Source: Promethearchaeota archaeon Loki_b32 | GTDB lineage: Archaea > Asgardarchaeota > Lokiarchaeia > Sigyniarchaeales > SOKP01 | Reading direction: 5' to 3' | Length of the DNA stretch: 64,000 bases | Assembly: GCA_005223125.1 (NCBI GenBank) | Contig: NJBH01000014.1 | Location: 1-64,000 of the forward strand | Shown here: positions 1-64,000 of the stretch, piece by piece | Numbering within the stretch: the first letter of the stretch is position 1 | How the letters are laid out: every line of letters begins with the position of its first letter | Notes under the pieces: model-generated | What the model was told of the DNA's origin: nothing | Databases searched by the model: none | The model's input: the letters and a program-made list of their open reading frames with translations, nothing else | Position numbers and translations under genes: made by a program

Positions 1-1
1 A

Positions 2-145
2 CCTTCGTTCGAAGAATTAGCCCCTCCAGATTTCGACTCACAAATTTCTGCTTCAGAATATGATACAGAATTCGTGTTAGAAGAAGAATCTGAAGCTTTA
101 GGTTCTGTTTTAAAAGATCTTGGATGGAATCAAGAAGAAGAGTAA
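2..145 (+). CDS. C-terminal end of an acidic protein, 5' truncated by the window edge
   Basis: An open frame runs in from the left edge and ends at TAA 143-145, giving the last 47 residues of a protein. The visible part is strongly acidic and rich in Glu, Asp and Ser, with a short possible helix (LKDLGWNQ) just before the Glu-rich C-terminus. There is no domain I recognise; such a tail would fit a disordered C-terminus. The gene is followed by about 150 bases before the transporter gene, so the two are probably separate units. Function unknown. Confidence 0.6.
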   Translation, partial: PSFEELAPPDFDSQISASEYDTEFVLEEESEALGSVLKDLGWNQEEE

Positions 146-208
146 ATCAAGCTGTCATTTCATATTCCCCCCATTAATTGTATTATTATTCTCTTCTCTT
201 AATTAAAA

Positions 209-223
209 TAAACCTTTAAATAA
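209..223 (+). promoter_or_regulatory. TATA-box-like element upstream of the transporter gene
   Basis: The tract CTTTAAATAAA at about 211-221 matches the archaeal TATA consensus and lies about 75 bases before the ATG at 295. That would imply a short 5' leader of roughly 45-50 bases. This is an assignment by eye only. Confidence 0.35.
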
Positions 224-294
224 AGTATCCTCTAATCTATACTAAAAAAAATTTTGTTATAACAAAAATAATAAACTTAATAATGTGAATCTAA

Positions 295-1653
295 ATGAGT
301 GAATTAACTGAAGTACAAAGAGAAAAAACAGATAATCGTAGAAAAATAACTTATGCGATGCCAAGACTTGGCAGTTCCTTAGTACTTGGTATTGAAGGAT
401 TTGCTTTTTTTAATCTCTATTATTCAGGATATGGTGTCTCTGCTATTCTTGTTACCTTAGCTCAGGCTATAGGTTTCGTTGTCATAGGATTATCTCAAGT
501 TTTTATTCCTTGGATTAGTGATACTAAATATACTCGTTGGGGTAGAAGAAAACCATATATAATACTCTTTACTCCACTGTTAGGAATTTCATTTATTTTT
601 CTGTTTTTACCCTCCCTTATGATACCAGATCTTAGTGATAAAATGGCGATTTTTACTTGGTTTTTAATTTGGGATATTATTTTTAAGATAAGTTATTCAA
701 TGACAACTATTTATCAAGCGTGGTTAGCTGAACAATTTGAAGTAAATGAGCGTCCCACTGTTTCTCAATTTCAAAATATTTTTAATTGGATTGGAAATGG
801 GGCGATGGCTATAGTATCGATGATAGTGGCAACAAATTTTGTAAATCTTCTACAAGATGATATAAATAGTGCCATCCCTATTGATTACTTGCTGAGTATA
901 ATCTTGTTTGGCGTGATAGTAATATTGTTATTTCTGTTAGTGGCATTTTTAATGCCAACTGAACCACATTATAAAATTGAAACAAATCCTTGGGAAAATT
1001 TGAAATTAGTTCTGAGAAATAAAAATTATACCTATATTATTCTTATGATTGGAATTTCAAGTTTGGGTTGGTCAATTATAACTGATGTGATGTTGACTTA
1101 TTCTACTGATGTGTTAGATTTAGGAGGGACAGATTTTTACATTATCGCGGCATTTCTAATAATAGGAATTTTAATTTTCTTATATATCTGGAGAAAATTA
1201 ATAGCTAAAACAGGTAAAAAACAAACTCTTCTTTACGTTTTTCTATTTGCTGCTATTTTCCTTCCATTTACATTGATAGGAATGATTCCTATGTCTTCCA
1301 CTTTAATTTTCGGGATTATCTTTACCATAGGAATAGCAGGTATGTTAGGAGGATGGTTTCTTTTTCCCTATATAATTTATGCTGATGTTGCAGAAGATGA
1401 TGAAAAAAAAACTGGTGAACTAAAAGCTGGAACTTACGCTGGCTCTCCTGCAATAATTCTAAACCTCTTTCAAGCATTTGGTGTATTTATTCTCGGTGTA
1501 GCCATTGATCTTTTACCAGATATTGATGTGGGGACTTTAACATTCTCACTAGGCTTAATCGTGTGGGGACCAATATGTTCTGTAATATTAATTATCGCTT
1601 ACTTCTTTACAAGGAAATTTATTAAGTTAGATTTTGAATGGGAGAAGAAATAA
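295..1653 (+). CDS. MFS transporter of the GPH (glycoside/cation symporter) type
   Basis: This 452-residue membrane protein has about 12 hydrophobic segments, the usual size for the glycoside-pentoside-hexuronide:cation symporter branch of the MFS. The loop between helices 2 and 3 carries the family signature: SDTKYTRWGRRKPYI at about 75-89. A second acidic loop, DVAEDDEKKTG at about 364-374, matches the conserved D-x-x-E-x-D-E-x-x-T-G stretch before helix 11. Known members import sugars or sugar acids with Na+ or H+; the eukaryotic SLC45 sucrose carriers are related. The substrate cannot be read from the sequence. No sugar-metabolism gene is adjacent, and the gene appears monocistronic, followed by a T-rich tract. 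Confidence 0.85.
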   Translation: MSELTEVQREKTDNRRKITYAMPRLGSSLVLGIEGFAFFNLYYSGYGVSAILVTLAQAIGFVVIGLSQVFIPWISDTKYTRWGRRKPYIILFTPLLGISFIFLFLPSLMIPDLSDKMAIFTWFLIWDIIFKISYSMTTIYQAWLAEQFEVNERPTVSQFQNIFNWIGNGAMAIVSMIVATNFVNLLQDDINSAIPIDYLLSIILFGVIVILLFLLVAFLMPTEPHYKIETNPWENLKLVLRNKNYTYIILMIGISSLGWSIITDVMLTYSTDVLDLGGTDFYIIAAFLIIGILIFLYIWRKLIAKTGKKQTLLYVFLFAAIFLPFTLIGMIPMSSTLIFGIIFTIGIAGMLGGWFLFPYIIYADVAEDDEKKTGELKAGTYAGSPAIILNLFQAFGVFILGVAIDLLPDIDVGTLTFSLGLIVWGPICSVILIIAYFFTRKFIKLDFEWEKK

Positions 1654-1665
1654 CTATAAATAAAT

Positions 1666-1696
1666 TTGTATTTTTTTTTTATTTTTATTTTTATTA
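1666..1696 (+). terminator. T-rich archaeal transcription terminator
   Basis: A long run of T interrupted by single A bases starts 13 bases after the transporter stop codon. Archaeal RNA polymerase terminates intrinsically at such oligo-T tracts without needing a hairpin. No stem is visible immediately before it. Confidence 0.5.
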
Positions 1697-1836
1697 TATT
1701 CTGGCGATAATCTTAAATATTAAGATACTTCCGCATATTTCATAAACTAGATTTTAATAAAATAAATCTAAAATAAAATGAATTTTACAGATACAAATAT
1801 AGAACAAAATTAATAGATCTTTCATAATCAAATATA

Positions 1837-2883
1837 ATGTCTCTTCAGGAATTAGGAATCTCTCATAAAAAAATCAGAAAACAACTTGTTGTATACATTA
1901 ATTTTCGAGGAGAAATAAAAGATATTCCTTCTAAAATTGATGAATTATACCAAAAATGTAAAAACTATGTTTCTGAACCCGCTATTGCTGTTATAGATTA
2001 TGGAGTTTATAGTGAAAGTGGGCAGGATATTGATGTATGTTTTCCAATATCAAAACCTTTAGAAAAAAAAGATTTTAAAAGCAAACATCTTGAGGAAGTA
2101 GAAGTTTTATCAATAGATCATTACGGTCCATATGCTAAATTAGGAAAAAGAGCTCAAGAATTATTCAATTATTTACACACTTATGGAGTATTAGGAACAA
2201 GTTGGATAAGACTGGTCTTTCATAAACTTAGCTTAAAAAATAAAATAAAAGATGAAATTGAAATTCAAGCAATTTTACATGGATGGGATAATAGGTTAGC
2301 AAAAAACATAAATCGTGTTCTTGGTGAAGATATAAGAAAAGAAGTTATGAAAGACAGGGAAAAGCTTTTTACAATCGAATCCACATTAGACGATAAATTT
2401 CAATGGATTAACATTGTTTTAACTAAATTGGATAAAATTGCAAATAATGACCAAAAATATGATATCCTATCTTGTTGTGCTCATGAATTCTCACAAAAGA
2501 GAATTGGAAAACTGAAATTAATTTATGAAAAAACTGGAGATATTGATGAAGTAATTAGAGAAATGGATAACGATTTTGCCTGGTATGAAGGGCAAAAAAA
2601 GGAAGGAAATACTATCTTTATACAGAAAGTACCTTATAATCAAGAAGGATATAATAAGGCTTCTAATTTAGGGGATAAGAAAAGAAACTACTGTCATTGT
2701 CCCTTAGTGAAACATTATTTAAATGAAAATATTTCTCCTACTTTTTGTAATTGTAGTGCCGGTTGGTACCGTCAATATTGGGAAGGAATTTTAGGAAAAC
2801 CTGTACGAATTAATATATTGAAGTCTCTTGTTAAAGGAGACGACGTTTGTCAGTTTAAAATTATTCTTCCTCAATTTGATTAA
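1837..2883 (+). CDS. GyrI-like effector-binding domain fused to a cysteine-rich DUF6144-like domain
   Basis: The 348-residue soluble protein has two parts. Residues about 15-155 look like a GyrI-like/AraC-effector small-molecule-binding fold (a beta-strand duplication with a GPYAKLGKRAQELF segment near 97-110). Residues about 165-348 resemble the DUF6144 family, with paired cysteines at 213/214, 286/288, 304/306 and a late one at 338, in the segments YCHCPLV, FCNCSAGWY and KGDDVCQF. The cysteine pairs suggest metal binding. DUF6144-like domains lack a firm function. I infer a ligand- or metal-sensing role. There is no DNA-binding domain, so it is not itself an obvious transcription factor. 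The gene stands alone. Confidence 0.6.
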   Translation: MSLQELGISHKKIRKQLVVYINFRGEIKDIPSKIDELYQKCKNYVSEPAIAVIDYGVYSESGQDIDVCFPISKPLEKKDFKSKHLEEVEVLSIDHYGPYAKLGKRAQELFNYLHTYGVLGTSWIRLVFHKLSLKNKIKDEIEIQAILHGWDNRLAKNINRVLGEDIRKEVMKDREKLFTIESTLDDKFQWINIVLTKLDKIANNDQKYDILSCCAHEFSQKRIGKLKLIYEKTGDIDEVIREMDNDFAWYEGQKKEGNTIFIQKVPYNQEGYNKASNLGDKKRNYCHCPLVKHYLNENISPTFCNCSAGWYRQYWEGILGKPVRINILKSLVKGDDVCQFKIILPQFD

Positions 2884-2958
2884 TCATGCACTAAAGTAAC
2901 TTACTCAATATAAAATAAAAGGAGATAGAAAAAATAAACAATAATCTTTGTTAAAACT

Positions 2959-3192
2959 CTAATATTTTCTGTCCTTTGAGACAATTTTCACATTCAGAGC
3001 TTCAGGACCTTTTCCATCTTTAGATTTTTTTAATTCAAATTCTACCTCATCACCCACATCAAGTTTTTTAAAACCATCTATATTTACATTTGAAAAATGG
3101 ACAAATATATCATCTTGATCTGCAACACTTATGAATCCATATCCTTTTTTAGCATCAAACCATTTAACGAAACCATACTTCTTTTCTAGTAT
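2959..3192 (-). CDS. Cold-shock-domain protein, start codon unclear
   Basis: The minus strand encodes a cold-shock domain with both RNA-binding motifs: KGYGFIS (RNP1) and DDIFVHFS (RNP2), after the typical opening KYGFVKWFDA. It ends with TAG at 2959-2961. The frame is open from 3216, but between the upstream stop and the domain there is no ATG, GTG or TTG. The codons before the domain read ATA CTA GAA AAG AAG TAT, so translation would have to begin at a non-standard codon (ATA at 3190-3192 gives a normal-length protein), or the start has been altered by error or mutation. The protein would bind single-stranded RNA or DNA as a chaperone. It is divergent from Pus10. Confidence 0.75.
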   Translation of the reverse strand: MLEKKYGFVKWFDAKKGYGFISVADQDDIFVHFSNVNIDGFKKLDVGDEVEFELKKSKDGKGPEALNVKIVSKDRKY

Positions 3193-3369
3193 GTGTAATT
3201 CTCTTGTTTGTGATTTTTATTTTAAAAAAAAAGTATAACTCAAATCTTCTTGGGATATTTGTTAACTGTAATATTACATTGAAAAATAAATTTTTATTTT
3301 AAAATTTTTTAAACACTCTTTCTTCTTAGATAAAATCAATAAATAATCGTATACTAAATTTATACAAGT

Positions 3370-4728
3370 ATGATTTTCGATAAAGTTCTAGAAATTTATC
3401 AGAAATACTATATATGCGTTCATTGTCTGGGAAGAATGTTTTCTCTCTTAGGGACAAATACAACAAATTACGAAAGAGGAAATTCTTTATTACTATCTAT
3501 AACAATGGAAAATCATAGAAATTTTTTTAAAGGGGATGATTCATTACAAAAAGAAGCAATCAATAATTTGAATCTGTTAGCTGAAAATGCTATTTATTAT
3601 CCTGCTCAAAAAGTCTTAACTAATGAAGGGTTAGATTTTGTAAAGAATGATTCAAATCAAGTTTGTTACCTATGTCATAATATATTTAATGATATTCAAA
3701 AATATGTTAAAAAAGCAGAACAAATCCTTGAGGGTTTTGAATTCAATACATTTTTGATTGGGTCAAGCCCAGAATCTCAAATTATTAATCGGGAAGATAA
3801 ATTTAAGTCAGAATTTAATCTTTTAGAAGCAGAATCTTTTAAGAGCCATTTTAATCGAGTATTAGGGAAGGTTTTAATGAAATCTATAAAAAAACTTCCT
3901 GAATTTAACATCCCTGATGTTTTAATTATATATTCTTTAAGTTTTGAAACATTTAACATTGAATTAGTGTTGAAATCCTTATTTATATTTGGGCGATATA
4001 ATAAATTGATAAGAGGAATCCCCCAAACACATTGGTTTTGCAGGAAATGTATGGGAAAGGGTTGTGAATTATGTGATAATACTGGAAAACAGTATTTAAT
4101 AAGTGTTGAAGATCTAATTTCTCCAGAGTTCCTTAAAGAATCAAAAGCAAAAGATTCAAAATTCCATGGAGCTGGAAGAGAAGATATTGATGTGAGAATG
4201 TTAGGATCAGGGAGACCTTTCATCATTGAATTAAGAAATCCTAAAATTAGAAATCTAGATTTGGAAAAAATAGAAAGAGATATTAATAAAAGTAATAGAA
4301 AAAAAATAAGAGTACAAAATTTAAGATACAGTAGTAAGAAAGAAGTAATTAGACTAAAAACTAACGCGAAAGATACAAAAAAAGTCTATAAAGCAATTGT
4401 GAAATCTAAAGATAAAATAAGTAAAAAATCATTTAAACAAAAATTTTTAAAATTGAAAAATAAATTTGAAAATCAAGAAATTTTCCAAAGAACTCCAAAT
4501 AGAGTTTCTCATCGTCGAGCTGATAAAATACGAAAGAAAATCATTTATGAGATTACTGGAAAGTTTATTAAAACTGATATATTTGAATTTAGAATAATAA
4601 CTCAAGGGGGAACTTACATAAAAGAACTTATAAGTGGGGATGAAGGACGTACTTCTCCTTCCTTTTCAGAGATTTTTGAAACTCCTTTAGTTTGTAAAGA
4701 GTTGGATGTGTTAGAAATATCACTTTAA
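3370..4728 (+). CDS. pus10: tRNA pseudouridine synthase Pus10
   Basis: This 452-residue protein isomerises uridines 54 and 55 of the tRNA T-arm to pseudouridine in archaea. An N-terminal zinc-binding region uses cysteine pairs CVHC (about 16-19) and CYLC. A THUMP-like middle follows, then another cysteine cluster, CRKCMGKGCELC. The catalytic segment GREDIDVRMLGSGRPF contains the expected aspartate (D-V-R context), and GGTYIKELISGDEGRTSPS near the C-terminus is also typical of Pus10. It lies 108 bases before eL21 in a translation-related gene group that is conserved in archaea. TruA, a second pseudouridine synthase, is at 61 kb. Confidence 0.93.
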   Translation: MIFDKVLEIYQKYYICVHCLGRMFSLLGTNTTNYERGNSLLLSITMENHRNFFKGDDSLQKEAINNLNLLAENAIYYPAQKVLTNEGLDFVKNDSNQVCYLCHNIFNDIQKYVKKAEQILEGFEFNTFLIGSSPESQIINREDKFKSEFNLLEAESFKSHFNRVLGKVLMKSIKKLPEFNIPDVLIIYSLSFETFNIELVLKSLFIFGRYNKLIRGIPQTHWFCRKCMGKGCELCDNTGKQYLISVEDLISPEFLKESKAKDSKFHGAGREDIDVRMLGSGRPFIIELRNPKIRNLDLEKIERDINKSNRKKIRVQNLRYSSKKEVIRLKTNAKDTKKVYKAIVKSKDKISKKSFKQKFLKLKNKFENQEIFQRTPNRVSHRRADKIRKKIIYEITGKFIKTDIFEFRIITQGGTYIKELISGDEGRTSPSFSEIFETPLVCKELDVLEISL

Positions 4729-4836
4729 AATGGTTTTATCCAATAAAATTTGGTTTAAATCATAAAATAAATAAATTATCCTAAATAATTCTACTAAACA
4801 AATTGATTATTTTACTCTTAAAGGTGAAAAAACCTC

Positions 4837-5148
4837 ATGACTAAGCATCATGGATACAGAACGAAAACGCGACATAAACACAGAAGAAATGTTCGTAATA
4901 GAGGTTTAGGTTCTATTGAAAAGTATCTAATAGATTATAATATTAATGATAAAGTAGATATAATTACTGATTCTTCCCAGCATAAACGGGGAATGCCGCA
5001 TAGTCGTTACCACGGCCGTACAGGGACGATTATAGGTCAACGAGGTCGGTGTTATTTAGTTGACGTAAAATTGGGAAATTCTAGAAAAACATTAATAATT
5101 GGTAAAGAACATTTAAGATTAAATTCAATTTCAATTAAAGAAAACTAA
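4837..5148 (+). CDS. rpl21e: Large-subunit ribosomal protein eL21
   Basis: The 103-residue basic protein has the eL21 layout: an Arg/Lys/His-rich N-terminus (KHHGYRTKTRHK), the HKRGMPHSRYHGRTG core and a C-terminal SH3-like strand region. It is a structural protein of the 50S subunit. It leads the widely conserved archaeal order eL21, rpo4, DUF655, ksgA, hemK-like, and is separated from rpo4 by only 16 bases. Length is normal for the family. Confidence 0.95.
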   Translation: MTKHHGYRTKTRHKHRRNVRNRGLGSIEKYLIDYNINDKVDIITDSSQHKRGMPHSRYHGRTGTIIGQRGRCYLVDVKLGNSRKTLIIGKEHLRLNSISIKEN

Positions 5149-5164
5149 AATTCTCATAAAAAAA

Positions 5165-5530
5165 ATGTCTGGACGGAAAAAAGACGAGAAAACAGTATCA
5201 ATTCCAGAAGTAAAAGAGATAATGGAAAATGTAAAAGATCAAGTGTTAAAAATTGATGCTGAGGAAGGTATGTCTCATTTTCAAGAAATTACATATAATT
5301 ATGTAAATAAATTTGCAAAGTATGATGTAAAAATAGCTAAAAAAGTAAAGAAATTATTAATGGATAAGCATGAGATTGAGGAAATTTATGCTATTAATAT
5401 TATAAACATCGACCCGCAAACAGTTTATGAACTGAGGTTAATACTAGAAAAAAGTTTTACTGGTAAAACTTTAACAGAAGATCAACTACAAGAGATACTT
5501 TATCAAATTGAAGATATAAAAACCTCTTGA
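5165..5530 (+). CDS. rpo4: RNA polymerase subunit Rpo4 (RpoF/Rpb4)
   Basis: The 121-residue helical, acidic protein matches archaeal Rpo4. Rpo4 pairs with Rpo7 to form the polymerase stalk that helps open-complex formation and binds the nascent RNA. The HRDC-like C-terminal half (INIIDPQTVYELRLILEK-type segment followed by LTEDQLQEIL) is recognisable. Its place directly after eL21 and before DUF655 is the conserved archaeal context, which strengthens the call because the sequence alone is weakly conserved. Rpo7 is not in the window. Confidence 0.9.
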   Translation: MSGRKKDEKTVSIPEVKEIMENVKDQVLKIDAEEGMSHFQEITYNYVNKFAKYDVKIAKKVKKLLMDKHEIEEIYAINIINIDPQTVYELRLILEKSFTGKTLTEDQLQEILYQIEDIKTS

Positions 5531-5698
5531 AGATAATTATCCTTATTATAAAATTTTGAAGGTTTGAAGTAAAATCCGTCAAATTTATAAGGCTATGTTG
5601 TTTTAAATTCTAATGAACAAACCCAACTAATTATGTAGTTCATTAAAAGATTAATTTTGAAATGGTAATCGGAAAAGTAAAAAACAAGTTTAATAGTA

Positions 5699-6343
5699 AT
5701 GATGGAAAGAAGAGAGCGATACAGAGGTCCTCCACGCAGAAGAAGTTATCGAAGTGGTCCGAGGAAGAAAAAACAGTTTATAAAGAAATTTCGGGAAGTT
5801 GCTATCTTAGATCTATTAATACATGGACATCCCGAAGAAGATAAACCTAGTTGGGCTAAAACACCAATAGCACAAGTTCTTACTTTTCCGGATTTTGTTC
5901 TTTATGAAGTTAAGGTAAATAAAAACTCTGACATCGGAGTTCAAGAACAAAAAACATATGAAGAATTCTTAAATGAAGAGAAATTAAAAGAAGTCTTAAA
6001 AAAAATTGATTATAACGATTTAACTAGCACTTCAAAAGCCCTAATTCAACCAATTCTCGAAAAAGAAGTTTTGAAGTATGAAGAAGAATTTATCAATTTC
6101 TTCAATAACTCTACTTCGATAACTCCTAGAATGCATGCTTTGAAATTGTTACCTGGAGTTGGACAAAAACATATGTGGGAAATTCTTGAAGCAAGACAGA
6201 GGCAAAAATTCGGAACATTTCAAGATATATCTGATAGAACTAGTATTTCTAATCCTACTAAATTAATTGCACAAAGGATTATTAAAGAACTTCAAAGAGA
6301 TGTAAAATACTACCTTTTTAGCAAGACTCGAAAATACGAATGA
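5699..6343 (+). CDS. DUF655 family RNA-binding-like protein
   Basis: The 214-residue protein belongs to DUF655, an archaeal family of unproven function found almost always beside ksgA. It has a basic Arg-rich N-terminus, then an OB-like segment (KFREVAILDLLIHGHPEE), and a C-terminal helix-hairpin-helix region (HALKLLPGVGQKHMWEILEARQR, positions about 142-164) of the kind that contacts nucleic acid. The ATG at 5699 is followed by a second ATG at 5702. The stop codon overlaps the ksgA start in an ATGA motif, so the two are translationally coupled. I infer a role in RNA processing or ribosome biogenesis from context only. Confidence 0.88.
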   Translation: MMERRERYRGPPRRRSYRSGPRKKKQFIKKFREVAILDLLIHGHPEEDKPSWAKTPIAQVLTFPDFVLYEVKVNKNSDIGVQEQKTYEEFLNEEKLKEVLKKIDYNDLTSTSKALIQPILEKEVLKYEEEFINFFNNSTSITPRMHALKLLPGVGQKHMWEILEARQRQKFGTFQDISDRTSISNPTKLIAQRIIKELQRDVKYYLFSKTRKYE

Positions 6344-7185
6344 GCCTCATGAATAAAAATGAAGTACTACTCCTCTTAAAACAGCTGAAAGTAAACCCAA
6401 ATAAAAAGTTAGGTCAGAATTTCTTAACTGATAAAAATATAGTAAAAAAAATTATCTCAATTTCGGAAATCTCTAAAGATGATATTCTCCTTGAAATTGG
6501 ACCTGGTTTAGGAGCTTTAACAGAAGAATTGGCAACTAAAGTTAAAAAAATCTACGCAATTGAAATAGATCCTCGTCTTTATTCATATTTAAATCAGAAA
6601 TTCTCCATTTATAACAATCTTGAGATAATCCATGGAAATGTACTAGAATTAGAAATTCCCTTTCATAATAAAGTAATCTCGAACATTCCATATTCTATAA
6701 CAGGACCAATATTTGAAAAGATCTTCTTTAAAAAACAAGCCCCAATAGGCGTGTTAATTATAGAAAAAAGCATCGCTGATCGAATCTTTTTATCTTCCGA
6801 TTATAAAAATATCTCTAGGATTAGTATTGGCGTTAATACATTTATGAACCCCGTTTCTAAGTCAAATATTTCAAGAAACAGTTTTTATCCTATTCCAAAA
6901 ATTGCATTATCACTAATAAAAATTTTTCCTAAGGAAAACCTTCATCCATTTTTATTGGAAAAAGGTTCAATAGATTTTTTCTTAAAATTCATTGCTGGAA
7001 TAATGCCATATAAAAACAAAAATATCGCAAATGCTTTAAATCTTTATTTCCAAACTTTAAACAATATTCAATACACAAAAGAAGAAATTCTTACGATTTT
7101 ACATAAGATTGATTATAAGAATAATAAATTATTTAGTTTTAAAATTGAAGAATTTATTGAAATCAGTAAATTGTTTTTTTCTTGA
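6340..7185 (+). CDS. rsmA: 16S rRNA dimethyladenosine transferase RsmA/KsgA
   Basis: This 281-residue SAM-dependent enzyme dimethylates the two adjacent adenosines in the 3' terminal hairpin of small-subunit rRNA, a late quality step in ribosome assembly (eukaryotic Dim1). It shows the entry motif NKKLGQNFL (about 21-29), the SAM-binding loop EIGPGLGALT (52-61), the acidic strand EIDPRL and the catalytic NIPY (115-118). The start overlaps the DUF655 stop by 4 bases; an in-frame ATG three codons on is an equally possible start. The family and gene order are both canonical. Confidence 0.95.
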   Translation: MSLMNKNEVLLLLKQLKVNPNKKLGQNFLTDKNIVKKIISISEISKDDILLEIGPGLGALTEELATKVKKIYAIEIDPRLYSYLNQKFSIYNNLEIIHGNVLELEIPFHNKVISNIPYSITGPIFEKIFFKKQAPIGVLIIEKSIADRIFLSSDYKNISRISIGVNTFMNPVSKSNISRNSFYPIPKIALSLIKIFPKENLHPFLLEKGSIDFFLKFIAGIMPYKNKNIANALNLYFQTLNNIQYTKEEILTILHKIDYKNNKLFSFKIEEFIEISKLFFS

Positions 7186-7202
7186 AAATGAATTAATAGA
7201 AA

Positions 7203-7898
7203 GTGATAATTATTCCTTTGTTACCAGATCCTATTATTGAATGTGATTTTGAAAGTGTCTATGCTCCTTCTGATGATAGTTATTTATTAATCGACTATTT
7301 TAAAAGTAAAATTGACCATATATATTTTGATGGAATTAAAATAAGTGAAATTAATAATATTTTAGATTTAGGTACCGGAACAGGGATAATTGCTATATTT
7401 TTCCAATTAATCAAAATTGAGAATCCGAACTTTAATCCAAAGATATATGCTTCTGATATTTTAGAAGATGCAATAAAATGTGCTAAGCTAAACGAGAAAA
7501 GGAATAATATTGATAATCAAATACAAATATTTCATTCAGATTTGTTTAATTCCTTTCCAGAAAATCTAAAACACTCATTTAATATAATTGTATTTAATCC
7601 TCCATACTTACCATCTTCGAAATTCATTGAACAAAATATTAACAAACAGAACATTGATTATAGCTGGGATGGAGGGTTAAAAGGGTATGAAATTATAGTT
7701 AAATTCCTTTCCGCAGCTAAAACCTTTCTAAATTTAAAGAAAGAACATTTTATCTATTGTATTACTTCCAGTAGAACTGACTTAATAGAGTTAAATAGAA
7801 TAATTATAAATATGGGATACAAAAATAGAATAGTAGAAAAAGAACATATTTTTTTTGAAGATATTGTTTTAAATAGACTCGAGTATAGTAGATATTAA
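7203..7898 (+). CDS. HemK2/Mtq2-like methyltransferase
   Basis: The 231-residue Rossmann methyltransferase begins with GTG at 7203, 17 bases after ksgA. The segment APSDDSYLL (21-29) is typical of the archaeal/eukaryotic HemK2 group, followed by the SAM loop DLGTGTG (55-61) and the catalytic NPPY (132-135). This NPPY motif methylates amide or amine nitrogens; the known eukaryotic partner is the GGQ glutamine of release factor eRF1, with Trm112 as cofactor protein. It probably acts on aRF1 here, which is inference. The last 3 bases overlap the end of the convergent nurA gene. Confidence 0.87.
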   Translation: MIIIPLLPDPIIECDFESVYAPSDDSYLLIDYFKSKIDHIYFDGIKISEINNILDLGTGTGIIAIFFQLIKIENPNFNPKIYASDILEDAIKCAKLNEKRNNIDNQIQIFHSDLFNSFPENLKHSFNIIVFNPPYLPSSKFIEQNINKQNIDYSWDGGLKGYEIIVKFLSAAKTFLNLKKEHFIYCITSSRTDLIELNRIIINMGYKNRIVEKEHIFFEDIVLNRLEYSRY

Positions 7899-9199
7899 AA
7901 CGGTCTTCTGTTTCTTCTTTTTTCTAATAAATAAATTCCGTGCATATTTATTGTTCTAGTCAAATTATTAAGTAATAAATCAACTTCTTTTGGTTTAAAG
8001 ACAGCCCTCCTATGTGCTTCAATTTGAGGGATTGGTAAACCATAGCGTTCATTTAAACTTGAAATTGGTAGTAAGATGGAAGTAATTAAATCCGCTTTCT
8101 CTGAAGCTTTATTGAAAGAATGCTTTTCTTCCATAAAGAATTCTATTCTACAAGGAGTATCATATTGAGCAGTTTTTAAATAAAACGCATAAAATGAAAG
8201 AGGAAAATAATAAGGAATTTCTTTTTTTATCCCAGTATCTCTAATTTTATCAATTTCTCTCTTACAGTTAAATATACAGGTTCTTTCGAACTTCTTCAAT
8301 ACTCGATTAAATAAATCAATATCTGAGAAAAACTCAATTACATTTCGATAATTTACGTTAATAAAATCAGTTAAATGTGAATAACTTGGTTTTAATAGTT
8401 GTATGGATTCTTTTAAAAGGTGTGAAAGCGCAGAAGTTCTCGTATCTTTTATTGAACCAATTAATAAGATTCCATTTTCCTTGCAATTCAGGTATAACTT
8501 ATGGTATTCTTTCAAAAGGTTATCGTACTTTCTCGATATATCAGGATCTTTGGAAAATAATAAATTTATTGGCATAATAACTATTGAACCATCGATAATG
8601 ATCATATCAATTCCAGAAGATTTTCTTATTAACCGATTCAAAAGATTAATTTCCATGAAAGTCATATCAATAGAGGTTTTTGTATCAACAGCAGTTTCAT
8701 CTCGATTAAAAAAGTTCCCTTGTACATAATAATTATTAAACCCGCTAAGATCAGGATAATAAACAATATTTGCAGCATGATTTTTTTGAAAATAATATTT
8801 TACAGCAATGGCTTTTAAAAATGAAAAATCTACATTCATAAATTTCTTAGTTACTGAACTTCCATCAACACTGACAATATTTAATCCCCTAATATTAGCG
8901 GAGGATACATTTTTTTTCAAAAATGCTTCTTTAATATAAAATCTAGGAAAATCTATGAATTTTGTAAAATCTAAATTATCAAGATTTTTTAAAATAACAT
9001 CTACAAAAGATTTTTTTACTTTTTCAATTTCTAAGTATTCTTTTGCAAGAGTTTTAAGATCTTTCAATAGAAGCTGTTCTTTTGTTAATCCAGGATTGCT
9101 AATGATTGTGGTATTCTGAGGGATAATCTTAGAATTCCGTTCTTCTGATTCGATATATTTATCCCTAATGGTCATTAAAGTACAAATATTAGAATTCAT
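7895..9199 (-). CDS. nurA: NurA-domain nuclease
   Basis: This 434-residue protein has the features of NurA, the 5'-3' nuclease that works with the HerA translocase in archaeal double-strand-break end resection. Visible motifs are SVDGSSV (about 109-115, metal-binding aspartate), a second aspartate in MIIIDGSIVI, LIGSIKDTRTSAL, and the C-terminal EAHRRAVFKP segment. HerA, Mre11 and Rad50, the usual neighbours, are not in this window, which is unusual. It converges on and overlaps the end of the HemK2-like gene by 3 bases. Confidence 0.85.
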   Translation of the reverse strand: MNSNICTLMTIRDKYIESEERNSKIIPQNTTIISNPGLTKEQLLLKDLKTLAKEYLEIEKVKKSFVDVILKNLDNLDFTKFIDFPRFYIKEAFLKKNVSSANIRGLNIVSVDGSSVTKKFMNVDFSFLKAIAVKYYFQKNHAANIVYYPDLSGFNNYYVQGNFFNRDETAVDTKTSIDMTFMEINLLNRLIRKSSGIDMIIIDGSIVIMPINLLFSKDPDISRKYDNLLKEYHKLYLNCKENGILLIGSIKDTRTSALSHLLKESIQLLKPSYSHLTDFINVNYRNVIEFFSDIDLFNRVLKKFERTCIFNCKREIDKIRDTGIKKEIPYYFPLSFYAFYLKTAQYDTPCRIEFFMEEKHSFNKASEKADLITSILLPISSLNERYGLPIPQIEAHRRAVFKPKEVDLLLNNLTRTINMHGIYLLEKRRNRRPF

Positions 9200-9267
9200 A
9201 ATAATAATAATGAGATATTCAATTTTTTGATTTATAAGGATTAATCAACAATAACACTATAAGAAAA

Positions 9268-9909
9268 ATGGCTATAAAATTAGGAGAAAATTCATGGATT
9301 TTAATAGGACTAATTTTTTTTGAAATATTGTTTATTATCGTACCTGCCTTGATATCCAGTAAGTTGGAAAAGATGACTTTTACAGATGTAATCAAAGATA
9401 TGGGATTTCAAAGGAATAAGAATCTATTCATCAAAGTAACATCTGGAATAAGTTTTGGTATTTTATTCTTCTTTTTTGGCAATTATATTATTATATTTTT
9501 TAGAGATATTATTATTAGAAATTTGTTGGGTTATAAATTCGTTCAATATGGACAAGAAGGAGTTATTAGTACAGAACCAATTCAACCTAATCTTTTTCAA
9601 CTGATAATCTTTATAATCTTAATTCTAATTATTATTGGACCTTGTGAAGAAGCATTTTTTAGAGGATTTCTTATAAAAAAATTCCAGAAAAAATTGAAAT
9701 TGGCATATTCGGTTATTATCTCAAGTATTTGCTTTACTTTTTATCATGTACCTCCATTTATAGTACCAATAGCTACTATTGTAACATTTTTTGGCTATTA
9801 TTTTACATTTGGACTAATCTTATCTTTCATATTTATCTATTTCGATTATTCTTTAATCCCTTGCTCAATTGCTCATTCTTGCTTTAACATTCTTATCTTA
9901 TTAATATAA
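9268..9909 (+). CDS. CPBP-family intramembrane metalloprotease
   Basis: The 213-residue multi-pass protein carries the catalytic motifs of the CPBP (CAAX protease/Abi) family: EExxxR at EEAFFR (E127, E128, R132), the histidine in FYHVP (H160), and H-x-x-x-N at IAHSCFN (H203, N207). These residues bind the metal within the membrane. Family members include Rce1-type CAAX proteases and bacteriocin-immunity proteins. A prenylated-protein substrate is conceivable in an Asgard archaeon with many small GTPases. However, the GTPase next door (10060-10584) ends without a CAAX box, so I see no specific support for that link. Confidence 0.85.
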   Translation: MAIKLGENSWILIGLIFFEILFIIVPALISSKLEKMTFTDVIKDMGFQRNKNLFIKVTSGISFGILFFFFGNYIIIFFRDIIIRNLLGYKFVQYGQEGVISTEPIQPNLFQLIIFIILILIIIGPCEEAFFRGFLIKKFQKKLKLAYSVIISSICFTFYHVPPFIVPIATIVTFFGYYFTFGLILSFIFIYFDYSLIPCSIAHSCFNILILLI

Positions 9910-10059
9910 TTTTCCTTTTTTGAAAATATTAAATATAAAACAGATAAATATTATTTATAATTAAATCGAAATAAATATGTAGGAACAATATTTCATCATA
10001 CCATTTTTAGAAGTAATATTCTGAATTGTTTAAACCAACCACTATGTAGGTTAAGGAAA

Positions 10060-10584
10060 TTGACGGATTACGATTATACATTTAAAATTATGATGCTAGG
10101 CGATGCATCTGTAGGAAAAACATCCCTTACTATGAGATATATCTCTGGATACTTCATGGAAGACCTCAAATTAACTATTGGGGTAGATTTTTATAGTAAA
10201 ACAACCTCCTTCAAGGATAAAAAAGTTAAATTACAAATTTGGGATTTCGGTGGAGAAGAAAGATTTCGTTTTCTACTTTCTCAGTATAGTAAAGGCGCAA
10301 ATGGAGCATTTTTCTTATATGATATTACTAATCAAACATCATTAGATCACTTACCTGATTGGACACAGGTAATAAGAGAACATGCAGGGGATATTCCTAT
10401 AATGTTGATTGGCTCAAAAGTGGATTTGAATGAATTCCGAGCAGTTCTTCGGGATGATGGAATTTTAGCCGCAAAAAAATACAGTCTATCTTCTTTTGTA
10501 GAACTTTCTTCTAAAACAGGAGAAAATGTAGAAAAGGCTTTCAATGTTATGACAGAAGTTCTTTTCGAAAAGTATTCAAGCTAA
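10060..10584 (+). CDS. Ras/Rab-like small GTPase (TTG start)
   Basis: This 174-residue single-domain GTPase has G1 GDASVGKT (14-21), switch-I Thr about 39, G3 WDFGGEE (61-67), G4 SKVD in place of NKxD, and G5 SSKTG. The G3 position matching Ras Gln61 is Glu, so intrinsic hydrolysis may differ. The start is a TTG at 10060 preceded by an AAGGAA-like ribosome site; the first ATG lies inside the first strand and would cut the P-loop support. There is no C-terminal cysteine for lipid attachment. Asgard archaea encode many such GTPases; the exact process is unknown. It has its own upstream region. Confidence 0.93.
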   Translation: MTDYDYTFKIMMLGDASVGKTSLTMRYISGYFMEDLKLTIGVDFYSKTTSFKDKKVKLQIWDFGGEERFRFLLSQYSKGANGAFFLYDITNQTSLDHLPDWTQVIREHAGDIPIMLIGSKVDLNEFRAVLRDDGILAAKKYSLSSFVELSSKTGENVEKAFNVMTEVLFEKYSS

Positions 10585-10675
10585 TAAATAAATATTATTT
10601 TGGTAATTATCATTTTCCACATTTAAGTAAACTTTAAATGTCCCATCTCACTTATTTTTAAGTACATAATTATAG

Positions 10676-11056
10676 ATGAATTTTATGATTGAAGTTCTTA
10701 ATAAAAAAGAGAAATTAGAAGGTTTCATTGATGGGAAAAAATATATGAATAAAAAAAAGAAAATAATGGGCCTTTTGGAAAACAATGAATTTAAAGATAA
10801 TTCAAGTTATACTCTTCTGGTTCTTAAAGATAATGGGGCTATTACTTGGAGTGACGGGCAACAAAAAGGTTATCTTAAAGATGGTAAAATTTATTCATCT
10901 CTTAACGATAGACACATCTTTGAATTTAAAAAAGAAAAAGGTATGATTTTAGATTCTGATGGGAATACAGTTCTATATCTAAAAGGTGATCTTGACTCTC
11001 TTGAAGATGATGATTTTTTTGGGATTACAGCGCAATTTTTAGAATTATTTGCTTAG
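10676..11056 (+). CDS. Uncharacterised protein with repeated beta-strand units
   Basis: I do not recognise this 126-residue protein. It has no membrane segment. Short repeated turns containing DGK or DG (GFIDGKKY, GYLKDGKIY, DSDGNTVLY) suggest an all-beta fold. The C-terminus is acidic (LEDDD) and then hydrophobic. It lies between the GTPase gene and the selenoprotein pair with about 90-110 bases on each side and could be monocistronic. A role with the GTPase or the peroxiredoxins is not supported by anything I can see. Confidence 0.7.
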   Translation: MNFMIEVLNKKEKLEGFIDGKKYMNKKKKIMGLLENNEFKDNSSYTLLVLKDNGAITWSDGQQKGYLKDGKIYSSLNDRHIFEFKKEKGMILDSDGNTVLYLKGDLDSLEDDDFFGITAQFLELFA

Positions 11057-11154
11057 AAATCTTAAATTAAACAAGCGAGCTAATTTTTTAAAATAAAAAT
11101 ATATTTAACATTTCTTTTTCTATATTTCAATTAAATTTAAAAAAATACTATTTT

Positions 11155-11160
11155 AAGGAG
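11155..11160 (+). promoter_or_regulatory. Ribosome binding site deciding the TTG start of the first selenoprotein
   Basis: AAGGAG at 11155-11160 is a strong Shine-Dalgarno match placed 6 bases before TTG 11167-11169. There is no ATG in the correct frame upstream of the TGA codon, so this site supports TTG as the start and supports translation of the region before the in-frame TGA. Confidence 0.7.
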
Positions 11161-11166
11161 TAGCTT

Positions 11167-11700
11167 TTGACTGAAATAAACAATAAAGAACCCCCAAGAC
11201 CTAAAGGGTTACAAATACATAGTAAAGCACCCCAAATAGATACAACAGATATATATGATAATCCCATTAAATTAGATGAACTATTAGAGTCCTTTAATGG
11301 AGTTTTAATAGATTTTTTTCGAGGAAATTGGTGAAGTCACTGCAAAAAACATTTGAAACTTTTAACTGAAAATATTAATGAATTTGAAAAAAGAAATATT
11401 AAACTTATCTCCATTGCCAGCGATAGTGTCAGACTTCTAAGGAAATTCAAAGAAGAAAATGAGTTTGGTATCGATATGATTTCTGATAGAGGTGCTAAAA
11501 TAGCGAAAGAATATGATGTTTACTGGTTTGCTCCAGGTGGAGGTAAAGATTACAAAATAAAACAAGCTGTACCAAGTAAATTTCTCATCAATAAAGATCG
11601 GAAAATTATCTGGAAATATATAGGAAAAGATAAAACTGATAGACCTTCAATAGAAATGATGACTACCATTATTGATAATCAAATAATTACTCCCAAATAA
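11167..11700 (+). CDS. Selenocysteine-containing peroxiredoxin-like protein (U-x-x-C)
   Basis: Read through one TGA (11332-11334), this frame gives a 177-residue thioredoxin-fold peroxiredoxin-like protein. Before the TGA the protein ends in LIDFFRGNW; after it comes SHCKKHLKLL. The AhpC/TSA-like family normally has an RGxWCxxC active site here, so the TGA stands exactly at the first (redox) cysteine, residue 56, and the second is Cys59. The downstream half (SIASDSVRLLRKF, MISDRGAKIAKEYDV, QAVPSKFLINK, TDRPS) is a complete peroxiredoxin-like C-terminus. TGA is a stop elsewhere in the window, so selenocysteine insertion is the best explanation, supported by the RNA structure after the stop. 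It probably reduces peroxides or disulfides in the cytoplasm. Confidence 0.87.
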
Positions 11701-11764
11701 GAATGACGTGAGTGTAAAAAAATGAGACGCTCAAGGACAAACCTCGTGAGGGTTTTGGGATAAT
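11686..11764 (+). promoter_or_regulatory. Candidate SECIS element of selenoprotein 1
   Basis: A hand fold gives an outer stem that starts inside the last codons (ATTA 11686-11689 and TCCCAAA 11691-11697) and closes with TTTGGGA 11754-11760 and TAAT 11761-11764, so the UAA stop lies within the structure. Next come AUGA (11703-11706), a 7-bp stem TGAGTGT/ACGCTCA (11709-11715/11727-11733) with an 11-base A-rich loop, then AGGAC (11734-11738), and a small hairpin ACC/GGT (11741-11743/11751-11753). AUGA opposite GGA allows tandem G.A pairs as in eukaryotic SECIS cores. The same layout follows the second selenoprotein with compensating base changes. Confidence 0.72.
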
Positions 11765-11765
11765 C

Positions 11766-11785
11766 TTTCTTTTTATTTTTTTATT
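11766..11785 (+). terminator. T-rich terminator after the first SECIS candidate
   Basis: A run of T with few interruptions follows the closing strand of the RNA structure. It suggests that transcription can end after the structured 3' region, so each selenoprotein gene may have its own transcript. Confidence 0.4.
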
Positions 11786-11912
11786 AAAAACTATATAACC
11801 AAATTTAAAATGGAAATTCCGCATTTTCGAAATACATATGTTTAAAACATCTAATTTTATTAATGAGTTTAAGAAATATTGCATTGGAATTGAAAACGAG
11901 GTAATATACACG

Positions 11913-12440
11913 ATGGGTTTAAATAAAGAAGAAACACAGAGACCTAGGGGATTAGGACTTCATATAAAGGCACCAATGATAAACACAATTGACATTTATG
12001 GCAATACAATTAATTTAGCTAATCTCCTTAAAGAATATAAAGGCGTAATCGTTGATTTCTTTCGAGGCACTTGGTGAACTTATTGAAAAGAACACCTTGA
12101 GCATGAAAAAAAGCATTTTCATGAGTTTGAACAACGAAAAATTAAGATTCTCTCTATAGCCAGTGATACGGTTGGACTATTAAAGAAATTTAAAGAAGAA
12201 AACAATTTTCCTGTAGATATGATTTCTGATCGTGGCGCTAAAATTGCAAAAGACTATAATGTCTATTGGTTCGCTGAAGGCTGGGGAAAACTAAAAGTAA
12301 AACAAGCGGTACCTAGTAAATTTCTCCTCAATAAAAATGGTGAAATCATCTGGAAGTATGTGGGACGAGATAAAACTGATCGACCTTCTGTGAGTGCGTT
12401 AATATTCCTTATTGATAAATACTTAATAAATCCCAAATAA
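11913..12440 (+). CDS. Selenocysteine-containing peroxiredoxin-like protein with two Sec codons (U-x-x-U)
   Basis: This paralogue of the preceding gene has two in-frame TGA codons, 12075-12077 and 12084-12086, separated by Thr-Tyr. The local sequence is DFFRGTW-U-TY-U-KEHL, so both cysteine positions of the family's CxxC active site (residues 55 and 58) appear to be selenocysteine. The 175-residue product aligns end to end with the first copy (PRGLGLHIKAPM, MISDRGAKIAKDYNV, QAVPSKFLLNK, KTDRPSV). I chose ATG 11913 because it matches the start of the first copy and follows a GAGG-like site; the frame is open back to an ATG at 11838. A conserved SECIS-like structure follows the stop. A diselenide-forming redox centre would be the result. 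Confidence 0.85.
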
Positions 12441-12502
12441 GAATGATTTGAGTGTGGAAAAATGAGACACTCAAGGACTACCTTGTGAGGGTAATGGGAT
12501 TT
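12428..12502 (+). promoter_or_regulatory. Candidate SECIS element of selenoprotein 2
   Basis: This has the same architecture as the element at 11686-11764. The outer stem AAATCCCA/TGGGATTT (12428-12435/12495-12502) starts in the coding end and encloses the stop codon. AUGA is at 12443-12446, stem TGAGTGT/ACACTCA at 12449-12455/12467-12473 has an 11-base loop, AGGAC is at 12474-12478, and a small hairpin TACC/GGTA is at 12479-12482/12490-12493. Compared with the first copy, a G.U pair becomes A-U in the middle stem, an A-U becomes U-A in the small hairpin, and the outer stem changes on both strands. This pattern indicates selection for structure. Confidence 0.72.
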
Positions 12503-12525
12503 TCTCTTTTTTTATTTTTTTATAA
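12501..12525 (+). terminator. T-rich terminator after the second SECIS candidate
   Basis: A T-rich run directly after the closing strand of the second RNA structure, matching the arrangement after the first copy. It is typical of archaeal intrinsic termination. Confidence 0.4.
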
Positions 12526-12563
12526 TGAATTAGATTCGTTTGGAAAATTCAATAGGTAAATTC

Positions 12564-12785
12564 TCATTTAGTATGGGTACCTATTTTGAGTGGATTCATT
12601 GGTTTATAGATTGTACAATTTGATACAACACATTTATCAGAGGTCCTCTTAATATGAAAGCATTCCGCTTCAGAATAAAAGAAACATTCATTAATTCCTT
12701 TAACTATGTTTTTACATTTAATTTGCTTCGTTGAAAAACTACATCTCCTCGAATTTTGTCTTTGAGAATGAAATATATTTTGCCT
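12564..12785 (-). pseudogene. Small cysteine-rich reading frame without a usual start codon
   Basis: On the minus strand a 73-codon open frame ends at TGA 12564-12566. The part encoded by about 12600-12745 has six regularly spaced cysteines, in the contexts RCSF, IKCKN, NECFFY, AECFH, DKCVV and SNCTIYKP, which looks like a real metal-binding protein and not chance. There is no ATG, GTG or TTG before the cysteine region, and a TAA closes the frame at 12786-12788. It may be a gene with a non-standard start, a 5'-truncated pseudogene, or a frame interrupted by an error. Family not recognised. It could otherwise be chance in an AT-rich gap. Confidence 0.35.
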
Positions 12786-12948
12786 TTACCAATTGATCCT
12801 AATTAGTTAGATAAATATAAATTTTACCTAGTAAATTCTCAAAATTGTAAAATATATACCGTTTATTCCTCAATGCGGCTAATACATAGGATTATTATCA
12901 AACTAAACTTAAAAGGATTTCGTCCTAGTACATGTCCTATGCTAAAAA

Positions 12949-13131
12949 TTAAGGATTAAAACGCACGTATTTTATGTATTGTTTGGTTAATGAGTTATAC
13001 CTAAATCCTGATTCGAAACAATTTCCACATTTGGAACAGTTGTGTTGAGTGCATTCTTTAAAGTATTCTCGATATATGGCATTATCCTTCATCAGATATC
13101 CACATTTATCACAATAAGTACTTGTTAACAT
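12949..13131 (-). CDS. Small zinc-ribbon protein
   Basis: The 60-residue protein has CDKC at 7-10 and a cluster CTQHNCSKCGNC with cysteines at 27, 32, 35 and 38. This is enough for one or two zinc knuckles, as in small zinc-ribbon proteins that touch nucleic acids or other proteins. The frame begins with ATG at 13129-13131. No partner gene is close enough to suggest an operon. The family cannot be named more exactly. Confidence 0.5.
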   Translation of the reverse strand: MLTSTYCDKCGYLMKDNAIYREYFKECTQHNCSKCGNCFESGFRYNSLTKQYIKYVRFNP

Positions 13132-13239
13132 AATTTTAAGTTATGTTTGAAAATGTATTTAAAACAAATAAGTAGGACGATTTAGTAAAAAAACTAATCA
13201 AGACACTTTAAGTTTAAAATAAAAATATGTTAAAAAAAA

Positions 13240-13836
13240 TTATGTTATATTTTTTTTCCTTAGTTTCTCTGTATAATTATTTGAATAATTCTTAATTTCA
13301 ATAGGAAACTTCTCTGGGTTTAAATATTTTTGAACCTCCCGAAATAAGTCATCAAGTGAGGCATGAGAACCCTTATCTTTAACCATCCATGCTGTCATAG
13401 TATTTAGATCAGTTTCACCATCCCATTCTATAGTGGGTATATCCTCTTTACTATGAATGCCTTTTTTGTATATAGTTTTCACTAGTTTTTCGTCAAATAA
13501 TGTATCACACGAAATCCATTTATCATTTAAATAACATTCAGCCCAAGGATGAAATGTTATAATATTTGGAGTTCCATTAAAGGCACCCCTGGTTATAACT
13601 CCTTTAAGACATTCTTTTTTTAAATGAGCAAGACGATATCTAGCAGGAATTCCTGATGCTCGTAATAGTGCAATTTGTAAAGTAGCTTTTGTTACACAAA
13701 AACCATATCGTCTTTCAAGAATTTCAGAGGCCTTAACAATATAATCAAGCTGTTGAAAAGGGAACTTTCTTCTCGATCTGATCACACTATTGCATGATGA
13801 AAACATTCTATTCGTGAGGAAAGTTATTGTCTCCAC
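13240..13836 (-). CDS. Transglutaminase-like (papain-fold) protein
   Basis: The 198-residue protein has the catalytic triad order of the transglutaminase-like superfamily: Cys47 in YGFCVTKATL, His96 in HPWAECYLNDKW and Asp111 in SCDTLFD. The segment ALLRASGIPARYR after the cysteine is the usual conserved helix and strand. Most archaeal members are thought to be proteases or amidases and not cross-linking enzymes. There is no signal peptide or membrane segment, so it should act in the cytoplasm. It is transcribed away from the mobile-element genes that begin about 200 bases beyond its start. Confidence 0.8.
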   Translation of the reverse strand: METITFLTNRMFSSCNSVIRSRRKFPFQQLDYIVKASEILERRYGFCVTKATLQIALLRASGIPARYRLAHLKKECLKGVITRGAFNGTPNIITFHPWAECYLNDKWISCDTLFDEKLVKTIYKKGIHSKEDIPTIEWDGETDLNTMTAWMVKDKGSHASLDDLFREVQKYLNPEKFPIEIKNYSNNYTEKLRKKNIT

Positions 13837-14045
13837 TATGTGCGTTAATATCTCCCTCCCAAATCTGGATTAATCACTTTAGTTTTTACTAAAACGTAAA
13901 GTTTATAAGAGAGGATAATGATTATTATTATAGAGATATATTTTTTATTATCTCTTCAAAAATGAACGATAATAACATTTTGCATTGGCACCTTATTGAA
14001 GAGAGTAAGGATATTACTACTTTTGAAGGATCTCTTTAATCAAAA

Positions 14046-14201
14046 ATGTCGAAAATTAAATTTGACCATGATTTTTGGGATATGCTGAAGTATAAAAGAA
14101 GTAGTAATAATATTAGATGGTCTTCAGCAATCCTTAAAGAAGAAGTAATGAAAGAAGTGGATTCAATTAGAAATAACATAAATAGGAGAGACGATTTCTA
14201 A
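14046..14201 (+). CDS. Small ORF upstream of the helicase-like gene
   Basis: A 51-residue frame starts with ATG 14046 and its TAA (14199-14201) touches the ATG of the next gene with no gap, which suggests translational coupling. The product is highly charged, starting MSKIKFDHDFWDML, and mostly helical, with no recognisable domain. The tight junction and an AGGAG-like site inside its 3' end that would serve the next gene are the support for it being real. Confidence 0.45.
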   Translation: MSKIKFDHDFWDMLKYKRSSNNIRWSSAILKEEVMKEVDSIRNNINRRDDF

Positions 14202-15344
14202 ATGGATGATCACGTAACTGGCACAATGTATTTAGATTCTAACGAATTGGAACGACAACCAGCTCATACTTTTCTTACTAAATGGACGTTCAATAACAAA
14301 AGCTGTGGAACTGGGAAGACTAAGAAAGACAGTGACAATATTAAATATTTTGTCAAGAAAGGTATGAAAATTTTGGTATGTTTATCTAACCATAGACTCA
14401 TTGAGGAATTTATTGAACGGATGGAATATAAATGTGAATATATCCATTTAAAAGGCAAATTACAACCTCTAATGTGCAATAAAGAAAACCCTAATCCAGA
14501 TGCTTTTTTAAATGGGGGGTGCAATAATTGTAAGGAGATTTATGGTGTTTGGGATGAAGAAAAGAATGATTTCATGCTGTTAGGTTATAGTCCTCTTGAT
14601 TTTCTAAAAGATATTGAAACTTTTATATTCAACTGCGCGACAACAAAGCTGAGTTTAGCCGAAAACACATTCGGAAGGAATTTTGATGCCATTATAAAAG
14701 ACAAGGAAGTTATGGAAAATCCCATATATATTTTAGATGATGTAATGACAATGACTAAAACAGAAGTAGCAATTCCTTTATTGGTAGAAATTTCGGATTT
14801 ATATAACATCCCGAAAGATAATACTACAGTGATCTACTGTAAAAAGAATTTTGAAGTGGAAATAAGCCAGTTATTACCAGAAATTCACACTGGACATTAT
14901 GGAGACTGTAGGGGAAGCAATAGATTTGAAGAATGTAAGAATGTAGTATTATTTGGTAGATTTGCTCTTAGAGATTCGGTGAAATGGTTGCTCAGCTTAT
15001 ATGGACTAACACAAGAAGAGATTAAAAGCATGGAAGAAGCGGAAGAAATACAAGCATTACATCGAGTTAGACCTCTCTTAGATAAAGAAGTTAGGATCTT
15101 TTTATTTACGAATACTTTGATGAATAAAATACCTAATGCTACGGAAGTATTTAACAAGAGACATCTAGATAAATGTTTAGAAATTTTAAATAGAAAAGAA
15201 GAACTGGAAGGATTAAATAAAACGGATATATATAATAAAATAAAAGGAGATCATAATGATACTAAGCGTTCATTAGAGATCCTAGAACATTTCAATAAAA
15301 TTAAACCTATATTTGGTTACGGAGCTAAATTGACATTTGTTTAG
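14202..15344 (+). CDS. Helicase-like P-loop ATPase of the putative mobile element
   Basis: The 380-residue protein has a Walker A-like CGTGKT at 35-40, followed by a strand KILVCLSNHRL as in motif Ia of superfamily 1/2 helicases. It also has an acidic YILDDV segment at about 173-178 as Walker B, and a late QALHRVRP segment that recalls the arginine-finger motif VI (QxxGRxxR). A cysteine cluster (MCNK, GGCNNCKEIYG) lies between motif Ia and Walker B. Similar proteins occur in archaeal plasmids and viruses as replication helicases or primase-helicases. The exact family is uncertain. The start directly abuts the upstream small ORF. Confidence 0.6.
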   Translation: MDDHVTGTMYLDSNELERQPAHTFLTKWTFNNKSCGTGKTKKDSDNIKYFVKKGMKILVCLSNHRLIEEFIERMEYKCEYIHLKGKLQPLMCNKENPNPDAFLNGGCNNCKEIYGVWDEEKNDFMLLGYSPLDFLKDIETFIFNCATTKLSLAENTFGRNFDAIIKDKEVMENPIYILDDVMTMTKTEVAIPLLVEISDLYNIPKDNTTVIYCKKNFEVEISQLLPEIHTGHYGDCRGSNRFEECKNVVLFGRFALRDSVKWLLSLYGLTQEEIKSMEEAEEIQALHRVRPLLDKEVRIFLFTNTLMNKIPNATEVFNKRHLDKCLEILNRKEELEGLNKTDIYNKIKGDHNDTKRSLEILEHFNKIKPIFGYGAKLTFV

Positions 15345-15700
15345 CTCTTTCAAAATCAAATATGTTTTTTTTCTTTATATATTATAGTAAATCAACAGAT
15401 TTGGTTTAAAAGGCTTCTAATACTTATAGAAAGCAAAAGAAGAATTTTCACATCAATTCACAGACCACCTCGGTTCCCCCATCTCTTAATAAGAATGCTT
15501 TTTGAGGGGAAAAACGATGAAGGGGGGTATGTTTAGATTACATTAATCTTACTTTGGTGTGCCCTAAAATAAGCGGATATAATAATATGATTCTTTCTAA
15601 ACCAAGTAATATAATATAGAAGGAGTTTAACAAAAACTAAATATTAGTTTAAACGGATTCTTTTTTATCAGTTATCTAGATAAGAATATAAAATTAACTT
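15345..15700. other. Intergenic region inside the mobile element
   Basis: About 355 bases without a supported gene. It has a GC-richer patch around 15460-15560 (including runs of C near 15475 and of G near 15523), unlike the surrounding AT-rich DNA. That could be part of a replication origin, an RNA or an attachment region. I see no tRNA-like cloverleaf and no clear hairpin, so nothing is assigned. Confidence 0.3.
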
Positions 15701-16201
15701 TTAATGAGTACTTTCCTCATATTTTTTTAGGTCAATAAAGAGAATAGAGCTGTTCTTCCGATCTCGAAACCATTCAAATCCCATGTTTACCTTTTCTAAG
15801 TAATAGGATTTCATATCTAAAGTAGTTTCCACTAGCAGTAAACGACAAGCAATGATGTTGCTTGCTTCTAATGATTTTTCTAAAGCGATTTTTATCAATG
15901 CTATACCAAGATTTTTATGTTTATAGTTATTATCTACACCTAAGCGTCCGAGAAGTACTATTGGTACTTTATCAATTCCAAATATCCTTGCATCTCCTGT
16001 ATTTAATTGAGAAGCGGAAAGTGTTAAAAATGCAATTACCTTATTAGAATCTTTCACACAAAAAGTGTATGTTTTTGAAAGCTTTCGCTTTTGATTGAGA
16101 AGAGCTAGAGTATTCAAAAAAGAGTTAATAACCTGATCTCCACAGTCGAATGGTTCAATAATTACATCTCCATCTAGTTCTTTAAAAATTAAATCGGTCA
16201 A
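15701..16201 (-). CDS. GNAT acetyltransferase, probable toxin of a toxin-antitoxin pair
   Basis: The 166-residue GNAT-fold protein begins with the extended N-terminal region seen in TacT/AtaT-like toxins (EPFDCGDQVINSFL, similar to the F-x-C/S-G-x-x-x-L-D-x-F-L pattern). The acetyl-CoA-binding motif A is LLGRLGVDNNYKHKNLGIAL, where the usual R/Q-x-x-G-x-G/A loop reads H-K-N-L-G-I-A. TacT-type toxins acetylate the amino group on charged tRNA and stop translation. The gene follows the 81-residue acidic ORF by 14 bases on the same strand, the usual antitoxin-toxin order. Confidence 0.75.
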   Translation of the reverse strand: MTDLIFKELDGDVIIEPFDCGDQVINSFLNTLALLNQKRKLSKTYTFCVKDSNKVIAFLTLSASQLNTGDARIFGIDKVPIVLLGRLGVDNNYKHKNLGIALIKIALEKSLEASNIIACRLLLVETTLDMKSYYLEKVNMGFEWFRDRKNSSILFIDLKKYEESTH

Positions 16202-16215
16202 TTGAAAAATCCCTT

Positions 16216-16461
16216 TTATAATTTCTCAATTTCTTCTAAAGATATTACATATTCCTTCTCTTCCAATTTTTTATAGAATTGGTGAGAGGATTTAAAAAAA
16301 GAACGAGTTTTTTCATCAATTTCTCTATCTTCAAGTTTTTTTTCAAGATCCTTAATCTCTTGCTCGGTTAATATGATCTCTTCAGAATCATCAAAGAAGA
16401 AATTCTCTTCAGATATTTTTTCTTCCTTTCTAACTTCTTTTTCTTTTGGCGTTGTCATCAT
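16216..16461 (-). CDS. Small acidic protein, candidate antitoxin of the GNAT toxin
   Basis: The 81-residue, Glu/Lys-rich protein lies directly upstream of the GNAT gene. It is predicted mainly helical with a central coiled-coil-like stretch (LTEQEIKDLEKKLEDREIDE) and has no obvious ribbon-helix-helix start, unlike the DUF1778 antitoxins that usually accompany TacT-type toxins. Function is inferred only from size, charge and operon position. Confidence 0.55.
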   Translation of the reverse strand: MMTTPKEKEVRKEEKISEENFFFDDSEEIILTEQEIKDLEKKLEDREIDEKTRSFFKSSHQFYKKLEEKEYVISLEEIEKL

Positions 16462-16517
16462 TATAAAAATGGAATTATTCCTATAAATGATTTGTTATTA
16501 TAACTAAATTGCATCTA

Positions 16518-17336
16518 TCATTCTAATATATTATTGTACGGATTCCACTTGTCATAAAGCTGAATGTAGTCGTGATAATTGAGCTTAACATGGCAATTGA
16601 AATTCACATCGCTGACTTTATGGCATAATAAGATTTTCCGATCCTCTTTTGCGCATCCCATTCTTTTCCGCAGGGTATTCAATGTTCTTCTGAAAGTATG
16701 ACATGAAATCCACTTTTCAATATTCAAACGGATAACACAATTCCTTATATAATGATTAATGGTACGGAGTGAATATCGTTTCTTCTGAATGGACAGAAAT
16801 AATGCGTTAGAATCCGTTTCTTTGACCGTCCTTTCCTTCAAATATATGGTTAAGTGCATTGCTAAACCTTCTGAAAAGTAATAAATCTTTCTTCCTGTCT
16901 TTCCTTCCGTTTCAACATATCGTTTCTTTATGTTTAAATTTCTATAATCAAGATTAATAAGCTCTCCGATTCTCATCCCAGTTTCTGCTAACAATCTAAA
17001 TAGAAGGTAATAGTTGTAATTATTATTATACATGTAATCCAAGATCTTTTTTACTTCTTCCTTAGTCATTACAACATCCTTATTAGAATCCGGTTTTTTA
17101 TGAATCGGCTTCCATTGGATACTATATCTGGGGATGATAATGACAAGATCATCGTAATATTCCATGATGAATTGTAAAAAACTGCGGAAGATCATCCACT
17201 TGTTTTGTTTGGTTTGTAGGGAGATGGTATCCAAGTGATTTAAGTAATCAAAATAATCAATAATATCCCGCTTTGTTAAGTTAAAGATGTGTCCGTTATA
17301 TCCAAAAAATTTAGAGCGGAAAAATATTGGAGACAA
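16518..17336 (-). CDS. Tyrosine recombinase / integrase
   Basis: The 272-residue protein has an N-terminal SAM-like core-binding domain (about 1-80) and a C-terminal catalytic domain. Catalytic residues can be read: Arg122 in TGMRIGEL, Lys146 in EGKTGRK, His213 and Arg216 in HTFRR, His239 in LLCHK, and a tyrosine nucleophile at 254 or 257 in LNYHDYIQLY. It starts with TTG at 17334-17336 because no ATG is available in frame. Such enzymes insert or excise elements or resolve dimers. Its place at one edge of the helicase and toxin genes suggests it is the element's integrase. XerA-like housekeeping is a weaker alternative. Confidence 0.85.
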   Translation of the reverse strand: MSPIFFRSKFFGYNGHIFNLTKRDIIDYFDYLNHLDTISLQTKQNKWMIFRSFLQFIMEYYDDLVIIIPRYSIQWKPIHKKPDSNKDVVMTKEEVKKILDYMYNNNYNYYLLFRLLAETGMRIGELINLDYRNLNIKKRYVETEGKTGRKIYYFSEGLAMHLTIYLKERTVKETDSNALFLSIQKKRYSLRTINHYIRNCVIRLNIEKWISCHTFRRTLNTLRKRMGCAKEDRKILLCHKVSDVNFNCHVKLNYHDYIQLYDKWNPYNNILE

Positions 17337-17411
17337 TATGAATGTGACTGATCTTCTGATTTTTTTTTGTTATCAATTTATATACAAAAAATTTCTTTCA
17401 ATTATTTATAG

Positions 17412-18005
17412 ATGGAAAGTGAGATTTTAAAAATGAGTGCAAATGTTTCTATGGATTTAAATGCTCAAGAGAATAAAAAGGACCTTCATTATAATGCTAA
17501 TGATGATTTTTCTCCACCTCCATTTATTGGATGCTTAATATCGGATAAGGATGGAATAAGGATTGCATCATTTGAGGTTTATAAGGGGGCATTAGAATTT
17601 AATATTAAAAGGAATATAAATGATAAATCTAGATGTGAGCTTTTTGATGTAGACCTTATATCTATGTATTTTTGTGCATTAGAAAGATTCTCAGAAGAAA
17701 TTAACATTCAAAATGTACCGTGCATTAATCTTAAAGGAACTAATATTATTTTACATGCTATTTTTGATTTTGATCATTTTACTGTTATATTCTTCTTAAA
17801 TCCATTTGTTCATATCAAATCGTATGAAAATTTAATACATAATTACTTTACAAAGCTCTATGAAGAATATAAAAGTGAATTTCATGATATTAAGAAATTA
17901 GGTTCATTAGATTTCGCAAATCATTTAGAATTTCTTGGAATGGAATGGATAAACCATTTGAACGATTTATATTTAGAAAAATCTATAAAAATTAAAAAAA
18001 AATAG
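17412..18005 (+). CDS. Uncharacterised protein, possibly of roadblock/longin-like fold
   Basis: I cannot assign this 197-residue protein. After a variable N-terminus (1-35) the segment FIGCLISDKDGIRIASFEV reads like the first beta-hairpin of small regulatory profilin-like folds (roadblock or longin domains), where G-x-x-I-x-D-x-D-G is common. The following strand/helix pattern and length (about 120 residues, then a helical tail) would also fit. Longin and roadblock proteins are common Asgard partners of small GTPases, so the idea is attractive, but it is inference from pattern only. It has no membrane segment. Confidence 0.6.
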   Translation: MESEILKMSANVSMDLNAQENKKDLHYNANDDFSPPPFIGCLISDKDGIRIASFEVYKGALEFNIKRNINDKSRCELFDVDLISMYFCALERFSEEINIQNVPCINLKGTNIILHAIFDFDHFTVIFFLNPFVHIKSYENLIHNYFTKLYEEYKSEFHDIKKLGSLDFANHLEFLGMEWINHLNDLYLEKSIKIKKK

Positions 18006-18014
18006 TCATTTTAT

Positions 18015-18563
18015 TCAACTCTTTTTAAATTTACAAATTAATAAGATAATTAATGCCGTTACAAAATAACCTATTGCTGCAAATAAGAAACTGAACTTTA
18101 TTAAAGCACTTAATGATGCGACAAATGAATTATTAGCTGAAACGGATGTAGGAGACCCTAGCATTATAAGTAGATTAATATTTTCGATTATATCAAAAAT
18201 TCCTGTCAGAAAAGGTGTTAGTGTAAAATACAGTCCAAAAGTTTGCATTTTACCTTCTGATCTCCGTAGTACCAGCAAAATTAATCCAAGAGCTAAAGAA
18301 ACATAACCCACAATATATAAGAAATCCCAATATATTGCTAAAGATTGATTGGCCATTCCGTCAGTACCCCATACTGAAAAAATAATTCCTACTCTGTCAG
18401 AAGTCCAGGCAAATTCATAATCTAAAATTCCATAAGTTGAAACTAAAGCCTCCATAGGTATAAAAACTAAAATGTAAAGCAAGAGAACTATTGCTAAACC
18501 AACTAAGGTTAATATTATAACAAGTTTTTCTCTAGGAGATTCTTTAAATCTTTCTAAGAACAA
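18015..18563 (-). CDS. Four-helix membrane protein of unknown function
   Basis: The 182-residue protein has four hydrophobic segments at about 14-34, 77-100, 107-130 and 150-178, with a polar extracytoplasmic-looking loop between the first two (TYGILDYEFAWTSDRVG). No catalytic motif is visible and I do not recognise the family. It converges on the preceding gene with a 9-base gap. Confidence 0.65.
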   Translation of the reverse strand: MFLERFKESPREKLVIILTLVGLAIVLLLYILVFIPMEALVSTYGILDYEFAWTSDRVGIIFSVWGTDGMANQSLAIYWDFLYIVGYVSLALGLILLVLRRSEGKMQTFGLYFTLTPFLTGIFDIIENINLLIMLGSPTSVSANNSFVASLSALIKFSFLFAAIGYFVTALIILLICKFKKS

Positions 18564-18744
18564 TTCTATTTTTCACCTTGTTCAAAAAAATAGTTTATGA
18601 ATATATTCAGTTAAAATAGTATTTAATGTTAACAAAAATTAAGTATTGGATTTGCATTGATTGTCTTAATAGTATTTTAAGAATCTAAAAAAAGAAAAAA
18701 AAATATATTTTAATTTTACTGAAAAAAAGCTACATAAAAATTGC

Positions 18745-18951
18745 TTATACTAAAGTAATAGCAATTTTCATATCTGTTGCTGTAACTTTCTTTCTACCGG
18801 AGTGTTTTGCAATATCAAGCGCACAGCCAGTTAAAGTCTTGGCATATTCTTCTAAATAATCCATTAATTTATCAACTGCGGCTCGACTTACGATTTCAGC
18901 TCCAGCTTTCTTCATTAAAGCCCGTAAAGGACTCCATGCAAATGCTGCCAT
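18745..18951 (-). CDS. Archaeal histone
   Basis: The 68-residue protein is a minimal histone fold without tails. It has helix 1 (SPLRALMKKAGAEIVS), the long central helix (AAVDKLMDYLEEYAKTLTG) and helix 3 after the loop RKKVTATDMKIAITL, the last being the standard histone end motif. It packages DNA into nucleosome-like polymers. A GGAGG ribosome site stands a few bases before the ATG, and a TATA-like tract (ATTTAAATAT near 19030-19040 on the minus strand) lies upstream. The strong signals suggest high expression. Confidence 0.93.
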   Translation of the reverse strand: MAAFAWSPLRALMKKAGAEIVSRAAVDKLMDYLEEYAKTLTGCALDIAKHSGRKKVTATDMKIAITLV

Positions 18952-19412
18952 TTTTTATTCCTCCACTTATTTATATTTGTTTTGTATTCTTTTTTTAGAG
19001 TGTTATTAAATTTTAATTAGTATTACTTATATTTAAATGTGTTGGTTGATCATCATTAATCCGATAAATGTGATCAATCAAAAACGGTCGACAAAAAAAA
19101 TTGATGAAAAAAATCGACAAATTTTTTACTAGTGAATTCAGCTGATGGAAAATGATCAATTTTTGATTTCAGATGACTAGATCAAGGTAGAGTCAATTGA
19201 TAAAACCTATAAGTACTATCAAATCTATTATCCAATTTGCTATAAATTGTAAATGAGATAAATCTTAGGATACTATAGTGAATCAAAATTTCATATAAAA
19301 ATATAAATAAGCATTATAATCAAACATAAAATTTGAGATCGGTCTAGACCTACTTTTTTAGGAGGGGGCACCCCAGGGGAGAGGGATGATAAAATAAGCA
19401 GAACTTTTTTTC
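18952..19412. other. Long intergenic region between histone and vapBC with short repeats and a G-rich patch
   Basis: No gene is supported here. The part near the histone holds its promoter. Around 19045-19200 there are several TGATCA-containing words (TTGATCA, GTGATCAATC, ATGATCAATT) and two TCGACAAA words about 30 bases apart. At 19361-19385 a G/C-rich patch contains GGGGG, CCCC, then GGGG, very unlike its surroundings. These could be regulator or initiator binding sites, but I found no Cdc6 gene or clear ORB element to support an origin. Confidence 0.35.
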
Positions 19413-19438
19413 ACTCGAAAAATTTAAATATTTCGAGT
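19413..19438 (+). promoter_or_regulatory. vapBC promoter with a palindromic operator over the TATA box
   Basis: Eight-base inverted arms ACTCGAAA (19413-19420) and TTTCGAGT (19431-19438) flank the self-complementary core ATTTAAAT, forming a nearly perfect 26-bp palindrome. The core is a TATA box and the left arm includes a BRE-like CGAAA. The vapB ATG lies 15 bases after the right arm, which predicts an almost leaderless mRNA. A dimeric AbrB-type antitoxin bound here would block TBP/TFB, the expected autoregulation of such operons. Confidence 0.65.
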
Positions 19439-19453
19439 ATATAATATTTTATA

Positions 19454-19705
19454 ATGACAACTCATTTTGATACAATAGTTTTAAAAATTGGATCAAAGGG
19501 AGAAATTTTTCCTCCCAAGGAAATTAGAAAAAGGCTCGGATTTGAACCTAATCAGCCTATTTTATTATATATTCATCAGGATCAATTAATTGTGAGAAAA
19601 CTTCATTCTATAGAAGAAATATTGAATACTCCGGCTAAAATTAAAATAAGCTATCATGCATGGAAACAGTTTAAAGAGGAATTGACTGAGGACTATGAAT
19701 CATGA
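19454..19705 (+). CDS. AbrB/SpoVT-type antitoxin (VapB-like)
   Basis: The 83-residue protein has the swapped-hairpin DNA-binding domain at about 8-50: VLKIGSKGEIFPPKEIRKRLGFEPNQPI, with the usual K/R-I/L-G-x-K-G-x-I-x-x-P-K-E-I-R pattern (shown here split across two strands). The C-terminal 30 residues would bind the toxin. It ends with an ATGA overlap into vapC, so the pair is coupled. It should neutralise the PIN nuclease and repress its own promoter through the palindrome just upstream. Confidence 0.85.
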   Translation: MTTHFDTIVLKIGSKGEIFPPKEIRKRLGFEPNQPILLYIHQDQLIVRKLHSIEEILNTPAKIKISYHAWKQFKEELTEDYES

Positions 19706-20205
19706 AGATTCTAATTGATACTTCTTACTTTCTACCTCTCATTAAAATCGGGATTGAAGATATTCCTCAAACTATCTTGGTTAATCTCTTATCCAAGACG
19801 TCTCATGAATATTTTTACTCAAATCTGACTCTTTTTGAACTCACAGCGAAGGGATTAAAGCTTTCATCTCAAAAAAATACAATAACACCACAAGATATAA
19901 GGATTGGAATTGATGCCACTCAAAACGACTTACGCCTCACAGAAAAATCGTTTACTGATAATCCATTAATCATTGAATTAGCATCTCAATTAAAAGTAAT
20001 TCATAATGATACAATTGATTGTTTGATTTTTTCAACTGCTATTTGTACATGTGATTGTATCATTACTATGTATGATTCGTTGTTTGATAAAATCAATAAA
20101 ACTCCCCCTTTAATCAAGAAAATAAGAGAATTCAATGAGAACTTCCGTTTTTGGTTCAATGACCTCTCAGAGGATTTAAAGGGTCTTAATTCAATTGACT
20201 TATAG
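19702..20205 (+). CDS. PIN-domain ribonuclease toxin (VapC-like)
   Basis: The 167-residue PIN protein shows acidic active-site residues in the expected order: Asp6 in ILIDTSYF, Glu near 47 in LTLFELTAKG, Asp in NDTIDCLIFSTA, and Asp in TMYDSLFD. VapC toxins cut tRNA or rRNA when freed from the antitoxin. It overlaps vapB by 4 bases. The protein is slightly longer than the usual 130-145 residues owing to a C-terminal extension (NENFRFWFNDLSEDLKG). Confidence 0.85.
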   Translation: MKILIDTSYFLPLIKIGIEDIPQTILVNLLSKTSHEYFYSNLTLFELTAKGLKLSSQKNTITPQDIRIGIDATQNDLRLTEKSFTDNPLIIELASQLKVIHNDTIDCLIFSTAICTCDCIITMYDSLFDKINKTPPLIKKIREFNENFRFWFNDLSEDLKGLNSIDL

Positions 20206-20358
20206 AATATGGATTCTATATTTGTTAGGTTTGAGATTATGGGAGGTGTTGATTATAGATCAAGGAATCTAAAAAATAAATATTAGTAGATACCTTAAAT
20301 AGAGCAAAAATATTTTTATTATATTAAATAAATTATTTGAGAGAAAAAAGTTTAAAAG

Positions 20359-21426
20359 ATGGGTGAATTCAAGCCTAAAATTTTAGTTGCGTCAGACATT
20401 CATTTAGGTTCCTTAGATAGTGAAAGAGAGTTATTTATTCAATTTTTAAAAGAAATAATTAAGGGGGAATTTGGGAAAGAGTTGCAAGCTCTCATAATAT
20501 TGGGAGATTTTATTGATTTATGTATGGATGTTCCTGAACGTATTTTAAAAAGGGAAAAAATCCAAGAAATCTTCACGCTTTTGCTTGAAATTAAAAAGCA
20601 AATTAATCTCATATTTGTTCTGGGGAATCATGAAATTCCTGTTACTGGAGATTACGACGAGAAATTTAAACGTCGAGAACTTAAGTTTTTGCGCAAATTT
20701 AAAAATAGCGATTTCAGTGAACTGTTTAACCAAGAGTTATACTGTCAATATTTAATATTAAAAAAGTGGAACGACGAAGACATGCTCTTATTATACGATT
20801 CGCGAGATCAAATTGAAAGTAATCCAATTAAGAAAATAAAAATTGAGGGACTTGATTTAGATACCGATTATAGGTGTTTTATGACACATGGTTATCAATT
20901 TGATAGTGACATATATCGATTTTTTGTAGGGCAAATATGGAAATCTTTAATCTCAAATAATAAATTTGAAGTAAAAGAAACATACGATTATTTCTGGAAC
21001 GAAGTAATTAAGGAGAGAAGAAAAATCAAACCTATTACATTCATACAAATGAAACAAGAGTTAGCTACACTAAAAAATATGTCTTTAGATTCGATAAATT
21101 CACTTTTTTTAGAATTAAGTAATTTGGAATTTAATTTAATTAAAACTAACATGCGTATTATGACAAAATGGGAACGTGCAGCTAATCCTGATTATTATTT
21201 TGATGAAATAAAAGAGTTTTTAGAGGATGATGAATATGACTTTTCAAAAATTAACCATGTTATATATGGACATACTCATCATAGCGGAATATCTTATGGA
21301 AATATAAATAATCAGAAAGTAGAAATAATAAATGATGGATCTTGGCAGCATATGCATCCATCTTACGTAGAAATTGTATCTAAGGGAAAATTAAATTTAA
21401 AATCTTATAAAAATAATAAGCTTTAA
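20359..21426 (+). CDS. Calcineurin-like metallophosphoesterase
   Basis: The 355-residue protein has all five metallophosphoesterase motifs: D-x-H in ASDIHLG (about 12-18), GDFIDL, GNHE in LGNHEIP, a histidine in MTHGYQ, and GHTHHSG near the end followed by NDGSW. These bind two metal ions. A helical insert of about 90 residues lies between the fourth and fifth motifs. The LpxH/UDP-diacylglucosamine branch shares D-x-H-L-G, but the substrate is not deducible; nucleotide, phospholipid or phosphoprotein are possible. It has no signal peptide and appears monocistronic. Confidence 0.85.
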   Translation: MGEFKPKILVASDIHLGSLDSERELFIQFLKEIIKGEFGKELQALIILGDFIDLCMDVPERILKREKIQEIFTLLLEIKKQINLIFVLGNHEIPVTGDYDEKFKRRELKFLRKFKNSDFSELFNQELYCQYLILKKWNDEDMLLLYDSRDQIESNPIKKIKIEGLDLDTDYRCFMTHGYQFDSDIYRFFVGQIWKSLISNNKFEVKETYDYFWNEVIKERRKIKPITFIQMKQELATLKNMSLDSINSLFLELSNLEFNLIKTNMRIMTKWERAANPDYYFDEIKEFLEDDEYDFSKINHVIYGHTHHSGISYGNINNQKVEIINDGSWQHMHPSYVEIVSKGKLNLKSYKNNKL

Positions 21427-21651
21427 TGATGAACGGTATATAGATTTTTTTTTAGCTTATAATCTGGAAATAAATCTTTTTCATTCAAACCCAATTCAAC
21501 ACAGATTTATATTTATATGTTCAAAACTTATAAATCCCAGCTTTTATTTTTAATTATTAAGTTTTTTTTTTAATATAGGTCAATATCATAAAACAATACT
21601 TAACAAAACTATTATCAAAAATAAATTTAGAATTAGGAGATAAACTTAATC

Positions 21652-22242
21652 ATGCTAAAAGCCGAGAAAACTGATACAAAACCCATATATATTTTTAAAG
21701 TTTGCATTCTTGGTCAAGAGCGTGTAGGGAAAACGTGCATTGCAAGGAGATTATGTTTTAATACATTTGATGTAAATACAAAAGAAACTTTAGGAATCGA
21801 ATTTTACACAAAGGATATTCCTATTATTGTGGATGGAGATGACTCATTCGTCCGAATCAGTATTTGGGATTTTGGTGGACGAGAGCAATTTAAAAAGCTT
21901 TTCCCATATTACATTAATGGCGCCAATGGAATTTTTATGGTATTTAACTTAGTTGATCTTCAAACTCTACTTAGATTAGACTGGTGGTATGAGAAATTAA
22001 ACGAATATAATCAGACGAATACGCCAAGAATGTGTGTTGGAGCTAAAAATGATCTTGTTAATACTGTAGATGAAAAATTTAAAGTAGATGAGTTAGTAAT
22101 TAAAAGGTTTATGGACAGACATGAAGAACATGATTTTTATAAAACATCCTCAAAGGAGAACTTTAACATTGATGTAATTTTTAAAGAACTCCTTTTAAAC
22201 ATATTAAAGAAAAATAAACTGGATTATGACCGATTACTATAG
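21652..22242 (+). CDS. Ras-superfamily small GTPase with Arg at the catalytic Gln position
   Basis: The 196-residue GTPase has G1 GQERVGKT (21-28), Thr46 in switch I, G3 WDFGGREQF (72-80), G4 AKND in place of NKxD, and G5-like TSSKEN. The residue equivalent to Ras Gln61 is Arg, which would be expected to slow GTP hydrolysis unless a partner supplies the catalytic group. No C-terminal lipidation motif is visible. An AGGAG-like site precedes the ATG. It differs strongly from the GTPase at 10 kb, so this is a separate family member. Confidence 0.92.
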   Translation: MLKAEKTDTKPIYIFKVCILGQERVGKTCIARRLCFNTFDVNTKETLGIEFYTKDIPIIVDGDDSFVRISIWDFGGREQFKKLFPYYINGANGIFMVFNLVDLQTLLRLDWWYEKLNEYNQTNTPRMCVGAKNDLVNTVDEKFKVDELVIKRFMDRHEEHDFYKTSSKENFNIDVIFKELLLNILKKNKLDYDRLL

Positions 22243-22314
22243 AATGTTGTAATTAAATCCTTTTTTTACATATTTAATATTTGATAAATTTATTTATTTT
22301 AAGGTAAAGTAGAA

Positions 22315-23393
22315 ATGGTTGATATTTTTCATGAGGAAGATGGAGATCTTTCATTTTTAAAAAATAAAATAATAAGCATTATTGGTTATGGAAATCAAGG
22401 GAGAGCGCAAGCACTTAATTTAAAAGATTCTGGATTAAGTGTAATTGTAGGTAACATTGAGGATAAGTATAAGAAAATCGCTCTAAACGATAATTTTTCA
22501 GTTTACCCCATTAATGAAGCGACTGAAAAATCAGATATCGTCTTTTTATTAATCCCTGATGAGATAATGAATGAAATCTTTGAAAAAGAAATCAGGCCTA
22601 ATTTAAAATCAAAGTCTACACTTGTCTTTGCAAGCGGTTATAATATTGGTTTTAACCTCCTTGAGCCCCCTAAAAATGTAGATGTATTATTGATTGCTCC
22701 CAGAATGATAGGTGTTGGTGTGAGAGAGAATTTTCTTAAAAATGAAGGATTTTTTAGCTTTATTGCAATTGAGCAGGATGCTTCTGGACAGGCTCAGGAT
22801 ATATTACTTGCCTTATCTAAAGGGATTGGAACATTAAAAAAAGGTGCAATAAAGTTAACATTCAAACAAGAAGCCGAATTAGATTTATTTAATGAACAAG
22901 GATTTGGACCTGCTTTTGGAAGGGTTTTATTATCAAGTATTTACACTTTAATTGATGCAGGATACCCTCCGGAAGCTGTGTTAATTGAAATGTATATGAG
23001 CAATGAAATGTCGTATACATAAAAAAATTTGCAGATATTGGATTAGTTAAACAAGTTGAGTTTCATTCCCAAACGAGCCAATATGGGGCTATGAGTAGAG
23101 GTATAAGATTTAGGAAGCTTCCTCTTAAATCTAAAATGTCTGAAATTTTAAAGGAAATTCAAGATGGCGAATTTACAAAAGAATGGGAGAAATCTATAAC
23201 TAAACTTAAGTTCAAGATGATAAAGTATTTTGCTACTAAAACAAAAATTAATAAATTAGAAAAACAAGTTAGAAAAAGCCTTAAATTGAAGGAATACGAT
23301 ATATATGAGGAAGAAGCGCCAACAGAAGAGGAGTTTGCTAAACTCGAAAGGATCTCAGACGAATTACAATTATTTGAACAATATTATGAATGA
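22315..23393 (+). CDS. ilvC: Ketol-acid reductoisomerase-like protein, frame interrupted at an A7 run
   Basis: Two frames together make one IlvC-like protein. The first (22315-23022) has the Rossmann loop GYGNQGRAQAL and the helical-domain segments DLFNEQGFGPAFGRV and MYMSNEMSYT. The second continues exactly where IlvC sequences do, KKFADIGLVKQVEFHSQTSQYGAMSRG, in the -1 frame. The break is at a TAAAAAAA run (23020-23027) where one base seems missing; sequencing or assembly error is most likely, with decay or programmed shifting as alternatives. IlvC makes dihydroxy-isovalerate in valine/leucine synthesis. No other ilv gene is nearby, and PRMIGVGVRE replaces the usual PKGPGxxVR, so it may be a divergent branch. 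Confidence 0.75.
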
Positions 23394-23404
23394 TTAGCTC
23401 CAGT

Positions 23405-24382
23405 TTAAATAAGAATAATTAATACTCCCAAAATAGTTAAAATTACCCCTAATAATCCTTTTTTTGTTAATTTTTCTTTATTTATAAAATAAGTTAGTGG
23501 AAGAGCAAATAAAGGGGCAGTACTTGCAATTAAAGCTACTACACTAGCCCCTGCTATATGTACTGATTCAGTATATAGGTATGCACCCAATGAAGTACCA
23601 ATTATTGAAGCAATTATGAGAAAAAACCATGAACGAAGAGATATCTTTTGATTTAATGAATTATCAATTTTTTTCTTTAGGCAATTTTCCCTCCATACTA
23701 TTGAACCCAAAATTAATAATGCAAATGGAAACCTAATTACATTTCCGATAATAGAACTTAATTCTTCAACATGAATGATTCCATCTATTTTGATGATTGC
23801 AAATTCAATTAATACAGCTCCAATAGCCCAACCGATAGCAGCAGTGAAACAAAAACCTAATGCTTTCATAAATTCTTTTTCAAATATCTCTTGAAATCTG
23901 ATTTTTTTTGAACCTTGTGTGACAGGGTCCTTTTCAAGCATTGAATTATCAGAATCTATTTTTGTTTTTCCAATAATAGTAATTCCAATTCCAATCAAAA
24001 TTAGGGATATAAATAAATTAGGTTTAAATGGTTGATTAAGAAAGATTAGAGATAATATAAAAGTAAAGAAAGGAAATGTCATCGAAACTGCTAGAGCTAT
24101 AGTAGTGCCTAGTTCCTTTTGAGCAGTAAAATAAGCAGTATCTCCAATTACTTGCCCAAAAACGAAACTCAAAATTAAAACTAACCATAATTCCCATGGA
24201 ATCATAATTACTAAATTGATTTGATTTAGGGATAAAATGATAAGAATAAAAGTTAATGTACCTATCCCTGTTCGAATAAAATTAATAAAAACTGGACTAA
24301 CTTCATATTCTGCTTTACGAAAAATCGCATTAGATCCAACAAATGTTAGCACAGCTGAAATTGCAATAAGTTCTCCCAACAT
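23405..24382 (-). CDS. DMT-superfamily (EamA) transporter
   Basis: The 325-residue protein has ten hydrophobic segments arranged as two EamA repeats (about 1-140 and 175-325), joined by a polar loop with lysines and aspartates. The second repeat contains the usual SxIGxSLGxYLYxxSV region. EamA proteins export or import metabolites such as amino acids or nucleotide precursors; the substrate is unknown. It converges on the ilvC-like gene with 11 bases between the stops. Confidence 0.85.
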   Translation of the reverse strand: MLGELIAISAVLTFVGSNAIFRKAEYEVSPVFINFIRTGIGTLTFILIILSLNQINLVIMIPWELWLVLILSFVFGQVIGDTAYFTAQKELGTTIALAVSMTFPFFTFILSLIFLNQPFKPNLFISLILIGIGITIIGKTKIDSDNSMLEKDPVTQGSKKIRFQEIFEKEFMKALGFCFTAAIGWAIGAVLIEFAIIKIDGIIHVEELSSIIGNVIRFPFALLILGSIVWRENCLKKKIDNSLNQKISLRSWFFLIIASIIGTSLGAYLYTESVHIAGASVVALIASTAPLFALPLTYFINKEKLTKKGLLGVILTILGVLIILI

Positions 24383-24460
24383 TGAATAAATGAATTAAAG
24401 AGTACATAAATTGTTTTGTATTATATTTTGCTTAAATGTGAAAATAAGATAAGATATTAA

Positions 24461-25927
24461 TTAATTGTCTTCTTTATTTAGCCTCGCCAATTTCTTACCA
24501 TATTCATATAATTTCAAGAATGATTTAGCAGCAGCTTCAATTGTATGATAAACAAGGAATTTGTCTTCCATTAACATACTAGTAAATTTTACTTGAGATT
24601 CACTGGGATATTGGTGTAAAATAATAATAAAAATTTTGTTTAAAGATTCAACGTAGGATCTTAACTCTAAAAGATTGTTATAATAATTTTTGAAATGCAT
24701 ATCTTCCATATCCCTCCATGCATCTGTTTCAACTATTACTAAATCAATATTGTCGTCAATGGCGGCTTTACACAATTCTACAAACTCCTTACGATGAATA
24801 ATCCATGGTAAATCAAACGGATTTGATAAACTACCGATTTTTAGTGGATATATATCTCTAAGGCTATCTAAAGTTTCACCTTCAAAATAAGGTAATTCTA
24901 ATCCTAATTCTGTTAAAGTATCAGTAGCTAAAATTCCAAAACCACCAGACCAAAGTATAACCAATGCTCGCTTATTTTCTGGATAAAATAAATTATTATG
25001 ATCTTTAATTCGAGGAATATAATGAGAAAAGAGATACACGTAATCTATTAAATCATCTAAAGAAGGAGGTATGTCAATAACAGGTGTTTGTTTAAAAATA
25101 GCACCCCAAATATTACTTTTAGTTGCTAGGGCTCCAGTATGTGTTAATATGGCAGTTTGACCCCTTTTAGTCCTTCCTCCTCTCATAAATAATACGGGTT
25201 TTTTCATTTTTTTTAAAACATTGAATAATGTTCTCCCTTCATTTTTGTAGAGAGGAGAAATCCCTTCAAAATAAACGCAAATTACATCAGTAGAGGTATC
25301 CTGATTAAAAAAATTTAAAATTTCTGAAATTTGTATATCTACACAATTTCCAATACTTATTCCAATTGAAAATCTAAGATTATATCTTTTTGAACCAAAC
25401 TTAATCATCTTAGAATGTAGATCTCCTGATTGGAAAATAAGACCGATATTCCCTTCTTCTATAGGAAATGATGAGTAATAAGCCGTTTTTCCTCGTGGAC
25501 TGTATAATCCCATGCAATTGGGGCCTATAGCTCTTGTATTTTTATAACTATCTAACAATTCTTTTAACTGACGCTCAATTTCTATACCTTTCTCGTCAAG
25601 TTCCCCTGTCCCTGCAGTAAAAACATGAATGAAATTTACTTTTTTCTTCAGCAAAATCTCTTTCAATGATTTTATTAGCAACTCTCTTCTCACAGATAAA
25701 ATTAAAAGATCTATTGTATCCTCTTGAATGTCATCAATAGTTTTATAGCATTGAATTTCTGAATATACTTCTTCTTTTGTTGAAATTAGATATAATTTCT
25801 CTAAATCAAAGCCTTGTCTTTTAAATCCATCAACAAAAAAAGAAATTTTTTGATTGAAATTAAGAATTGCTACAATTTTAGGTTTAAACAATGAATCTAA
25901 TGAATATTTATTAATCTTCTTCTCCAT
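24461..25927 (-). CDS. ADP-forming acyl-CoA synthetase, alpha-type subunit
   Basis: The 488-residue protein matches the alpha part of NDP-forming acyl-CoA synthetases: an N-terminal CoA-binding Rossmann domain (about 10-130), then GPNCMGLYSPRG and a succinyl-CoA-ligase-like domain. The phosphorylatable histidine is in AILTHTGALA. The ATP-grasp beta part is absent, so it needs a separate beta subunit or has another role. Archaeal enzymes of this type convert acyl-CoA to acid with ATP formation. The CoA loop is degenerate (LNFNQKISFF) compared with the usual G-A-S-x-x-x-G-K-x-G, so activity is uncertain. The start overlaps the upstream gene by 17 bases. Confidence 0.75.
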   Translation of the reverse strand: MEKKINKYSLDSLFKPKIVAILNFNQKISFFVDGFKRQGFDLEKLYLISTKEEVYSEIQCYKTIDDIQEDTIDLLILSVRRELLIKSLKEILLKKKVNFIHVFTAGTGELDEKGIEIERQLKELLDSYKNTRAIGPNCMGLYSPRGKTAYYSSFPIEEGNIGLIFQSGDLHSKMIKFGSKRYNLRFSIGISIGNCVDIQISEILNFFNQDTSTDVICVYFEGISPLYKNEGRTLFNVLKKMKKPVLFMRGGRTKRGQTAILTHTGALATKSNIWGAIFKQTPVIDIPPSLDDLIDYVYLFSHYIPRIKDHNNLFYPENKRALVILWSGGFGILATDTLTELGLELPYFEGETLDSLRDIYPLKIGSLSNPFDLPWIIHRKEFVELCKAAIDDNIDLVIVETDAWRDMEDMHFKNYYNNLLELRSYVESLNKIFIIILHQYPSESQVKFTSMLMEDKFLVYHTIEAAAKSFLKLYEYGKKLARLNKEDN

Positions 25928-26519
25928 TTTTATCCTTAATTTTTAATGTTAAATTTGAATTACAATTATAACAAAATTTAGGGATAGATTCAAATTCAAT
26001 TCCGCAATTAGGACAAACAACTTTGCTAGTGCCTGCGATTGCGGATAAATCTTCCATTTGAGTCTCAGTCTTAAATTGGATAACTTTTCTTAAAATTAAT
26101 GACAATCCAATTGATATTCCAACTAGTACAATTCCAAGTAAGATTGTATGTAGGAAATGAAATTGAAAATTAGAATCAAAATAAATTCGTGAATATCTCC
26201 TTAAAAATACATAAAGAAAAAAATTTGGAAAGAAAAATGTCATTAAATTCATTGAATAAGCTTTTTTACAATTACTATAAATAAAAATTGGAATTAATGA
26301 TACCAAAATCCAGCTAGTATATAAAAAGTTAAGACCAAATAAATTATCAAATAACGTATAATTTGCTAAAATTTGTATAATTTTTTCTCGCTCTATTGAA
26401 ATATCTTCATCAAGAGATATATCAATCTCATAGCCGATGCCATAAATTAAAAGGCTTAAAAGCAGTATTTGAATAATAAATATAATTATTCTGCTTCTAA
26501 AAACTTCAATTATCTTCAT
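25911..26519 (-). CDS. Membrane protein with C-terminal zinc ribbon
   Basis: The 202-residue protein has about four transmembrane segments (near 10-28, 60-80, 83-110 and 120-142), then a cytoplasmic linker and a zinc ribbon with CPNCG and CYNCN pairs about 13 residues apart. No family is recognised. It overlaps and probably is co-transcribed with the acyl-CoA synthetase-like gene downstream. Confidence 0.65.
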   Translation of the reverse strand: MKIIEVFRSRIIIFIIQILLLSLLIYGIGYEIDISLDEDISIEREKIIQILANYTLFDNLFGLNFLYTSWILVSLIPIFIYSNCKKAYSMNLMTFFFPNFFLYVFLRRYSRIYFDSNFQFHFLHTILLGIVLVGISIGLSLILRKVIQFKTETQMEDLSAIAGTSKVVCPNCGIEFESIPKFCYNCNSNLTLKIKDKNGEED

Positions 26520-26676
26520 TATTATGTAATTAAATTTATCGATACATTAAATTCTTTTTTAAGGCTTTAAAATTTAAAACTTTTGAATTATTGATATTTA
26601 AATCAAAGTTATTGTTAATTTCTGCCATTAAAAAAAAAAAGAAAAGTAAATTAAAGTATTTTCATAATTTGTGTTT

Positions 26677-27066
26677 TCAAGTTATTTTCTGTAATTTCTT
26701 CCTCGATACTATGACTATTGTTATTCCAACTATTAAGGTTATCGTTAGAATTTCAACGTAATATCCCGGAATAAAGGGTTATTCTTCACTTGTATCAAAA
26801 TATGCTGTAAATACCGGATCGTGAACGAGTTTTCCTCCCCCACTCTCACCATACTTAGGATAACACGTAATAAAGAAAGCCGCAGTTTCATTTGGATGAA
26901 AACCTTCCCAAGCATCTTCAAATGGTACTCCATGGGTGAATTGGTTTGTTTGATTCACAGCATAACTTATCATTAATCGAGCAAAATCACCCATTAATGG
27001 AAGCATCCCGGAGACAAAATTAATGAATTCTGAATCATCATTTACATCTAAACATTCATAAAGAAT
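26677..27066 (-). pseudogene. Decayed C-terminal part of a membrane-anchored surface protein
   Basis: On the minus strand one frame carries NFVSGMLPLMGDFARL, GFHPNETAAFF and VFTAYFDTSEE, then a TAA (26779-26781), and continues in the same frame with PFIPGYYVEIL followed by a transmembrane helix and SRKKLQK, stopping at TGA 26677-26679. A hydrophobic helix followed by basic residues is the typical C-terminal anchor of a surface protein. The 5' end is also closed by a TAG. It therefore looks like a truncated remnant with a nonsense mutation. The parent family is unknown. Confidence 0.5.
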
Positions 27067-27280
27067 CTATTTGAAAATTAAAAGTCCCTAAAACAATAAA
27101 ATTTTTAATATTTGCTATCTTTATTTATGTACAGTGGAAGACTTGTACTCTTATTTTTTAAAATTAACATTATATCATTGTTATAGAGGATGTTTTCTCC
27201 CATGAGTTGTATTTCTTCTTCTAAATTTGTAAAAGAAAGTAAAAATCTTGAGGTATTTTAATTATGGAGGTATTTAGCTT

Positions 27281-30202
27281 ATGAGTTATACATTTTCAAG
27301 AATGAAAATGATTGAAAAAATCAAGTTTGGGTTATTAAGTCCCAATGAAATCCGTAGAATGTCTGCGGCTCGTATAATTACTGCTGATACATATGATGAG
27401 GATGGTCTCCCGATCCCGAGTGGACTTATGGACCAAAGACTAGGTACCATCGAACCTGGCCAACGTTGTCAAACGTGTGGTAATCTAGTAAGCAATTGTA
27501 TGGGCCATTTTGGGCACATAGAATTAGCCCGTCCAATTATTCATGTAGGATATGCAAAAAAAGTCTTAAAAGTATTACGGAGTATTTGTCCCGAATGCTC
27601 TCGTTTACTGCTAACTGAAGATGAAAAAGAGAAATTCAGAGAAGAACAATTAAAACACAGAAAAATTTTTTTTGAAGGTGATGAGGATGCGGCTAAAATT
27701 GTGTTTAAAAGAGCAAGAAAATCGAAATTATGCCCATATTGTGGAGCTAAAAAGAAAAAAATAGTAATTGAGAAACCTACTACATTTTATGAAGAAGAAG
27801 AAGGAAGAGGCTCACGGAGAATAACACCTATTGAGATTTTAGAACGATTAAAAAAAATTGGAGACGTAGATCTCAGGATTCTTGGTATTTCACCTGAGAA
27901 TGCAAGACTTGAATGGGTTATATTTACGGTCTTACCAATTCCTCCTGTATGTGCGAGACCATCAATTACATTAGATAGTGGTATTCGTTCTGAAGATGAT
28001 TTAACACATAAATTGGTTGATGTTATTCGAATTAACCAAAGATTAAGGGAAAATATTGATGCGGGAGCACCACATTTAATAGTTGAAGATCTATGGGAAC
28101 TATTACAATATCATATTACTACCTATTTTGATAATCAAGTGTCTGGGATCCCTCCTGCAAGACACCGTTCTGGTAGAGCACTTAGAACATTAACTCAGAG
28201 GTTAAAAGGGAAAGAAGGTAGATTTAGAAGCAATTTAAGTGGAAAGCGAGTTGATTTTTCTGCTCGTAGTGTTATTTCACCAAATCCATATATAAGTATC
28301 AATGATGTTGGAGTACCAATAGAAATTGCGAAAATATTAACAATTCCCACTAATGTTAACGATTGGAATATCGAAGAAATGAAACAATTGGTTTTAAGTG
28401 GACCTTTTAGACATCCAGGTGCTAATTATATAATACGTAATGATCGCAGAAGAATTGATCTTCGATATGTAAAAAACCGGAAGATTATTGCTGATATGCT
28501 CACACCAGGTTTTACAATCGAACGCCATCTAAATGAGGGAGATTTAGTATTATTTAATCGTCAACCTTCCCTTCATAGAATGTCAATAATGGCACACGAA
28601 GTAAAAATAATGGAAGGGAGAACATTTCGATTAAATTTGACTGTATGTCCACCATATAACGCTGATTTTGATGGTGATGAAATGAATTTGCATGTACCTC
28701 AAAGTGAAGAGGCTCGTACAGAAGCAGAGTTACTTCTTAAAGTTCAAAATCACATATTATCTCCACGATTTGGTGGGCCAATATTAGGTGGAATTCAAGA
28801 TTTTATTTCAAGTGTATTTCAATTCACGAGTAAAAATTCAATATACAATAAAAAGGATGCATTAAAATTATTATATACTGGAGATGTTTATAAAAATAAT
28901 CCTAATTTTAATTTAGATCAACTCACACCGGTAACAGTTGATCCAGAACCAATGTATTCTGGAAAAGAAATTTTTAGCACATTGTTTCCAGATGATCTTA
29001 ATATTAGAGTAAAATCTAAGTTTTGTAAGAAATGCGAAGTTTGTGAAGAAGAAAATTGCTTATACGATGCTTATGTCGTAATAAGAAATGGTAAATTGGT
29101 AACTGGAACTATTGATGAAAACTCCTTTGGTGCTATGCAATCAAATAGTATATTACAACGCATTATTAAAGATCATGGTAACGCCTTAGGAAGAATATTT
29201 TTAGATAGTGCAACTAAGATGCTCTTATATGTTATTAGACAGAATGGAATGACAATGGGATTGGATGAGGTTTATGTACATGGACAAGCCTATGAAGAGA
29301 TAGAAAAAATATTGGATGATGCTAATACAGAATCTAATAAATTAATTGATGCATTCAACGATAATGATACAACTTTTCTTAGAAGGGCTCCTGGTCGTTC
29401 AATGAGAGAAACTTTAGAATTAAGAATCAGGCAAGTTTTAGCAGAAGCAAGAAAAAAAGCAGAAGAAACTGCAGCAGGTTTTATTGGTGATGAAGCTCAT
29501 TCTGTTATTATGACTAAATCTGGAGCTCGAGGAAATATATTAAATTTAGGACAAATGTCTGCCGTTGTTGGACAACAAGCGATTAGAGGTGAACGAATTA
29601 ATCGAGGATATAGTATGAGAACACTACCACATTTTAAAGTCAATGATCTTTCACCCAAATCTCGAGGTTTCGTTTCTTCTTCCTATAGAAATGGATTAAA
29701 ACCAGTAGAATTTTTCTTTCATGCAATGGGTGGAAGAGAAGGTTTAGTTGATACTGCAGTAAGAACATCCACATCTGGATATATGCAACGAAGGTTAGTA
29801 AATGCATTTCAGGATATGGTTGTTGAAAATGATGGCACTGTCAGAAACTCGGACAAAAATGTTATTCAATTTCGCTTTGGAGATGATGGGATTGATGCCA
29901 TGCACACTGATCATGGTGCTGCTGTTAATTTAGATGTTTTATTATTGAAGGCTAAAGCTTTGAATGTTGAAGAAGTACGTAAAGAAATTAAAAATATTCC
30001 TACAGAAAAAAAATCACCTCCTAAGAAAAAAATAGTCTCAAAAGAAAAACCCATCGAAAGTACTACTGATAAAGCTAAAAAAGAAGATGGGGATGAAGAT
30101 TCCCTAATGCAGAAATTTGAAGAAGAAACTGGTAAAAAAGCAAAGTGGCGCGGTAAAGAAACTAAAGCTTATTTAAATTGGAAAGAAGAAAAATTGGGAT
30201 AA
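27281..30202 (+). CDS. rpo1N: RNA polymerase subunit A' (Rpo1N)
   Basis: The 973-residue protein is the N-terminal two thirds of the largest RNA polymerase subunit. It has the zinc-binding clamp region (CQTCGNLVSNCMGHFGH, then CPECSRLL and CPYCG), the lid/rudder area with KGKEGRFRSNLSGKRVDFSARSV, and the catalytic Mg2+ loop NADFDGDEMNLH. An extra cysteine cluster (KFCKKCEVCEEENC) lies in the middle. The protein ends with an unusual Lys/Glu-rich extension of about 85 residues after the bridge helix region. A GGAGG site precedes the ATG. The subunit A'' gene follows by 32 bases; rpoB, usually just upstream, is missing here. Confidence 0.97.
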   Translation: MSYTFSRMKMIEKIKFGLLSPNEIRRMSAARIITADTYDEDGLPIPSGLMDQRLGTIEPGQRCQTCGNLVSNCMGHFGHIELARPIIHVGYAKKVLKVLRSICPECSRLLLTEDEKEKFREEQLKHRKIFFEGDEDAAKIVFKRARKSKLCPYCGAKKKKIVIEKPTTFYEEEEGRGSRRITPIEILERLKKIGDVDLRILGISPENARLEWVIFTVLPIPPVCARPSITLDSGIRSEDDLTHKLVDVIRINQRLRENIDAGAPHLIVEDLWELLQYHITTYFDNQVSGIPPARHRSGRALRTLTQRLKGKEGRFRSNLSGKRVDFSARSVISPNPYISINDVGVPIEIAKILTIPTNVNDWNIEEMKQLVLSGPFRHPGANYIIRNDRRRIDLRYVKNRKIIADMLTPGFTIERHLNEGDLVLFNRQPSLHRMSIMAHEVKIMEGRTFRLNLTVCPPYNADFDGDEMNLHVPQSEEARTEAELLLKVQNHILSPRFGGPILGGIQDFISSVFQFTSKNSIYNKKDALKLLYTGDVYKNNPNFNLDQLTPVTVDPEPMYSGKEIFSTLFPDDLNIRVKSKFCKKCEVCEEENCLYDAYVVIRNGKLVTGTIDENSFGAMQSNSILQRIIKDHGNALGRIFLDSATKMLLYVIRQNGMTMGLDEVYVHGQAYEEIEKILDDANTESNKLIDAFNDNDTTFLRRAPGRSMRETLELRIRQVLAEARKKAEETAAGFIGDEAHSVIMTKSGARGNILNLGQMSAVVGQQAIRGERINRGYSMRTLPHFKVNDLSPKSRGFVSSSYRNGLKPVEFFFHAMGGREGLVDTAVRTSTSGYMQRRLVNAFQDMVVENDGTVRNSDKNVIQFRFGDDGIDAMHTDHGAAVNLDVLLLKAKALNVEEVRKEIKNIPTEKKSPPKKKIVSKEKPIESTTDKAKKEDGDEDSLMQKFEEETGKKAKWRGKETKAYLNWKEEKLG

Positions 30203-30216
30203 AATAATTAGTTTAA

Positions 30217-31440
<1,224 letters not shown>

Positions 31441-31548
31441 CCGAAAACTTTTAATTAGGATGAAATTATAGATGTGCTTAAATAAAAAAATTAAATATTA
31501 AAAAAGTATTATTCTTATTAGTTAATATAGATACTGATTGAAAATATC

Positions 31549-31920
31549 ATGGCAAGAAAGAACAAACCTGTTGCAACTAAACTTGATCTCAGTAGGAAAA
31601 AAACCAGAGAATTTGATGTTGATACTAATATCAAAGTTGCTTACAAAACGGGTAAAATTTTATATGGTAAAAATCAAATTTTAAAGAACTTATTTAGAGA
31701 AAATCCGTTCAAGATGCTAATTATGAGCAATAACTGTCCTTCAGAATTGATGACTCAAATTAATCACTTTAATTCTCTTTTAAAAGATAAACTTTTCATT
31801 CATAAATATAAAGGTTCGAGTTGGGATTTAGGATTAGCTTGCGCTAAGCCATATATGATTTCTGTAATGGGTATAATTGATTTTGGAGATTCTGATTTAA
31901 TCTCTTTAAGAACTAAATGA
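31549..31920 (+). CDS. rpl30e: Large-subunit ribosomal protein eL30
   Basis: The 123-residue protein matches eL30 of the L7Ae/L30e fold, with VAYKTGKILYGKNQILKNL and a central MLIMSNNCPSELMTQI segment, the usual kink-turn-binding family pattern. It stands in its conserved place between rpoA'' and nusA. It has a somewhat longer N-terminal extension (about 20 residues) than the common 100-residue form. Confidence 0.92.
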   Translation: MARKNKPVATKLDLSRKKTREFDVDTNIKVAYKTGKILYGKNQILKNLFRENPFKMLIMSNNCPSELMTQINHFNSLLKDKLFIHKYKGSSWDLGLACAKPYMISVMGIIDFGDSDLISLRTK

Positions 31921-31948
31921 TAATAACTACACTTAACAAGATGCTTAC

Positions 31949-32425
31949 ATGTTAAAAAAGAATATTAAAATTGATCGGGAAGCAATGGAACTGATTTCGT
32001 TATTCAATAACATCTCTGGTGCTATAATTAAAGATTGCTTGATTTTTAAATCACCTGAGAATGGATCCGAAATAATCATTTTTTTAGTAAAAGAAGAGGA
32101 TGTAGGAAAAGCAATTGGAAAAGCTGGTGAACATGTTAAAGATTTAAAATCAAAACTCCAAAAAAAGATAGATGTTATTGCTTTTTCTGAGGATCTTAAT
32201 CATTTCATTCAGAATATCTTACAAACTACTAAAAACTCAATTATAGTTCAAAACATAGAAATTAAAGAAAGTATAAATCAAAAAAAAACCGTTATCATTA
32301 CTGTACGCCCTCAAGACCGTGGAAAAGCTATTGGAAAAGATGGTTCGATGATAAGAAAAATTAAAGAATTGGTGCTAAGGTATTTTGAAGTTGATAATGT
32401 AATTATCAATACGAAAAATGTCTGA
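31949..32425 (+). CDS. nusA: NusA-like KH-domain transcription factor
   Basis: The 158-residue protein consists of two KH domains, each with its G-x-x-G loop: GKAIGKAGEHVKDL (about 52-65) and GKAIGKDGSMIRKI (about 130-143). Archaeal NusA lacks the bacterial N-terminal and S1 parts, and this length is normal. It binds nascent RNA and is thought to affect elongation and termination. It sits 28 bases after eL30, the conserved archaeal order. Confidence 0.93.
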   Translation: MLKKNIKIDREAMELISLFNNISGAIIKDCLIFKSPENGSEIIIFLVKEEDVGKAIGKAGEHVKDLKSKLQKKIDVIAFSEDLNHFIQNILQTTKNSIIVQNIEIKESINQKKTVIITVRPQDRGKAIGKDGSMIRKIKELVLRYFEVDNVIINTKNV

Positions 32426-32489
32426 TTTTATTACCTAAAAATTATACTTATTAACTACGATTAATTTAATCACAAAATTACCCATTAGA

Positions 32490-33746
32490 GTGATTTATAT
32501 TTCAAAATTAAAATATTATGATGAACAAACTGCTATAAATCATGTTAAATCATTAGGTTTTACACGACACGCGGCTACTGAGGGTGAAACTAAAACTATA
32601 AATTATATCCAAAAGCAACTTGATAAAGAGAACGTTGATACTAAAGTTGAGTCTTTTAAATGGACTAAAACATCATCGAAATTCAGGAAATTGATTTTTT
32701 TATGGGTATTTATTGTTTTTATGAGTACTGAGATATTATTATTATATCCTAATTTAACATGGATAATTCTTCCTCTTGATGGCCTTTTTTTTATAGTATT
32801 AATGTTGGGAGGGAAATATGCTTTTGATCACTCAAGGATTATATTCATAGGGAAGAAAAACGAGTCAAAAAATGTAATAGCGACCATACATGCTAAAGAT
32901 TTGTATCCAAAAAGACCTGTCATTATTTTTTCAGCTCATCATGATTCAGTTTCTACAAATTTTCCATACAAAATGATGAAGATATTACTTTTTTCGGTAG
33001 TATTTTTATTTCTTTCATCTCTTCTCATAAACTTAGTTCTTTCAATTTGGTCAATTGTAGCATTATTTACTGCAATTCAAATTGATATCATATATTTATG
33101 GATAAGAAACATATCTTTAATTATTGGGATTATCCTACTAACAGAAATTTTCATCTTATTTATTAGGAAAAAGACTAATGAATCTTTAGGTTCAATAGAT
33201 AATGCTTCTGGTGTTGCTATTCTATTAGAATTAGCGAAATTAATTAAAAAAAATCCTCTCGAAAAAACTGATGTAATCTTTTTATGGTGTGGAGCAGAGG
33301 AACTGGGTCTCTGGGGATCGAAACAATATTGTTCTAAGCATGTGGAAGAATTAGATAACGATTACGACTTAAATAAATCATATAACATTAACATAGACAT
33401 GGTAGGTACCTATATAGGGTTAATTGATGAAACTGGCTTAATTAAGAAGAAGAAATTAAATGAAAATTTAAATGATGTCTTAAAAGCATCAGTTACACAC
33501 CAAAAAATCATATCTGAGAACCCAAAAATGGCATTAGGCGCTGGAAGTGATCATTTAATTTTTCGGGCATTTACAAAGAAAGCAGAAAAGAAAGGTTTTC
33601 AAATATCTTGCTTTATATCAAATAAAGATTCAAAATATATTCATTCTAAAAAAGATACTCCTGAATTATGCTCTGCTGAAAATCTAAATGGATGTATAGA
33701 TATTTGCTATAATGCTATTAAAAGCCTTGATCTCAGAGTAGAATAA
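32490..33746 (+). CDS. Membrane-associated M28-family metallopeptidase
   Basis: The 418-residue protein has the two-zinc aminopeptidase motifs of M28: AHHDS (H150, D152), GSIDNASGVA, the Glu pair in CGAEELGLWG, Asp in NIDMVG, and the last His in IHSKKDTPE. Uniquely, four hydrophobic helices interrupt it (about 66-110 and 165-222), so the catalytic domain is tied to the membrane. The start is GTG at 32490. It is inserted between nusA and uS12, where the standard order has nothing, so it probably arrived when the cluster was rearranged. Confidence 0.85.
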   Translation: MIYISKLKYYDEQTAINHVKSLGFTRHAATEGETKTINYIQKQLDKENVDTKVESFKWTKTSSKFRKLIFLWVFIVFMSTEILLLYPNLTWIILPLDGLFFIVLMLGGKYAFDHSRIIFIGKKNESKNVIATIHAKDLYPKRPVIIFSAHHDSVSTNFPYKMMKILLFSVVFLFLSSLLINLVLSIWSIVALFTAIQIDIIYLWIRNISLIIGIILLTEIFILFIRKKTNESLGSIDNASGVAILLELAKLIKKNPLEKTDVIFLWCGAEELGLWGSKQYCSKHVEELDNDYDLNKSYNINIDMVGTYIGLIDETGLIKKKKLNENLNDVLKASVTHQKIISENPKMALGAGSDHLIFRAFTKKAEKKGFQISCFISNKDSKYIHSKKDTPELCSAENLNGCIDICYNAIKSLDLRVE

Positions 33747-33789
33747 CGTGTCTGCATTAAATGGTTAGCAGATTCGGGCTTTTTATTAA

Positions 33790-34218
33790 TTATCGTATTG
33801 GTTTCTCTTTTTTTCCAGCTAAAAGTGCTTCAAGGCTAACACCATTAACTTTAACTACTCTATAACGAACTCCAGGAAGATCTCCTATCGATCTTCCTTT
33901 TGCTCCACCGATTCCTTCGACAATCACTCGATCATGTTCTTCTATGAAGTTAAGTGCCCCATCACCAGGTAGGAACGCTGTAACTCCTTTTCCATTTTTC
34001 TTCAATTGAATTCTCACACATTTTCTTATAGCTGAGTTTGGTTGTTTACTTTCACGACCAACCTTCTGAAGAACGATTCCTAGAGCCTGACAAGAGCCTT
34101 CGAGTGGATCAACCTTCTTCTTTAATTGGAGTTTTCTTCTTTTATATTTCTTTTTTGACCATCGAAATTTTTTTCGATTAGTTTGAAGCTTTCTTGCAGC
34201 GTACAAGCCTTTGGGCAT
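33790..34218 (-). CDS. rps12: Small-subunit ribosomal protein uS12
   Basis: The 142-residue protein has the hallmark uS12 sequences [18 protein letters not shown] and a [17 protein letters not shown] end. It belongs to the decoding centre. Uncommonly it is on the minus strand, convergent with the M28 gene and divergent from uS7, whereas archaea normally have nusA, uS12 and uS7 in one direction. The start is next to a GGTGAAA-like leader. Confidence 0.97.
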
Positions 34219-34364
34219 TTTTTCACCAAATTTTTATTATTATTAATAAAGTAAAACATATCTTAGAACTTAAAATTTATGAATAGACGTTTTTTCAGAA
34301 ATCTAAAAAAATTAATACTATTAATAATTTTGTTTAATAATCAAATACTCAACAATAATGGATT

Positions 34365-34982
34365 ATGAGTAAAACAAAGAAAGAAATCAAACTTTTCAAT
34401 AAGTGGGCATTTGAAGATATAAAAATTAAGGATAGAACGCTTGAAAACTATATAAATTTAAAACCTATTATAGTTCCCCATTCAGCAGGGAGACATGAGC
34501 ATAAAAGATTTTGGAAATCTTCAAAAGTCTCTGTTATTGAACGATTTTCTAATAGATTGCTTTCTCCAGGTTTTATTGGCAATAAAATTAGAGGACGTAA
34601 GAGTTCTTATAATTCGGGCAAGAAAAATAAGCTTCTAAAGAGTTTGGAAAATGCTTTCACACTAATAGAATTGATAACTGAACAAAACCCTATTCAAGTT
34701 TTAGTAGATGGGATTTGTAATTCTGCACCTAGAGAAGAAACGACGAGAATTGCTCTTGGAGGTATCAGGTACGCGTCAGCAGTAGATATCGCACCGCAGC
34801 GTCGAGTTGACTTGGCTATCAAATATCTCGCTCAAGCAATAGGCGCTAGATCCCATTCAAATGTCAGACAATTTGGAGAAAATCTTGCTCAGGAATTGAT
34901 GTTAGCAGCAAATAGCAGTCAAGAATCTAGAGCTATTAAGAGAAAGGATGAAATAGAAAGAATTGCTGTCTCAGCTAGGTAA
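34365..34982 (+). CDS. rps7: Small-subunit ribosomal protein uS7
   Basis: The 205-residue protein shows the uS7 features NPIQVLVDGICNSAPREETTRI and RRVDLAIKYLAQAIGARS. It organises the head of the small subunit. It is divergent from uS12 with about 146 bases between, so the two now need separate promoters. EF-1A, which normally follows uS7, is at 53 kb. Confidence 0.97.
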   Translation: MSKTKKEIKLFNKWAFEDIKIKDRTLENYINLKPIIVPHSAGRHEHKRFWKSSKVSVIERFSNRLLSPGFIGNKIRGRKSSYNSGKKNKLLKSLENAFTLIELITEQNPIQVLVDGICNSAPREETTRIALGGIRYASAVDIAPQRRVDLAIKYLAQAIGARSHSNVRQFGENLAQELMLAANSSQESRAIKRKDEIERIAVSAR

Positions 34983-35510
34983 TTATATTTAATATTTTTA
35001 ACAAATCACTTTTTATAAATATCTTACTAATCATCTCTTTGGATATACAACCCCTTAATTTTTGTTCAAAATTTATTTCCAGAATTTATAATAACTATTT
35101 TTGAAAGAATTTATACTTCAAAAATTTACCATTTTATTTTAAATACCAAACAAGTGCATCATTAACACAGGGATATATATGGCAGTTCTATTTACATATA
35201 ACTTAATTTCACTATTTGTAAGTTAATTAAGGAGGGTATGAAGGATAAGGGCACTGAAAAAATAGGAATGGTTTAATAAGGATGAAAGTATGGAAGAAAT
35301 GAGTCCAAAAGAGTAGAATTGCGAAAATTTTAAAGAAATTGTAAAAGAAATTAAAATTAATGAGTCCAAGAAAAAGATTGATTATTTAACTAATTTATAA
35401 CATAAAAGTATAAAATATAAAGAAATATTGGTGAGAAAGCAAGTAACTTTATGAAACTCATGGTAAATCCTTAATCTAAATATAAAAAAAAGAAAAAAAG
35501 TATTATCAAT
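34983..35510. other. Intergenic region with a possible gene remnant
   Basis: About 530 bases without a supported gene. A strong AAGGAGGG site precedes an ATG at 35238-35240, but that frame stops after 12 codons (MKDKGTEKIGMV). Around 35290-35400 a second frame reads MEEMSPKE, a TAG, then NCENFKEIVKEIKINESKKK before TAA, which looks like a small charged protein interrupted by a nonsense codon. This may be a decayed small gene. No RNA gene is visible. Confidence 0.3.
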
Positions 35511-36980
35511 TCATTTACTATTCATATAATCCAAAATAGTGCCTACAACCGCAAGAGTAAGAATTATTCCAATAGGAATGAAAGTAATCCAAGCCTCATT
35601 CGGTTGGAGAACACTTACCTGAAGAACCATCATAATAAAAGTCATCAATAAAAAGACCGTCCATAAACTAAGTTTCCTTGTTTTAAGCGGTTTTTTGATA
35701 ATAAAATTGGTTATTAGAGCTATAACAGCGTAAATGAGAATTATCAAAAGAGGTATTGGTACCCATAAGACCTGACCCCAAAGAGTTAAAAACAAGAGCG
35801 ACACATAGATTGTGAACAAGTTAATGGAATATAGCACCCGTTTTAATAAGTTTTTATTGGTGTCTATTTTATACCATAATATTCCGAAAGAGATGAATAG
35901 CAGCCACGCAAAAATCATGTCGAAAATTTTATCAGGTCCAAAACCGACATCTATAGCATAATGTGTACCCCAAAAAGCAAATATCATTCCATATCCTAAA
36001 ATTTGAATGAGTAAAATATGGTATGTTGATTTTCCAATCATAGAAATCGCTCGTGAAATTCGCCCTTCTGATTTTTGAGGTAGGAAATTTATTGCTAGTA
36101 ACACTAAAAATGCTGAATAGAGTACAATCAAGAAATGATAATCACCTCTCATAAGTGGGATCCCATCGACTCTAAATCTAAAGCCATAAAATTGATGTGC
36201 AATACAAAATGCTAAACTGAATGGAAATAATATCCACATAAATAAATTCCGCTTTTCTTTAAGTTTGCATCCAAAGGAAAACCACATCCCTATGCCAATA
36301 CCAGGGAGAAGAAATAAAACGCTGTTCATTATAAGACTTAGGTAATGAACTTCTTCCCATGTTGTAATTTCTCCAATAAAGAAAAATATTATCAAATGCA
36401 TTATGATTTCTATAACAAAACATAAGACTATAGCCAAGATTGGTTTTTTTGTGAAAGCTTTATAAAGCAAAGGCATAATTAAAATAGATTGGAAAATTAC
36501 TGGAAGAAACCAATTTCCCGGACCCCAAAACGGTAATATTCCTACAAATAAGTTTATAATGCCGTGATTTGGATAATATTGTCCATGATACATTGCTGAA
36601 AGATCAAATCCATACATAAATAACCCTATAAAAGTTGATACAGCATATAAAACGAGAAATGGGACAATATACCGTAAAATTTTGCTTTTAAAATAACTCC
36701 ATGAATATAATTCTCTTAGTTTTGTTGTCTTTTTCCTTTGAAATGAGAGACCCATATTAAATCCCATTATCACTAAAAATACTGGAATTGAAATTCTCTC
36801 CCAAAGAGTTACACCTATCTCACTTTTTACTCCCCACGCTACCATATGATCAAAAATTACTAGAAAGATCATAGCTGCCTTTAAGAAATCTACTTGGAAA
36901 AAATGTTCTTTACTTTCCTCTGAAATCTTTTTTTCAGTTTCTACTAATACTAATTCAGCAGATTGCTTTTTATCTGTCAT
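35511..36980 (-). CDS. Membrane acyltransferase (acyltransferase-3 type)
   Basis: The 489-residue protein has about 12-13 hydrophobic segments. The first segment carries the family's catalytic-type histidine (MIFLVIFDHMVAWG, H at about 44), followed by WERISIPVFLVIMGF, as in OafA/NodX-like acyltransferases that move acyl groups onto sugars or lipids from the cytoplasm. The archaeal substrate is not known; glycans on surface proteins or lipids are plausible. The gene stands alone with its own upstream region. Confidence 0.75.
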   Translation of the reverse strand: MTDKKQSAELVLVETEKKISEESKEHFFQVDFLKAAMIFLVIFDHMVAWGVKSEIGVTLWERISIPVFLVIMGFNMGLSFQRKKTTKLRELYSWSYFKSKILRYIVPFLVLYAVSTFIGLFMYGFDLSAMYHGQYYPNHGIINLFVGILPFWGPGNWFLPVIFQSILIMPLLYKAFTKKPILAIVLCFVIEIIMHLIIFFFIGEITTWEEVHYLSLIMNSVLFLLPGIGIGMWFSFGCKLKEKRNLFMWILFPFSLAFCIAHQFYGFRFRVDGIPLMRGDYHFLIVLYSAFLVLLAINFLPQKSEGRISRAISMIGKSTYHILLIQILGYGMIFAFWGTHYAIDVGFGPDKIFDMIFAWLLFISFGILWYKIDTNKNLLKRVLYSINLFTIYVSLLFLTLWGQVLWVPIPLLIILIYAVIALITNFIIKKPLKTRKLSLWTVFLLMTFIMMVLQVSVLQPNEAWITFIPIGIILTLAVVGTILDYMNSK

Positions 36981-37292
36981 TTAAACCTAACATTTTTTTT
37001 TATTTTTCAAAATTGTTATTATGAATTTTAATTAACTTAATAAAATATAACGAAGAAATAGTCCAATTTTTATAATCACAATAATGTAAAATGATGAGTT
37101 TTAGAAGTCAGATTTCTTTTGAATAAAATTAATTTAAGTATCAGATTAACTCTCTTAGATAATAGTTTCATATCACCTACATATTATCTAAATTCATTTA
37201 CTATTTAGAAAATTCCTAAATTTTTATATAACTGTTAACCATATTATTTAGTTAAGCAGATTTAAAGAAAGAGTATTGAGATAATAAGAAAA
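36981..37292. other. Divergent AT-rich control region
   Basis: About 310 bases between two divergent genes, with no coding signal on either strand. It contains several TATA-like tracts (for example TTTTTATATAAC near 37217) that could serve the downstream regulator. The initiating GTG at 37293 lacks a clear Shine-Dalgarno site, so its mRNA may have a short leader. Confidence 0.35.
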
Positions 37293-39284
37293 GTGGATGC
37301 CGACAAAAAACAAACAATTCTAGAAAAGCAACTTAAGACATTAAGTCAAAAGATTAGAATTGATATATTAAAGAAGCTGAAAAATGCTCAAATTCCATTA
37401 TCATTTTCAAAGCTTCAGAAAGAAGTTTTAGGACATAATCTTTCCACTGTTAATTTATCTTTTCATTTAAACACTTTAAAAAAGAGTGAGTTAATTTTTT
37501 CCTCAGAAGAAGGTTATACAATAACATTCTTAGGAGAACAAATAACAGATAAGATTTTATCTATTGAGGAAATTCTTAATAAACAAAAAAAAACTCGTAT
37601 GATCCGGACTTCAAAATATTCTAAAGAATTATTTGATATGAGCAAAATTGAGGAATATCTTGTAATAGAGGGAGATTTAGAACGTCATTTAGCCAGACAA
37701 ATTGCCCACGAAGTAGAAGAACGTCTTTCTAAAACAAATATAGATTATATGACAGCACCATTAATGCGGGAATATATTAATGGTGTTTTACTAGAAAATG
37801 GTTTAGAAGATGTTAGACACAAGTTAACTCGATTAGGAACGCCCCCTTTTGAAGTATTCCAACTATTTGATTCGAAGAATAAAGAATTAACACCGGGAGG
37901 TTTTATTAAACGGCTAGGATCTGATGTTTCTGAACAGTTTTTACTTTTAAATCTTTTACCTAAAAATCTTGCTGATTTATATCTATCTGGAGAAATTGCT
38001 CTATTGTACTTAAATTATTGGAGTTTAAGGCCATTGAGTTTGTATCTAAATACTAGTACATTAATTGATTATCTTTTTAAAAAATATACATACAATCCCC
38101 AAAATAATAGAAATTGGGCTGAAAGTAACAATTTAATTATTCATTTCATGGATCTTTTATACAAGCTAAGCGAATTTTATTCTGAAGATTTACTTCTAGG
38201 TGATTTTAATACTCACTTCCTCTCTTGTTTTGAAATACCGAAAAATAATTCATTCAATTTTGATCCTTTAACATCTCAGTTGCTCAGATTCAATACCCAC
38301 TTTAATGATGACAAATCTCACCTGTCATTAGGGTTTAATAATAAGGGAGAATTAACAGAAGATCATTCAATTCTGAATCAAACTGAGAGGCAATTTCTCA
38401 ATTCATTGAACCTCCAGTGTAGAGATCATATAAGGCCACTGCTGATTTTTAAGTGGTCAAATAATTTATCAACAGATTTGGGAACTAGTTTCTTAAAAAG
38501 TTTTATGACAGATTCTATTAATGGAGATCTCTATATTTGTAATAATAATTATTCAAATATGTTAAATTCAACTATTATTCAAATATCAAATCCTAATGAA
38601 AATAAAATAATTTTAGACAAGATCTTAATGAATTTACATACAATATCAGTAGAGGCAAATCAAAATGATTCTAAATTTCTAGAACTGGTACAAGATAAAT
38701 TGAATTCTATATTTGAATTGTTTAAATATAAAGAGAATTTAGTGCAGAAAAAATTAAATTCTCTTAAGCAATGGAATTTTTTTGTTTCAGAGATTTTTGA
38801 CCAAAAATTTGATGAAATATTTAGGGAATCTATAAAATCAATTAGTTTTTTCGGTTTGAACGAAGCTATTCTAAACCATTGCGGAATTGAACTTGATAGG
38901 ACAGAAAATAGCGAAGTTTTTTCACTTAAAGTTTTATCTTTAATGAAAAAACTAATCAAGGAAAGAAATGAAGTTGATAACAACAATTTTATTTTAAGCC
39001 AACCTCATTACGATTCTTATCTGAAAAATTCATGGCATAATGGTATCTCACAATACAAACAAAGTATAAATCAATATTCCTCAAGAATAATTCGGAGTGA
39101 ATCAAATCTTTCCATTAAGAAAAAAATCGTATTATATCAAAAATTTCAAAAAATTATTAATGGAGGGACTTTATTTATAGAAAAAATAAGCGAAGATGAA
39201 GTATCATTCCAGAAATGTTTAAATTTACTATTTAATTCCAAAATAAGAGCGATATCTTTTAGAGATTGTTTTACTAAAAAATAG
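37293..39284 (+). CDS. Winged-helix/ATP-cone protein with a degenerate ribonucleotide-reductase-like body
   Basis: The 663-residue protein begins (GTG) with a winged-helix domain (about 1-90; IRIDILKKLKNAQ, LQKEVLGHNLSTVNLSFHLNTL). An ATP-cone follows at about 112-182 (DLERHLARQIAHEVEERL, TAPLMREYINGVLLENGLEDVRHKLTRLG). The remainder resembles the start of anaerobic ribonucleotide reductases (LLPKNLADLYLSGEIALLYL, then WSLRPLSLYL). However, the C-terminus lacks a glycyl-radical RxxGY segment and the paired cysteines of NrdD. I infer a nucleotide-sensing transcription regulator, perhaps of ribonucleotide reductase or DNA synthesis genes, comparable in logic to bacterial NrdR. No RNR gene is adjacent. 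Confidence 0.7.
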   Translation: MDADKKQTILEKQLKTLSQKIRIDILKKLKNAQIPLSFSKLQKEVLGHNLSTVNLSFHLNTLKKSELIFSSEEGYTITFLGEQITDKILSIEEILNKQKKTRMIRTSKYSKELFDMSKIEEYLVIEGDLERHLARQIAHEVEERLSKTNIDYMTAPLMREYINGVLLENGLEDVRHKLTRLGTPPFEVFQLFDSKNKELTPGGFIKRLGSDVSEQFLLLNLLPKNLADLYLSGEIALLYLNYWSLRPLSLYLNTSTLIDYLFKKYTYNPQNNRNWAESNNLIIHFMDLLYKLSEFYSEDLLLGDFNTHFLSCFEIPKNNSFNFDPLTSQLLRFNTHFNDDKSHLSLGFNNKGELTEDHSILNQTERQFLNSLNLQCRDHIRPLLIFKWSNNLSTDLGTSFLKSFMTDSINGDLYICNNNYSNMLNSTIIQISNPNENKIILDKILMNLHTISVEANQNDSKFLELVQDKLNSIFELFKYKENLVQKKLNSLKQWNFFVSEIFDQKFDEIFRESIKSISFFGLNEAILNHCGIELDRTENSEVFSLKVLSLMKKLIKERNEVDNNNFILSQPHYDSYLKNSWHNGISQYKQSINQYSSRIIRSESNLSIKKKIVLYQKFQKIINGGTLFIEKISEDEVSFQKCLNLLFNSKIRAISFRDCFTKK

Positions 39285-39315
39285 AAGTAAAAGGTAAAAT
39301 GAGTATTCTTAAAAA

Positions 39316-40233
39316 TTATTGGATCATTAACTCCGCTAAGAGAGCTTTCCTCATAGGAATTCCATAATAAGTTTGTTTAAAGTAAATTGCTTTTTCTGAA
39401 CTATCAACACCAGCAGAAATTTCTGTAATTCTTGGTAAGGGATGCAATAATCTGAAATTGTCCTTTGTTCCTTTCAGGTCTTCTTGTTGAAATATGTAAA
39501 ATCCTTTAATCTTTTCGTATTCTTCTAAATCAATAAACCTTTCCTTTTGAATACGTGTCATGTAAAGAACATCTAAAATATTTAATATTTTTCTGTAATT
39601 TGTAATTTCCTTATATTTAACATGGCGCTGTTGTAGGAAATCTCTATCACGATTTCTCATTTTTAACTCTAACGGACTTATGAAGTAAATATTAATGTCA
39701 AAATTTGATAAGAGAATTGAAAGTGAATGGATTGTTCTACCATATTTTAAATCTCCCATTAATCCTATATTCAATCCATCTAAAGCCCCTAATTCTTCAG
39801 ATATAGTTAAAAGATCTAATAACGCCTGCGTTGGATGTTCTCCACTTCCAGATCCTGCGTTAATTATAGGAATTTTAGCAAATTTAGCTGCTAATGTTGC
39901 AGCTCCTTCAAGTGAATGCCTCATTACAATACAATCACTATAATTTTCTACTGTTCTTATTGTATCTGCAATACTTTCTCCTTTTTTAATCGAGGAAACA
40001 TCTCCAGAATGGAATCCAATAACACTACCTCCTAACCTATACATAGCAGATTCAAAACTAAGTCGAGTACGAGTAGATGGTTCAAAAAATAAGGTTGCTA
40101 AGATCTTCCCCTGAAGAAGATTTGAGTTTTTAATTTTAATCATTTCTTTGCCTTTCTTTAGAATGTACTCAATATCTTCTCGATCAAATTGCTTAGCACT
40201 TATGATACCTTCGCTAAATTTATCTTTGAACAT
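39316..40233 (-). CDS. pyrB: Aspartate carbamoyltransferase catalytic subunit
   Basis: The 305-residue enzyme joins carbamoyl phosphate and aspartate in pyrimidine synthesis. It has the carbamoyl-phosphate loop STRTR (53-57) in FEPSTRTRLSFESA, HPTQALLDLLTI at about 134-145, and HPLPR near 264-268, all diagnostic of PyrB. The regulatory subunit gene pyrI, which usually follows pyrB in archaea, is not here, so the enzyme may be unregulated or its partner lies elsewhere. Confidence 0.95.
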   Translation of the reverse strand: MFKDKFSEGIISAKQFDREDIEYILKKGKEMIKIKNSNLLQGKILATLFFEPSTRTRLSFESAMYRLGGSVIGFHSGDVSSIKKGESIADTIRTVENYSDCIVMRHSLEGAATLAAKFAKIPIINAGSGSGEHPTQALLDLLTISEELGALDGLNIGLMGDLKYGRTIHSLSILLSNFDINIYFISPLELKMRNRDRDFLQQRHVKYKEITNYRKILNILDVLYMTRIQKERFIDLEEYEKIKGFYIFQQEDLKGTKDNFRLLHPLPRITEISAGVDSSEKAIYFKQTYYGIPMRKALLAELMIQ

Positions 40234-40394
40234 TTAAAATCTCATTCAATATGTTTTTATTAACATTATGTAAATAAGATTTAAATTATTTTTTATTATG
40301 CGATGGTTATTCAAAAAGAACCAACAGAACTAATAAAATTTAATATTTATAAATAATTATTAAATTTAATCTTAAAGTTAAAGGTCACTGATTA

Positions 40395-40676
40395 ATGAAG
40401 TACCCAAGAACTATCAATAGATATTGTCCAAACTGTAGATCACATAAAAAGCATAGTGTCTCTCTATACAAAAAAGGCCAAGAAAGAGCTATGAATCATG
40501 GACGCAGAAGACTAGAAAAAAAGAAGCGGGGTTATGGTAGTTTTCCGAAACCGATATTTCACCGCAATTCGAAGATAAATAAGAGATCTACTCCATTATT
40601 AGAATGTAGTGAATGTGGCAAGAAACAGTATGCCAAGTCTTATCGTGTAAAACGACTCGAATTACAAGAAGTTTAA
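40395..40676 (+). CDS. rpl44e: Large-subunit ribosomal protein eL42 (L44e)
   Basis: The 93-residue basic protein has two zinc-binding pairs, CPNC at 11-14 and CSECGKK at about 75-81, and the Arg/Lys-rich middle (GRRRLEKKKRGYGSFPKP) typical of L44e. It lines the ribosomal E site. It is followed 15 bases later by eS27 as in most archaea, but the next two genes of the standard operon (aIF2-alpha and Nop10) are 8.5 kb away. Confidence 0.96.
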   Translation: MKYPRTINRYCPNCRSHKKHSVSLYKKGQERAMNHGRRRLEKKKRGYGSFPKPIFHRNSKINKRSTPLLECSECGKKQYAKSYRVKRLELQEV

Positions 40677-40691
40677 AAAAAGTGAGCAATT

Positions 40692-40898
40692 ATGGTACAT
40701 AAAAGAGAAGAAAAAGAACTTATTCCATATCCAAAAAGTAGATTTTTACGTGTAAAATGTTTGAATTGTGGAAACCAACAAATCATTTTTGGCTGTTCTG
40801 CAACAGATGTAGAATGTTTAGTTTGCGGAAAAACTTTACTCCAATCCACTGGGGGTAAAGCCAGAATTTTAACTAAAATACTGGAAGTTTTATCCTAA
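40692..40898 (+). CDS. rps27e: Small-subunit ribosomal protein eS27
   Basis: The 68-residue zinc-ribbon protein has CLNC and CLVC pairs 18 residues apart and the conserved KSRFLRVKC start and [11 protein letters not shown] end. It belongs to the small subunit. It follows eL42 by 15 bases, so both are on one transcript. Confidence 0.95.
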
Positions 40899-41015
40899 AA
40901 AGTTAAATTTCTCCAATATTCTATTATATTTTTCATCCGGTTATATTTTAATCGTGAGAAAATTCTATCACATAATTACTCTGCTCTTTACTTATTATAT
41001 AAATAAGAAAAAAAA

Positions 41016-41822
41016 TTAATTAAATCCTTTAAAGTGTTTGAATGGACGAGGGGGCGTGCGATAGAAAGTTTCATCAGGATAACCGATAGTAAATGCACCC
41101 AATTGTTTAGCTCTTATTCGTGCTAATTTCATAATTTTAGGGTCTAATTCCATACCAACTTGGGTCCATCCATTCCAGCAGGTACCTAATCCAAGTGAAT
41201 GTGCTGCTAACCGACCATAAGTAACTATATTGGCGATATTTTGAATCCCAATTACGTTATATAGCTGTGAATATACAATAATTACATGAGGTGCATCAAA
41301 ATAAACAGGAACTTCGAATTCTTTAGCAAGGTATGCAAGTCTCTCACCATATAACCAACCCCAAGCTTTATCGTTTGTAATTGTTTCTTGAATGGTATCC
41401 GATAATATTTTCATTTGTTCTTTATCAGAAATAATCATAAAGGATTCCGATCGCATATTTCGTCCAGTTGGAGCGCATTGCATCGCAGTGAATACTTTTT
41501 GTAATAAATCACTCGATACTTTTTCTTCTTTATATTTTCTTATTGATCGATGTGCTTGAAAGAAAGGATACAAATTATCATAAGATATTATTTCTTCAGG
41601 CTTGTTTATCCCTTTAAATTCATAAATTTCGCCCATATCTTCAAAAAGAACAGCATCTTCAGGACATATAGCAATACAATGACCACATCTTATGCACATT
41701 AGGTTTGGATCTTCATATTTAAGATTTTCTCCCCCATCAACTTTAAATAAGCGTCTAGGGCATGTAGTTATGCAAATATCACATCTATTACATTTTTCAT
41801 AATCAATACCTAGTATTGGCAT
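41016..41822 (-). CDS. Nitroreductase-family protein with N-terminal ferredoxin domain
   Basis: The 268-residue protein starts with two 4Fe-4S cluster motifs: CNRCDICITTCP (11-22) and CIRCGHCIAICP (about 43-54). An FMN-binding nitroreductase domain follows (HRSIRKYKEEKV at about 91-102, then CAPTGRNMRSE and LGLGTCWNGW). The fusion allows electrons to pass from ferredoxin to flavin. Similar archaeal and clostridial proteins reduce unknown substrates, possibly quinones, enones or cofactors. It stands alone. Confidence 0.9.
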   Translation of the reverse strand: MPILGIDYEKCNRCDICITTCPRRLFKVDGGENLKYEDPNLMCIRCGHCIAICPEDAVLFEDMGEIYEFKGINKPEEIISYDNLYPFFQAHRSIRKYKEEKVSSDLLQKVFTAMQCAPTGRNMRSESFMIISDKEQMKILSDTIQETITNDKAWGWLYGERLAYLAKEFEVPVYFDAPHVIIVYSQLYNVIGIQNIANIVTYGRLAAHSLGLGTCWNGWTQVGMELDPKIMKLARIRAKQLGAFTIGYPDETFYRTPPRPFKHFKGFN

Positions 41823-42194
41823 TTATCACTCACTTCTAAATTATTTAATAAGAATTAAATGTATTTTCTTAAATAATTATCATCTTCTAACAAAAAGAAA
41901 AAGGAAAAAAATTGTATAAATTTAAATTAAATTCATTTTTTTCTAAAAATTCCTTTGCATTTAAAAATGAGAACGCTGATTAAAGGAGTATTCCAACCAA
42001 AATTTGTACATGGGTTATTTGGTACCTTACTTGCTGGCATGCAAGTCAATGATATAATGCTCGATCGTAAAGTAATGGATGGAAATGCGAGATTGAAAAT
42101 ATAACTTAATTATTTTATTTATATGTTCGTGAAACCGCTCTTTCACGTAAATTCTTTAATATCTCAGTAACATAGAATTAATTATTAAATTCAA
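41823..42194. other. Intergenic region with a short coding-like frame
   Basis: About 370 bases. On the plus strand ATG 41967 opens a 45-codon frame ending at TAA 42102-42104. Its product (MRTLIKGVFQPKFVHGLFG..., then DIMLDRKVMDGNARLKI) reads more like the tail of a real protein than random AT-rich DNA. It may be a fragment of a lost gene or a small protein. Nothing else is visible in the remainder. Confidence 0.3.
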
Positions 42195-42533
42195 TTAATA
42201 TTCGCGCCAAGTATATTTACATTTAGTACATCTAAAAAAATGAGTACTTGGTTCGTCAGCACTCCTCATCTGTTTCTGCCAAGTTTCAGCTTCCTTATTA
42301 TTACACTTTGGACAATACTTTTTTGCTTTAGGATATACTGAAATTTTATCCTCTTCTGTGATAATTACTAAATTATTTTCTAACGCCTGTTTCTTTTTTT
42401 GAACATTAATTTCTATTTTTTTATTATCTGTTAATACTTCTCTTTGATAACCACAGTTGCACATTAAAAAGGATTTATCACTATCTATTCTCTTACGCAA
42501 CAAGTTTGAACAATCAGGGCAAAACTCAACCAT
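42195..42533 (-). CDS. tfs: Transcription factor S (TFS, TFIIS-like cleavage factor)
   Basis: The 112-residue protein has two zinc ribbons: an Rpo9/RpoM-like N-terminal one (CPDCSNLL and CNCGY) and the TFIIS-like C-terminal one (CPKCNNKEA ... CTKCKYTW). The acidic hairpin RSADEPS carries the Asp-Glu pair that enters the polymerase to stimulate RNA cleavage. It rescues stalled RNA polymerase. It is transcribed from its own unit. Confidence 0.95.
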   Translation of the reverse strand: MVEFCPDCSNLLRKRIDSDKSFLMCNCGYQREVLTDNKKIEINVQKKKQALENNLVIITEEDKISVYPKAKKYCPKCNNKEAETWQKQMRSADEPSTHFFRCTKCKYTWREY

Positions 42534-42611
42534 ATTGATTTTATTCCTTTTTTTTCTGTAATTATATCCTTTAAAAATAACAATATTTAAAAAATTTTAT
42601 CATATCGATAA

Positions 42612-42728
42612 ATACTTAGAATATATATTAAAGAGAATCCGAAAACCAATCCCAAGTTTAATATTTATCATTTTTTCTTTAAAGATCCTAATGGATATAC
42701 AATTGAAATTCAAAGGTTTTTAGATTAA
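42612..42728 (+). pseudogene. Remnant of a glyoxalase/VOC-family protein
   Basis: A 38-codon frame ends at TAA 42726-42728 with NIYHFFFKDPNGYTIEIQRF. F-K-D-P-x-G-Y-x-I-E-I-x-R-F is the last strand of VOC (glyoxalase/dioxygenase) proteins, where the Glu is a metal ligand. There is no start codon and no earlier half of the domain in the 80 bases up to the tfs gene, so this is a 5'-truncated relic. Confidence 0.5.
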
Positions 42729-42754
42729 TAGTAGAATCTTGAAAAGAAAAGCTA

Positions 42755-43081
42755 TTATACTAAATCTAATTCTTTTTTAAGCTGATATAATTTTTGATAA
42801 TATTCGAAATTTAATGTATTCATATCTTGGACTATATCCGCATTAATTACCTTTTCTCCAGTAGCTTGGAGTTCTAGGTCTCCTATAACATTGATTAAAT
42901 CATCTTCTTTAAAGTTAAAGTCACCAATGGTTTTGAGACTAACATTTATATCACCAGTTTTATCTTCTAAAATAATATGACTATCATTAACTCTATTTTT
43001 AATATATCCAGTTACTTGGATTCGCTCATCATCTATAGTTATATCCTTAATTATTCTTTGCTTCGCATACTGAAATGACAT
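42755..43081 (-). CDS. OB-fold single-stranded-nucleic-acid-binding-like protein
   Basis: The 108-residue protein has an OB-fold pattern (ERIQVTGYIKNRVND, ILEDKTGDINVSLKTI, DLINVIGDLEL), close in style to small RPA-like or Stn1/RPA14-type proteins. A helical tail follows. It is divergent from PCNA with about 190 bases between, which supports a DNA replication or repair role. A tRNA-binding OB fold is the main alternative. Confidence 0.7.
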   Translation of the reverse strand: MSFQYAKQRIIKDITIDDERIQVTGYIKNRVNDSHIILEDKTGDINVSLKTIGDFNFKEDDLINVIGDLELQATGEKVINADIVQDMNTLNFEYYQKLYQLKKELDLV

Positions 43082-43269
43082 TTTTTTTTTTTAAAAATAG
43101 GAATCATTCAATTATATAATTAATACAAATTTGAAAATTTAAGATAGGTATAAATAATTAATTTAAAACCTAAAATTGGTATTATTAAAAGACTAATATC
43201 AAACATTATTAATAATCCGAATTAAACAATATTATCTTATTTATAATGGAATAAAATTAATGAAAGAAT

Positions 43270-44073
43270 ATGACTTTTACGTTAAAATTAGAAAATAGTC
43301 GGATTTTGAAAGGGATAGTCGAAACTCTAGCGAGTATTATTGATGAAACTGAATTTCGAGTTACTCCTAAAGAGTTTACAATTTCAGCGATGGATCCTAG
43401 TAGAATATGTTTACTTAAACTATCAATTAAAAAGGAGAATTTTGATGAATACCAATGTGATAAAGATTCAAAAGTTGGGTTAAACTTGGATGATTTAGAT
43501 AAGATTTTAAAACGAAGTGCAGCAAATGATTCTGTAGAAATTGATTTTAATGAAGCTGAACAGAAAATAAAAATAAAAATGGCACGAGAGGGTATGACTC
43601 GTACACGAACCTTTAGTTTAGCTTTGTTGGATATCGATATTGAAGAAATTCCTATGGATAATTTATTGAGAATTGAATATCCTTCAAAATGGGTAATTGA
43701 ACCGGAATTCTTAGTTGAAGCAATAAAAGATGCTGAAATTTATTCTGAAATTCTTAATATGATTGCTGAAGAGGGAAAAGGATTGGTGTTTAGTTCAACA
43801 GGTCAAATTGGTGAAATGGAATATGATCTTAGCGAAGATGATTTAATAGAGACGGATATTAATGGAAAGAGTAGTGGAGCATATTCATTAACATTTTTAA
43901 AAGCAATCTTAAAAATAGCATCTATCACAGAAAAGTTAGAAATCTCTTTAAAGACGGATCATCCCTTAAAAATGATCTTTAATCTTCTTGAGGGTGGCGA
44001 ATTAAGTTACTTCTTAGCACCGAGAGTCGAAGAAGCTGAATTTGCAGATGAAGATGATATGGATGAATTTTAA
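43270..44073 (+). CDS. pcn: Sliding clamp PCNA
   Basis: The 267-residue protein has the PCNA two-domain pattern, with TEFRVTPKEFTISAMDPSRICL at the start, the interdomain segment and the late LEISLKTDHPLKMIFNL with GGELSYFLAPRVEE at the end. It is slightly longer than the usual 245-250 residues because of an acidic tail after the APRVE motif. It encircles DNA and tethers polymerases and Fen1 through PIP boxes. The RFC small subunit that loads it is at 59.9 kb. Confidence 0.96.
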   Translation: MTFTLKLENSRILKGIVETLASIIDETEFRVTPKEFTISAMDPSRICLLKLSIKKENFDEYQCDKDSKVGLNLDDLDKILKRSAANDSVEIDFNEAEQKIKIKMAREGMTRTRTFSLALLDIDIEEIPMDNLLRIEYPSKWVIEPEFLVEAIKDAEIYSEILNMIAEEGKGLVFSSTGQIGEMEYDLSEDDLIETDINGKSSGAYSLTFLKAILKIASITEKLEISLKTDHPLKMIFNLLEGGELSYFLAPRVEEAEFADEDDMDEF

Positions 44074-44319
44074 TTTTTTTTATGTAACTGTAACTACAAC
44101 GAAAAAATCGAAAATACGATAAAATAATGAAAAAACTTTTTATATTTTTAAATTATTGAATCATCTAATTTCGATGTTTTTTGAATTTCCTTAACTTTCT
44201 TTCTTAATAAATTCAGTATCATTAAGGGAGTTAAATAAAAAAGTAATGTTAAATATTATTAACATCCCATAGAAGCTTATTATACACCTTATTCCTTTTG
44301 TTTTTTGATCAATTCGAAA

Positions 44320-44329
44320 CTTTTAAATA
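44320..44329 (+). promoter_or_regulatory. BRE/TATA promoter of the PH-HTH gene pair
   Basis: CGAAA directly followed by CTTTTAAATA (44320-44329) is one of the best archaeal BRE plus TATA matches in the window. The expected start of transcription, about 22-27 bases downstream, falls on the ATG at 44353, so a small ORF there would be leaderless, or the 44453 gene would have a leader of about 100 bases. Confidence 0.55.
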
Positions 44330-44352
44330 CCCATGTTAAATATAGTAACACA

Positions 44353-44460
44353 ATGAATGATCATTTTTTAAATCGATTGGTTAGAAAGATAATACCCCCC
44401 GATAAAAATGATTTTCAGAATTTAACATTTAAGAAATTGGTGAAAAAAAAAAATGAGTAA
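44353..44460 (+). CDS. Possible small leaderless ORF upstream of the PH-HTH gene
   Basis: A 35-residue frame (MNDHFLNRLVRKIIPPDKND...) begins exactly where transcription should start from the BRE/TATA box at 44320. Its TAA overlaps the ATG of the PH-HTH gene by 8 bases. It could be a regulatory leader peptide, or an accidental frame in the leader. No family is recognised. Confidence 0.4.
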   Translation: MNDHFLNRLVRKIIPPDKNDFQNLTFKKLVKKKNE

Positions 44461-45298
44461 AGAAAAAAATTCATATAAAGGTAGTATTTCTAGCTCTTAT
44501 AAAACCAAAGAACTGCTAAAAAACACAATTTTACTTGGTATTATTGCTACCGCAGGAGCGTTTTTTACATGGTGGATCATGCTTATGATATTTACTGACG
44601 GTCTTGAGAAAAGTGTTGTGGTTCCTATTGAAGTGACATATTTAGTCTTCATAATCGTTTATAGCGTATTTATAACGATAATAGTTCTCATATATCTCTA
44701 TAATACGGCGTATGTCAAGAATTTTAGCTACAAAATTTCAGAGGATCACATTGTCATAAAACATGGAGTTCTTACTAAAATAGTCGCTACCATCCCCTAC
44801 AGTAGAATTCAGAATATTAACATCGTTAATGGGGTGTTTGACAGGATGTTTAAGACTTTTACGGTGAAAATCGAGACTGCGGGTTCAAGTGCAGCAGCAG
44901 CAAGCGCTAAGAGCGGTCATGTCAAGCCTGAGGGCTATATTCCTGGCTTAAAGGATCCAAAGACCATCGAGAAGAAGATTAAGGAGATGATGACGAAGTA
45001 TTCAGCAGTTCCAAGTAGCCTTGAAGACAAAATCTTTAAACCTGAAGAGTTGGCGTTTGATAATTTTATCAGCTATATCCTTTCGAAGATGCGGGAAGGC
45101 GAGAAATTAAAGACCAGTATAACGGAATTACGCGAAAAAGCTAATCTTTCTGCTGCTGACTTAGCCGAGAAGGTTGGTGTTCCACTTCAGACGATTAATT
45201 ACTTAGCTGAAGGGCGATATAACCCAAGCCTAGCATTGACCTATAAGATTGCGGAAGTATTACACTGTAAAATAGAAGATTTGTTTAAATTAGTCTAA
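44453..45298 (+). CDS. Membrane-anchored bacterial-type PH domain fused to an XRE helix-turn-helix
   Basis: The 281-residue protein has two transmembrane helices (about 28-48 and 63-86), then a bPH2 (YdbS-like) domain (KNFSYKISEDHIVIKHGVL, TKIVATIPYSRIQNINIVNG, FKTFTVKIETAG). An Ala/Ser-rich loop and a linker follow, then a C-terminal Cro/XRE helix-turn-helix (LSAADLAEKVGVPLQTINYLAEGRYNPSL, shown as the recognition segment, about 238-266). It would place a DNA-binding domain at the membrane. Base composition is clearly richer in G and C than the neighbours from about 44850 onward, which suggests acquisition by transfer. A second HTH gene follows by 73 bases. Confidence 0.8.
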   Translation: MSKEKNSYKGSISSSYKTKELLKNTILLGIIATAGAFFTWWIMLMIFTDGLEKSVVVPIEVTYLVFIIVYSVFITIIVLIYLYNTAYVKNFSYKISEDHIVIKHGVLTKIVATIPYSRIQNINIVNGVFDRMFKTFTVKIETAGSSAAAASAKSGHVKPEGYIPGLKDPKTIEKKIKEMMTKYSAVPSSLEDKIFKPEELAFDNFISYILSKMREGEKLKTSITELREKANLSAADLAEKVGVPLQTINYLAEGRYNPSLALTYKIAEVLHCKIEDLFKLV

Positions 45299-45371
45299 AA
45301 ATTCAATATTTTTTTTAATTATTATTACAATTATTAAGATTCTGGAAAGAGTAATGGATTGGTGAGACAGC

Positions 45372-45791
45372 ATGAAATTTAAGAAAAAAATCACTTCAAG
45401 AATAAAGCAATTCAGGGAGGAGTTAGAACTGCCCCAGTTAGAATTAGCGAAACTTGTAGGGGTTTCTCGCCAGACGATCTATTACTTAGAGCGGGGTTCG
45501 TACAATCCATCCTTGACGATATCCTTTAAAATATCGGAAATCTTGAAAAAACCGATCCATGATATATTCTATCAGGAACCAGTTATTAAGGATATACTAG
45601 AGGGTAAATCATTGGCAGAATTAAGGGAAGTTGCCGAAATAGCGGGGATCAGCCTTGAAAAGCTGGCTTCCTTAAGCGAAATAGACGACGAACACCTAAC
45701 AAAAGATTTTAAGGAGGATACGTTGATTAAAATCGCGTTAGGACTGGGAATAGACTTCGAAGATCTATTTGAAAAAGAAGCCGAAAATTAA
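45372..45791 (+). CDS. XRE-family regulator with two helix-turn-helix regions
   Basis: The 139-residue protein has an XRE domain at about 10-65 (LPQLELAKLVGVSRQTIYYLERGSYNPSL) and a second, weaker HTH-like region at about 80-135 (LREVAEIAGISLEKLASLSEIDDEHL). The first domain resembles the HTH of the preceding membrane protein (QTINYLAEGRYNPSL versus QTIYYLERGSYNPSL), so the two genes share origin. The composition is also GC-richer than the surroundings. It probably regulates this operon; this is inference. Confidence 0.85.
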   Translation: MKFKKKITSRIKQFREELELPQLELAKLVGVSRQTIYYLERGSYNPSLTISFKISEILKKPIHDIFYQEPVIKDILEGKSLAELREVAEIAGISLEKLASLSEIDDEHLTKDFKEDTLIKIALGLGIDFEDLFEKEAEN

Positions 45792-45987
45792 AAATCTATA
45801 AAAAAATAAAATTAAAAAAAATCTATCCGATTCTGAAAAATTACAATTTTCTTTAAATTTATTAGCAAGTTAATAGTTTAATAAAAATTATCAGTAAATT
45901 AATTTACTCTTAATCTATTAAAGGCTAGTACCATCATTAATTTTTGATTATAAATATTTAGATTTAAATTAAAGAAATTTTTGGGCA

Positions 45988-47175
45988 ATGAGCGACATTT
46001 ACGACTTAGTGAAACGGTACCCTTGGCTTCCTTCTTTAAAAACATACTATTCTGATATAGCATTAAAAAATCCTTTAGATTTTATTAGTGAAATCTTTTC
46101 ATCCAACAAATCTGAGGAGCTAGAAAGTAGAGTATTGAACCTATTCAATGATGCATTTAATAAAATAGAACATTTATCGGAATATGAACTCGATGAGATT
46201 AATATTTATGTTTATTTAATTCTAAGAATTTTACTTTATATTATAAATGATAAAATTCTTTCTAATCGTATAGCAAACATATATTCCAAAACTACTTACA
46301 ATGAATTAAATAAAGAAAATGAATATAATTTATATTATATTTACCAGGATTTAAATTTAAAAGTTATTTATGAAGAACAGCCATTTGTCTATAAGAAATT
46401 TGTTGTAAAAGAGCAAAAAGAAATTTTTAAAACCAATTTCAAGATTTCTTTTTTGGACTATTTAAAACTTGCATCTAATTTAAAGGATGAATATCGAAAA
46501 TTAGTGAATAACGCTCTACTTCAAGGTTATGTATATATTAAACCTGAAAATATTAATAGATTGTTACAAGAACATGTAAGAAAGAAATTACTAATTCAAA
46601 ATAACGAAGTTTCTTCCGATTTTGAGAAATTTAAGGAAAGATTATTTGAAATCCATGAATTTAAAAAATTATATACCACCATAACAAAGATTTGGGAATC
46701 AAAAAAAGAAGAATTTGAATATTCAATTGATATAACTTTTAAGGAAGGTAAAGATTATTCGGGAATTTTGCCTCCTTGTATCAAAGAAATACTCTCCAAA
46801 GCACAAGAGGGGCAGAATTTAGTGCATACAGAGAGATTATTTATATTATGGTTTTTAAATTCACTTAAATATCCTGAGGATAAAATAATTAATGTGTTTT
46901 CAACACTTCCTGATTTTGATAGAGAAAAAACAGCATATCAAGTGAAATATGCTATGAAAAAAGGATATACTCCCTATTCATGCAAGTCATTAAAATCATA
47001 TAATTTATGTTTTGCAAATGAATATAAAGATCCAATTTGTTTAGAGGGTTATTATTCAAGGATGCAAGATGAACAAAAATTTATTTCACATCCTCTTAAA
47101 TATATAGAAGTCAAAGAATATCGTGATTCTAAGAAATTAAAAAAGACAAAAAATCAATCTCAAGATCAAAAATGA
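45988..47175 (+). CDS. priL: DNA primase large subunit PriL
   Basis: The 395-residue protein ends with the 4Fe-4S domain of archaeal/eukaryotic primase large subunits. Four cysteines are placed as expected in LPPCIKEIL, PYSCKSL, YNLCFANE and DPICLEGYY. The N-terminal helical domain (KRYPWLPSLKTYYSD) is also typical. It supports primer initiation and hand-off. Its stop overlaps the start of priS (ATGA), so the two subunits are coupled. Confidence 0.93.
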   Translation: MSDIYDLVKRYPWLPSLKTYYSDIALKNPLDFISEIFSSNKSEELESRVLNLFNDAFNKIEHLSEYELDEINIYVYLILRILLYIINDKILSNRIANIYSKTTYNELNKENEYNLYYIYQDLNLKVIYEEQPFVYKKFVVKEQKEIFKTNFKISFLDYLKLASNLKDEYRKLVNNALLQGYVYIKPENINRLLQEHVRKKLLIQNNEVSSDFEKFKERLFEIHEFKKLYTTITKIWESKKEEFEYSIDITFKEGKDYSGILPPCIKEILSKAQEGQNLVHTERLFILWFLNSLKYPEDKIINVFSTLPDFDREKTAYQVKYAMKKGYTPYSCKSLKSYNLCFANEYKDPICLEGYYSRMQDEQKFISHPLKYIEVKEYRDSKKLKKTKNQSQDQK

Positions 47176-48455
47176 AATCTTTTGAGTATCTAAAACGCCG
47201 ATTTAAGGAATATTATAAAGATAATAAAGAGAAGATACCTTTAGTTAGTTTATTCGATCAAAGAGAATTTGGCTTTATTCCATGGGATCAACAAATAAGG
47301 ATGATTAGACATATGGGTTTTGCAACAAGGGATAATTTAATAAAACATTTAATCAATAATGGACCCAGACATGTATATTCGAGTGGATCACTTTATTTAA
47401 ATCCAGAAAACAAAGATATGAAGAACAAGAGTTATCTAGGTTGCGATATAATTATCGATATTGATGTAGATCACTTTTACACTCCCTGTAAGGAGGATCA
47501 TGATATATGGTATTGTAAAGAGTGTGGAAAAAATGGAAAAGGAATGGTAGAAAAATGTCCAAATTGTAAAAAATCAAAATTGAAAAAATTAAATTGGATA
47601 TGTGAAAAGTGTCTAAATGTAGCTAAAAAAGAGATAATTAAGTTAATTTATGATTTTTTGATACCTGATTTCAATATTGATATTGAAAAAATGAAAATCG
47701 CTTTTTCAGGACATAGGGGATATCATTTGAAAATTGAAGATAATGACCTAAGAACATTATCAAGTGATGAGCGTAGGGAAATCATTGATTATATTACTGG
47801 GGAAGGAATTTCTTATGAAATTTTAGGCTTACGAAAAATGGGAGATAATATTTTTGGTTTTTCAAGAGAAACCATTGGCTGGTCTCAAAAAATTAATAGA
47901 AAAATTGAAGAAATTTTAAAAAAAACTAACATCGAAATCGAAACTCTATTATCAGATAAAAGAACATTTAATCTAAATAAAAATTTTATAGAAAATCTTC
48001 TAAACTATAAAAATAATTTTCTTAATATTATTGAAAGTGACAATATGAATAATTGGACTCTTGTAAATTCAAATTTAAATACGTGGTATAAATTTCTAGG
48101 GGCTATTGTTGAAGAAATTGGAATTGAAGTTGATGTACCAGTAGCGATAGATATTCATAGACTTATTAGATATCCTGGATCTTTACATGGTAAAACAGGA
48201 TTTAAGGTTCAAGAACTAAATCCTAATGATCTTGATGATTTTAATCCTTTAGATGAGCAAACTGAGAAATTAGATCCTATTGTATTTGTTAGCAAAGTAC
48301 AAACTATTCAAAAATTAGAAATAATTGAATCTGATGTACCAGCAACAAAAATTAAAGGGGAAACGTTTGGACCATATAAATTAGGTGATAAAATTGAGAT
48401 TCCTCATCATATTGCGGTTTTTTTATTATGTAAAGGAGTTGCTAAGTCCATATAA
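47172..48455 (+). CDS. priS: DNA primase catalytic small subunit PriS
   Basis: The 427-residue protein holds the primase active site: DIDVDHF (about 98-104) with the metal-binding Asp-x-Asp, FSGHRGYHLKI, and the late DIHRLIRYPGSLHGKTG. A zinc stem with CKEC, CPNC and CEKC pairs lies between. The first residues include REFGFIPWD and YSSGSLYLNP as usual. It makes RNA primers for DNA replication. The start overlaps priL by 4 bases and the GINS gene follows by 60. Confidence 0.95.
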   Translation: MKSFEYLKRRFKEYYKDNKEKIPLVSLFDQREFGFIPWDQQIRMIRHMGFATRDNLIKHLINNGPRHVYSSGSLYLNPENKDMKNKSYLGCDIIIDIDVDHFYTPCKEDHDIWYCKECGKNGKGMVEKCPNCKKSKLKKLNWICEKCLNVAKKEIIKLIYDFLIPDFNIDIEKMKIAFSGHRGYHLKIEDNDLRTLSSDERREIIDYITGEGISYEILGLRKMGDNIFGFSRETIGWSQKINRKIEEILKKTNIEIETLLSDKRTFNLNKNFIENLLNYKNNFLNIIESDNMNNWTLVNSNLNTWYKFLGAIVEEIGIEVDVPVAIDIHRLIRYPGSLHGKTGFKVQELNPNDLDDFNPLDEQTEKLDPIVFVSKVQTIQKLEIIESDVPATKIKGETFGPYKLGDKIEIPHHIAVFLLCKGVAKSI

Positions 48456-48515
48456 GTTAAAAAATTTAATATTAAGAACACTGTTTACTATATTAAACTG
48501 AAAAGTTCGATATTT

Positions 48516-49184
48516 ATGGATTTAAAAAAGGATTATAAGAAACTTTATCAGCAATGGCATAAAGAATTCAAACAAATTAAACTAACAGAGTTAAATCAAG
48601 ATCTTTTTAATCATTACAAAAAAATATTGAATTTCATCAATGAGTATAAGGAAGACAACTCGAATGAACTTAAGAATCTTATATTAAATTCTTATAAAGA
48701 AAATTTTAACTTCTTATTTGATGATTTTTTAAAGCTTCGGGAAGTTAAAATCATAAATTCTGCCTTAGCACTTAAAGAAATTAATTTAAATAATGTCATC
48801 GAAGCAGAAAAATTGTTTTATCAAAATTTAGTAGGTACAATCAAGGGATTTAAGAAAGTAAAAACACTTTCCCTTTACCAAGGAGAAAGCGAAATAAATC
48901 TTGAAGATCTAATTAAATCAGAAGTAAAAATAAAAGAAGATATTAAAGAAGTATCAATCTCGAATAAAAAAGAGAAAAGCCTAATTTCCGAATCTAACGA
49001 TTTAATTGATGAAGTGAAAATAGATTATACTCTCGTGAGATTTTTAAAAGAGACTCCTCCGTTAGTTGGGATTGATCTTATTAATTACGGGCCTTTTGAG
49101 AAAGAAGATATTGCTAATTTACCCCAGAAAAATGCTAAAATTCTTATGAATGAAAAATTTGCTGAAAAAATAGAACTTAATTAA
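48516..49184 (+). CDS. GINS complex subunit (Gins51/Gins15-like)
   Basis: The 222-residue protein has a helical N-terminal A-domain (about 1-110), a charged linker and a small beta B-domain at the end: RFLKETPPLVGIDLINYGPFEKEDIANLP, shown as two known pieces RFLKETPPLVG and YGPFEKEDIANLP. The A-then-B order identifies the Gins51 type. GINS joins MCM and GAN/Cdc45 in the replicative helicase. The position right after priS is consistent with archaeal replication clusters. Confidence 0.88.
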   Translation: MDLKKDYKKLYQQWHKEFKQIKLTELNQDLFNHYKKILNFINEYKEDNSNELKNLILNSYKENFNFLFDDFLKLREVKIINSALALKEINLNNVIEAEKLFYQNLVGTIKGFKKVKTLSLYQGESEINLEDLIKSEVKIKEDIKEVSISNKKEKSLISESNDLIDEVKIDYTLVRFLKETPPLVGIDLINYGPFEKEDIANLPQKNAKILMNEKFAEKIELN

Positions 49185-49186
49185 CT

Positions 49187-49372
49187 TTATTTAAATTTCT
49201 TTTCAAACTCTTCTTTAAAATATTGTAATCGATATTTTCCATATTTATCTATTGGAGAATACTTTGGAGGTCTTGGATTTACTAATTTATCTCCGCAATA
49301 ACGACACTTTGATTCTTGATTCTGCAGTCCATATCTATTACAATTCTTACACTTTTGGAGGTATTTAGTCAT
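49187..49372 (-). CDS. nop10: Nop10-like H/ACA RNP component
   Basis: The 61-residue protein has a zinc ribbon with CKNC and CRYC pairs and the Nop10 tail NPRPPKYSPIDKYGKYR. It binds Cbf5 in H/ACA ribonucleoproteins that guide pseudouridylation. It follows aIF2-alpha by 66 bases on the same strand, the standard archaeal pairing, and converges with the GINS gene at a gap of 2 bases. Confidence 0.92.
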   Translation of the reverse strand: MTKYLQKCKNCNRYGLQNQESKCRYCGDKLVNPRPPKYSPIDKYGKYRLQYFKEEFEKKFK

Positions 49373-49438
49373 TCTTATGTCATATAATTAATTTTGAATT
49401 AGTATTGAATTTTGCTAACAATCCTACAGAATTATAAA

Positions 49439-50260
49439 TCAATCGCGTTCAAACGAAAAACTACCATTATATTTTTCAACTTTCTGTTCTATAATTTCTA
49501 AGGCATCTGATAAAATATTCTCTGCATCTAAATAATCCTTTGAAACTATTTCTAATCGATAAAATGGAGCTGCTATATAATTAATATTAATGCTTCTCGT
49601 TTCTTTTTCCTCTATTATCTTCAGTGCTTCTAATAATGACTCTTTAATTTGTTCTATCCCATTCTCTGAGTTGAATGAAAGCCTTACTCTCCCAGATATA
49701 CTTACTGTAGAAATGCTTACATTTTCTTCGATTATTTTCAATAAAGCTTTTTTGATATCTTCTGTCATACCATCTAATTTCGATAGTAATTCCACTCCAT
49801 TTTCTTTAAGATTTTCGATAGTCTCTTGATATGAATCAAAAATCTCTCGAACTGGAAAACCAATTAATTCATACGCTTTATCAAGCGTAATATTAATTCC
49901 CTCTGTTTCTGTAAGAAATTGAAGCAAGTTTTCATATTTTAAAGCATATTTCCATTCCTTTATTCGATTTTCCTTTTGAGCAGAATTAACTCTTCGTAAT
50001 GATAAATCTACATGTCCTTTATCTGCATCTACTCTTAATACTCGCAGAACTATTCGTTGACCAATTCGAACATAATTACGAATATTTTTAATCCATCGAG
50101 AACTTATTTCTGAGATATGTATCATACCTCTAGCACTCGCATCATAATCCAGTCCTTCAAAATCAATTAAATCAACATATACATATTGCTTTTGAACTTC
50201 TGTTACTTTTGCAACCACAAATTCTCCTTCCCTAGGGAATTTTGATTTACTTTTTACCAT
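49439..50260 (-). CDS. Translation initiation factor aIF2, alpha subunit
   Basis: The 273-residue protein begins with an S1/OB domain (FVVAKVTEVQKQYVYVDLID, RGMIHISEISSRWIKNIR, GHVDLSLRRV), followed by a helical domain and the C-terminal alpha/beta domain that binds the gamma subunit. The serine region of eukaryotic regulation (GMIHISEISSRW, with Ser at about position 49) is present. It brings initiator tRNA to the small subunit as part of the aIF2 heterotrimer. Confidence 0.95.
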   Translation of the reverse strand: MVKSKSKFPREGEFVVAKVTEVQKQYVYVDLIDFEGLDYDASARGMIHISEISSRWIKNIRNYVRIGQRIVLRVLRVDADKGHVDLSLRRVNSAQKENRIKEWKYALKYENLLQFLTETEGINITLDKAYELIGFPVREIFDSYQETIENLKENGVELLSKLDGMTEDIKKALLKIIEENVSISTVSISGRVRLSFNSENGIEQIKESLLEALKIIEEKETRSININYIAAPFYRLEIVSKDYLDAENILSDALEIIEQKVEKYNGSFSFERD

Positions 50261-50449
50261 TGTAGTGATAAAACTATAGATTATTATTTAATTTTTATAA
50301 AATCTTATTTTTATTTAATGAACTATAATTTTTTATTTTTTTCATCTTTCAAATAAAAAAAGAAAAAAAACAGTGATTATAAAATTCCTAATTGGTTTAT
50401 TCATAACAAATGGGCTAAAAAAGCAGGCATAAAAACAAATATAGCGAAT

Positions 50450-50860
50450 ATGGTAAATAGAACTCTAGATTACGGGTTCAATTGGACCCTATATCAAGAA
50501 GATGACGCAACTATTGAGGATTATGATGATAGTATTATTTCTCTACAGTTGAAGCATTTTACTGAAAAAGAAAAAAATAAGAAAGGGTATATTAAAGCAC
50601 TTTACTTACATCATCTTCTGGATTTCTTCAAGGAAACATATGTCAATATTTATAACCTTGAATTAGTTTTTGAAAAATTTTTACAGAATAAAGTTTTAAT
50701 TGAAATAACTGATACAGAAGGAAATCACATTAATTTTCAAGAAGAAATACAAGAAATATTCCAATTATTAAGAGAAAATAAGGAAGAACTATATATTGAT
50801 CTTAAAGGACAATATTTACCTGAATTAGAAAAATCAAAAAATAGAAAACATGAAAATTAA
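50450..50860 (+). CDS. Uncharacterised small protein
   Basis: I do not recognise this 136-residue, charged, largely helical protein. It starts MVNRTLDYGFNWTL and ends with a Lys/Glu-rich tail. There is no membrane segment or cysteine cluster. It lies between aIF2-alpha and the AOR gene, divergent from the first and convergent with the second, so the context says little. Confidence 0.6.
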   Translation: MVNRTLDYGFNWTLYQEDDATIEDYDDSIISLQLKHFTEKEKNKKGYIKALYLHHLLDFFKETYVNIYNLELVFEKFLQNKVLIEITDTEGNHINFQEEIQEIFQLLRENKEELYIDLKGQYLPELEKSKNRKHEN

Positions 50861-50887
50861 TAGATTTATGTCAAGAAATTTCATATT

Positions 50888-52753
50888 TTATAGATATTGA
50901 GAAACCCACTCTACATCTAATTCTTGCAATTTAGTTTTTGTAGGGATCCCTTCTTCTGTCCATCCCATCATCTTATAATACATTAGTATCGCGTTTTTTA
51001 ACTTATCTGGTTCAATTTTTGTTTCTGCAAGTGCTCCTGATGTATGAGGTTGGAAAAATCTTTCAGGCAACCAATCTTCATTTTTAGAAAAACCCTCTCT
51101 TATATTAAAAACCCTAGCCATCGTGGTAATCCTCTCTCCTACCTTCATCAATTCCCAAGATGAAGTATACCAACCAGTCACAGCCCTAACAATCTCGGGT
51201 ATATCAATATAATCCCAAGGCAAAAAATAACATATCAGTAACGCATTAGATAAATTTCGCCAATTACTATAGTATGTTAAAATTCTAACCTTCTTTGCTC
51301 CTAAATCATCCATCTCTAATGGTTCTAAAATACCTAAAGCACTATGAAGAGCTATAGCTCTTTCACTTATAAAAGAAGTATCGTGCATATTTGCCATATG
51401 TTCCGCGCCAGTAGGTGAAATTGTATAGCCAACACCTAATCCTTGTTTTAATCGAGGTTCATGCATTGGAATTTCCTGACCCTTTACATGCATAGCAAAC
51501 TTATCTGCTCCCATCTTTATTTTTTCAGCGGCCCTTTTAACACCTTCTGCTAAAATATCACCTAAACCTTCACGTTTAGCAATCATTTCAACCATCTGGA
51601 TCATAGCTTCAGCATTTCCAAAATTTAATTTTATACCGTTAGTATCTTTATCAGTTAAAATTCCATTCTCATAACATTCCATTGCAAATCCTATAGATAC
51701 TCCTGTTGAAATTGTATCTAATGAATTTTTATTACAAAGCTCATTTGCCTTGCAAACTGCTTTTATATCATCTATTCCACAATTGGAACCGAAAGCACCT
51801 ATTGATTCATATTCAGGACCTCCGTAGAGAGGGTCGACTTCCCAAGGCTCTTTAATCTCTACAACTTTTTTACACCTAATTGAACACGCATAACAAGCAT
51901 CCATTGTAAGGTTAATTTCCTCTTTCATAATACTGGGATCTAAAGCTTTAGCTCCAGAAAAATTACCATCTCTAAAATTTCGAGTTGGAAGATTACCTGA
52001 TTCAGCAAACATTTCCATTATCCCTCCTCCTGTACCATGCTCAAAATAACCTGCATATGTTTTATACGCCACATCGTGATACTCTTTAATTTTCACTCTT
52101 AATTTTTCTTTATTATTGACTTCAAGCTTCTTATGACCTCTAACGGCAACTGCTTTTAGATTCTTTGAACCCATTACAGCACCCAACCCACCACGGCCAG
52201 CAGCATTTCGTAAATCATTAATAATACATGCATAACGGACTAAACGTTCTCCTCCTGGCCCGATTTGAGCTACACGGACTAATTTATCACCCAACTCTTT
52301 TTGTATAATTTCTTCAGCTTTACCAGTGATTTTCCCCCAAAGATGAGTCGCATCCTTAATCTCTGCTTTACCATCATTGATCCACAAATATACAGGATTT
52401 TTGGCCTTTCCCTCTACTATAATAGCATCAAATCCAGCATGTTTCAATTCAGCCCCCCAATGACCTCCAACTTCAGCTTCACCAAAACCGCCTGTTAAAG
52501 GAGACTTAGCACCAACGCTGTTTCTACCAGTACCTGGTATCGCAAATCCAGTTAAAGGACCAGTAGCAAAAATAAGCTTATTTTCAGGACTTAATGGGTC
52601 AATCCCAACTTTTAATTCCTTTAGAAGAAAATATGCTACGAAACCTTCTCCACCAATATATCTTCTGCAAAAAATCTCATCTAAATTTTCAATTGAGATT
52701 TTTTCTTTTGTTAAATCTACTCTAAGAATATTACCAGTGTATCCATTTACCAT
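50888..52753 (-). CDS. aor: Tungsten-dependent aldehyde:ferredoxin oxidoreductase
   Basis: The 621-residue enzyme oxidises aldehydes to acids with ferredoxin. It shows the N-terminal pterin-binding segment (GYTGNILRVDLT, FIGGEGFVAYFL-like start, TGPLTGFAIPGTGR), the GGLGAVMGSKNLKAVAVRG motif, and the 4Fe-4S cysteines in DACYACSIRCKKV plus a later Cys in ALLICYFLPWD. The core segment HVKGQEIPMHEPR is typical. Such enzymes suit an anaerobic amino-acid or hydrocarbon fermenting life, as known for several Asgard lineages. No second subunit is nearby. Confidence 0.94.
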   Translation of the reverse strand: MVNGYTGNILRVDLTKEKISIENLDEIFCRRYIGGEGFVAYFLLKELKVGIDPLSPENKLIFATGPLTGFAIPGTGRNSVGAKSPLTGGFGEAEVGGHWGAELKHAGFDAIIVEGKAKNPVYLWINDGKAEIKDATHLWGKITGKAEEIIQKELGDKLVRVAQIGPGGERLVRYACIINDLRNAAGRGGLGAVMGSKNLKAVAVRGHKKLEVNNKEKLRVKIKEYHDVAYKTYAGYFEHGTGGGIMEMFAESGNLPTRNFRDGNFSGAKALDPSIMKEEINLTMDACYACSIRCKKVVEIKEPWEVDPLYGGPEYESIGAFGSNCGIDDIKAVCKANELCNKNSLDTISTGVSIGFAMECYENGILTDKDTNGIKLNFGNAEAMIQMVEMIAKREGLGDILAEGVKRAAEKIKMGADKFAMHVKGQEIPMHEPRLKQGLGVGYTISPTGAEHMANMHDTSFISERAIALHSALGILEPLEMDDLGAKKVRILTYYSNWRNLSNALLICYFLPWDYIDIPEIVRAVTGWYTSSWELMKVGERITTMARVFNIREGFSKNEDWLPERFFQPHTSGALAETKIEPDKLKNAILMYYKMMGWTEEGIPTKTKLQELDVEWVSQYL

Positions 52754-53133
52754 TTATAACCCATTTTCATAATAAATTTTTAAATATTATATAGTTAAAT
52801 TTCATCAAACTTATATAACTTATTCATGTCAAAACTCAAAATTCAACTTATTTTAGTTTTATTTCATAATTTAGTTTTAAACCAAATGTCACTATATTTG
52901 AAAATTGAAGATTCGAGGTAATAATTATTAAAATGAAATTTGATATTAGTAAAGAAGAGTTCATGAAATGGGACATTCATTAAAAAATAAAGGTATTAAA
53001 AATTCCAATATCATTCATACTGAATGCTAAAATATAGTAAAAAATATAAATTCATAGACATTCACAATTAACATCTAATAAAAATTAATTACATTTAATA
53101 TTTTAAAAATTATTAATTAATGAATGATTAAAA
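52754..53133. other. AT-rich control region upstream of EF-1A
   Basis: About 380 bases with no supported gene. A 16-codon frame (ATG 52933 to TAA 52983) is too short to claim. TATA-like tracts near 53040-53110 probably belong to the highly expressed EF-1A promoter. Confidence 0.35.
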
Positions 53134-54456
53134 ATGAGTTCAAAACAAAAAGACCATTTAAATTTGGTAATCATTGGGCATATAGATCATGGAAAATCAA
53201 CCATGATGGGAGCCTTACTCATCGAAACTGGGGCTGTATCTGATAGGGAAGCACGAGAATTAGAAAAACTCGCAAAAGAATACGACCGAGATTCTTGGTC
53301 TTATGCTTTTGTTTTTGATAGATTAAAAGAGGAGAGACAGCGAGGCATTACGATTGATTTAGCTTTCCGTAAGTTTGAAACCAAGTCAAAGTACTTCACA
53401 ATCATCGATGCACCAGGTCATGCAGACTTCGTAAAAAATATGATTACCGGTGCGTCTCAAGCTGATGCTGCCATCCTAGTTGTTTCTGGTAAGAAAGGAG
53501 AAATGGAGGTTGGAATCGCAGCTAATGGACAAACTCGTGAACATGCTTATTTAGCACAAACTTTAGGTGTAAAACAATTAGTTGTCGCTATCAATAAAGC
53601 TGATGTTTACAATTATTCTGAGGAACGATTTAATGAATGCAAGGATTCAGTTGGTGATCTTCTTAAAAGCATTGGTTTCAAGGATGTAAATTACATTCCA
53701 ACCTCAGGAATGGCCATGGATAATTTGTCAAAGAAGAGTGATAAATTATCTTGGTATGATGGTCCAACTTTAATTGATGCAATTGATCAATTTGTCCTTC
53801 CTGAAAAACCAACTGGTAAACCATTAAGGCTTCCTATTCAAGACTCCTATTCAATCAAAGGGACAGGTGTTGTCCCGGTTGGTAGAGTAGAGACCGGAAT
53901 TTTAAAGCAAGGAGATAAAATAGTTATTATGCCAACTGGTTTTGAAGGAGAGGTTCGAAGCATAGAAATGCATCATGAAGAGATTCCACAAGCAATTCCT
54001 GGAGACAACATAGGTTTTAGTATTAGGGGTATTACCCTTCAAGATGCGAGTCGTGGCGATTGTCTTGGCCATCCTAAGGACCCACCTACTGTAATTACAC
54101 CTAATGGAAAATGGACAGGACAAATCATTGTTATTTGGCATCCTACTGCACTTGCTCAAGGTTACACACCAGTAGTTCACGCTCACACAGCACAAGTAGC
54201 AGCAAAGTTTACTAGTCTATTAAAGAAGCTTGATCAAAAAACTGGAGCTGTTATTGAAGATTCTCCAAAGTTTCTCAAGAAAAATGAATCTGCTATTGTT
54301 GAACTACAGCCGATTAAAAAAATGTGCCTTGAAAAATATAACGACTTTCCAGAAATGGGTCGATTTGCTGTACGCGATATGGGAAGAACCGTCGCGGTTG
54401 GGATTGTAAAAGATATAGAAGTAGGTATCGTCAAAGATATTGACACAGACGCATAA
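53134..54456 (+). CDS. tuf: Translation elongation factor EF-1A
   Basis: The 440-residue GTPase has G1 GHIDHGKS (13-20), switch RGITIDLAF, G3 DAPGHADF, G4 NKAD, and domains 2 and 3 (VPVGRVETGILKQGDK, VVHAHTAQV, GRFAVRDMGRTVAVG) of aEF-1A. It brings aminoacyl-tRNA to the ribosome. Two differences stand out. DAPGH is followed by Ala where most EF-1A have Arg. The protein ends with a repeat, VGIVKDIE then VGIVKDID. Strong codon bias fits high expression. Normal neighbours (uS7, uS10) are absent. Confidence 0.93.
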   Translation: MSSKQKDHLNLVIIGHIDHGKSTMMGALLIETGAVSDREARELEKLAKEYDRDSWSYAFVFDRLKEERQRGITIDLAFRKFETKSKYFTIIDAPGHADFVKNMITGASQADAAILVVSGKKGEMEVGIAANGQTREHAYLAQTLGVKQLVVAINKADVYNYSEERFNECKDSVGDLLKSIGFKDVNYIPTSGMAMDNLSKKSDKLSWYDGPTLIDAIDQFVLPEKPTGKPLRLPIQDSYSIKGTGVVPVGRVETGILKQGDKIVIMPTGFEGEVRSIEMHHEEIPQAIPGDNIGFSIRGITLQDASRGDCLGHPKDPPTVITPNGKWTGQIIVIWHPTALAQGYTPVVHAHTAQVAAKFTSLLKKLDQKTGAVIEDSPKFLKKNESAIVELQPIKKMCLEKYNDFPEMGRFAVRDMGRTVAVGIVKDIEVGIVKDIDTDA

Positions 54457-54510
54457 AAAAACTTATATTTGAAATTTTTTATTCTATTATTATTTTTAAT
54501 TGACTATTTT
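54457..54510 (+). terminator. T-rich termination region after EF-1A
   Basis: Several T runs (54476-54481, 54491-54499, 54507-54513) follow the EF-1A stop codon within 60 bases. They are likely to end its transcript, in line with archaeal intrinsic termination. Confidence 0.35.
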
Positions 54511-54705
54511 TTTAATTCTATCAAAATTTTCCGTCAAATTAGGCTTTCTGCATATTTGATAGAATTTTAGTTCATAAATTTTAAATTAAAATTACATTTT
54601 TTTTACATTCTATTGAAATATTCCCATGATACACGAATATTATTTTCTTTTTTGTAGCTTTATTTGCCTTTTCTACATAAGAAGGTTGTATTTAGAAAAG
54701 GTTGA

Positions 54706-55185
54706 TTTAAAGTTCATACAACAAAACAAAAAATTTGCCTATTGGGATTAAGTAGCGTTGGAAAATCATCACTAGTATCTTTACTTCAAGGACGAGAAAG
54801 ACCGAAAGAAAGAAATCCGACAGTAGGATTAGATATTGAGAATTCTGTACTCAATGGGAAAAAGGTGAATATTTGGGATTTTGGAGGCCAAGAACGTTAT
54901 CACTTTATGTGGCAAGATTTCTTAAGAGGTGCAGGCTTGACTGTTTTAGTATGTGATTCTACAGAAGATAATATTGAAAAAACTAAAGACATAATTAAGA
55001 AGTTTTCACGATATATGGATACTAAAATTATTGCTATAGCAAATAAACAAGATCTCCCAGGTGCGTTAAAAGCAAAGAAAGTTCAGAAAAAATTAGGTAT
55101 TCCAACATATGGAATGTCTGCCATCAGATTGGACTTACGAGATAGAATGCGTGAAATTTTGGAATATGAAATTGAAAAAGATTAG
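54706..55185 (+). CDS. Arf-like small GTPase without a standard start codon
   Basis: A compact GTPase has G1 GLSSVGKSS, a switch-I Thr (NPTVGLDIE), G3 WDFGGQERY, and G4 NKQD, closest to Arf/Sar-type GTPases. The first strand KICLLG is encoded upstream of the only TTG in frame (54742), which lies inside that strand and would remove it. The frame opens after a TGA at 54703-54705 and contains TTT AAA GTT CAT ACA ACA AAA CAA AAA ATT before it, with no ATG, GTG or TTG. So translation must begin at a rare codon (GTT or ATT), or the upstream stop or start has been altered. I give the full open region. No N-terminal Gly for myristoylation is seen. Confidence 0.85.
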   Translation, partial: FKVHTTKQKICLLGLSSVGKSSLVSLLQGRERPKERNPTVGLDIENSVLNGKKVNIWDFGGQERYHFMWQDFLRGAGLTVLVCDSTEDNIEKTKDIIKKFSRYMDTKIIAIANKQDLPGALKAKKVQKKLGIPTYGMSAIRLDLRDRMREILEYEIEKD

Positions 55186-55200
55186 ATAAACTTTAAACTC

Positions 55201-55761
55201 TCAAAAAATTTTTCCAATTAAGTGTGCCATTCTCACTGATTCTGGTAATTTGGAATCTATACATATTTTTTCTAAAAGAGACTCGACTTTTTTAACGCTA
55301 ATACCCTTGCAATGAAAAAATAATTTTGATATACCGCCTGCTGTATTTATATCTGTTTTATATAAATTTCCCGCATCAATAATATACCTTAATTTATTAT
55401 CATAAGTATTAGGAAATTTACTTTTTAGAGCATTTTTCACAGAATCAAAATTCACTTCTCGTTCTGTTATAGCGATAATAGGCTTTCCTGTTTCAGTATA
55501 AATATCAGTTAAATTAACAAGATTAAACCCACCAAAAGTGATTGTATGGGTTAAAACATATTGTACGTGTTTTTCATTGTCTCTAACTAGTTTTATTAAT
55601 TTTTCAGTCGCATCGTCACCATCTATCTTTATATCATCTCTTACAACTCTTACCATTCTTGTTCCTTGACAGACTACCCCAATTAATTGAGTTTTTTTAA
55701 CGTCTGTTTTTAACTTAAAAGTTGCATCGTCAAATCCAATTGTTATAGGATTATCTTTCAT
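55201..55761 (-). CDS. DUF99 family protein
   Basis: The 186-residue protein belongs to DUF99 (UPF0215), an archaeal family distantly similar to endonuclease V. Typical segments are IGFDDATFK at the start, TQLIGVVCQGTRM, THTITFGGFNLVNL and SVRMAHLIGKIF at the end. The Asp-Asp pair near residue 10-11 fits the nuclease-like active site. Function is unproven. It follows the RNase III-like gene by 4 bases, so the two are co-transcribed. Confidence 0.87.
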   Translation of the reverse strand: MKDNPITIGFDDATFKLKTDVKKTQLIGVVCQGTRMVRVVRDDIKIDGDDATEKLIKLVRDNEKHVQYVLTHTITFGGFNLVNLTDIYTETGKPIIAITEREVNFDSVKNALKSKFPNTYDNKLRYIIDAGNLYKTDINTAGGISKLFFHCKGISVKKVESLLEKICIDSKLPESVRMAHLIGKIF

Positions 55762-55765
55762 TTTT

Positions 55766-56218
55766 CTAATTTTCAGGAAGAAATTTTTTAATATACTTCA
55801 AAAGGTTAGTAAATGCGATTGTAACTTTTTCGATTTCTTCAGCTCTATTATATAGATCGCCCGAAAGATTGTCTACTAAGAAATTAATAATGTCAGATAG
55901 TGTCATTTTATTACTAAGCCACACATAAGCCAATATAGCTTCAACAGTATCAGCAAGATCATGAGCATTAGCTCTAGTTTTTGCAAATCTTTTCATATCT
56001 GCATTTTTTAGGGCGGACCCTAAAATTATTTTACTTACTTTTTTTCCTGTTCTTATAATTTTATCGTTTTGATTATTATTTGTCAAATAAATGGATTTTG
56101 CCACAGAGTAAGCTAGGTTTACTATTCCATCACCAATTTTTGCCAAACCTTTGTCAGTTCCGATAACCTTTTGCGATTTATTCAAATTTAAATTGTTAAT
56201 TAAAAACTTATAATCCAT
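55766..56218 (-). CDS. RNase III-like domain protein
   Basis: The 150-residue helical protein has an RNase III-like signature: AKIGDGIVNLAYSVAKS and, later, ANAHDLADTVEAILAYVWLS, where the D-x-x-E/D-E-A pattern resembles the catalytic helix of the family. No double-stranded-RNA-binding domain is present, like mini-RNase III. It may process RNA. Its first 18 codons are duplicated just upstream (see the tandem repeat). Confidence 0.7.
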   Translation of the reverse strand: MDYKFLINNLNLNKSQKVIGTDKGLAKIGDGIVNLAYSVAKSIYLTNNNQNDKIIRTGKKVSKIILGSALKNADMKRFAKTRANAHDLADTVEAILAYVWLSNKMTLSDIINFLVDNLSGDLYNRAEEIEKVTIAFTNLLKYIKKFLPEN

Positions 56219-56286
56219 TAAGATAAACCTTTTGCGATTTATTCAAATTTAAATCGTTAATTAAAAACTTGTAATCCATTAAGATA
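56165..56286. repeat. 61-bp tandem duplication over the RNase III-like start
   Basis: Two direct copies, about 56165-56225 and 56226-56286, differ at only about two positions. Each carries the start codon and first codons (MDYKFLIN) of the RNase III-like gene on the minus strand. The upstream copy makes a 23-codon frame that stops before the real gene. It is a recent slippage or recombination duplication and gives the gene a doubled start region. Confidence 0.85.
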
Positions 56287-56290
56287 AATT

Positions 56291-56779
56291 TCAGGTGAGT
56301 TTTTTGAACAATTTTTGGACTTCAATAACCTCTTTTCTTAAGGATTCAATTCCTTTATATAAAATATCTTTAATTTTGTAATCCTTTGAATTTTCAAGAC
56401 GTATAAAGACTGTTGGTGGTTCTATATTAGTTACCTTATAAGCAGCAACATTAACACCCTCTATTAATAGAAGATGTTTGACAAGAATATTAAGTAATCC
56501 ATGTGATTGTCCTTCAAGAAATATTTCATAATCATTTTCGCCTTGAATTTTCTTTATTTCTACATTGAGATATTTATAATCAGGAAATTTTGCTTCTTCT
56601 TCAATCTCAAATTCTTCTTCTTCCTCTTCCATTGTTTCTTCGAGAGATGCGGGTGCTGATACAGACTCCTCTTTTTCTTCGATCTTAGGATAAACACTTT
56701 CAATTTCTTCATCTTCTAATAAATCATCAATATCATCTTCTTCAGTATCTTTTGTTTTGACTGCTTTTTTTTTAGCCAT
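56291..56779 (-). CDS. rpo11: RNA polymerase subunit Rpo11 (RpoL) with an acidic N-terminal extension
   Basis: The last 95 residues (from about 66) are Rpo11: YLNVEIKKIQGENDYEIFLEGQSHGLLNILVKHL, with the G-x-x-H-x-L-L/G-N-x-L assembly motif in shortened form, then VAAYKVTNIEPPTVFIRLE. It pairs with Rpo3 to start polymerase assembly. The first 65 residues are mostly Glu and Asp and are not present in typical Rpo11 (about 90-100 residues), so this is an Asgard-specific or local extension. Confidence 0.9.
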   Translation of the reverse strand: MAKKKAVKTKDTEEDDIDDLLEDEEIESVYPKIEEKEESVSAPASLEETMEEEEEEFEIEEEAKFPDYKYLNVEIKKIQGENDYEIFLEGQSHGLLNILVKHLLLIEGVNVAAYKVTNIEPPTVFIRLENSKDYKIKDILYKGIESLRKEVIEVQKLFKKLT

Positions 56780-56873
56780 TCTTTAACTCCAAATGATTAG
56801 GATTTGATAATCTTAATTAAAAATATACAAAATCAAATAAATTTTTTTTGGTTTTATAAAAAAAACTATTTTC

Positions 56874-57092
56874 TTACAAGTAACGATTTGCTAAATCTTT
56901 TAATCTTTCAGTTGCTAAATACTGGAGATCTCTTGAGCCAAAAAGTGTAATTTTTATGCTTTTTCCTTCAACAGAAACATTTAGATTAAGATAATTTATT
57001 TTTTTCTGAACATCTTCAAGAAATCGAATTACATTATCCAAATTACCGCTATTATTATAGAAATGAATTACTTTTTTACCAGTTTTTCTCAC
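56874..57092 (-). CDS. Small conserved-context archaeal protein
   Basis: The 72-residue protein lies between Csl4 and Rpo11 on the same strand, a position where archaea often have a short gene. It has an alpha/beta pattern (VIRFLEDVQKKI, VSVEGKSIKITLFGSRDLQYLATERLKDLA). A Pcc1-like or RNA-binding KEOPS-type role is possible, but I cannot confirm the family. Confidence 0.65.
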   Translation of the reverse strand: MRKTGKKVIHFYNNSGNLDNVIRFLEDVQKKINYLNLNVSVEGKSIKITLFGSRDLQYLATERLKDLANRYL

Positions 57093-57129
57093 TAATACAC
57101 ACTTAATTTTTGCACAATAAAAAGGGCAA

Positions 57130-57741
57130 TTAAAATCTTAAATTATCACTTACATTTTCAAAATCATTGGCTAATTTCCTTGTTTCTTGGTTTCCACATC
57201 TTTCACATCGGAGCTTATTATACCCTATTTTTATAAGGGGTTTTCCACAGATTACACAATCGGCGTAGATAACTCCAAGATTTTTTCCCGTTGTACTTAA
57301 TTTGTATTCATTGTAATTTTGTTCTACTACACGAGCACGTACGATATCTGTTATTTGAAAGGCATCACGGATTTTTTCAACATATCTGTCTGAAATCTGA
57401 GATACATGAATATTACCAAAATAATGTGAATTAAAATGAATTTTATTATTTATAGTATAAAAACTAATACCAACTGAATATTGACGTGAAAAAAGGATAA
57501 CCCCAATAACCATATCTCCAACTTTAACGATTTTTCTTTCCTTTTCTTGATGGGTACTTATCTCGATTTTTCTTTCTTGCTTATTAATTGAAATCATACC
57601 TGTTTTAGTAGCATAGATTTTTCCTTCTTTAGTAAAGGTAGATTGTTTATCAGGGAGAAATTCCTCTACAACACCGAGATATTCACCTGTAACTGTAATA
57701 TCCCCATCCTTTAGAGATTTTTTACTCAAATATATCAACAA
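57130..57741 (-). CDS. csl4: Exosome RNA-binding subunit Csl4
   Basis: The 203-residue protein has an N-terminal strand-rich domain (VTGEYLGVVEEFLPDKQST), a central S1 domain (VKVGDMVIGVILFSRQYSV, GNIHVSQISDRYVEKIRD) and a C-terminal zinc ribbon (CVICGKPL, CERCGNQE). This is the full Csl4 layout. It caps the archaeal exosome and brings RNA to it. Downstream on the same strand are the small protein and Rpo11, the conserved archaeal order. Confidence 0.93.
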   Translation of the reverse strand: MLIYLSKKSLKDGDITVTGEYLGVVEEFLPDKQSTFTKEGKIYATKTGMISINKQERKIEISTHQEKERKIVKVGDMVIGVILFSRQYSVGISFYTINNKIHFNSHYFGNIHVSQISDRYVEKIRDAFQITDIVRARVVEQNYNEYKLSTTGKNLGVIYADCVICGKPLIKIGYNKLRCERCGNQETRKLANDFENVSDNLRF

Positions 57742-57844
57742 TAGTTTTTTAATTTCTCAAACTCTTTTCTAACTTAAGTAAATAGTATTAAATAAGATAA
57801 ATAAATTTGATGTATCAATTTTAAAAGAGTAAACATTTTTTCGG

Positions 57845-58489
57845 ATGAAATTTAACAAAAAAGAGTTAATTTCTATTATTCAGAACACTGAGACATTCAC
57901 TAGCCCTATAATCGAGTTAGAGCAGTACTCTGTAAATGCTTCCTGTGCTGTAGATATTATATATTATGCTGGTTTTGAATTCAATGACATTAATCAAGCA
58001 TTTGTTTATGATTTAGGTGCTGGAACAGGAAGGTTATCTATTGCAAGTGCCTTTTTCAATGCAAGTTATGTTCTTAGTGTAGACATCGATATAAACGCTT
58101 TAAAAATTTTAAAGAAAAATGTTCATTCTCTTGAATTAGACAATATAATATTTCCCTTATGCGCTGATATTGAGTTCTTTGAAATTTCACAAAGAGCCTT
58201 TTTAAAAAAGGTGAAAGTAACAACTATCATGAATCCTCCTTTTGGAGTGCAAACTAAATATGCAGATAGAATTTTTTTAAAAAAAGCATTTAAATTTTCT
58301 GATATTGTTTATTCTATTCATTTAGCAAATAAGAAAGTCTTTAATTTCATTTCAACCTATATTAACAAGCTAGGCTGGAAAATAGACAATGTACTTCCTT
58401 TCAATATGATTTTAGAAAAGACTTTTCCATTTCATACTCAAAAAACTAAAAAAATTGATGTACATATTTACAGATTTATCAAAAAATAA
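57845..58489 (+). CDS. METTL5-like rRNA adenine methyltransferase
   Basis: The 214-residue Rossmann methyltransferase has LEQYSVNASCAVDI (about 25-38, the L-E-Q-Y-x-T-x-x-x-x-A pattern of METTL5), the SAM loop DLGAGTGRLSI, and the catalytic NPPFGVQTKYADR. METTL5 makes N6-methyladenosine in small-subunit rRNA in eukaryotes together with TRMT112. The archaeal members are presumed to act on rRNA too. It diverges from Csl4 and converges with enolase. Confidence 0.88.
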   Translation: MKFNKKELISIIQNTETFTSPIIELEQYSVNASCAVDIIYYAGFEFNDINQAFVYDLGAGTGRLSIASAFFNASYVLSVDIDINALKILKKNVHSLELDNIIFPLCADIEFFEISQRAFLKKVKVTTIMNPPFGVQTKYADRIFLKKAFKFSDIVYSIHLANKKVFNFISTYINKLGWKIDNVLPFNMILEKTFPFHTQKTKKIDVHIYRFIKK

Positions 58490-58512
58490 AAAAAGGGATT
58501 AATTAGTTAAAA

Positions 58513-59817
58513 TTATATAAATTTTTTCCACGAATCTAAATTTTCTGGGTAAATCGCATTATCTCCTAATATTTCTTCTATTCTTAGCAATTGATTGAAC
58601 TTGCATGTTCGATCTGATCTACATGTAGCACCTGTCTTTAACTGTCCGGTACAGAGTCCAACCGCTAAGTCAGCTATAAATGTATCTTCAGTCTCTCCCG
58701 AACGATGTGAGACCATTATATTAAATCCGTTATCAAAAGACATTTTTGCTGCTTTTATAGCTTCAGTTAATGAACCTATTTGATTCGCCTTGAGTAATAG
58801 TGCATTTCCTGCTTTTTCTTTTATTGCTTTTTCAAGAATTTTAATATTTGTCACAGTTAAATCATCATCAACAATTTGAATACTTTTATCGACTTTAGCG
58901 GTTAAATTTGAGAAGTTTCTAAAATCCTTTTCATCGAAAGGATCCTCAATAGATTTAAATGGATATTCATGGATTAAATCCATATAAAACTCCAGTAATT
59001 GTTCTTCAGAAAGATTTTTACCATCAATATTGTAAGTTCCCTCTTCATAGAATTCGCTTGCTGCAGCATCCATTCCTAACACAAAATCTGTCCCTATAAG
59101 AAATCCTGCGGACTCAATTGCTTCTATTATTATCTCCACAGCTTCTGAAGTTAAAGATAAATTGGGTGCAAATCCTCCCTCGTCCCCAACATTAATCGCA
59201 GAAGGTCCATATTTCTTTCCTAATAATTTCTTTAAATTTTGATACACTTCAGAAGCATTTTGTATAGCTTGGGAAAAAGAATTAGCACCAACAGGTAGAA
59301 TCATAAATTCTTGTATTGATAAATTGTTACCTGCGTGTTCTCCTCCATTTATGATATTACAACAAGGAAGAGGGAGTAAATAATTGTCTCGAGTTTTATT
59401 ATATGCTAAGGTATGGATATGAGCAAAGAGAGGTATTTCCATTAATTGAGAAGCCAATTTTGCAGTAGCTAATGAGACAGATAAAATTGCATTAGCACCT
59501 AAATTACTCTTATTTTCAGTACCATCTATAGAAATCATTTCTTCATCGATCACTAATTGTTCCCTGACATCAAAACCAATTAATTTTTTACCTATTATTT
59601 CATTTACGTTAGATACGGCTTTTAATACATGTTTTCCCATGAATGCTTTTCCACCATCTCGTAGTTCAAGTGCTTCTAAAACTCCCGTGGATGCTCCTGA
59701 GGGAACAGCAGCTCTGGAATAATTTTTTCCTACGAATACATCAGACTCAACAGTAGGATTTCCTCGTGAATCTAAAATCCACCGTGATTTAATTTTAGTA
59801 ATTTTAAAATCAGTCAT
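58513..59817 (-). CDS. eno: Enolase
   Basis: The 434-residue enzyme converts 2-phosphoglycerate and phosphoenolpyruvate. It shows [16 protein letters not shown] at the start, [19 protein letters not shown], metal ligands in [17 protein letters not shown] and [11 protein letters not shown], the Lys in [13 protein letters not shown] and the final [11 protein letters not shown]. All active-site motifs are present. Length is normal. It is divergent from RfcS. Confidence 0.97.
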
Positions 59818-59921
59818 ATAAATCTCATTGTTTTTTTATGGATATGAATATTAATAAAGAATTAAGCAAATTTAATTCTTAATATATACTAATATAAAAA
59901 TTTAAATCATATTTAAATAGC

Positions 59922-60893
59922 ATGTCAATTGAGAACCGACCATGGGTTGAGAAATATCGCCCTAGATTACTGGATGAAGTAGTAAATCAGCTTGGTATTA
60001 TCAGACGCTTAAAACAATTTATAAAAGATAAGTCTATGCCTCACCTTATTTTTGCGGGGTCCGCAGGAACAGGAAAAACAACTTCTGCTTTAGCTATGGT
60101 CAGAGAATTATATAAACGAGAGATGGTTGTCAATAGGACATATTTAGAATTAAATGCCAGTGATGCTCGTGGTATAGATGTAATTAGAACCTATATAAAA
60201 GATTTTGCAAAAGCACGTCCTCCCGTAAATATTCCATTTAAAGTATTAATTTTAGATGAAGCTGATAACATGACTGCTCCTGCTCAACAAGCTTTAAGAA
60301 GAACTATGGAAAAGTACACAAAGAATTGTCGAATGGTTTTGATATGCAATTATTCAAATAAAATAATCCCACCAATTCAATCTAGGTGTGTAGTGTTTAG
60401 ATTTGCTTCTTTAAATGATAATGATTTAAAAAGTAGGGTAAGATTTGTTGCAAAACAAGAAAATATTACTTTAGCTCCTGGAGGTCTAAATGCTATAATA
60501 GAAGTTTCTCGGGGTGATTGCAGAAGAGCAATAAATTATCTGCAATCCTGTGGCACAATTTCTAAAAAAATTGATCAAGAGATTGTATTTCGTGTTGCAG
60601 GAGAAGTTCCTCCTGATAAAATAAAAGAAATTTTAAATACTGCAATAGAAGGACAATTACAACTATCTATCAAGTTACTTGATGATTTAATTAAAGAATA
60701 TGGGCTTTCAGGTCAAAATATAATAAAAAATTTGCATAGAGAAATTTATGATCTGAAAATTCAAGAAACTTTAAAAATAGAATTATCAAAATTACTAGCT
60801 GAATTTGAATTTCGTTTAAGTCAAGGGGGCACAGAAGAAATTCAGCTACAAGCATTATTGGCTAAAATTGTCTTGTTGCAAAACTCTGAATAA
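59922..60893 (+). CDS. rfcS: Replication factor C small subunit
   Basis: The 323-residue AAA+ clamp loader subunit has the RFC box WVEKYRPRLLDEVV, Walker A AGSAGTGKTT (about 46-55), Walker B LILDEADNM, and sensor region SRCVVFRF, with the C-terminal collar domain. Four copies with one RfcL load PCNA. The gene overlaps the end of truA by 39 bases in the convergent direction. RfcL is not in the window. Confidence 0.96.
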   Translation: MSIENRPWVEKYRPRLLDEVVNQLGIIRRLKQFIKDKSMPHLIFAGSAGTGKTTSALAMVRELYKREMVVNRTYLELNASDARGIDVIRTYIKDFAKARPPVNIPFKVLILDEADNMTAPAQQALRRTMEKYTKNCRMVLICNYSNKIIPPIQSRCVVFRFASLNDNDLKSRVRFVAKQENITLAPGGLNAIIEVSRGDCRRAINYLQSCGTISKKIDQEIVFRVAGEVPPDKIKEILNTAIEGQLQLSIKLLDDLIKEYGLSGQNIIKNLHREIYDLKIQETLKIELSKLLAEFEFRLSQGGTEEIQLQALLAKIVLLQNSE

Positions 60894-61712
60894 ATGACTT
60901 TTAAGACCAAACTTTAAATGTTTCCTTGAGAAAAAGTTATTCATTCTTTCCTTGGATTTTAAATCTTCCACAAATTCGATTTTCTCATTATACATAATAT
61001 CCCATAAAATTAAACCTTCAGGATCAGCTGATTGATAAGAAATTACTTTTGATGTATCAAATAACTCTATGAAATCCTCATAAAGCATCTTTCCTTGACC
61101 GAGATCTAAAATTTTTTTAACCATTCTTCTAATCTGTTGCCTTAAAAACGATTGACTTTTAAATTGAAAGATTAAATAATCATTGTGAATCGAAAATGTA
61201 ACAAAATTCATATCTCTTATAGTATTTATTACGTCCCTTTCTGATTTTGAGAAATTTAAAAAGTCATGACGGCCTTCTAATTGTCTACAAGCTGTTTTTA
61301 ACATTTCTATATTTATCCCTGAAGTTTTTTGAAGATGAGATATTGGTACTGATACAATATATACATAATGTCTCAAAACAGCATCAAATCTAGAAGAGAA
61401 CTCTAAAGGTACCCTTGCATATGCCCAAATACCAATTTCACTTGGTAAAACACTATTAATTTCCATTAATATTGGTTCTTTTTCTAAAATGCATGTGAAA
61501 CAAGCTCCCCGAGCAGATACAAATCGATCAGTTCTGCTGGCAAATTCAAATTCTGAATTTTTAAGCGTACGGATATATCCTCTATTTTCTAACGCACTTA
61601 AGAGTGATTGTTCTATTGTCAAGAAACTAGGTTGTCGTTGCGATCCATAAAATTTTTTTTTTCCTATATAATAAATTTTAAATAGAAACTTAGATTTTGC
61701 CATGGACATCAT
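60855..61712 (-). CDS. truA: tRNA pseudouridine synthase TruA
   Basis: The 285-residue enzyme makes pseudouridine at positions 38-40 of tRNA. The catalytic Asp is in ASRTDRFVSARG (near 59), with the FLRQQIRRMVKKIL segment and Y/F-rich start KIYYIGKKKFYGSQRQPSFLTIE also typical. Its last 39 bases overlap the end of rfcS. A choice of ATG codons exists at the start (three within four codons). Confidence 0.92.
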   Translation of the reverse strand: MMSMAKSKFLFKIYYIGKKKFYGSQRQPSFLTIEQSLLSALENRGYIRTLKNSEFEFASRTDRFVSARGACFTCILEKEPILMEINSVLPSEIGIWAYARVPLEFSSRFDAVLRHYVYIVSVPISHLQKTSGINIEMLKTACRQLEGRHDFLNFSKSERDVINTIRDMNFVTFSIHNDYLIFQFKSQSFLRQQIRRMVKKILDLGQGKMLYEDFIELFDTSKVISYQSADPEGLILWDIMYNEKIEFVEDLKSKERMNNFFSRKHLKFGLKSHLFRVLQQDNFSQ

Positions 61713-61885
61713 ATCTTTAATTTTTTAATAAAAATTCCAAATCACACAAACTCTTTTCATATTATATTGAATTTTACAAAATGTTAGATTAAAGAAAAAG
61801 ATTTTAATCTTAAGCATTTTTTTTATATTCAAAATTTAATTATGGTTATTAAATTAGTTCATCATAAAATTTTAAAAGTTTAATC

Positions 61886-64000
61886 ATGGTCAAGATCTCT
61901 GCTTCACTAAGGAATTTCCGCGATCGCATCAGAACATCAATATCCGTGAAATCACGTAATATACTTTTTTTTCTGGCATTATTTTTAGTAGTAACTCTAG
62001 CTATTCTTATTAGATTAAGCCCACTTATAAGAGGGATAACACTTATTAAAGCATTTGATCCTTGGATCCAATGGTATAATGCGGAATATTTAAATGAACA
62101 TACACTTTTTGAATATTTTAATTGGGTCGATTATAAAAGCTGGTATCCTGAAGGATATTATAGAGGAAGTCTACGACCGGGATTAACTTTTACAGTAGTA
62201 TATATTTATAAAATATTTCATTTTTTTGGATTACCAATTTCATTATACGACATTTGCTTTATCTTTCCAGCTATTATGGGGGGAATAACTGTACTAGCTA
62301 TATATTTTTTAGGAAAGGAAGTACTTAATCGTGCTACTGGATTATTCGCAGCATTCTTTTTAGCATTCAATCCAGGATATTTACAGCGTACCACTGCAGG
62401 ATTTTTTGATAATGAAACTATTGGTGTTTTTGCTACTTTAATGACATTTCTATTCTTTATAAAGGCAGTAAAAGAAGGAAAAGTTTCACATTCAATAATT
62501 GGAGGTATTTTTTTAGGTTATTTATCATTAAGCTGGGGAGGATATCAGTTTGTCTTTTTAATAATCCCTCTTATTAGTATAATTCTGATTTTAACAAATA
62601 AATATAATGAAAATGTTTTATTATCTTATGCTGGAGTGGAGGGTACTGGATTACTAATATTTTCTTTATATAACAGATTTAGTTATCAAAGTTTATTCTC
62701 AGATCTAAGTATAGGAGGGCTCTTTCTTTTTACGATTATTTTAATTATTTTTCACATCATTTATACAAAAAAAAGTGAACACCCAAAATTTTATGATAAC
62801 TTAATAAATATTATAAAATGGGGTTTTATTCCCACTACCCTAATATTTGCCGTAATAATTTGGGTTGCACCTGAGCTTATTCCTTTTGGATTTGGCTCAC
62901 GGTTTTTGACAATTCTCAATCCTCTATTTCGTGAAAATGTTGCCCTTGTTGCTTCAGTTGCAGAGCAAATGCCGAGTGCATGGAGTGTGTTTTATTATAA
63001 TACATTAATTCCGTTATTACTTGTACCTTTAGGTGTTTATTTCTGTTTTAAAAGGTTAAATGTAGCAGATATTTTTTTAATTGCATTTATTATCCTTATG
63101 TATTATTTTACCGGAAGTATGATTCGTATTATTTTAATTTTTGCTCCAGCAGCAGCATTAGCAGGAGGTTATGGCGCAGCTCGAGTTTTAAACATTTTTG
63201 GGAGCTTTATAGGAGAAAAAAAGGTGGGAGTTAGTAGAAAACGGAGAAGACAGTTAAAAGGAACATTAGGAAATTCAGAAGTTTTTGCTGTATATCTTGT
63301 TATAGGTTTCTTATGCATTGCACAAGTAGTTCATACATCTAATATTGCTATTAAGCAAATGTCGTATGCACAGATGATGCCTGGTGGTGCTCTTCATGAT
63401 TGGGAAGAATCGTTGACATGGATGAAAAATAATTTAGATGGAACAGATGTTGTTGTTTCTTGGTGGGATTATGGGTATTGGCTTACTCCAGTGGGAAATG
63501 TAACTACGGTAAATGACAATGCAACGAGGAATTCAACTAGAATAGGTTTAACAGGTATGGCCTTGATGCAAACTAATGAACTCTATAGTGCGAAAGCATT
63601 TCGAAAACTTTATGCCGATTATGTGTTAGTATATTTTGGATATCTTATAACGGGAATAGGTGGCGATGAAGGAAAATGGACATGGATGCTTCAGATTTGT
63701 AATGATAATTATGCAAAATATAAAAAAATGGGAATGGAAGAAGATAATTGGGCTGAAAATGCTGTATTCGACGAGAGCCAATATCATAATTTAACAACAG
63801 GATATGTAGAAGATAAATGGTTTAAAAGTATGTTAGTTAAATTGATGTTTGCTGGAGAGCCCACCGATACTGAATCCGCTCAAACTGATCTTCAAGAAAG
63901 TTATGTTAGGGCCATAGAGAACAGATATACTGCCAATGGAGATACATGGAAATCTCAAATACCTGTTGGTGGGGATTATAAATCCATGGTATTCATTCCA
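61886..64000 (+). CDS. aglB: Oligosaccharyltransferase AglB/STT3, 3' end beyond the window
   Basis: 705 codons from ATG 61886 to the window edge are open. The N-terminal half has about 12-13 transmembrane helices, with the first outer loop carrying FDPWIQWYNAEYL and the acidic catalytic site, and a second acidic loop FFDNETIGVFA. The outer loop SVAEQMPSAW is the SVSE/TIxE motif (residues about 353-362). The globular C-terminal domain starts with the sequon-binding SWWDYGYWLTP (about 525). It transfers glycan to Asn in N-x-S/T of secreted proteins. The C-terminal end lies outside the window. Confidence 0.95.
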   Translation, partial: MVKISASLRNFRDRIRTSISVKSRNILFFLALFLVVTLAILIRLSPLIRGITLIKAFDPWIQWYNAEYLNEHTLFEYFNWVDYKSWYPEGYYRGSLRPGLTFTVVYIYKIFHFFGLPISLYDICFIFPAIMGGITVLAIYFLGKEVLNRATGLFAAFFLAFNPGYLQRTTAGFFDNETIGVFATLMTFLFFIKAVKEGKVSHSIIGGIFLGYLSLSWGGYQFVFLIIPLISIILILTNKYNENVLLSYAGVEGTGLLIFSLYNRFSYQSLFSDLSIGGLFLFTIILIIFHIIYTKKSEHPKFYDNLINIIKWGFIPTTLIFAVIIWVAPELIPFGFGSRFLTILNPLFRENVALVASVAEQMPSAWSVFYYNTLIPLLLVPLGVYFCFKRLNVADIFLIAFIILMYYFTGSMIRIILIFAPAAALAGGYGAARVLNIFGSFIGEKKVGVSRKRRRQLKGTLGNSEVFAVYLVIGFLCIAQVVHTSNIAIKQMSYAQMMPGGALHDWEESLTWMKNNLDGTDVVVSWWDYGYWLTPVGNVTTVNDNATRNSTRIGLTGMALMQTNELYSAKAFRKLYADYVLVYFGYLITGIGGDEGKWTWMLQICNDNYAKYKKMGMEEDNWAENAVFDESQYHNLTTGYVEDKWFKSMLVKLMFAGEPTDTESAQTDLQESYVRAIENRYTANGDTWKSQIPVGGDYKSMVFIP

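Follow-up and report, generated by a model that had tools for sequence, protein, structure and literature searches.

Does TGA encode selenocysteine (Sec) at the redox positions of two adjacent peroxiredoxin-like (Prx-like) reading frames in the Lokiarchaeon Loki_b32, or does it mark genes that have decayed? We analysed a window of 64,000 nucleotides (positions 1 to 64,000 of contig NJBH01000014.1), for which the first-pass annotation had described neighbouring paralogues with TGA at U-x-x-C and then U-x-x-U active sites. Translation with TGA read as U gives the same arrangement, with one U in gene 1 and two in gene 2 (Table 1). We assign a probability of about 0.9 to the reading that the two genes belong to a tandemly duplicated Prx-like family in which UGA would be decoded as Sec by way of tRNASec, aSelB and a SECIS element, and whose products would act as selenol-dependent oxidoreductases, the UxxU copy by way of a predicted diselenide.

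Table 1. Features of the gene pair (window positions) and of small membrane selenoprotein genes elsewhere in the genome.
Feature	Position	Strand	Details
Ribosome-binding-site-like AAGGAG	11155..11160	+	Upstream of gene 1 TTG start; sequence
Gene 1, putative Prx-like selenoprotein, UxxC form, 177 aa	11167..11700	+	TTG start, TAA stop; AhpC-TSA 2.4e-22
TGA, predicted Sec56 of gene 1 (RGNW-U-SHC)	11332..11334	+	Codon 56; translation with TGA=U and relatives
SECIS of gene 1	11688..11764	+	R1 match 77.3 bits, E 1.7e-21 in window; covariation
Ribosome-binding-site-like GAGGT	11898..11902	+	Upstream of gene 2 ATG; sequence
Gene 2, putative Prx-like selenoprotein, UxxU form, 175 aa	11913..12440	+	ATG start, TAA stop; AhpC-TSA 2.6e-21
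TGA, predicted Sec55 of gene 2 (RGTW-U-TY-U)	12075..12077	+	Codon 55; translation and relatives
TGA, predicted Sec58 of gene 2	12084..12086	+	Codon 58; Cys in gene 1 and most relatives
SECIS of gene 2	12428..12503	+	R1 match 88.8 bits, E 3.6e-25 in window
Small membrane selenoprotein genes	G000:C70:14425-14667 (L117); G000:C11:35368-35676 (L137)		Relatives among L118-L150

Two constrained frames and their relatives

With TGA read as U, neither gene contains any further in-frame stop, and the remaining two forward frames of each contain many; the ribosome-binding-like motif upstream of either gene is purine-rich. Membership of the AhpC/TSA family, as first proposed, is borne out by PF00578 scores of 79.6 bits for gene 1 and 76.3 bits for gene 2 against a gathering score of 26, while the family falls below all specific NCBIfam cut-offs. 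The expectation that a gene-finder would break both genes was also correct: in the ORF list made with translation table 11, gene 1 survives only as 11353-11700 and gene 2 leaves nothing of 80 aa or more.

TGA is one base change away from TGC and TGT, so the interruptions could represent decayed Cys codons in pseudogenes, or sequencing errors. The two proteins are ~60% identical, with dN of 0.27 and dS of ~1.3, which is near saturation; dN/dS between the copies is ~0.2 overall and ~0.23 on the 3' side of the TGAs. Selection therefore sees the protein past the "stop", with equal constraint, and the two copies are under purifying selection. A family search of the phylum (228 genomes) and of named genomes, with relatives represented mostly by metagenome bins, yielded 59 distinct genes, and the strong matches in the named genomes were all in Lokiarchaeota MAGs. 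The codon at motif position 1 is TGA in every one of these genes; at position 2 it is TGT in 21, TGC in 18 and TGA in 20. Homologues thus show none of the random substitutions at the TGA positions that the first-pass annotation had named as evidence against itself, and all but one of the 59 genes lack an extra in-frame TGA in the domain. The in-frame UGA aligns with Cys of homologues in a frame that is conserved on both sides, the pattern by which selenoprotein genes are recognized; Cys at both positions (CPNC) is met only in a relative from another family, at 29% identity. Conservation of TGA across 59 genes from several genera refutes decay, as do the otherwise open frames, the constraint across the TGAs and the SECIS covariation described below, and we give pseudogenes or sequencing errors virtually no likelihood. 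Judged from sequence, genes 1 and 2 are genuine, intact Lokiarchaeon selenoprotein genes with predicted Sec insertion, and the Lokiarchaeal Prx-like subfamily has, as a rule, a predicted Sec at position 1.

Genome-wide reassignment of UGA, for example to Trp, would also produce several genes with in-frame TGA, as are found here. We consider this explanation extremely improbable, and indeed refuted, since TGA terminates 14 of 55 ORFs sampled within the window, in agreement with the original statement that it acts as a stop elsewhere; moreover, the in-frame TGAs that we found are at redox or hydrogenase sites, in genes with a SECIS downstream.

In a family tree computed without the motif positions, gene 2 lies within a five-gene UxxU clade (support 100/98) that spans two genera, and the adjoining UxxC clade holds gene 1. 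The UxxU label changes at least five times on well-supported branches (six times by parsimony, with a mean of 15.6 for shuffled labels), and the second Sec is therefore a recurrent Cys/Sec toggle. Across the family, these moves of position 2 between Cys and Sec by single-base changes show that a second Sec is freely gained or lost once a SECIS is present. The tandem pair is kept in two relatives (L015/L005 and L016/L004), and L006 and L007 have only the UxxU or only the UxxC copy in the same neighbourhood, with its Rce1-like protease and Ras-like GTPase. This distribution is most readily explained by an old duplication that was followed by losses. Genes 1 and 2 allow a UxxC and a UxxU enzyme from one duplication to be compared within one genome, a good setting in which to ask what an active site gains from a second selenium. 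Upstream in the window, at 9268-11056, are genus-conserved neighbours: an Rce1-like CAAX protease, a Ras-family GTPase and a beta-flower protein.

SECIS elements and decoding machinery

The SECIS elements are the strongest evidence added beyond the first-pass annotation. Similarity between genes 1 and 2 is the same after the stop codons as before them, and the 3' regions of the family share a layout: the first strand of a lower stem is followed by AUGA, a stem of 9 bp, an A-initial loop of 11 nt, GAC, a small hairpin and the other strand of the lower stem. The 5' strand of the lower stem is within the last codons (11690-11695 in gene 1 and 12430-12435 in gene 2), such that the element encloses the stop codon in both genes; that of gene 1 sits in the internal loop. 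Only one SECIS was found for the two UGAs of gene 2. The type I Asgard eSECIS model has a GA_[G/A]A core (mostly AUGA_GA), an upper stem of 7-15 bp and an apical loop of 8-20 nt, and predominates among prxL genes according to PMC11227280; the window elements agree with it in their AUGA, 9 bp, 11-nt loop with AAAAA, and GA.

Nearly all family genes have this 76-nt 3' element, with an AUGA...GA core, an A-rich apical loop and a covarying stem. Compensated changes occur at all nine upper-stem pairs, a shift of the partner strand by 1-3 columns reduces the paired cells from ~80% to 28-50%, and the covariation exceeds that of all 500 shuffles. Single-sequence folding gave weak z-scores, and the structure is clear only from the alignment. 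RNAalifold recovered only the upper stem from the raw alignment, because the positions of the lower stem and of the second hairpin vary by one or two bases from sequence to sequence. We made a covariance model, R1, from the family SECIS; across the window it matches only the two gene-pair sites at a convincing score, and an Rfam scan of the window gave nothing at the gathering threshold.

The small hairpin of the shared layout, at about 11738-11758 and 12478-12495 in the window, is a second hairpin 3' of the GA core (~ACCUUGCAAGGGU); together with the upper stem, it is enclosed by the lower stem, which starts inside the coding sequence in the window genes. It is present in Prx-like, HdrA, MvhD, VhuU-like and selD genes, as well as in those of a small membrane protein family (see below). 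Pairing reaches 85% among 58 Prx-family sequences, and three of the five pairs show compensated changes; the hairpin is less regular in 26 other SECIS sites, where 73% of cells are paired and two pairs show such changes. Both this hairpin and the lower stem were supplied by hand and counted separately, such that these counts lean somewhat towards the given structure. In the two selD genes (3' ends in L095) the hairpin strands are CCACCU/AGGUGG in one and CUGUUG/CAACAG in the other. The Lokiarchaeota SECIS has been described with one apical loop (PMC9499178), and the available portion of PMC11227280 does not mention a second arm of the Asgard SECIS. The conserved second hairpin looks newer than the gene pair itself. 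We see an even chance that the Lokiarchaeal SECIS is a three-way junction, to whose second hairpin the missing archaeal SECIS-binding factor could bind.

The first-pass annotation had also named absence of Sec machinery from the genome as evidence against it. Instead, the whole set of genes for Sec biosynthesis and insertion is present: SepSecS (486.7 bits; cut-off 224.85), PSTK, aSelB, two selD genes and tRNASec. PSTK scores below the cut-off of TIGR03574 (138 vs 290.5), with L-seryl-tRNA(Sec) kinase 3a4l as its best PDB match (2e-25), and aSelB is just at that of TIGR00475 (242.3 vs 242.25), with archaeal SelB 4ac9 as its best PDB match (1e-90). The selD genes are adjacent, and each has UxxC followed by a SECIS-like element. 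We located tRNASec with a pattern taken from relatives, ~0.3 kb from SepSecS on the reverse strand of L094 (G000:C57 around 28500-28650). Its D arm and its T arm each appear to contain an insert, which is why RF01852 and ARAGORN did not detect it; when folded with the two inserts in place, it still forms a long acceptor stem and a UCA anticodon arm. The T-arm intron of Lokiarchaeal tRNASec is known (PMC5330540, PMC9499178), and it is the only insert for which we found a description in the literature on Lokiarchaeota; the two-insert tRNASec looks newer than the gene pair itself. The best RF01852 match was a tRNA-Gly with a T-arm insert, rather than tRNASec. A tRNA-Gly(TCC) with a 36-nt T-arm insert is located at L044 1500-1601 (G000:C29), and was missed by ARAGORN.

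Fold, proposed mechanism and known relatives

An AF2 model of gene 2 (pLDDT 88.9) has a thioredoxin fold, with Bcp4 as its best PDB match (TM 0.82). In this model residue 55 directly precedes the first active-site helix (H56-67) and residue 58 is in its first turn, and the modelled geometry is that of CxxC oxidoreductases; the invariant Sec would occupy the thioredoxin-type attacking position and the variable residue the resolving position. We propose that UGA would specify Sec at position 1 of both genes and at position 2 of gene 2, decoded by tRNASec, aSelB and an Asgard-type SECIS straddling each stop codon; gene 2 would rely on a single SECIS for its two UGAs. The products would catalyse selenol-dependent thiol:disulfide exchange, peroxide reduction or both: Sec55/56, with which helix 1 begins, would attack and residue 58/59 would resolve, so that gene 1 would cycle via a selenenylsulfide (Se-S) and gene 2 via a diselenide (Se-Se).

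It is possible, if rather doubtful, that the proteins are instead true peroxidases of the PrxQ/Bcp kind, with Sec58/Cys59 as the attacking residue at the peroxidatic position. Bcp/PrxQ proteins are the nearest folds, and a phmmer alignment puts the second motif position on the peroxidatic-Cys column; peroxiredoxin Q/Bcp structures (2cx3, 3hjp, 4gqf) share the overall fold (TM 0.7-0.8) at ~20-25% identity. However, ResA-type CxxC oxidoreductases match equally well, the invariant Sec is at the first position rather than the peroxidatic one, and the signature Pxxx(T/S)xxC is replaced by RGNWUSHC in gene 1 and RGTWUTYU in gene 2. Given that both the Pro and the Thr of the peroxiredoxin signature are absent and that the invariant Sec is at the attacking position, we consider disulfide exchange by the selenol, perhaps linked to peroxide reduction, the more likely activity. 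ResA/TlpA (4nmu, 1st9) resemble the gene pair in having CxxC at the start of helix 1 and a Pro before the next strand (AVPSKFL), but the gene pair has no apparent membrane anchor or signal peptide in its 175-177 aa, and has Sec in place of Cys.

The gene pair belongs to a selenoprotein kind already described in Asgard archaea. The first report of a Prx-like selenoprotein in Lokiarchaeota is said to be that of Mariotti et al. in 2016, whose abstract reportedly lists several Sec residues for three of five Lokiarchaeal selenoprotein families; this would favour UxxU having already been seen. The Prx-like selenoprotein prxL occurs in 43.2% of Sec-using Asgard archaea (Huang et al., 2024; PMC11227280), and shares with our genes the host group, the fold, Sec at the redox site and a type I eukaryote-like 3' SECIS; the main text of that source mentions neither UxxU nor an overlap between SECIS and coding sequence, and its sequence table may contain the window genes. 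A Prx-like thiol:disulfide oxidoreductase of PF00578, UxxC/UxxU with one or two Sec, is also a listed prokaryotic class (PMC9312934, PMC13188914); as likened by its description, this class shares the Pfam family and both motif states with the gene pair, and its table example is another protein, WP_010940744.1. UxxU has additionally been reported in marine Prx-like 2 proteins (PMC2398784). The earlier view that a double-Sec site is rare needs correcting: within this family it occurs in 20 of 59 genes, and UxxU Prx-like proteins and the diselenide-forming SelL of animals have been published (PMC9312934, PMC13188914, PMC2398784, PMC3316567).

Two close UGAs would, on general grounds, multiply termination losses, and gene 2 might thus be poorly decoded, with a main product ending at UGA55 and retention as a regulatory or selenium-sensing gene. 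We consider this improbable: UxxU is retained throughout the five-gene clade with full-length constraint, and SELENOL/SelL of aquatic animals, likewise a redox protein, uses a single SECIS to decode two UGAs that are two residues apart (PMC3316567). Decoding of both UGAs of gene 2 remains our preferred reading. A diselenide has been reported for SelL (Shchedrina et al., 2007, as cited in PMC3316567) but is only predicted for gene 2; by analogy, and from the UxxU geometry, the UxxU copy probably forms one too. Scores against NF040769 ("SelL-related redox protein") are 49.4 and 54.7 bits, well below the cut-off of 120.

Further selenoprotein genes found with the SECIS model

R1 finds further Lokiarchaeal selenoprotein genes, which are broken in standard annotation; among them is a membrane family that appears to be undescribed. 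Over the whole genome it adds one more Prx-like gene (the third), an HdrA gene containing Sec, an MvhD/FrhD gene containing two, a fragment resembling VhuU, and two small membrane genes. The latter belong to a family of small single-span selenoproteins with 23 genes in 19 Lokiarchaeal genomes, each gene with an R1 SECIS match directly downstream (1e-8 to 1e-15). Their layout is a basic N-terminus, one membrane span and a Gly- or Asp-rich linker, with Sec mostly in GGUxC, CGUGG or CxxU(H/K)(R/K) contexts. The family matches nothing in Pfam or NCBIfam, is absent from the seven Asgard selenoprotein families listed in PMC11227280, and has no counterpart in the literature searched, which yielded no small membrane selenoprotein from Asgard archaea. 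It recalls eukaryotic SELENOK/SELENOS by layout alone, and its charge pattern suggests the opposite orientation.

UGA serves as the terminator inside the SECIS core, or only a few bases from it, in L015 (a relative of gene 2; around 2027) and in L125, L126 and L141, some small membrane genes among these. Within the same mRNA, UGA upstream seems to be read as Sec and UGA inside the SECIS as stop. Lastly, the VhuU-like short ORF (L103, about 1367-1525; G000:C41) contains FDCULSC, has its own SECIS and directly follows a separate [NiFe]-hydrogenase large-subunit ORF, a split subunit as in methanogens.
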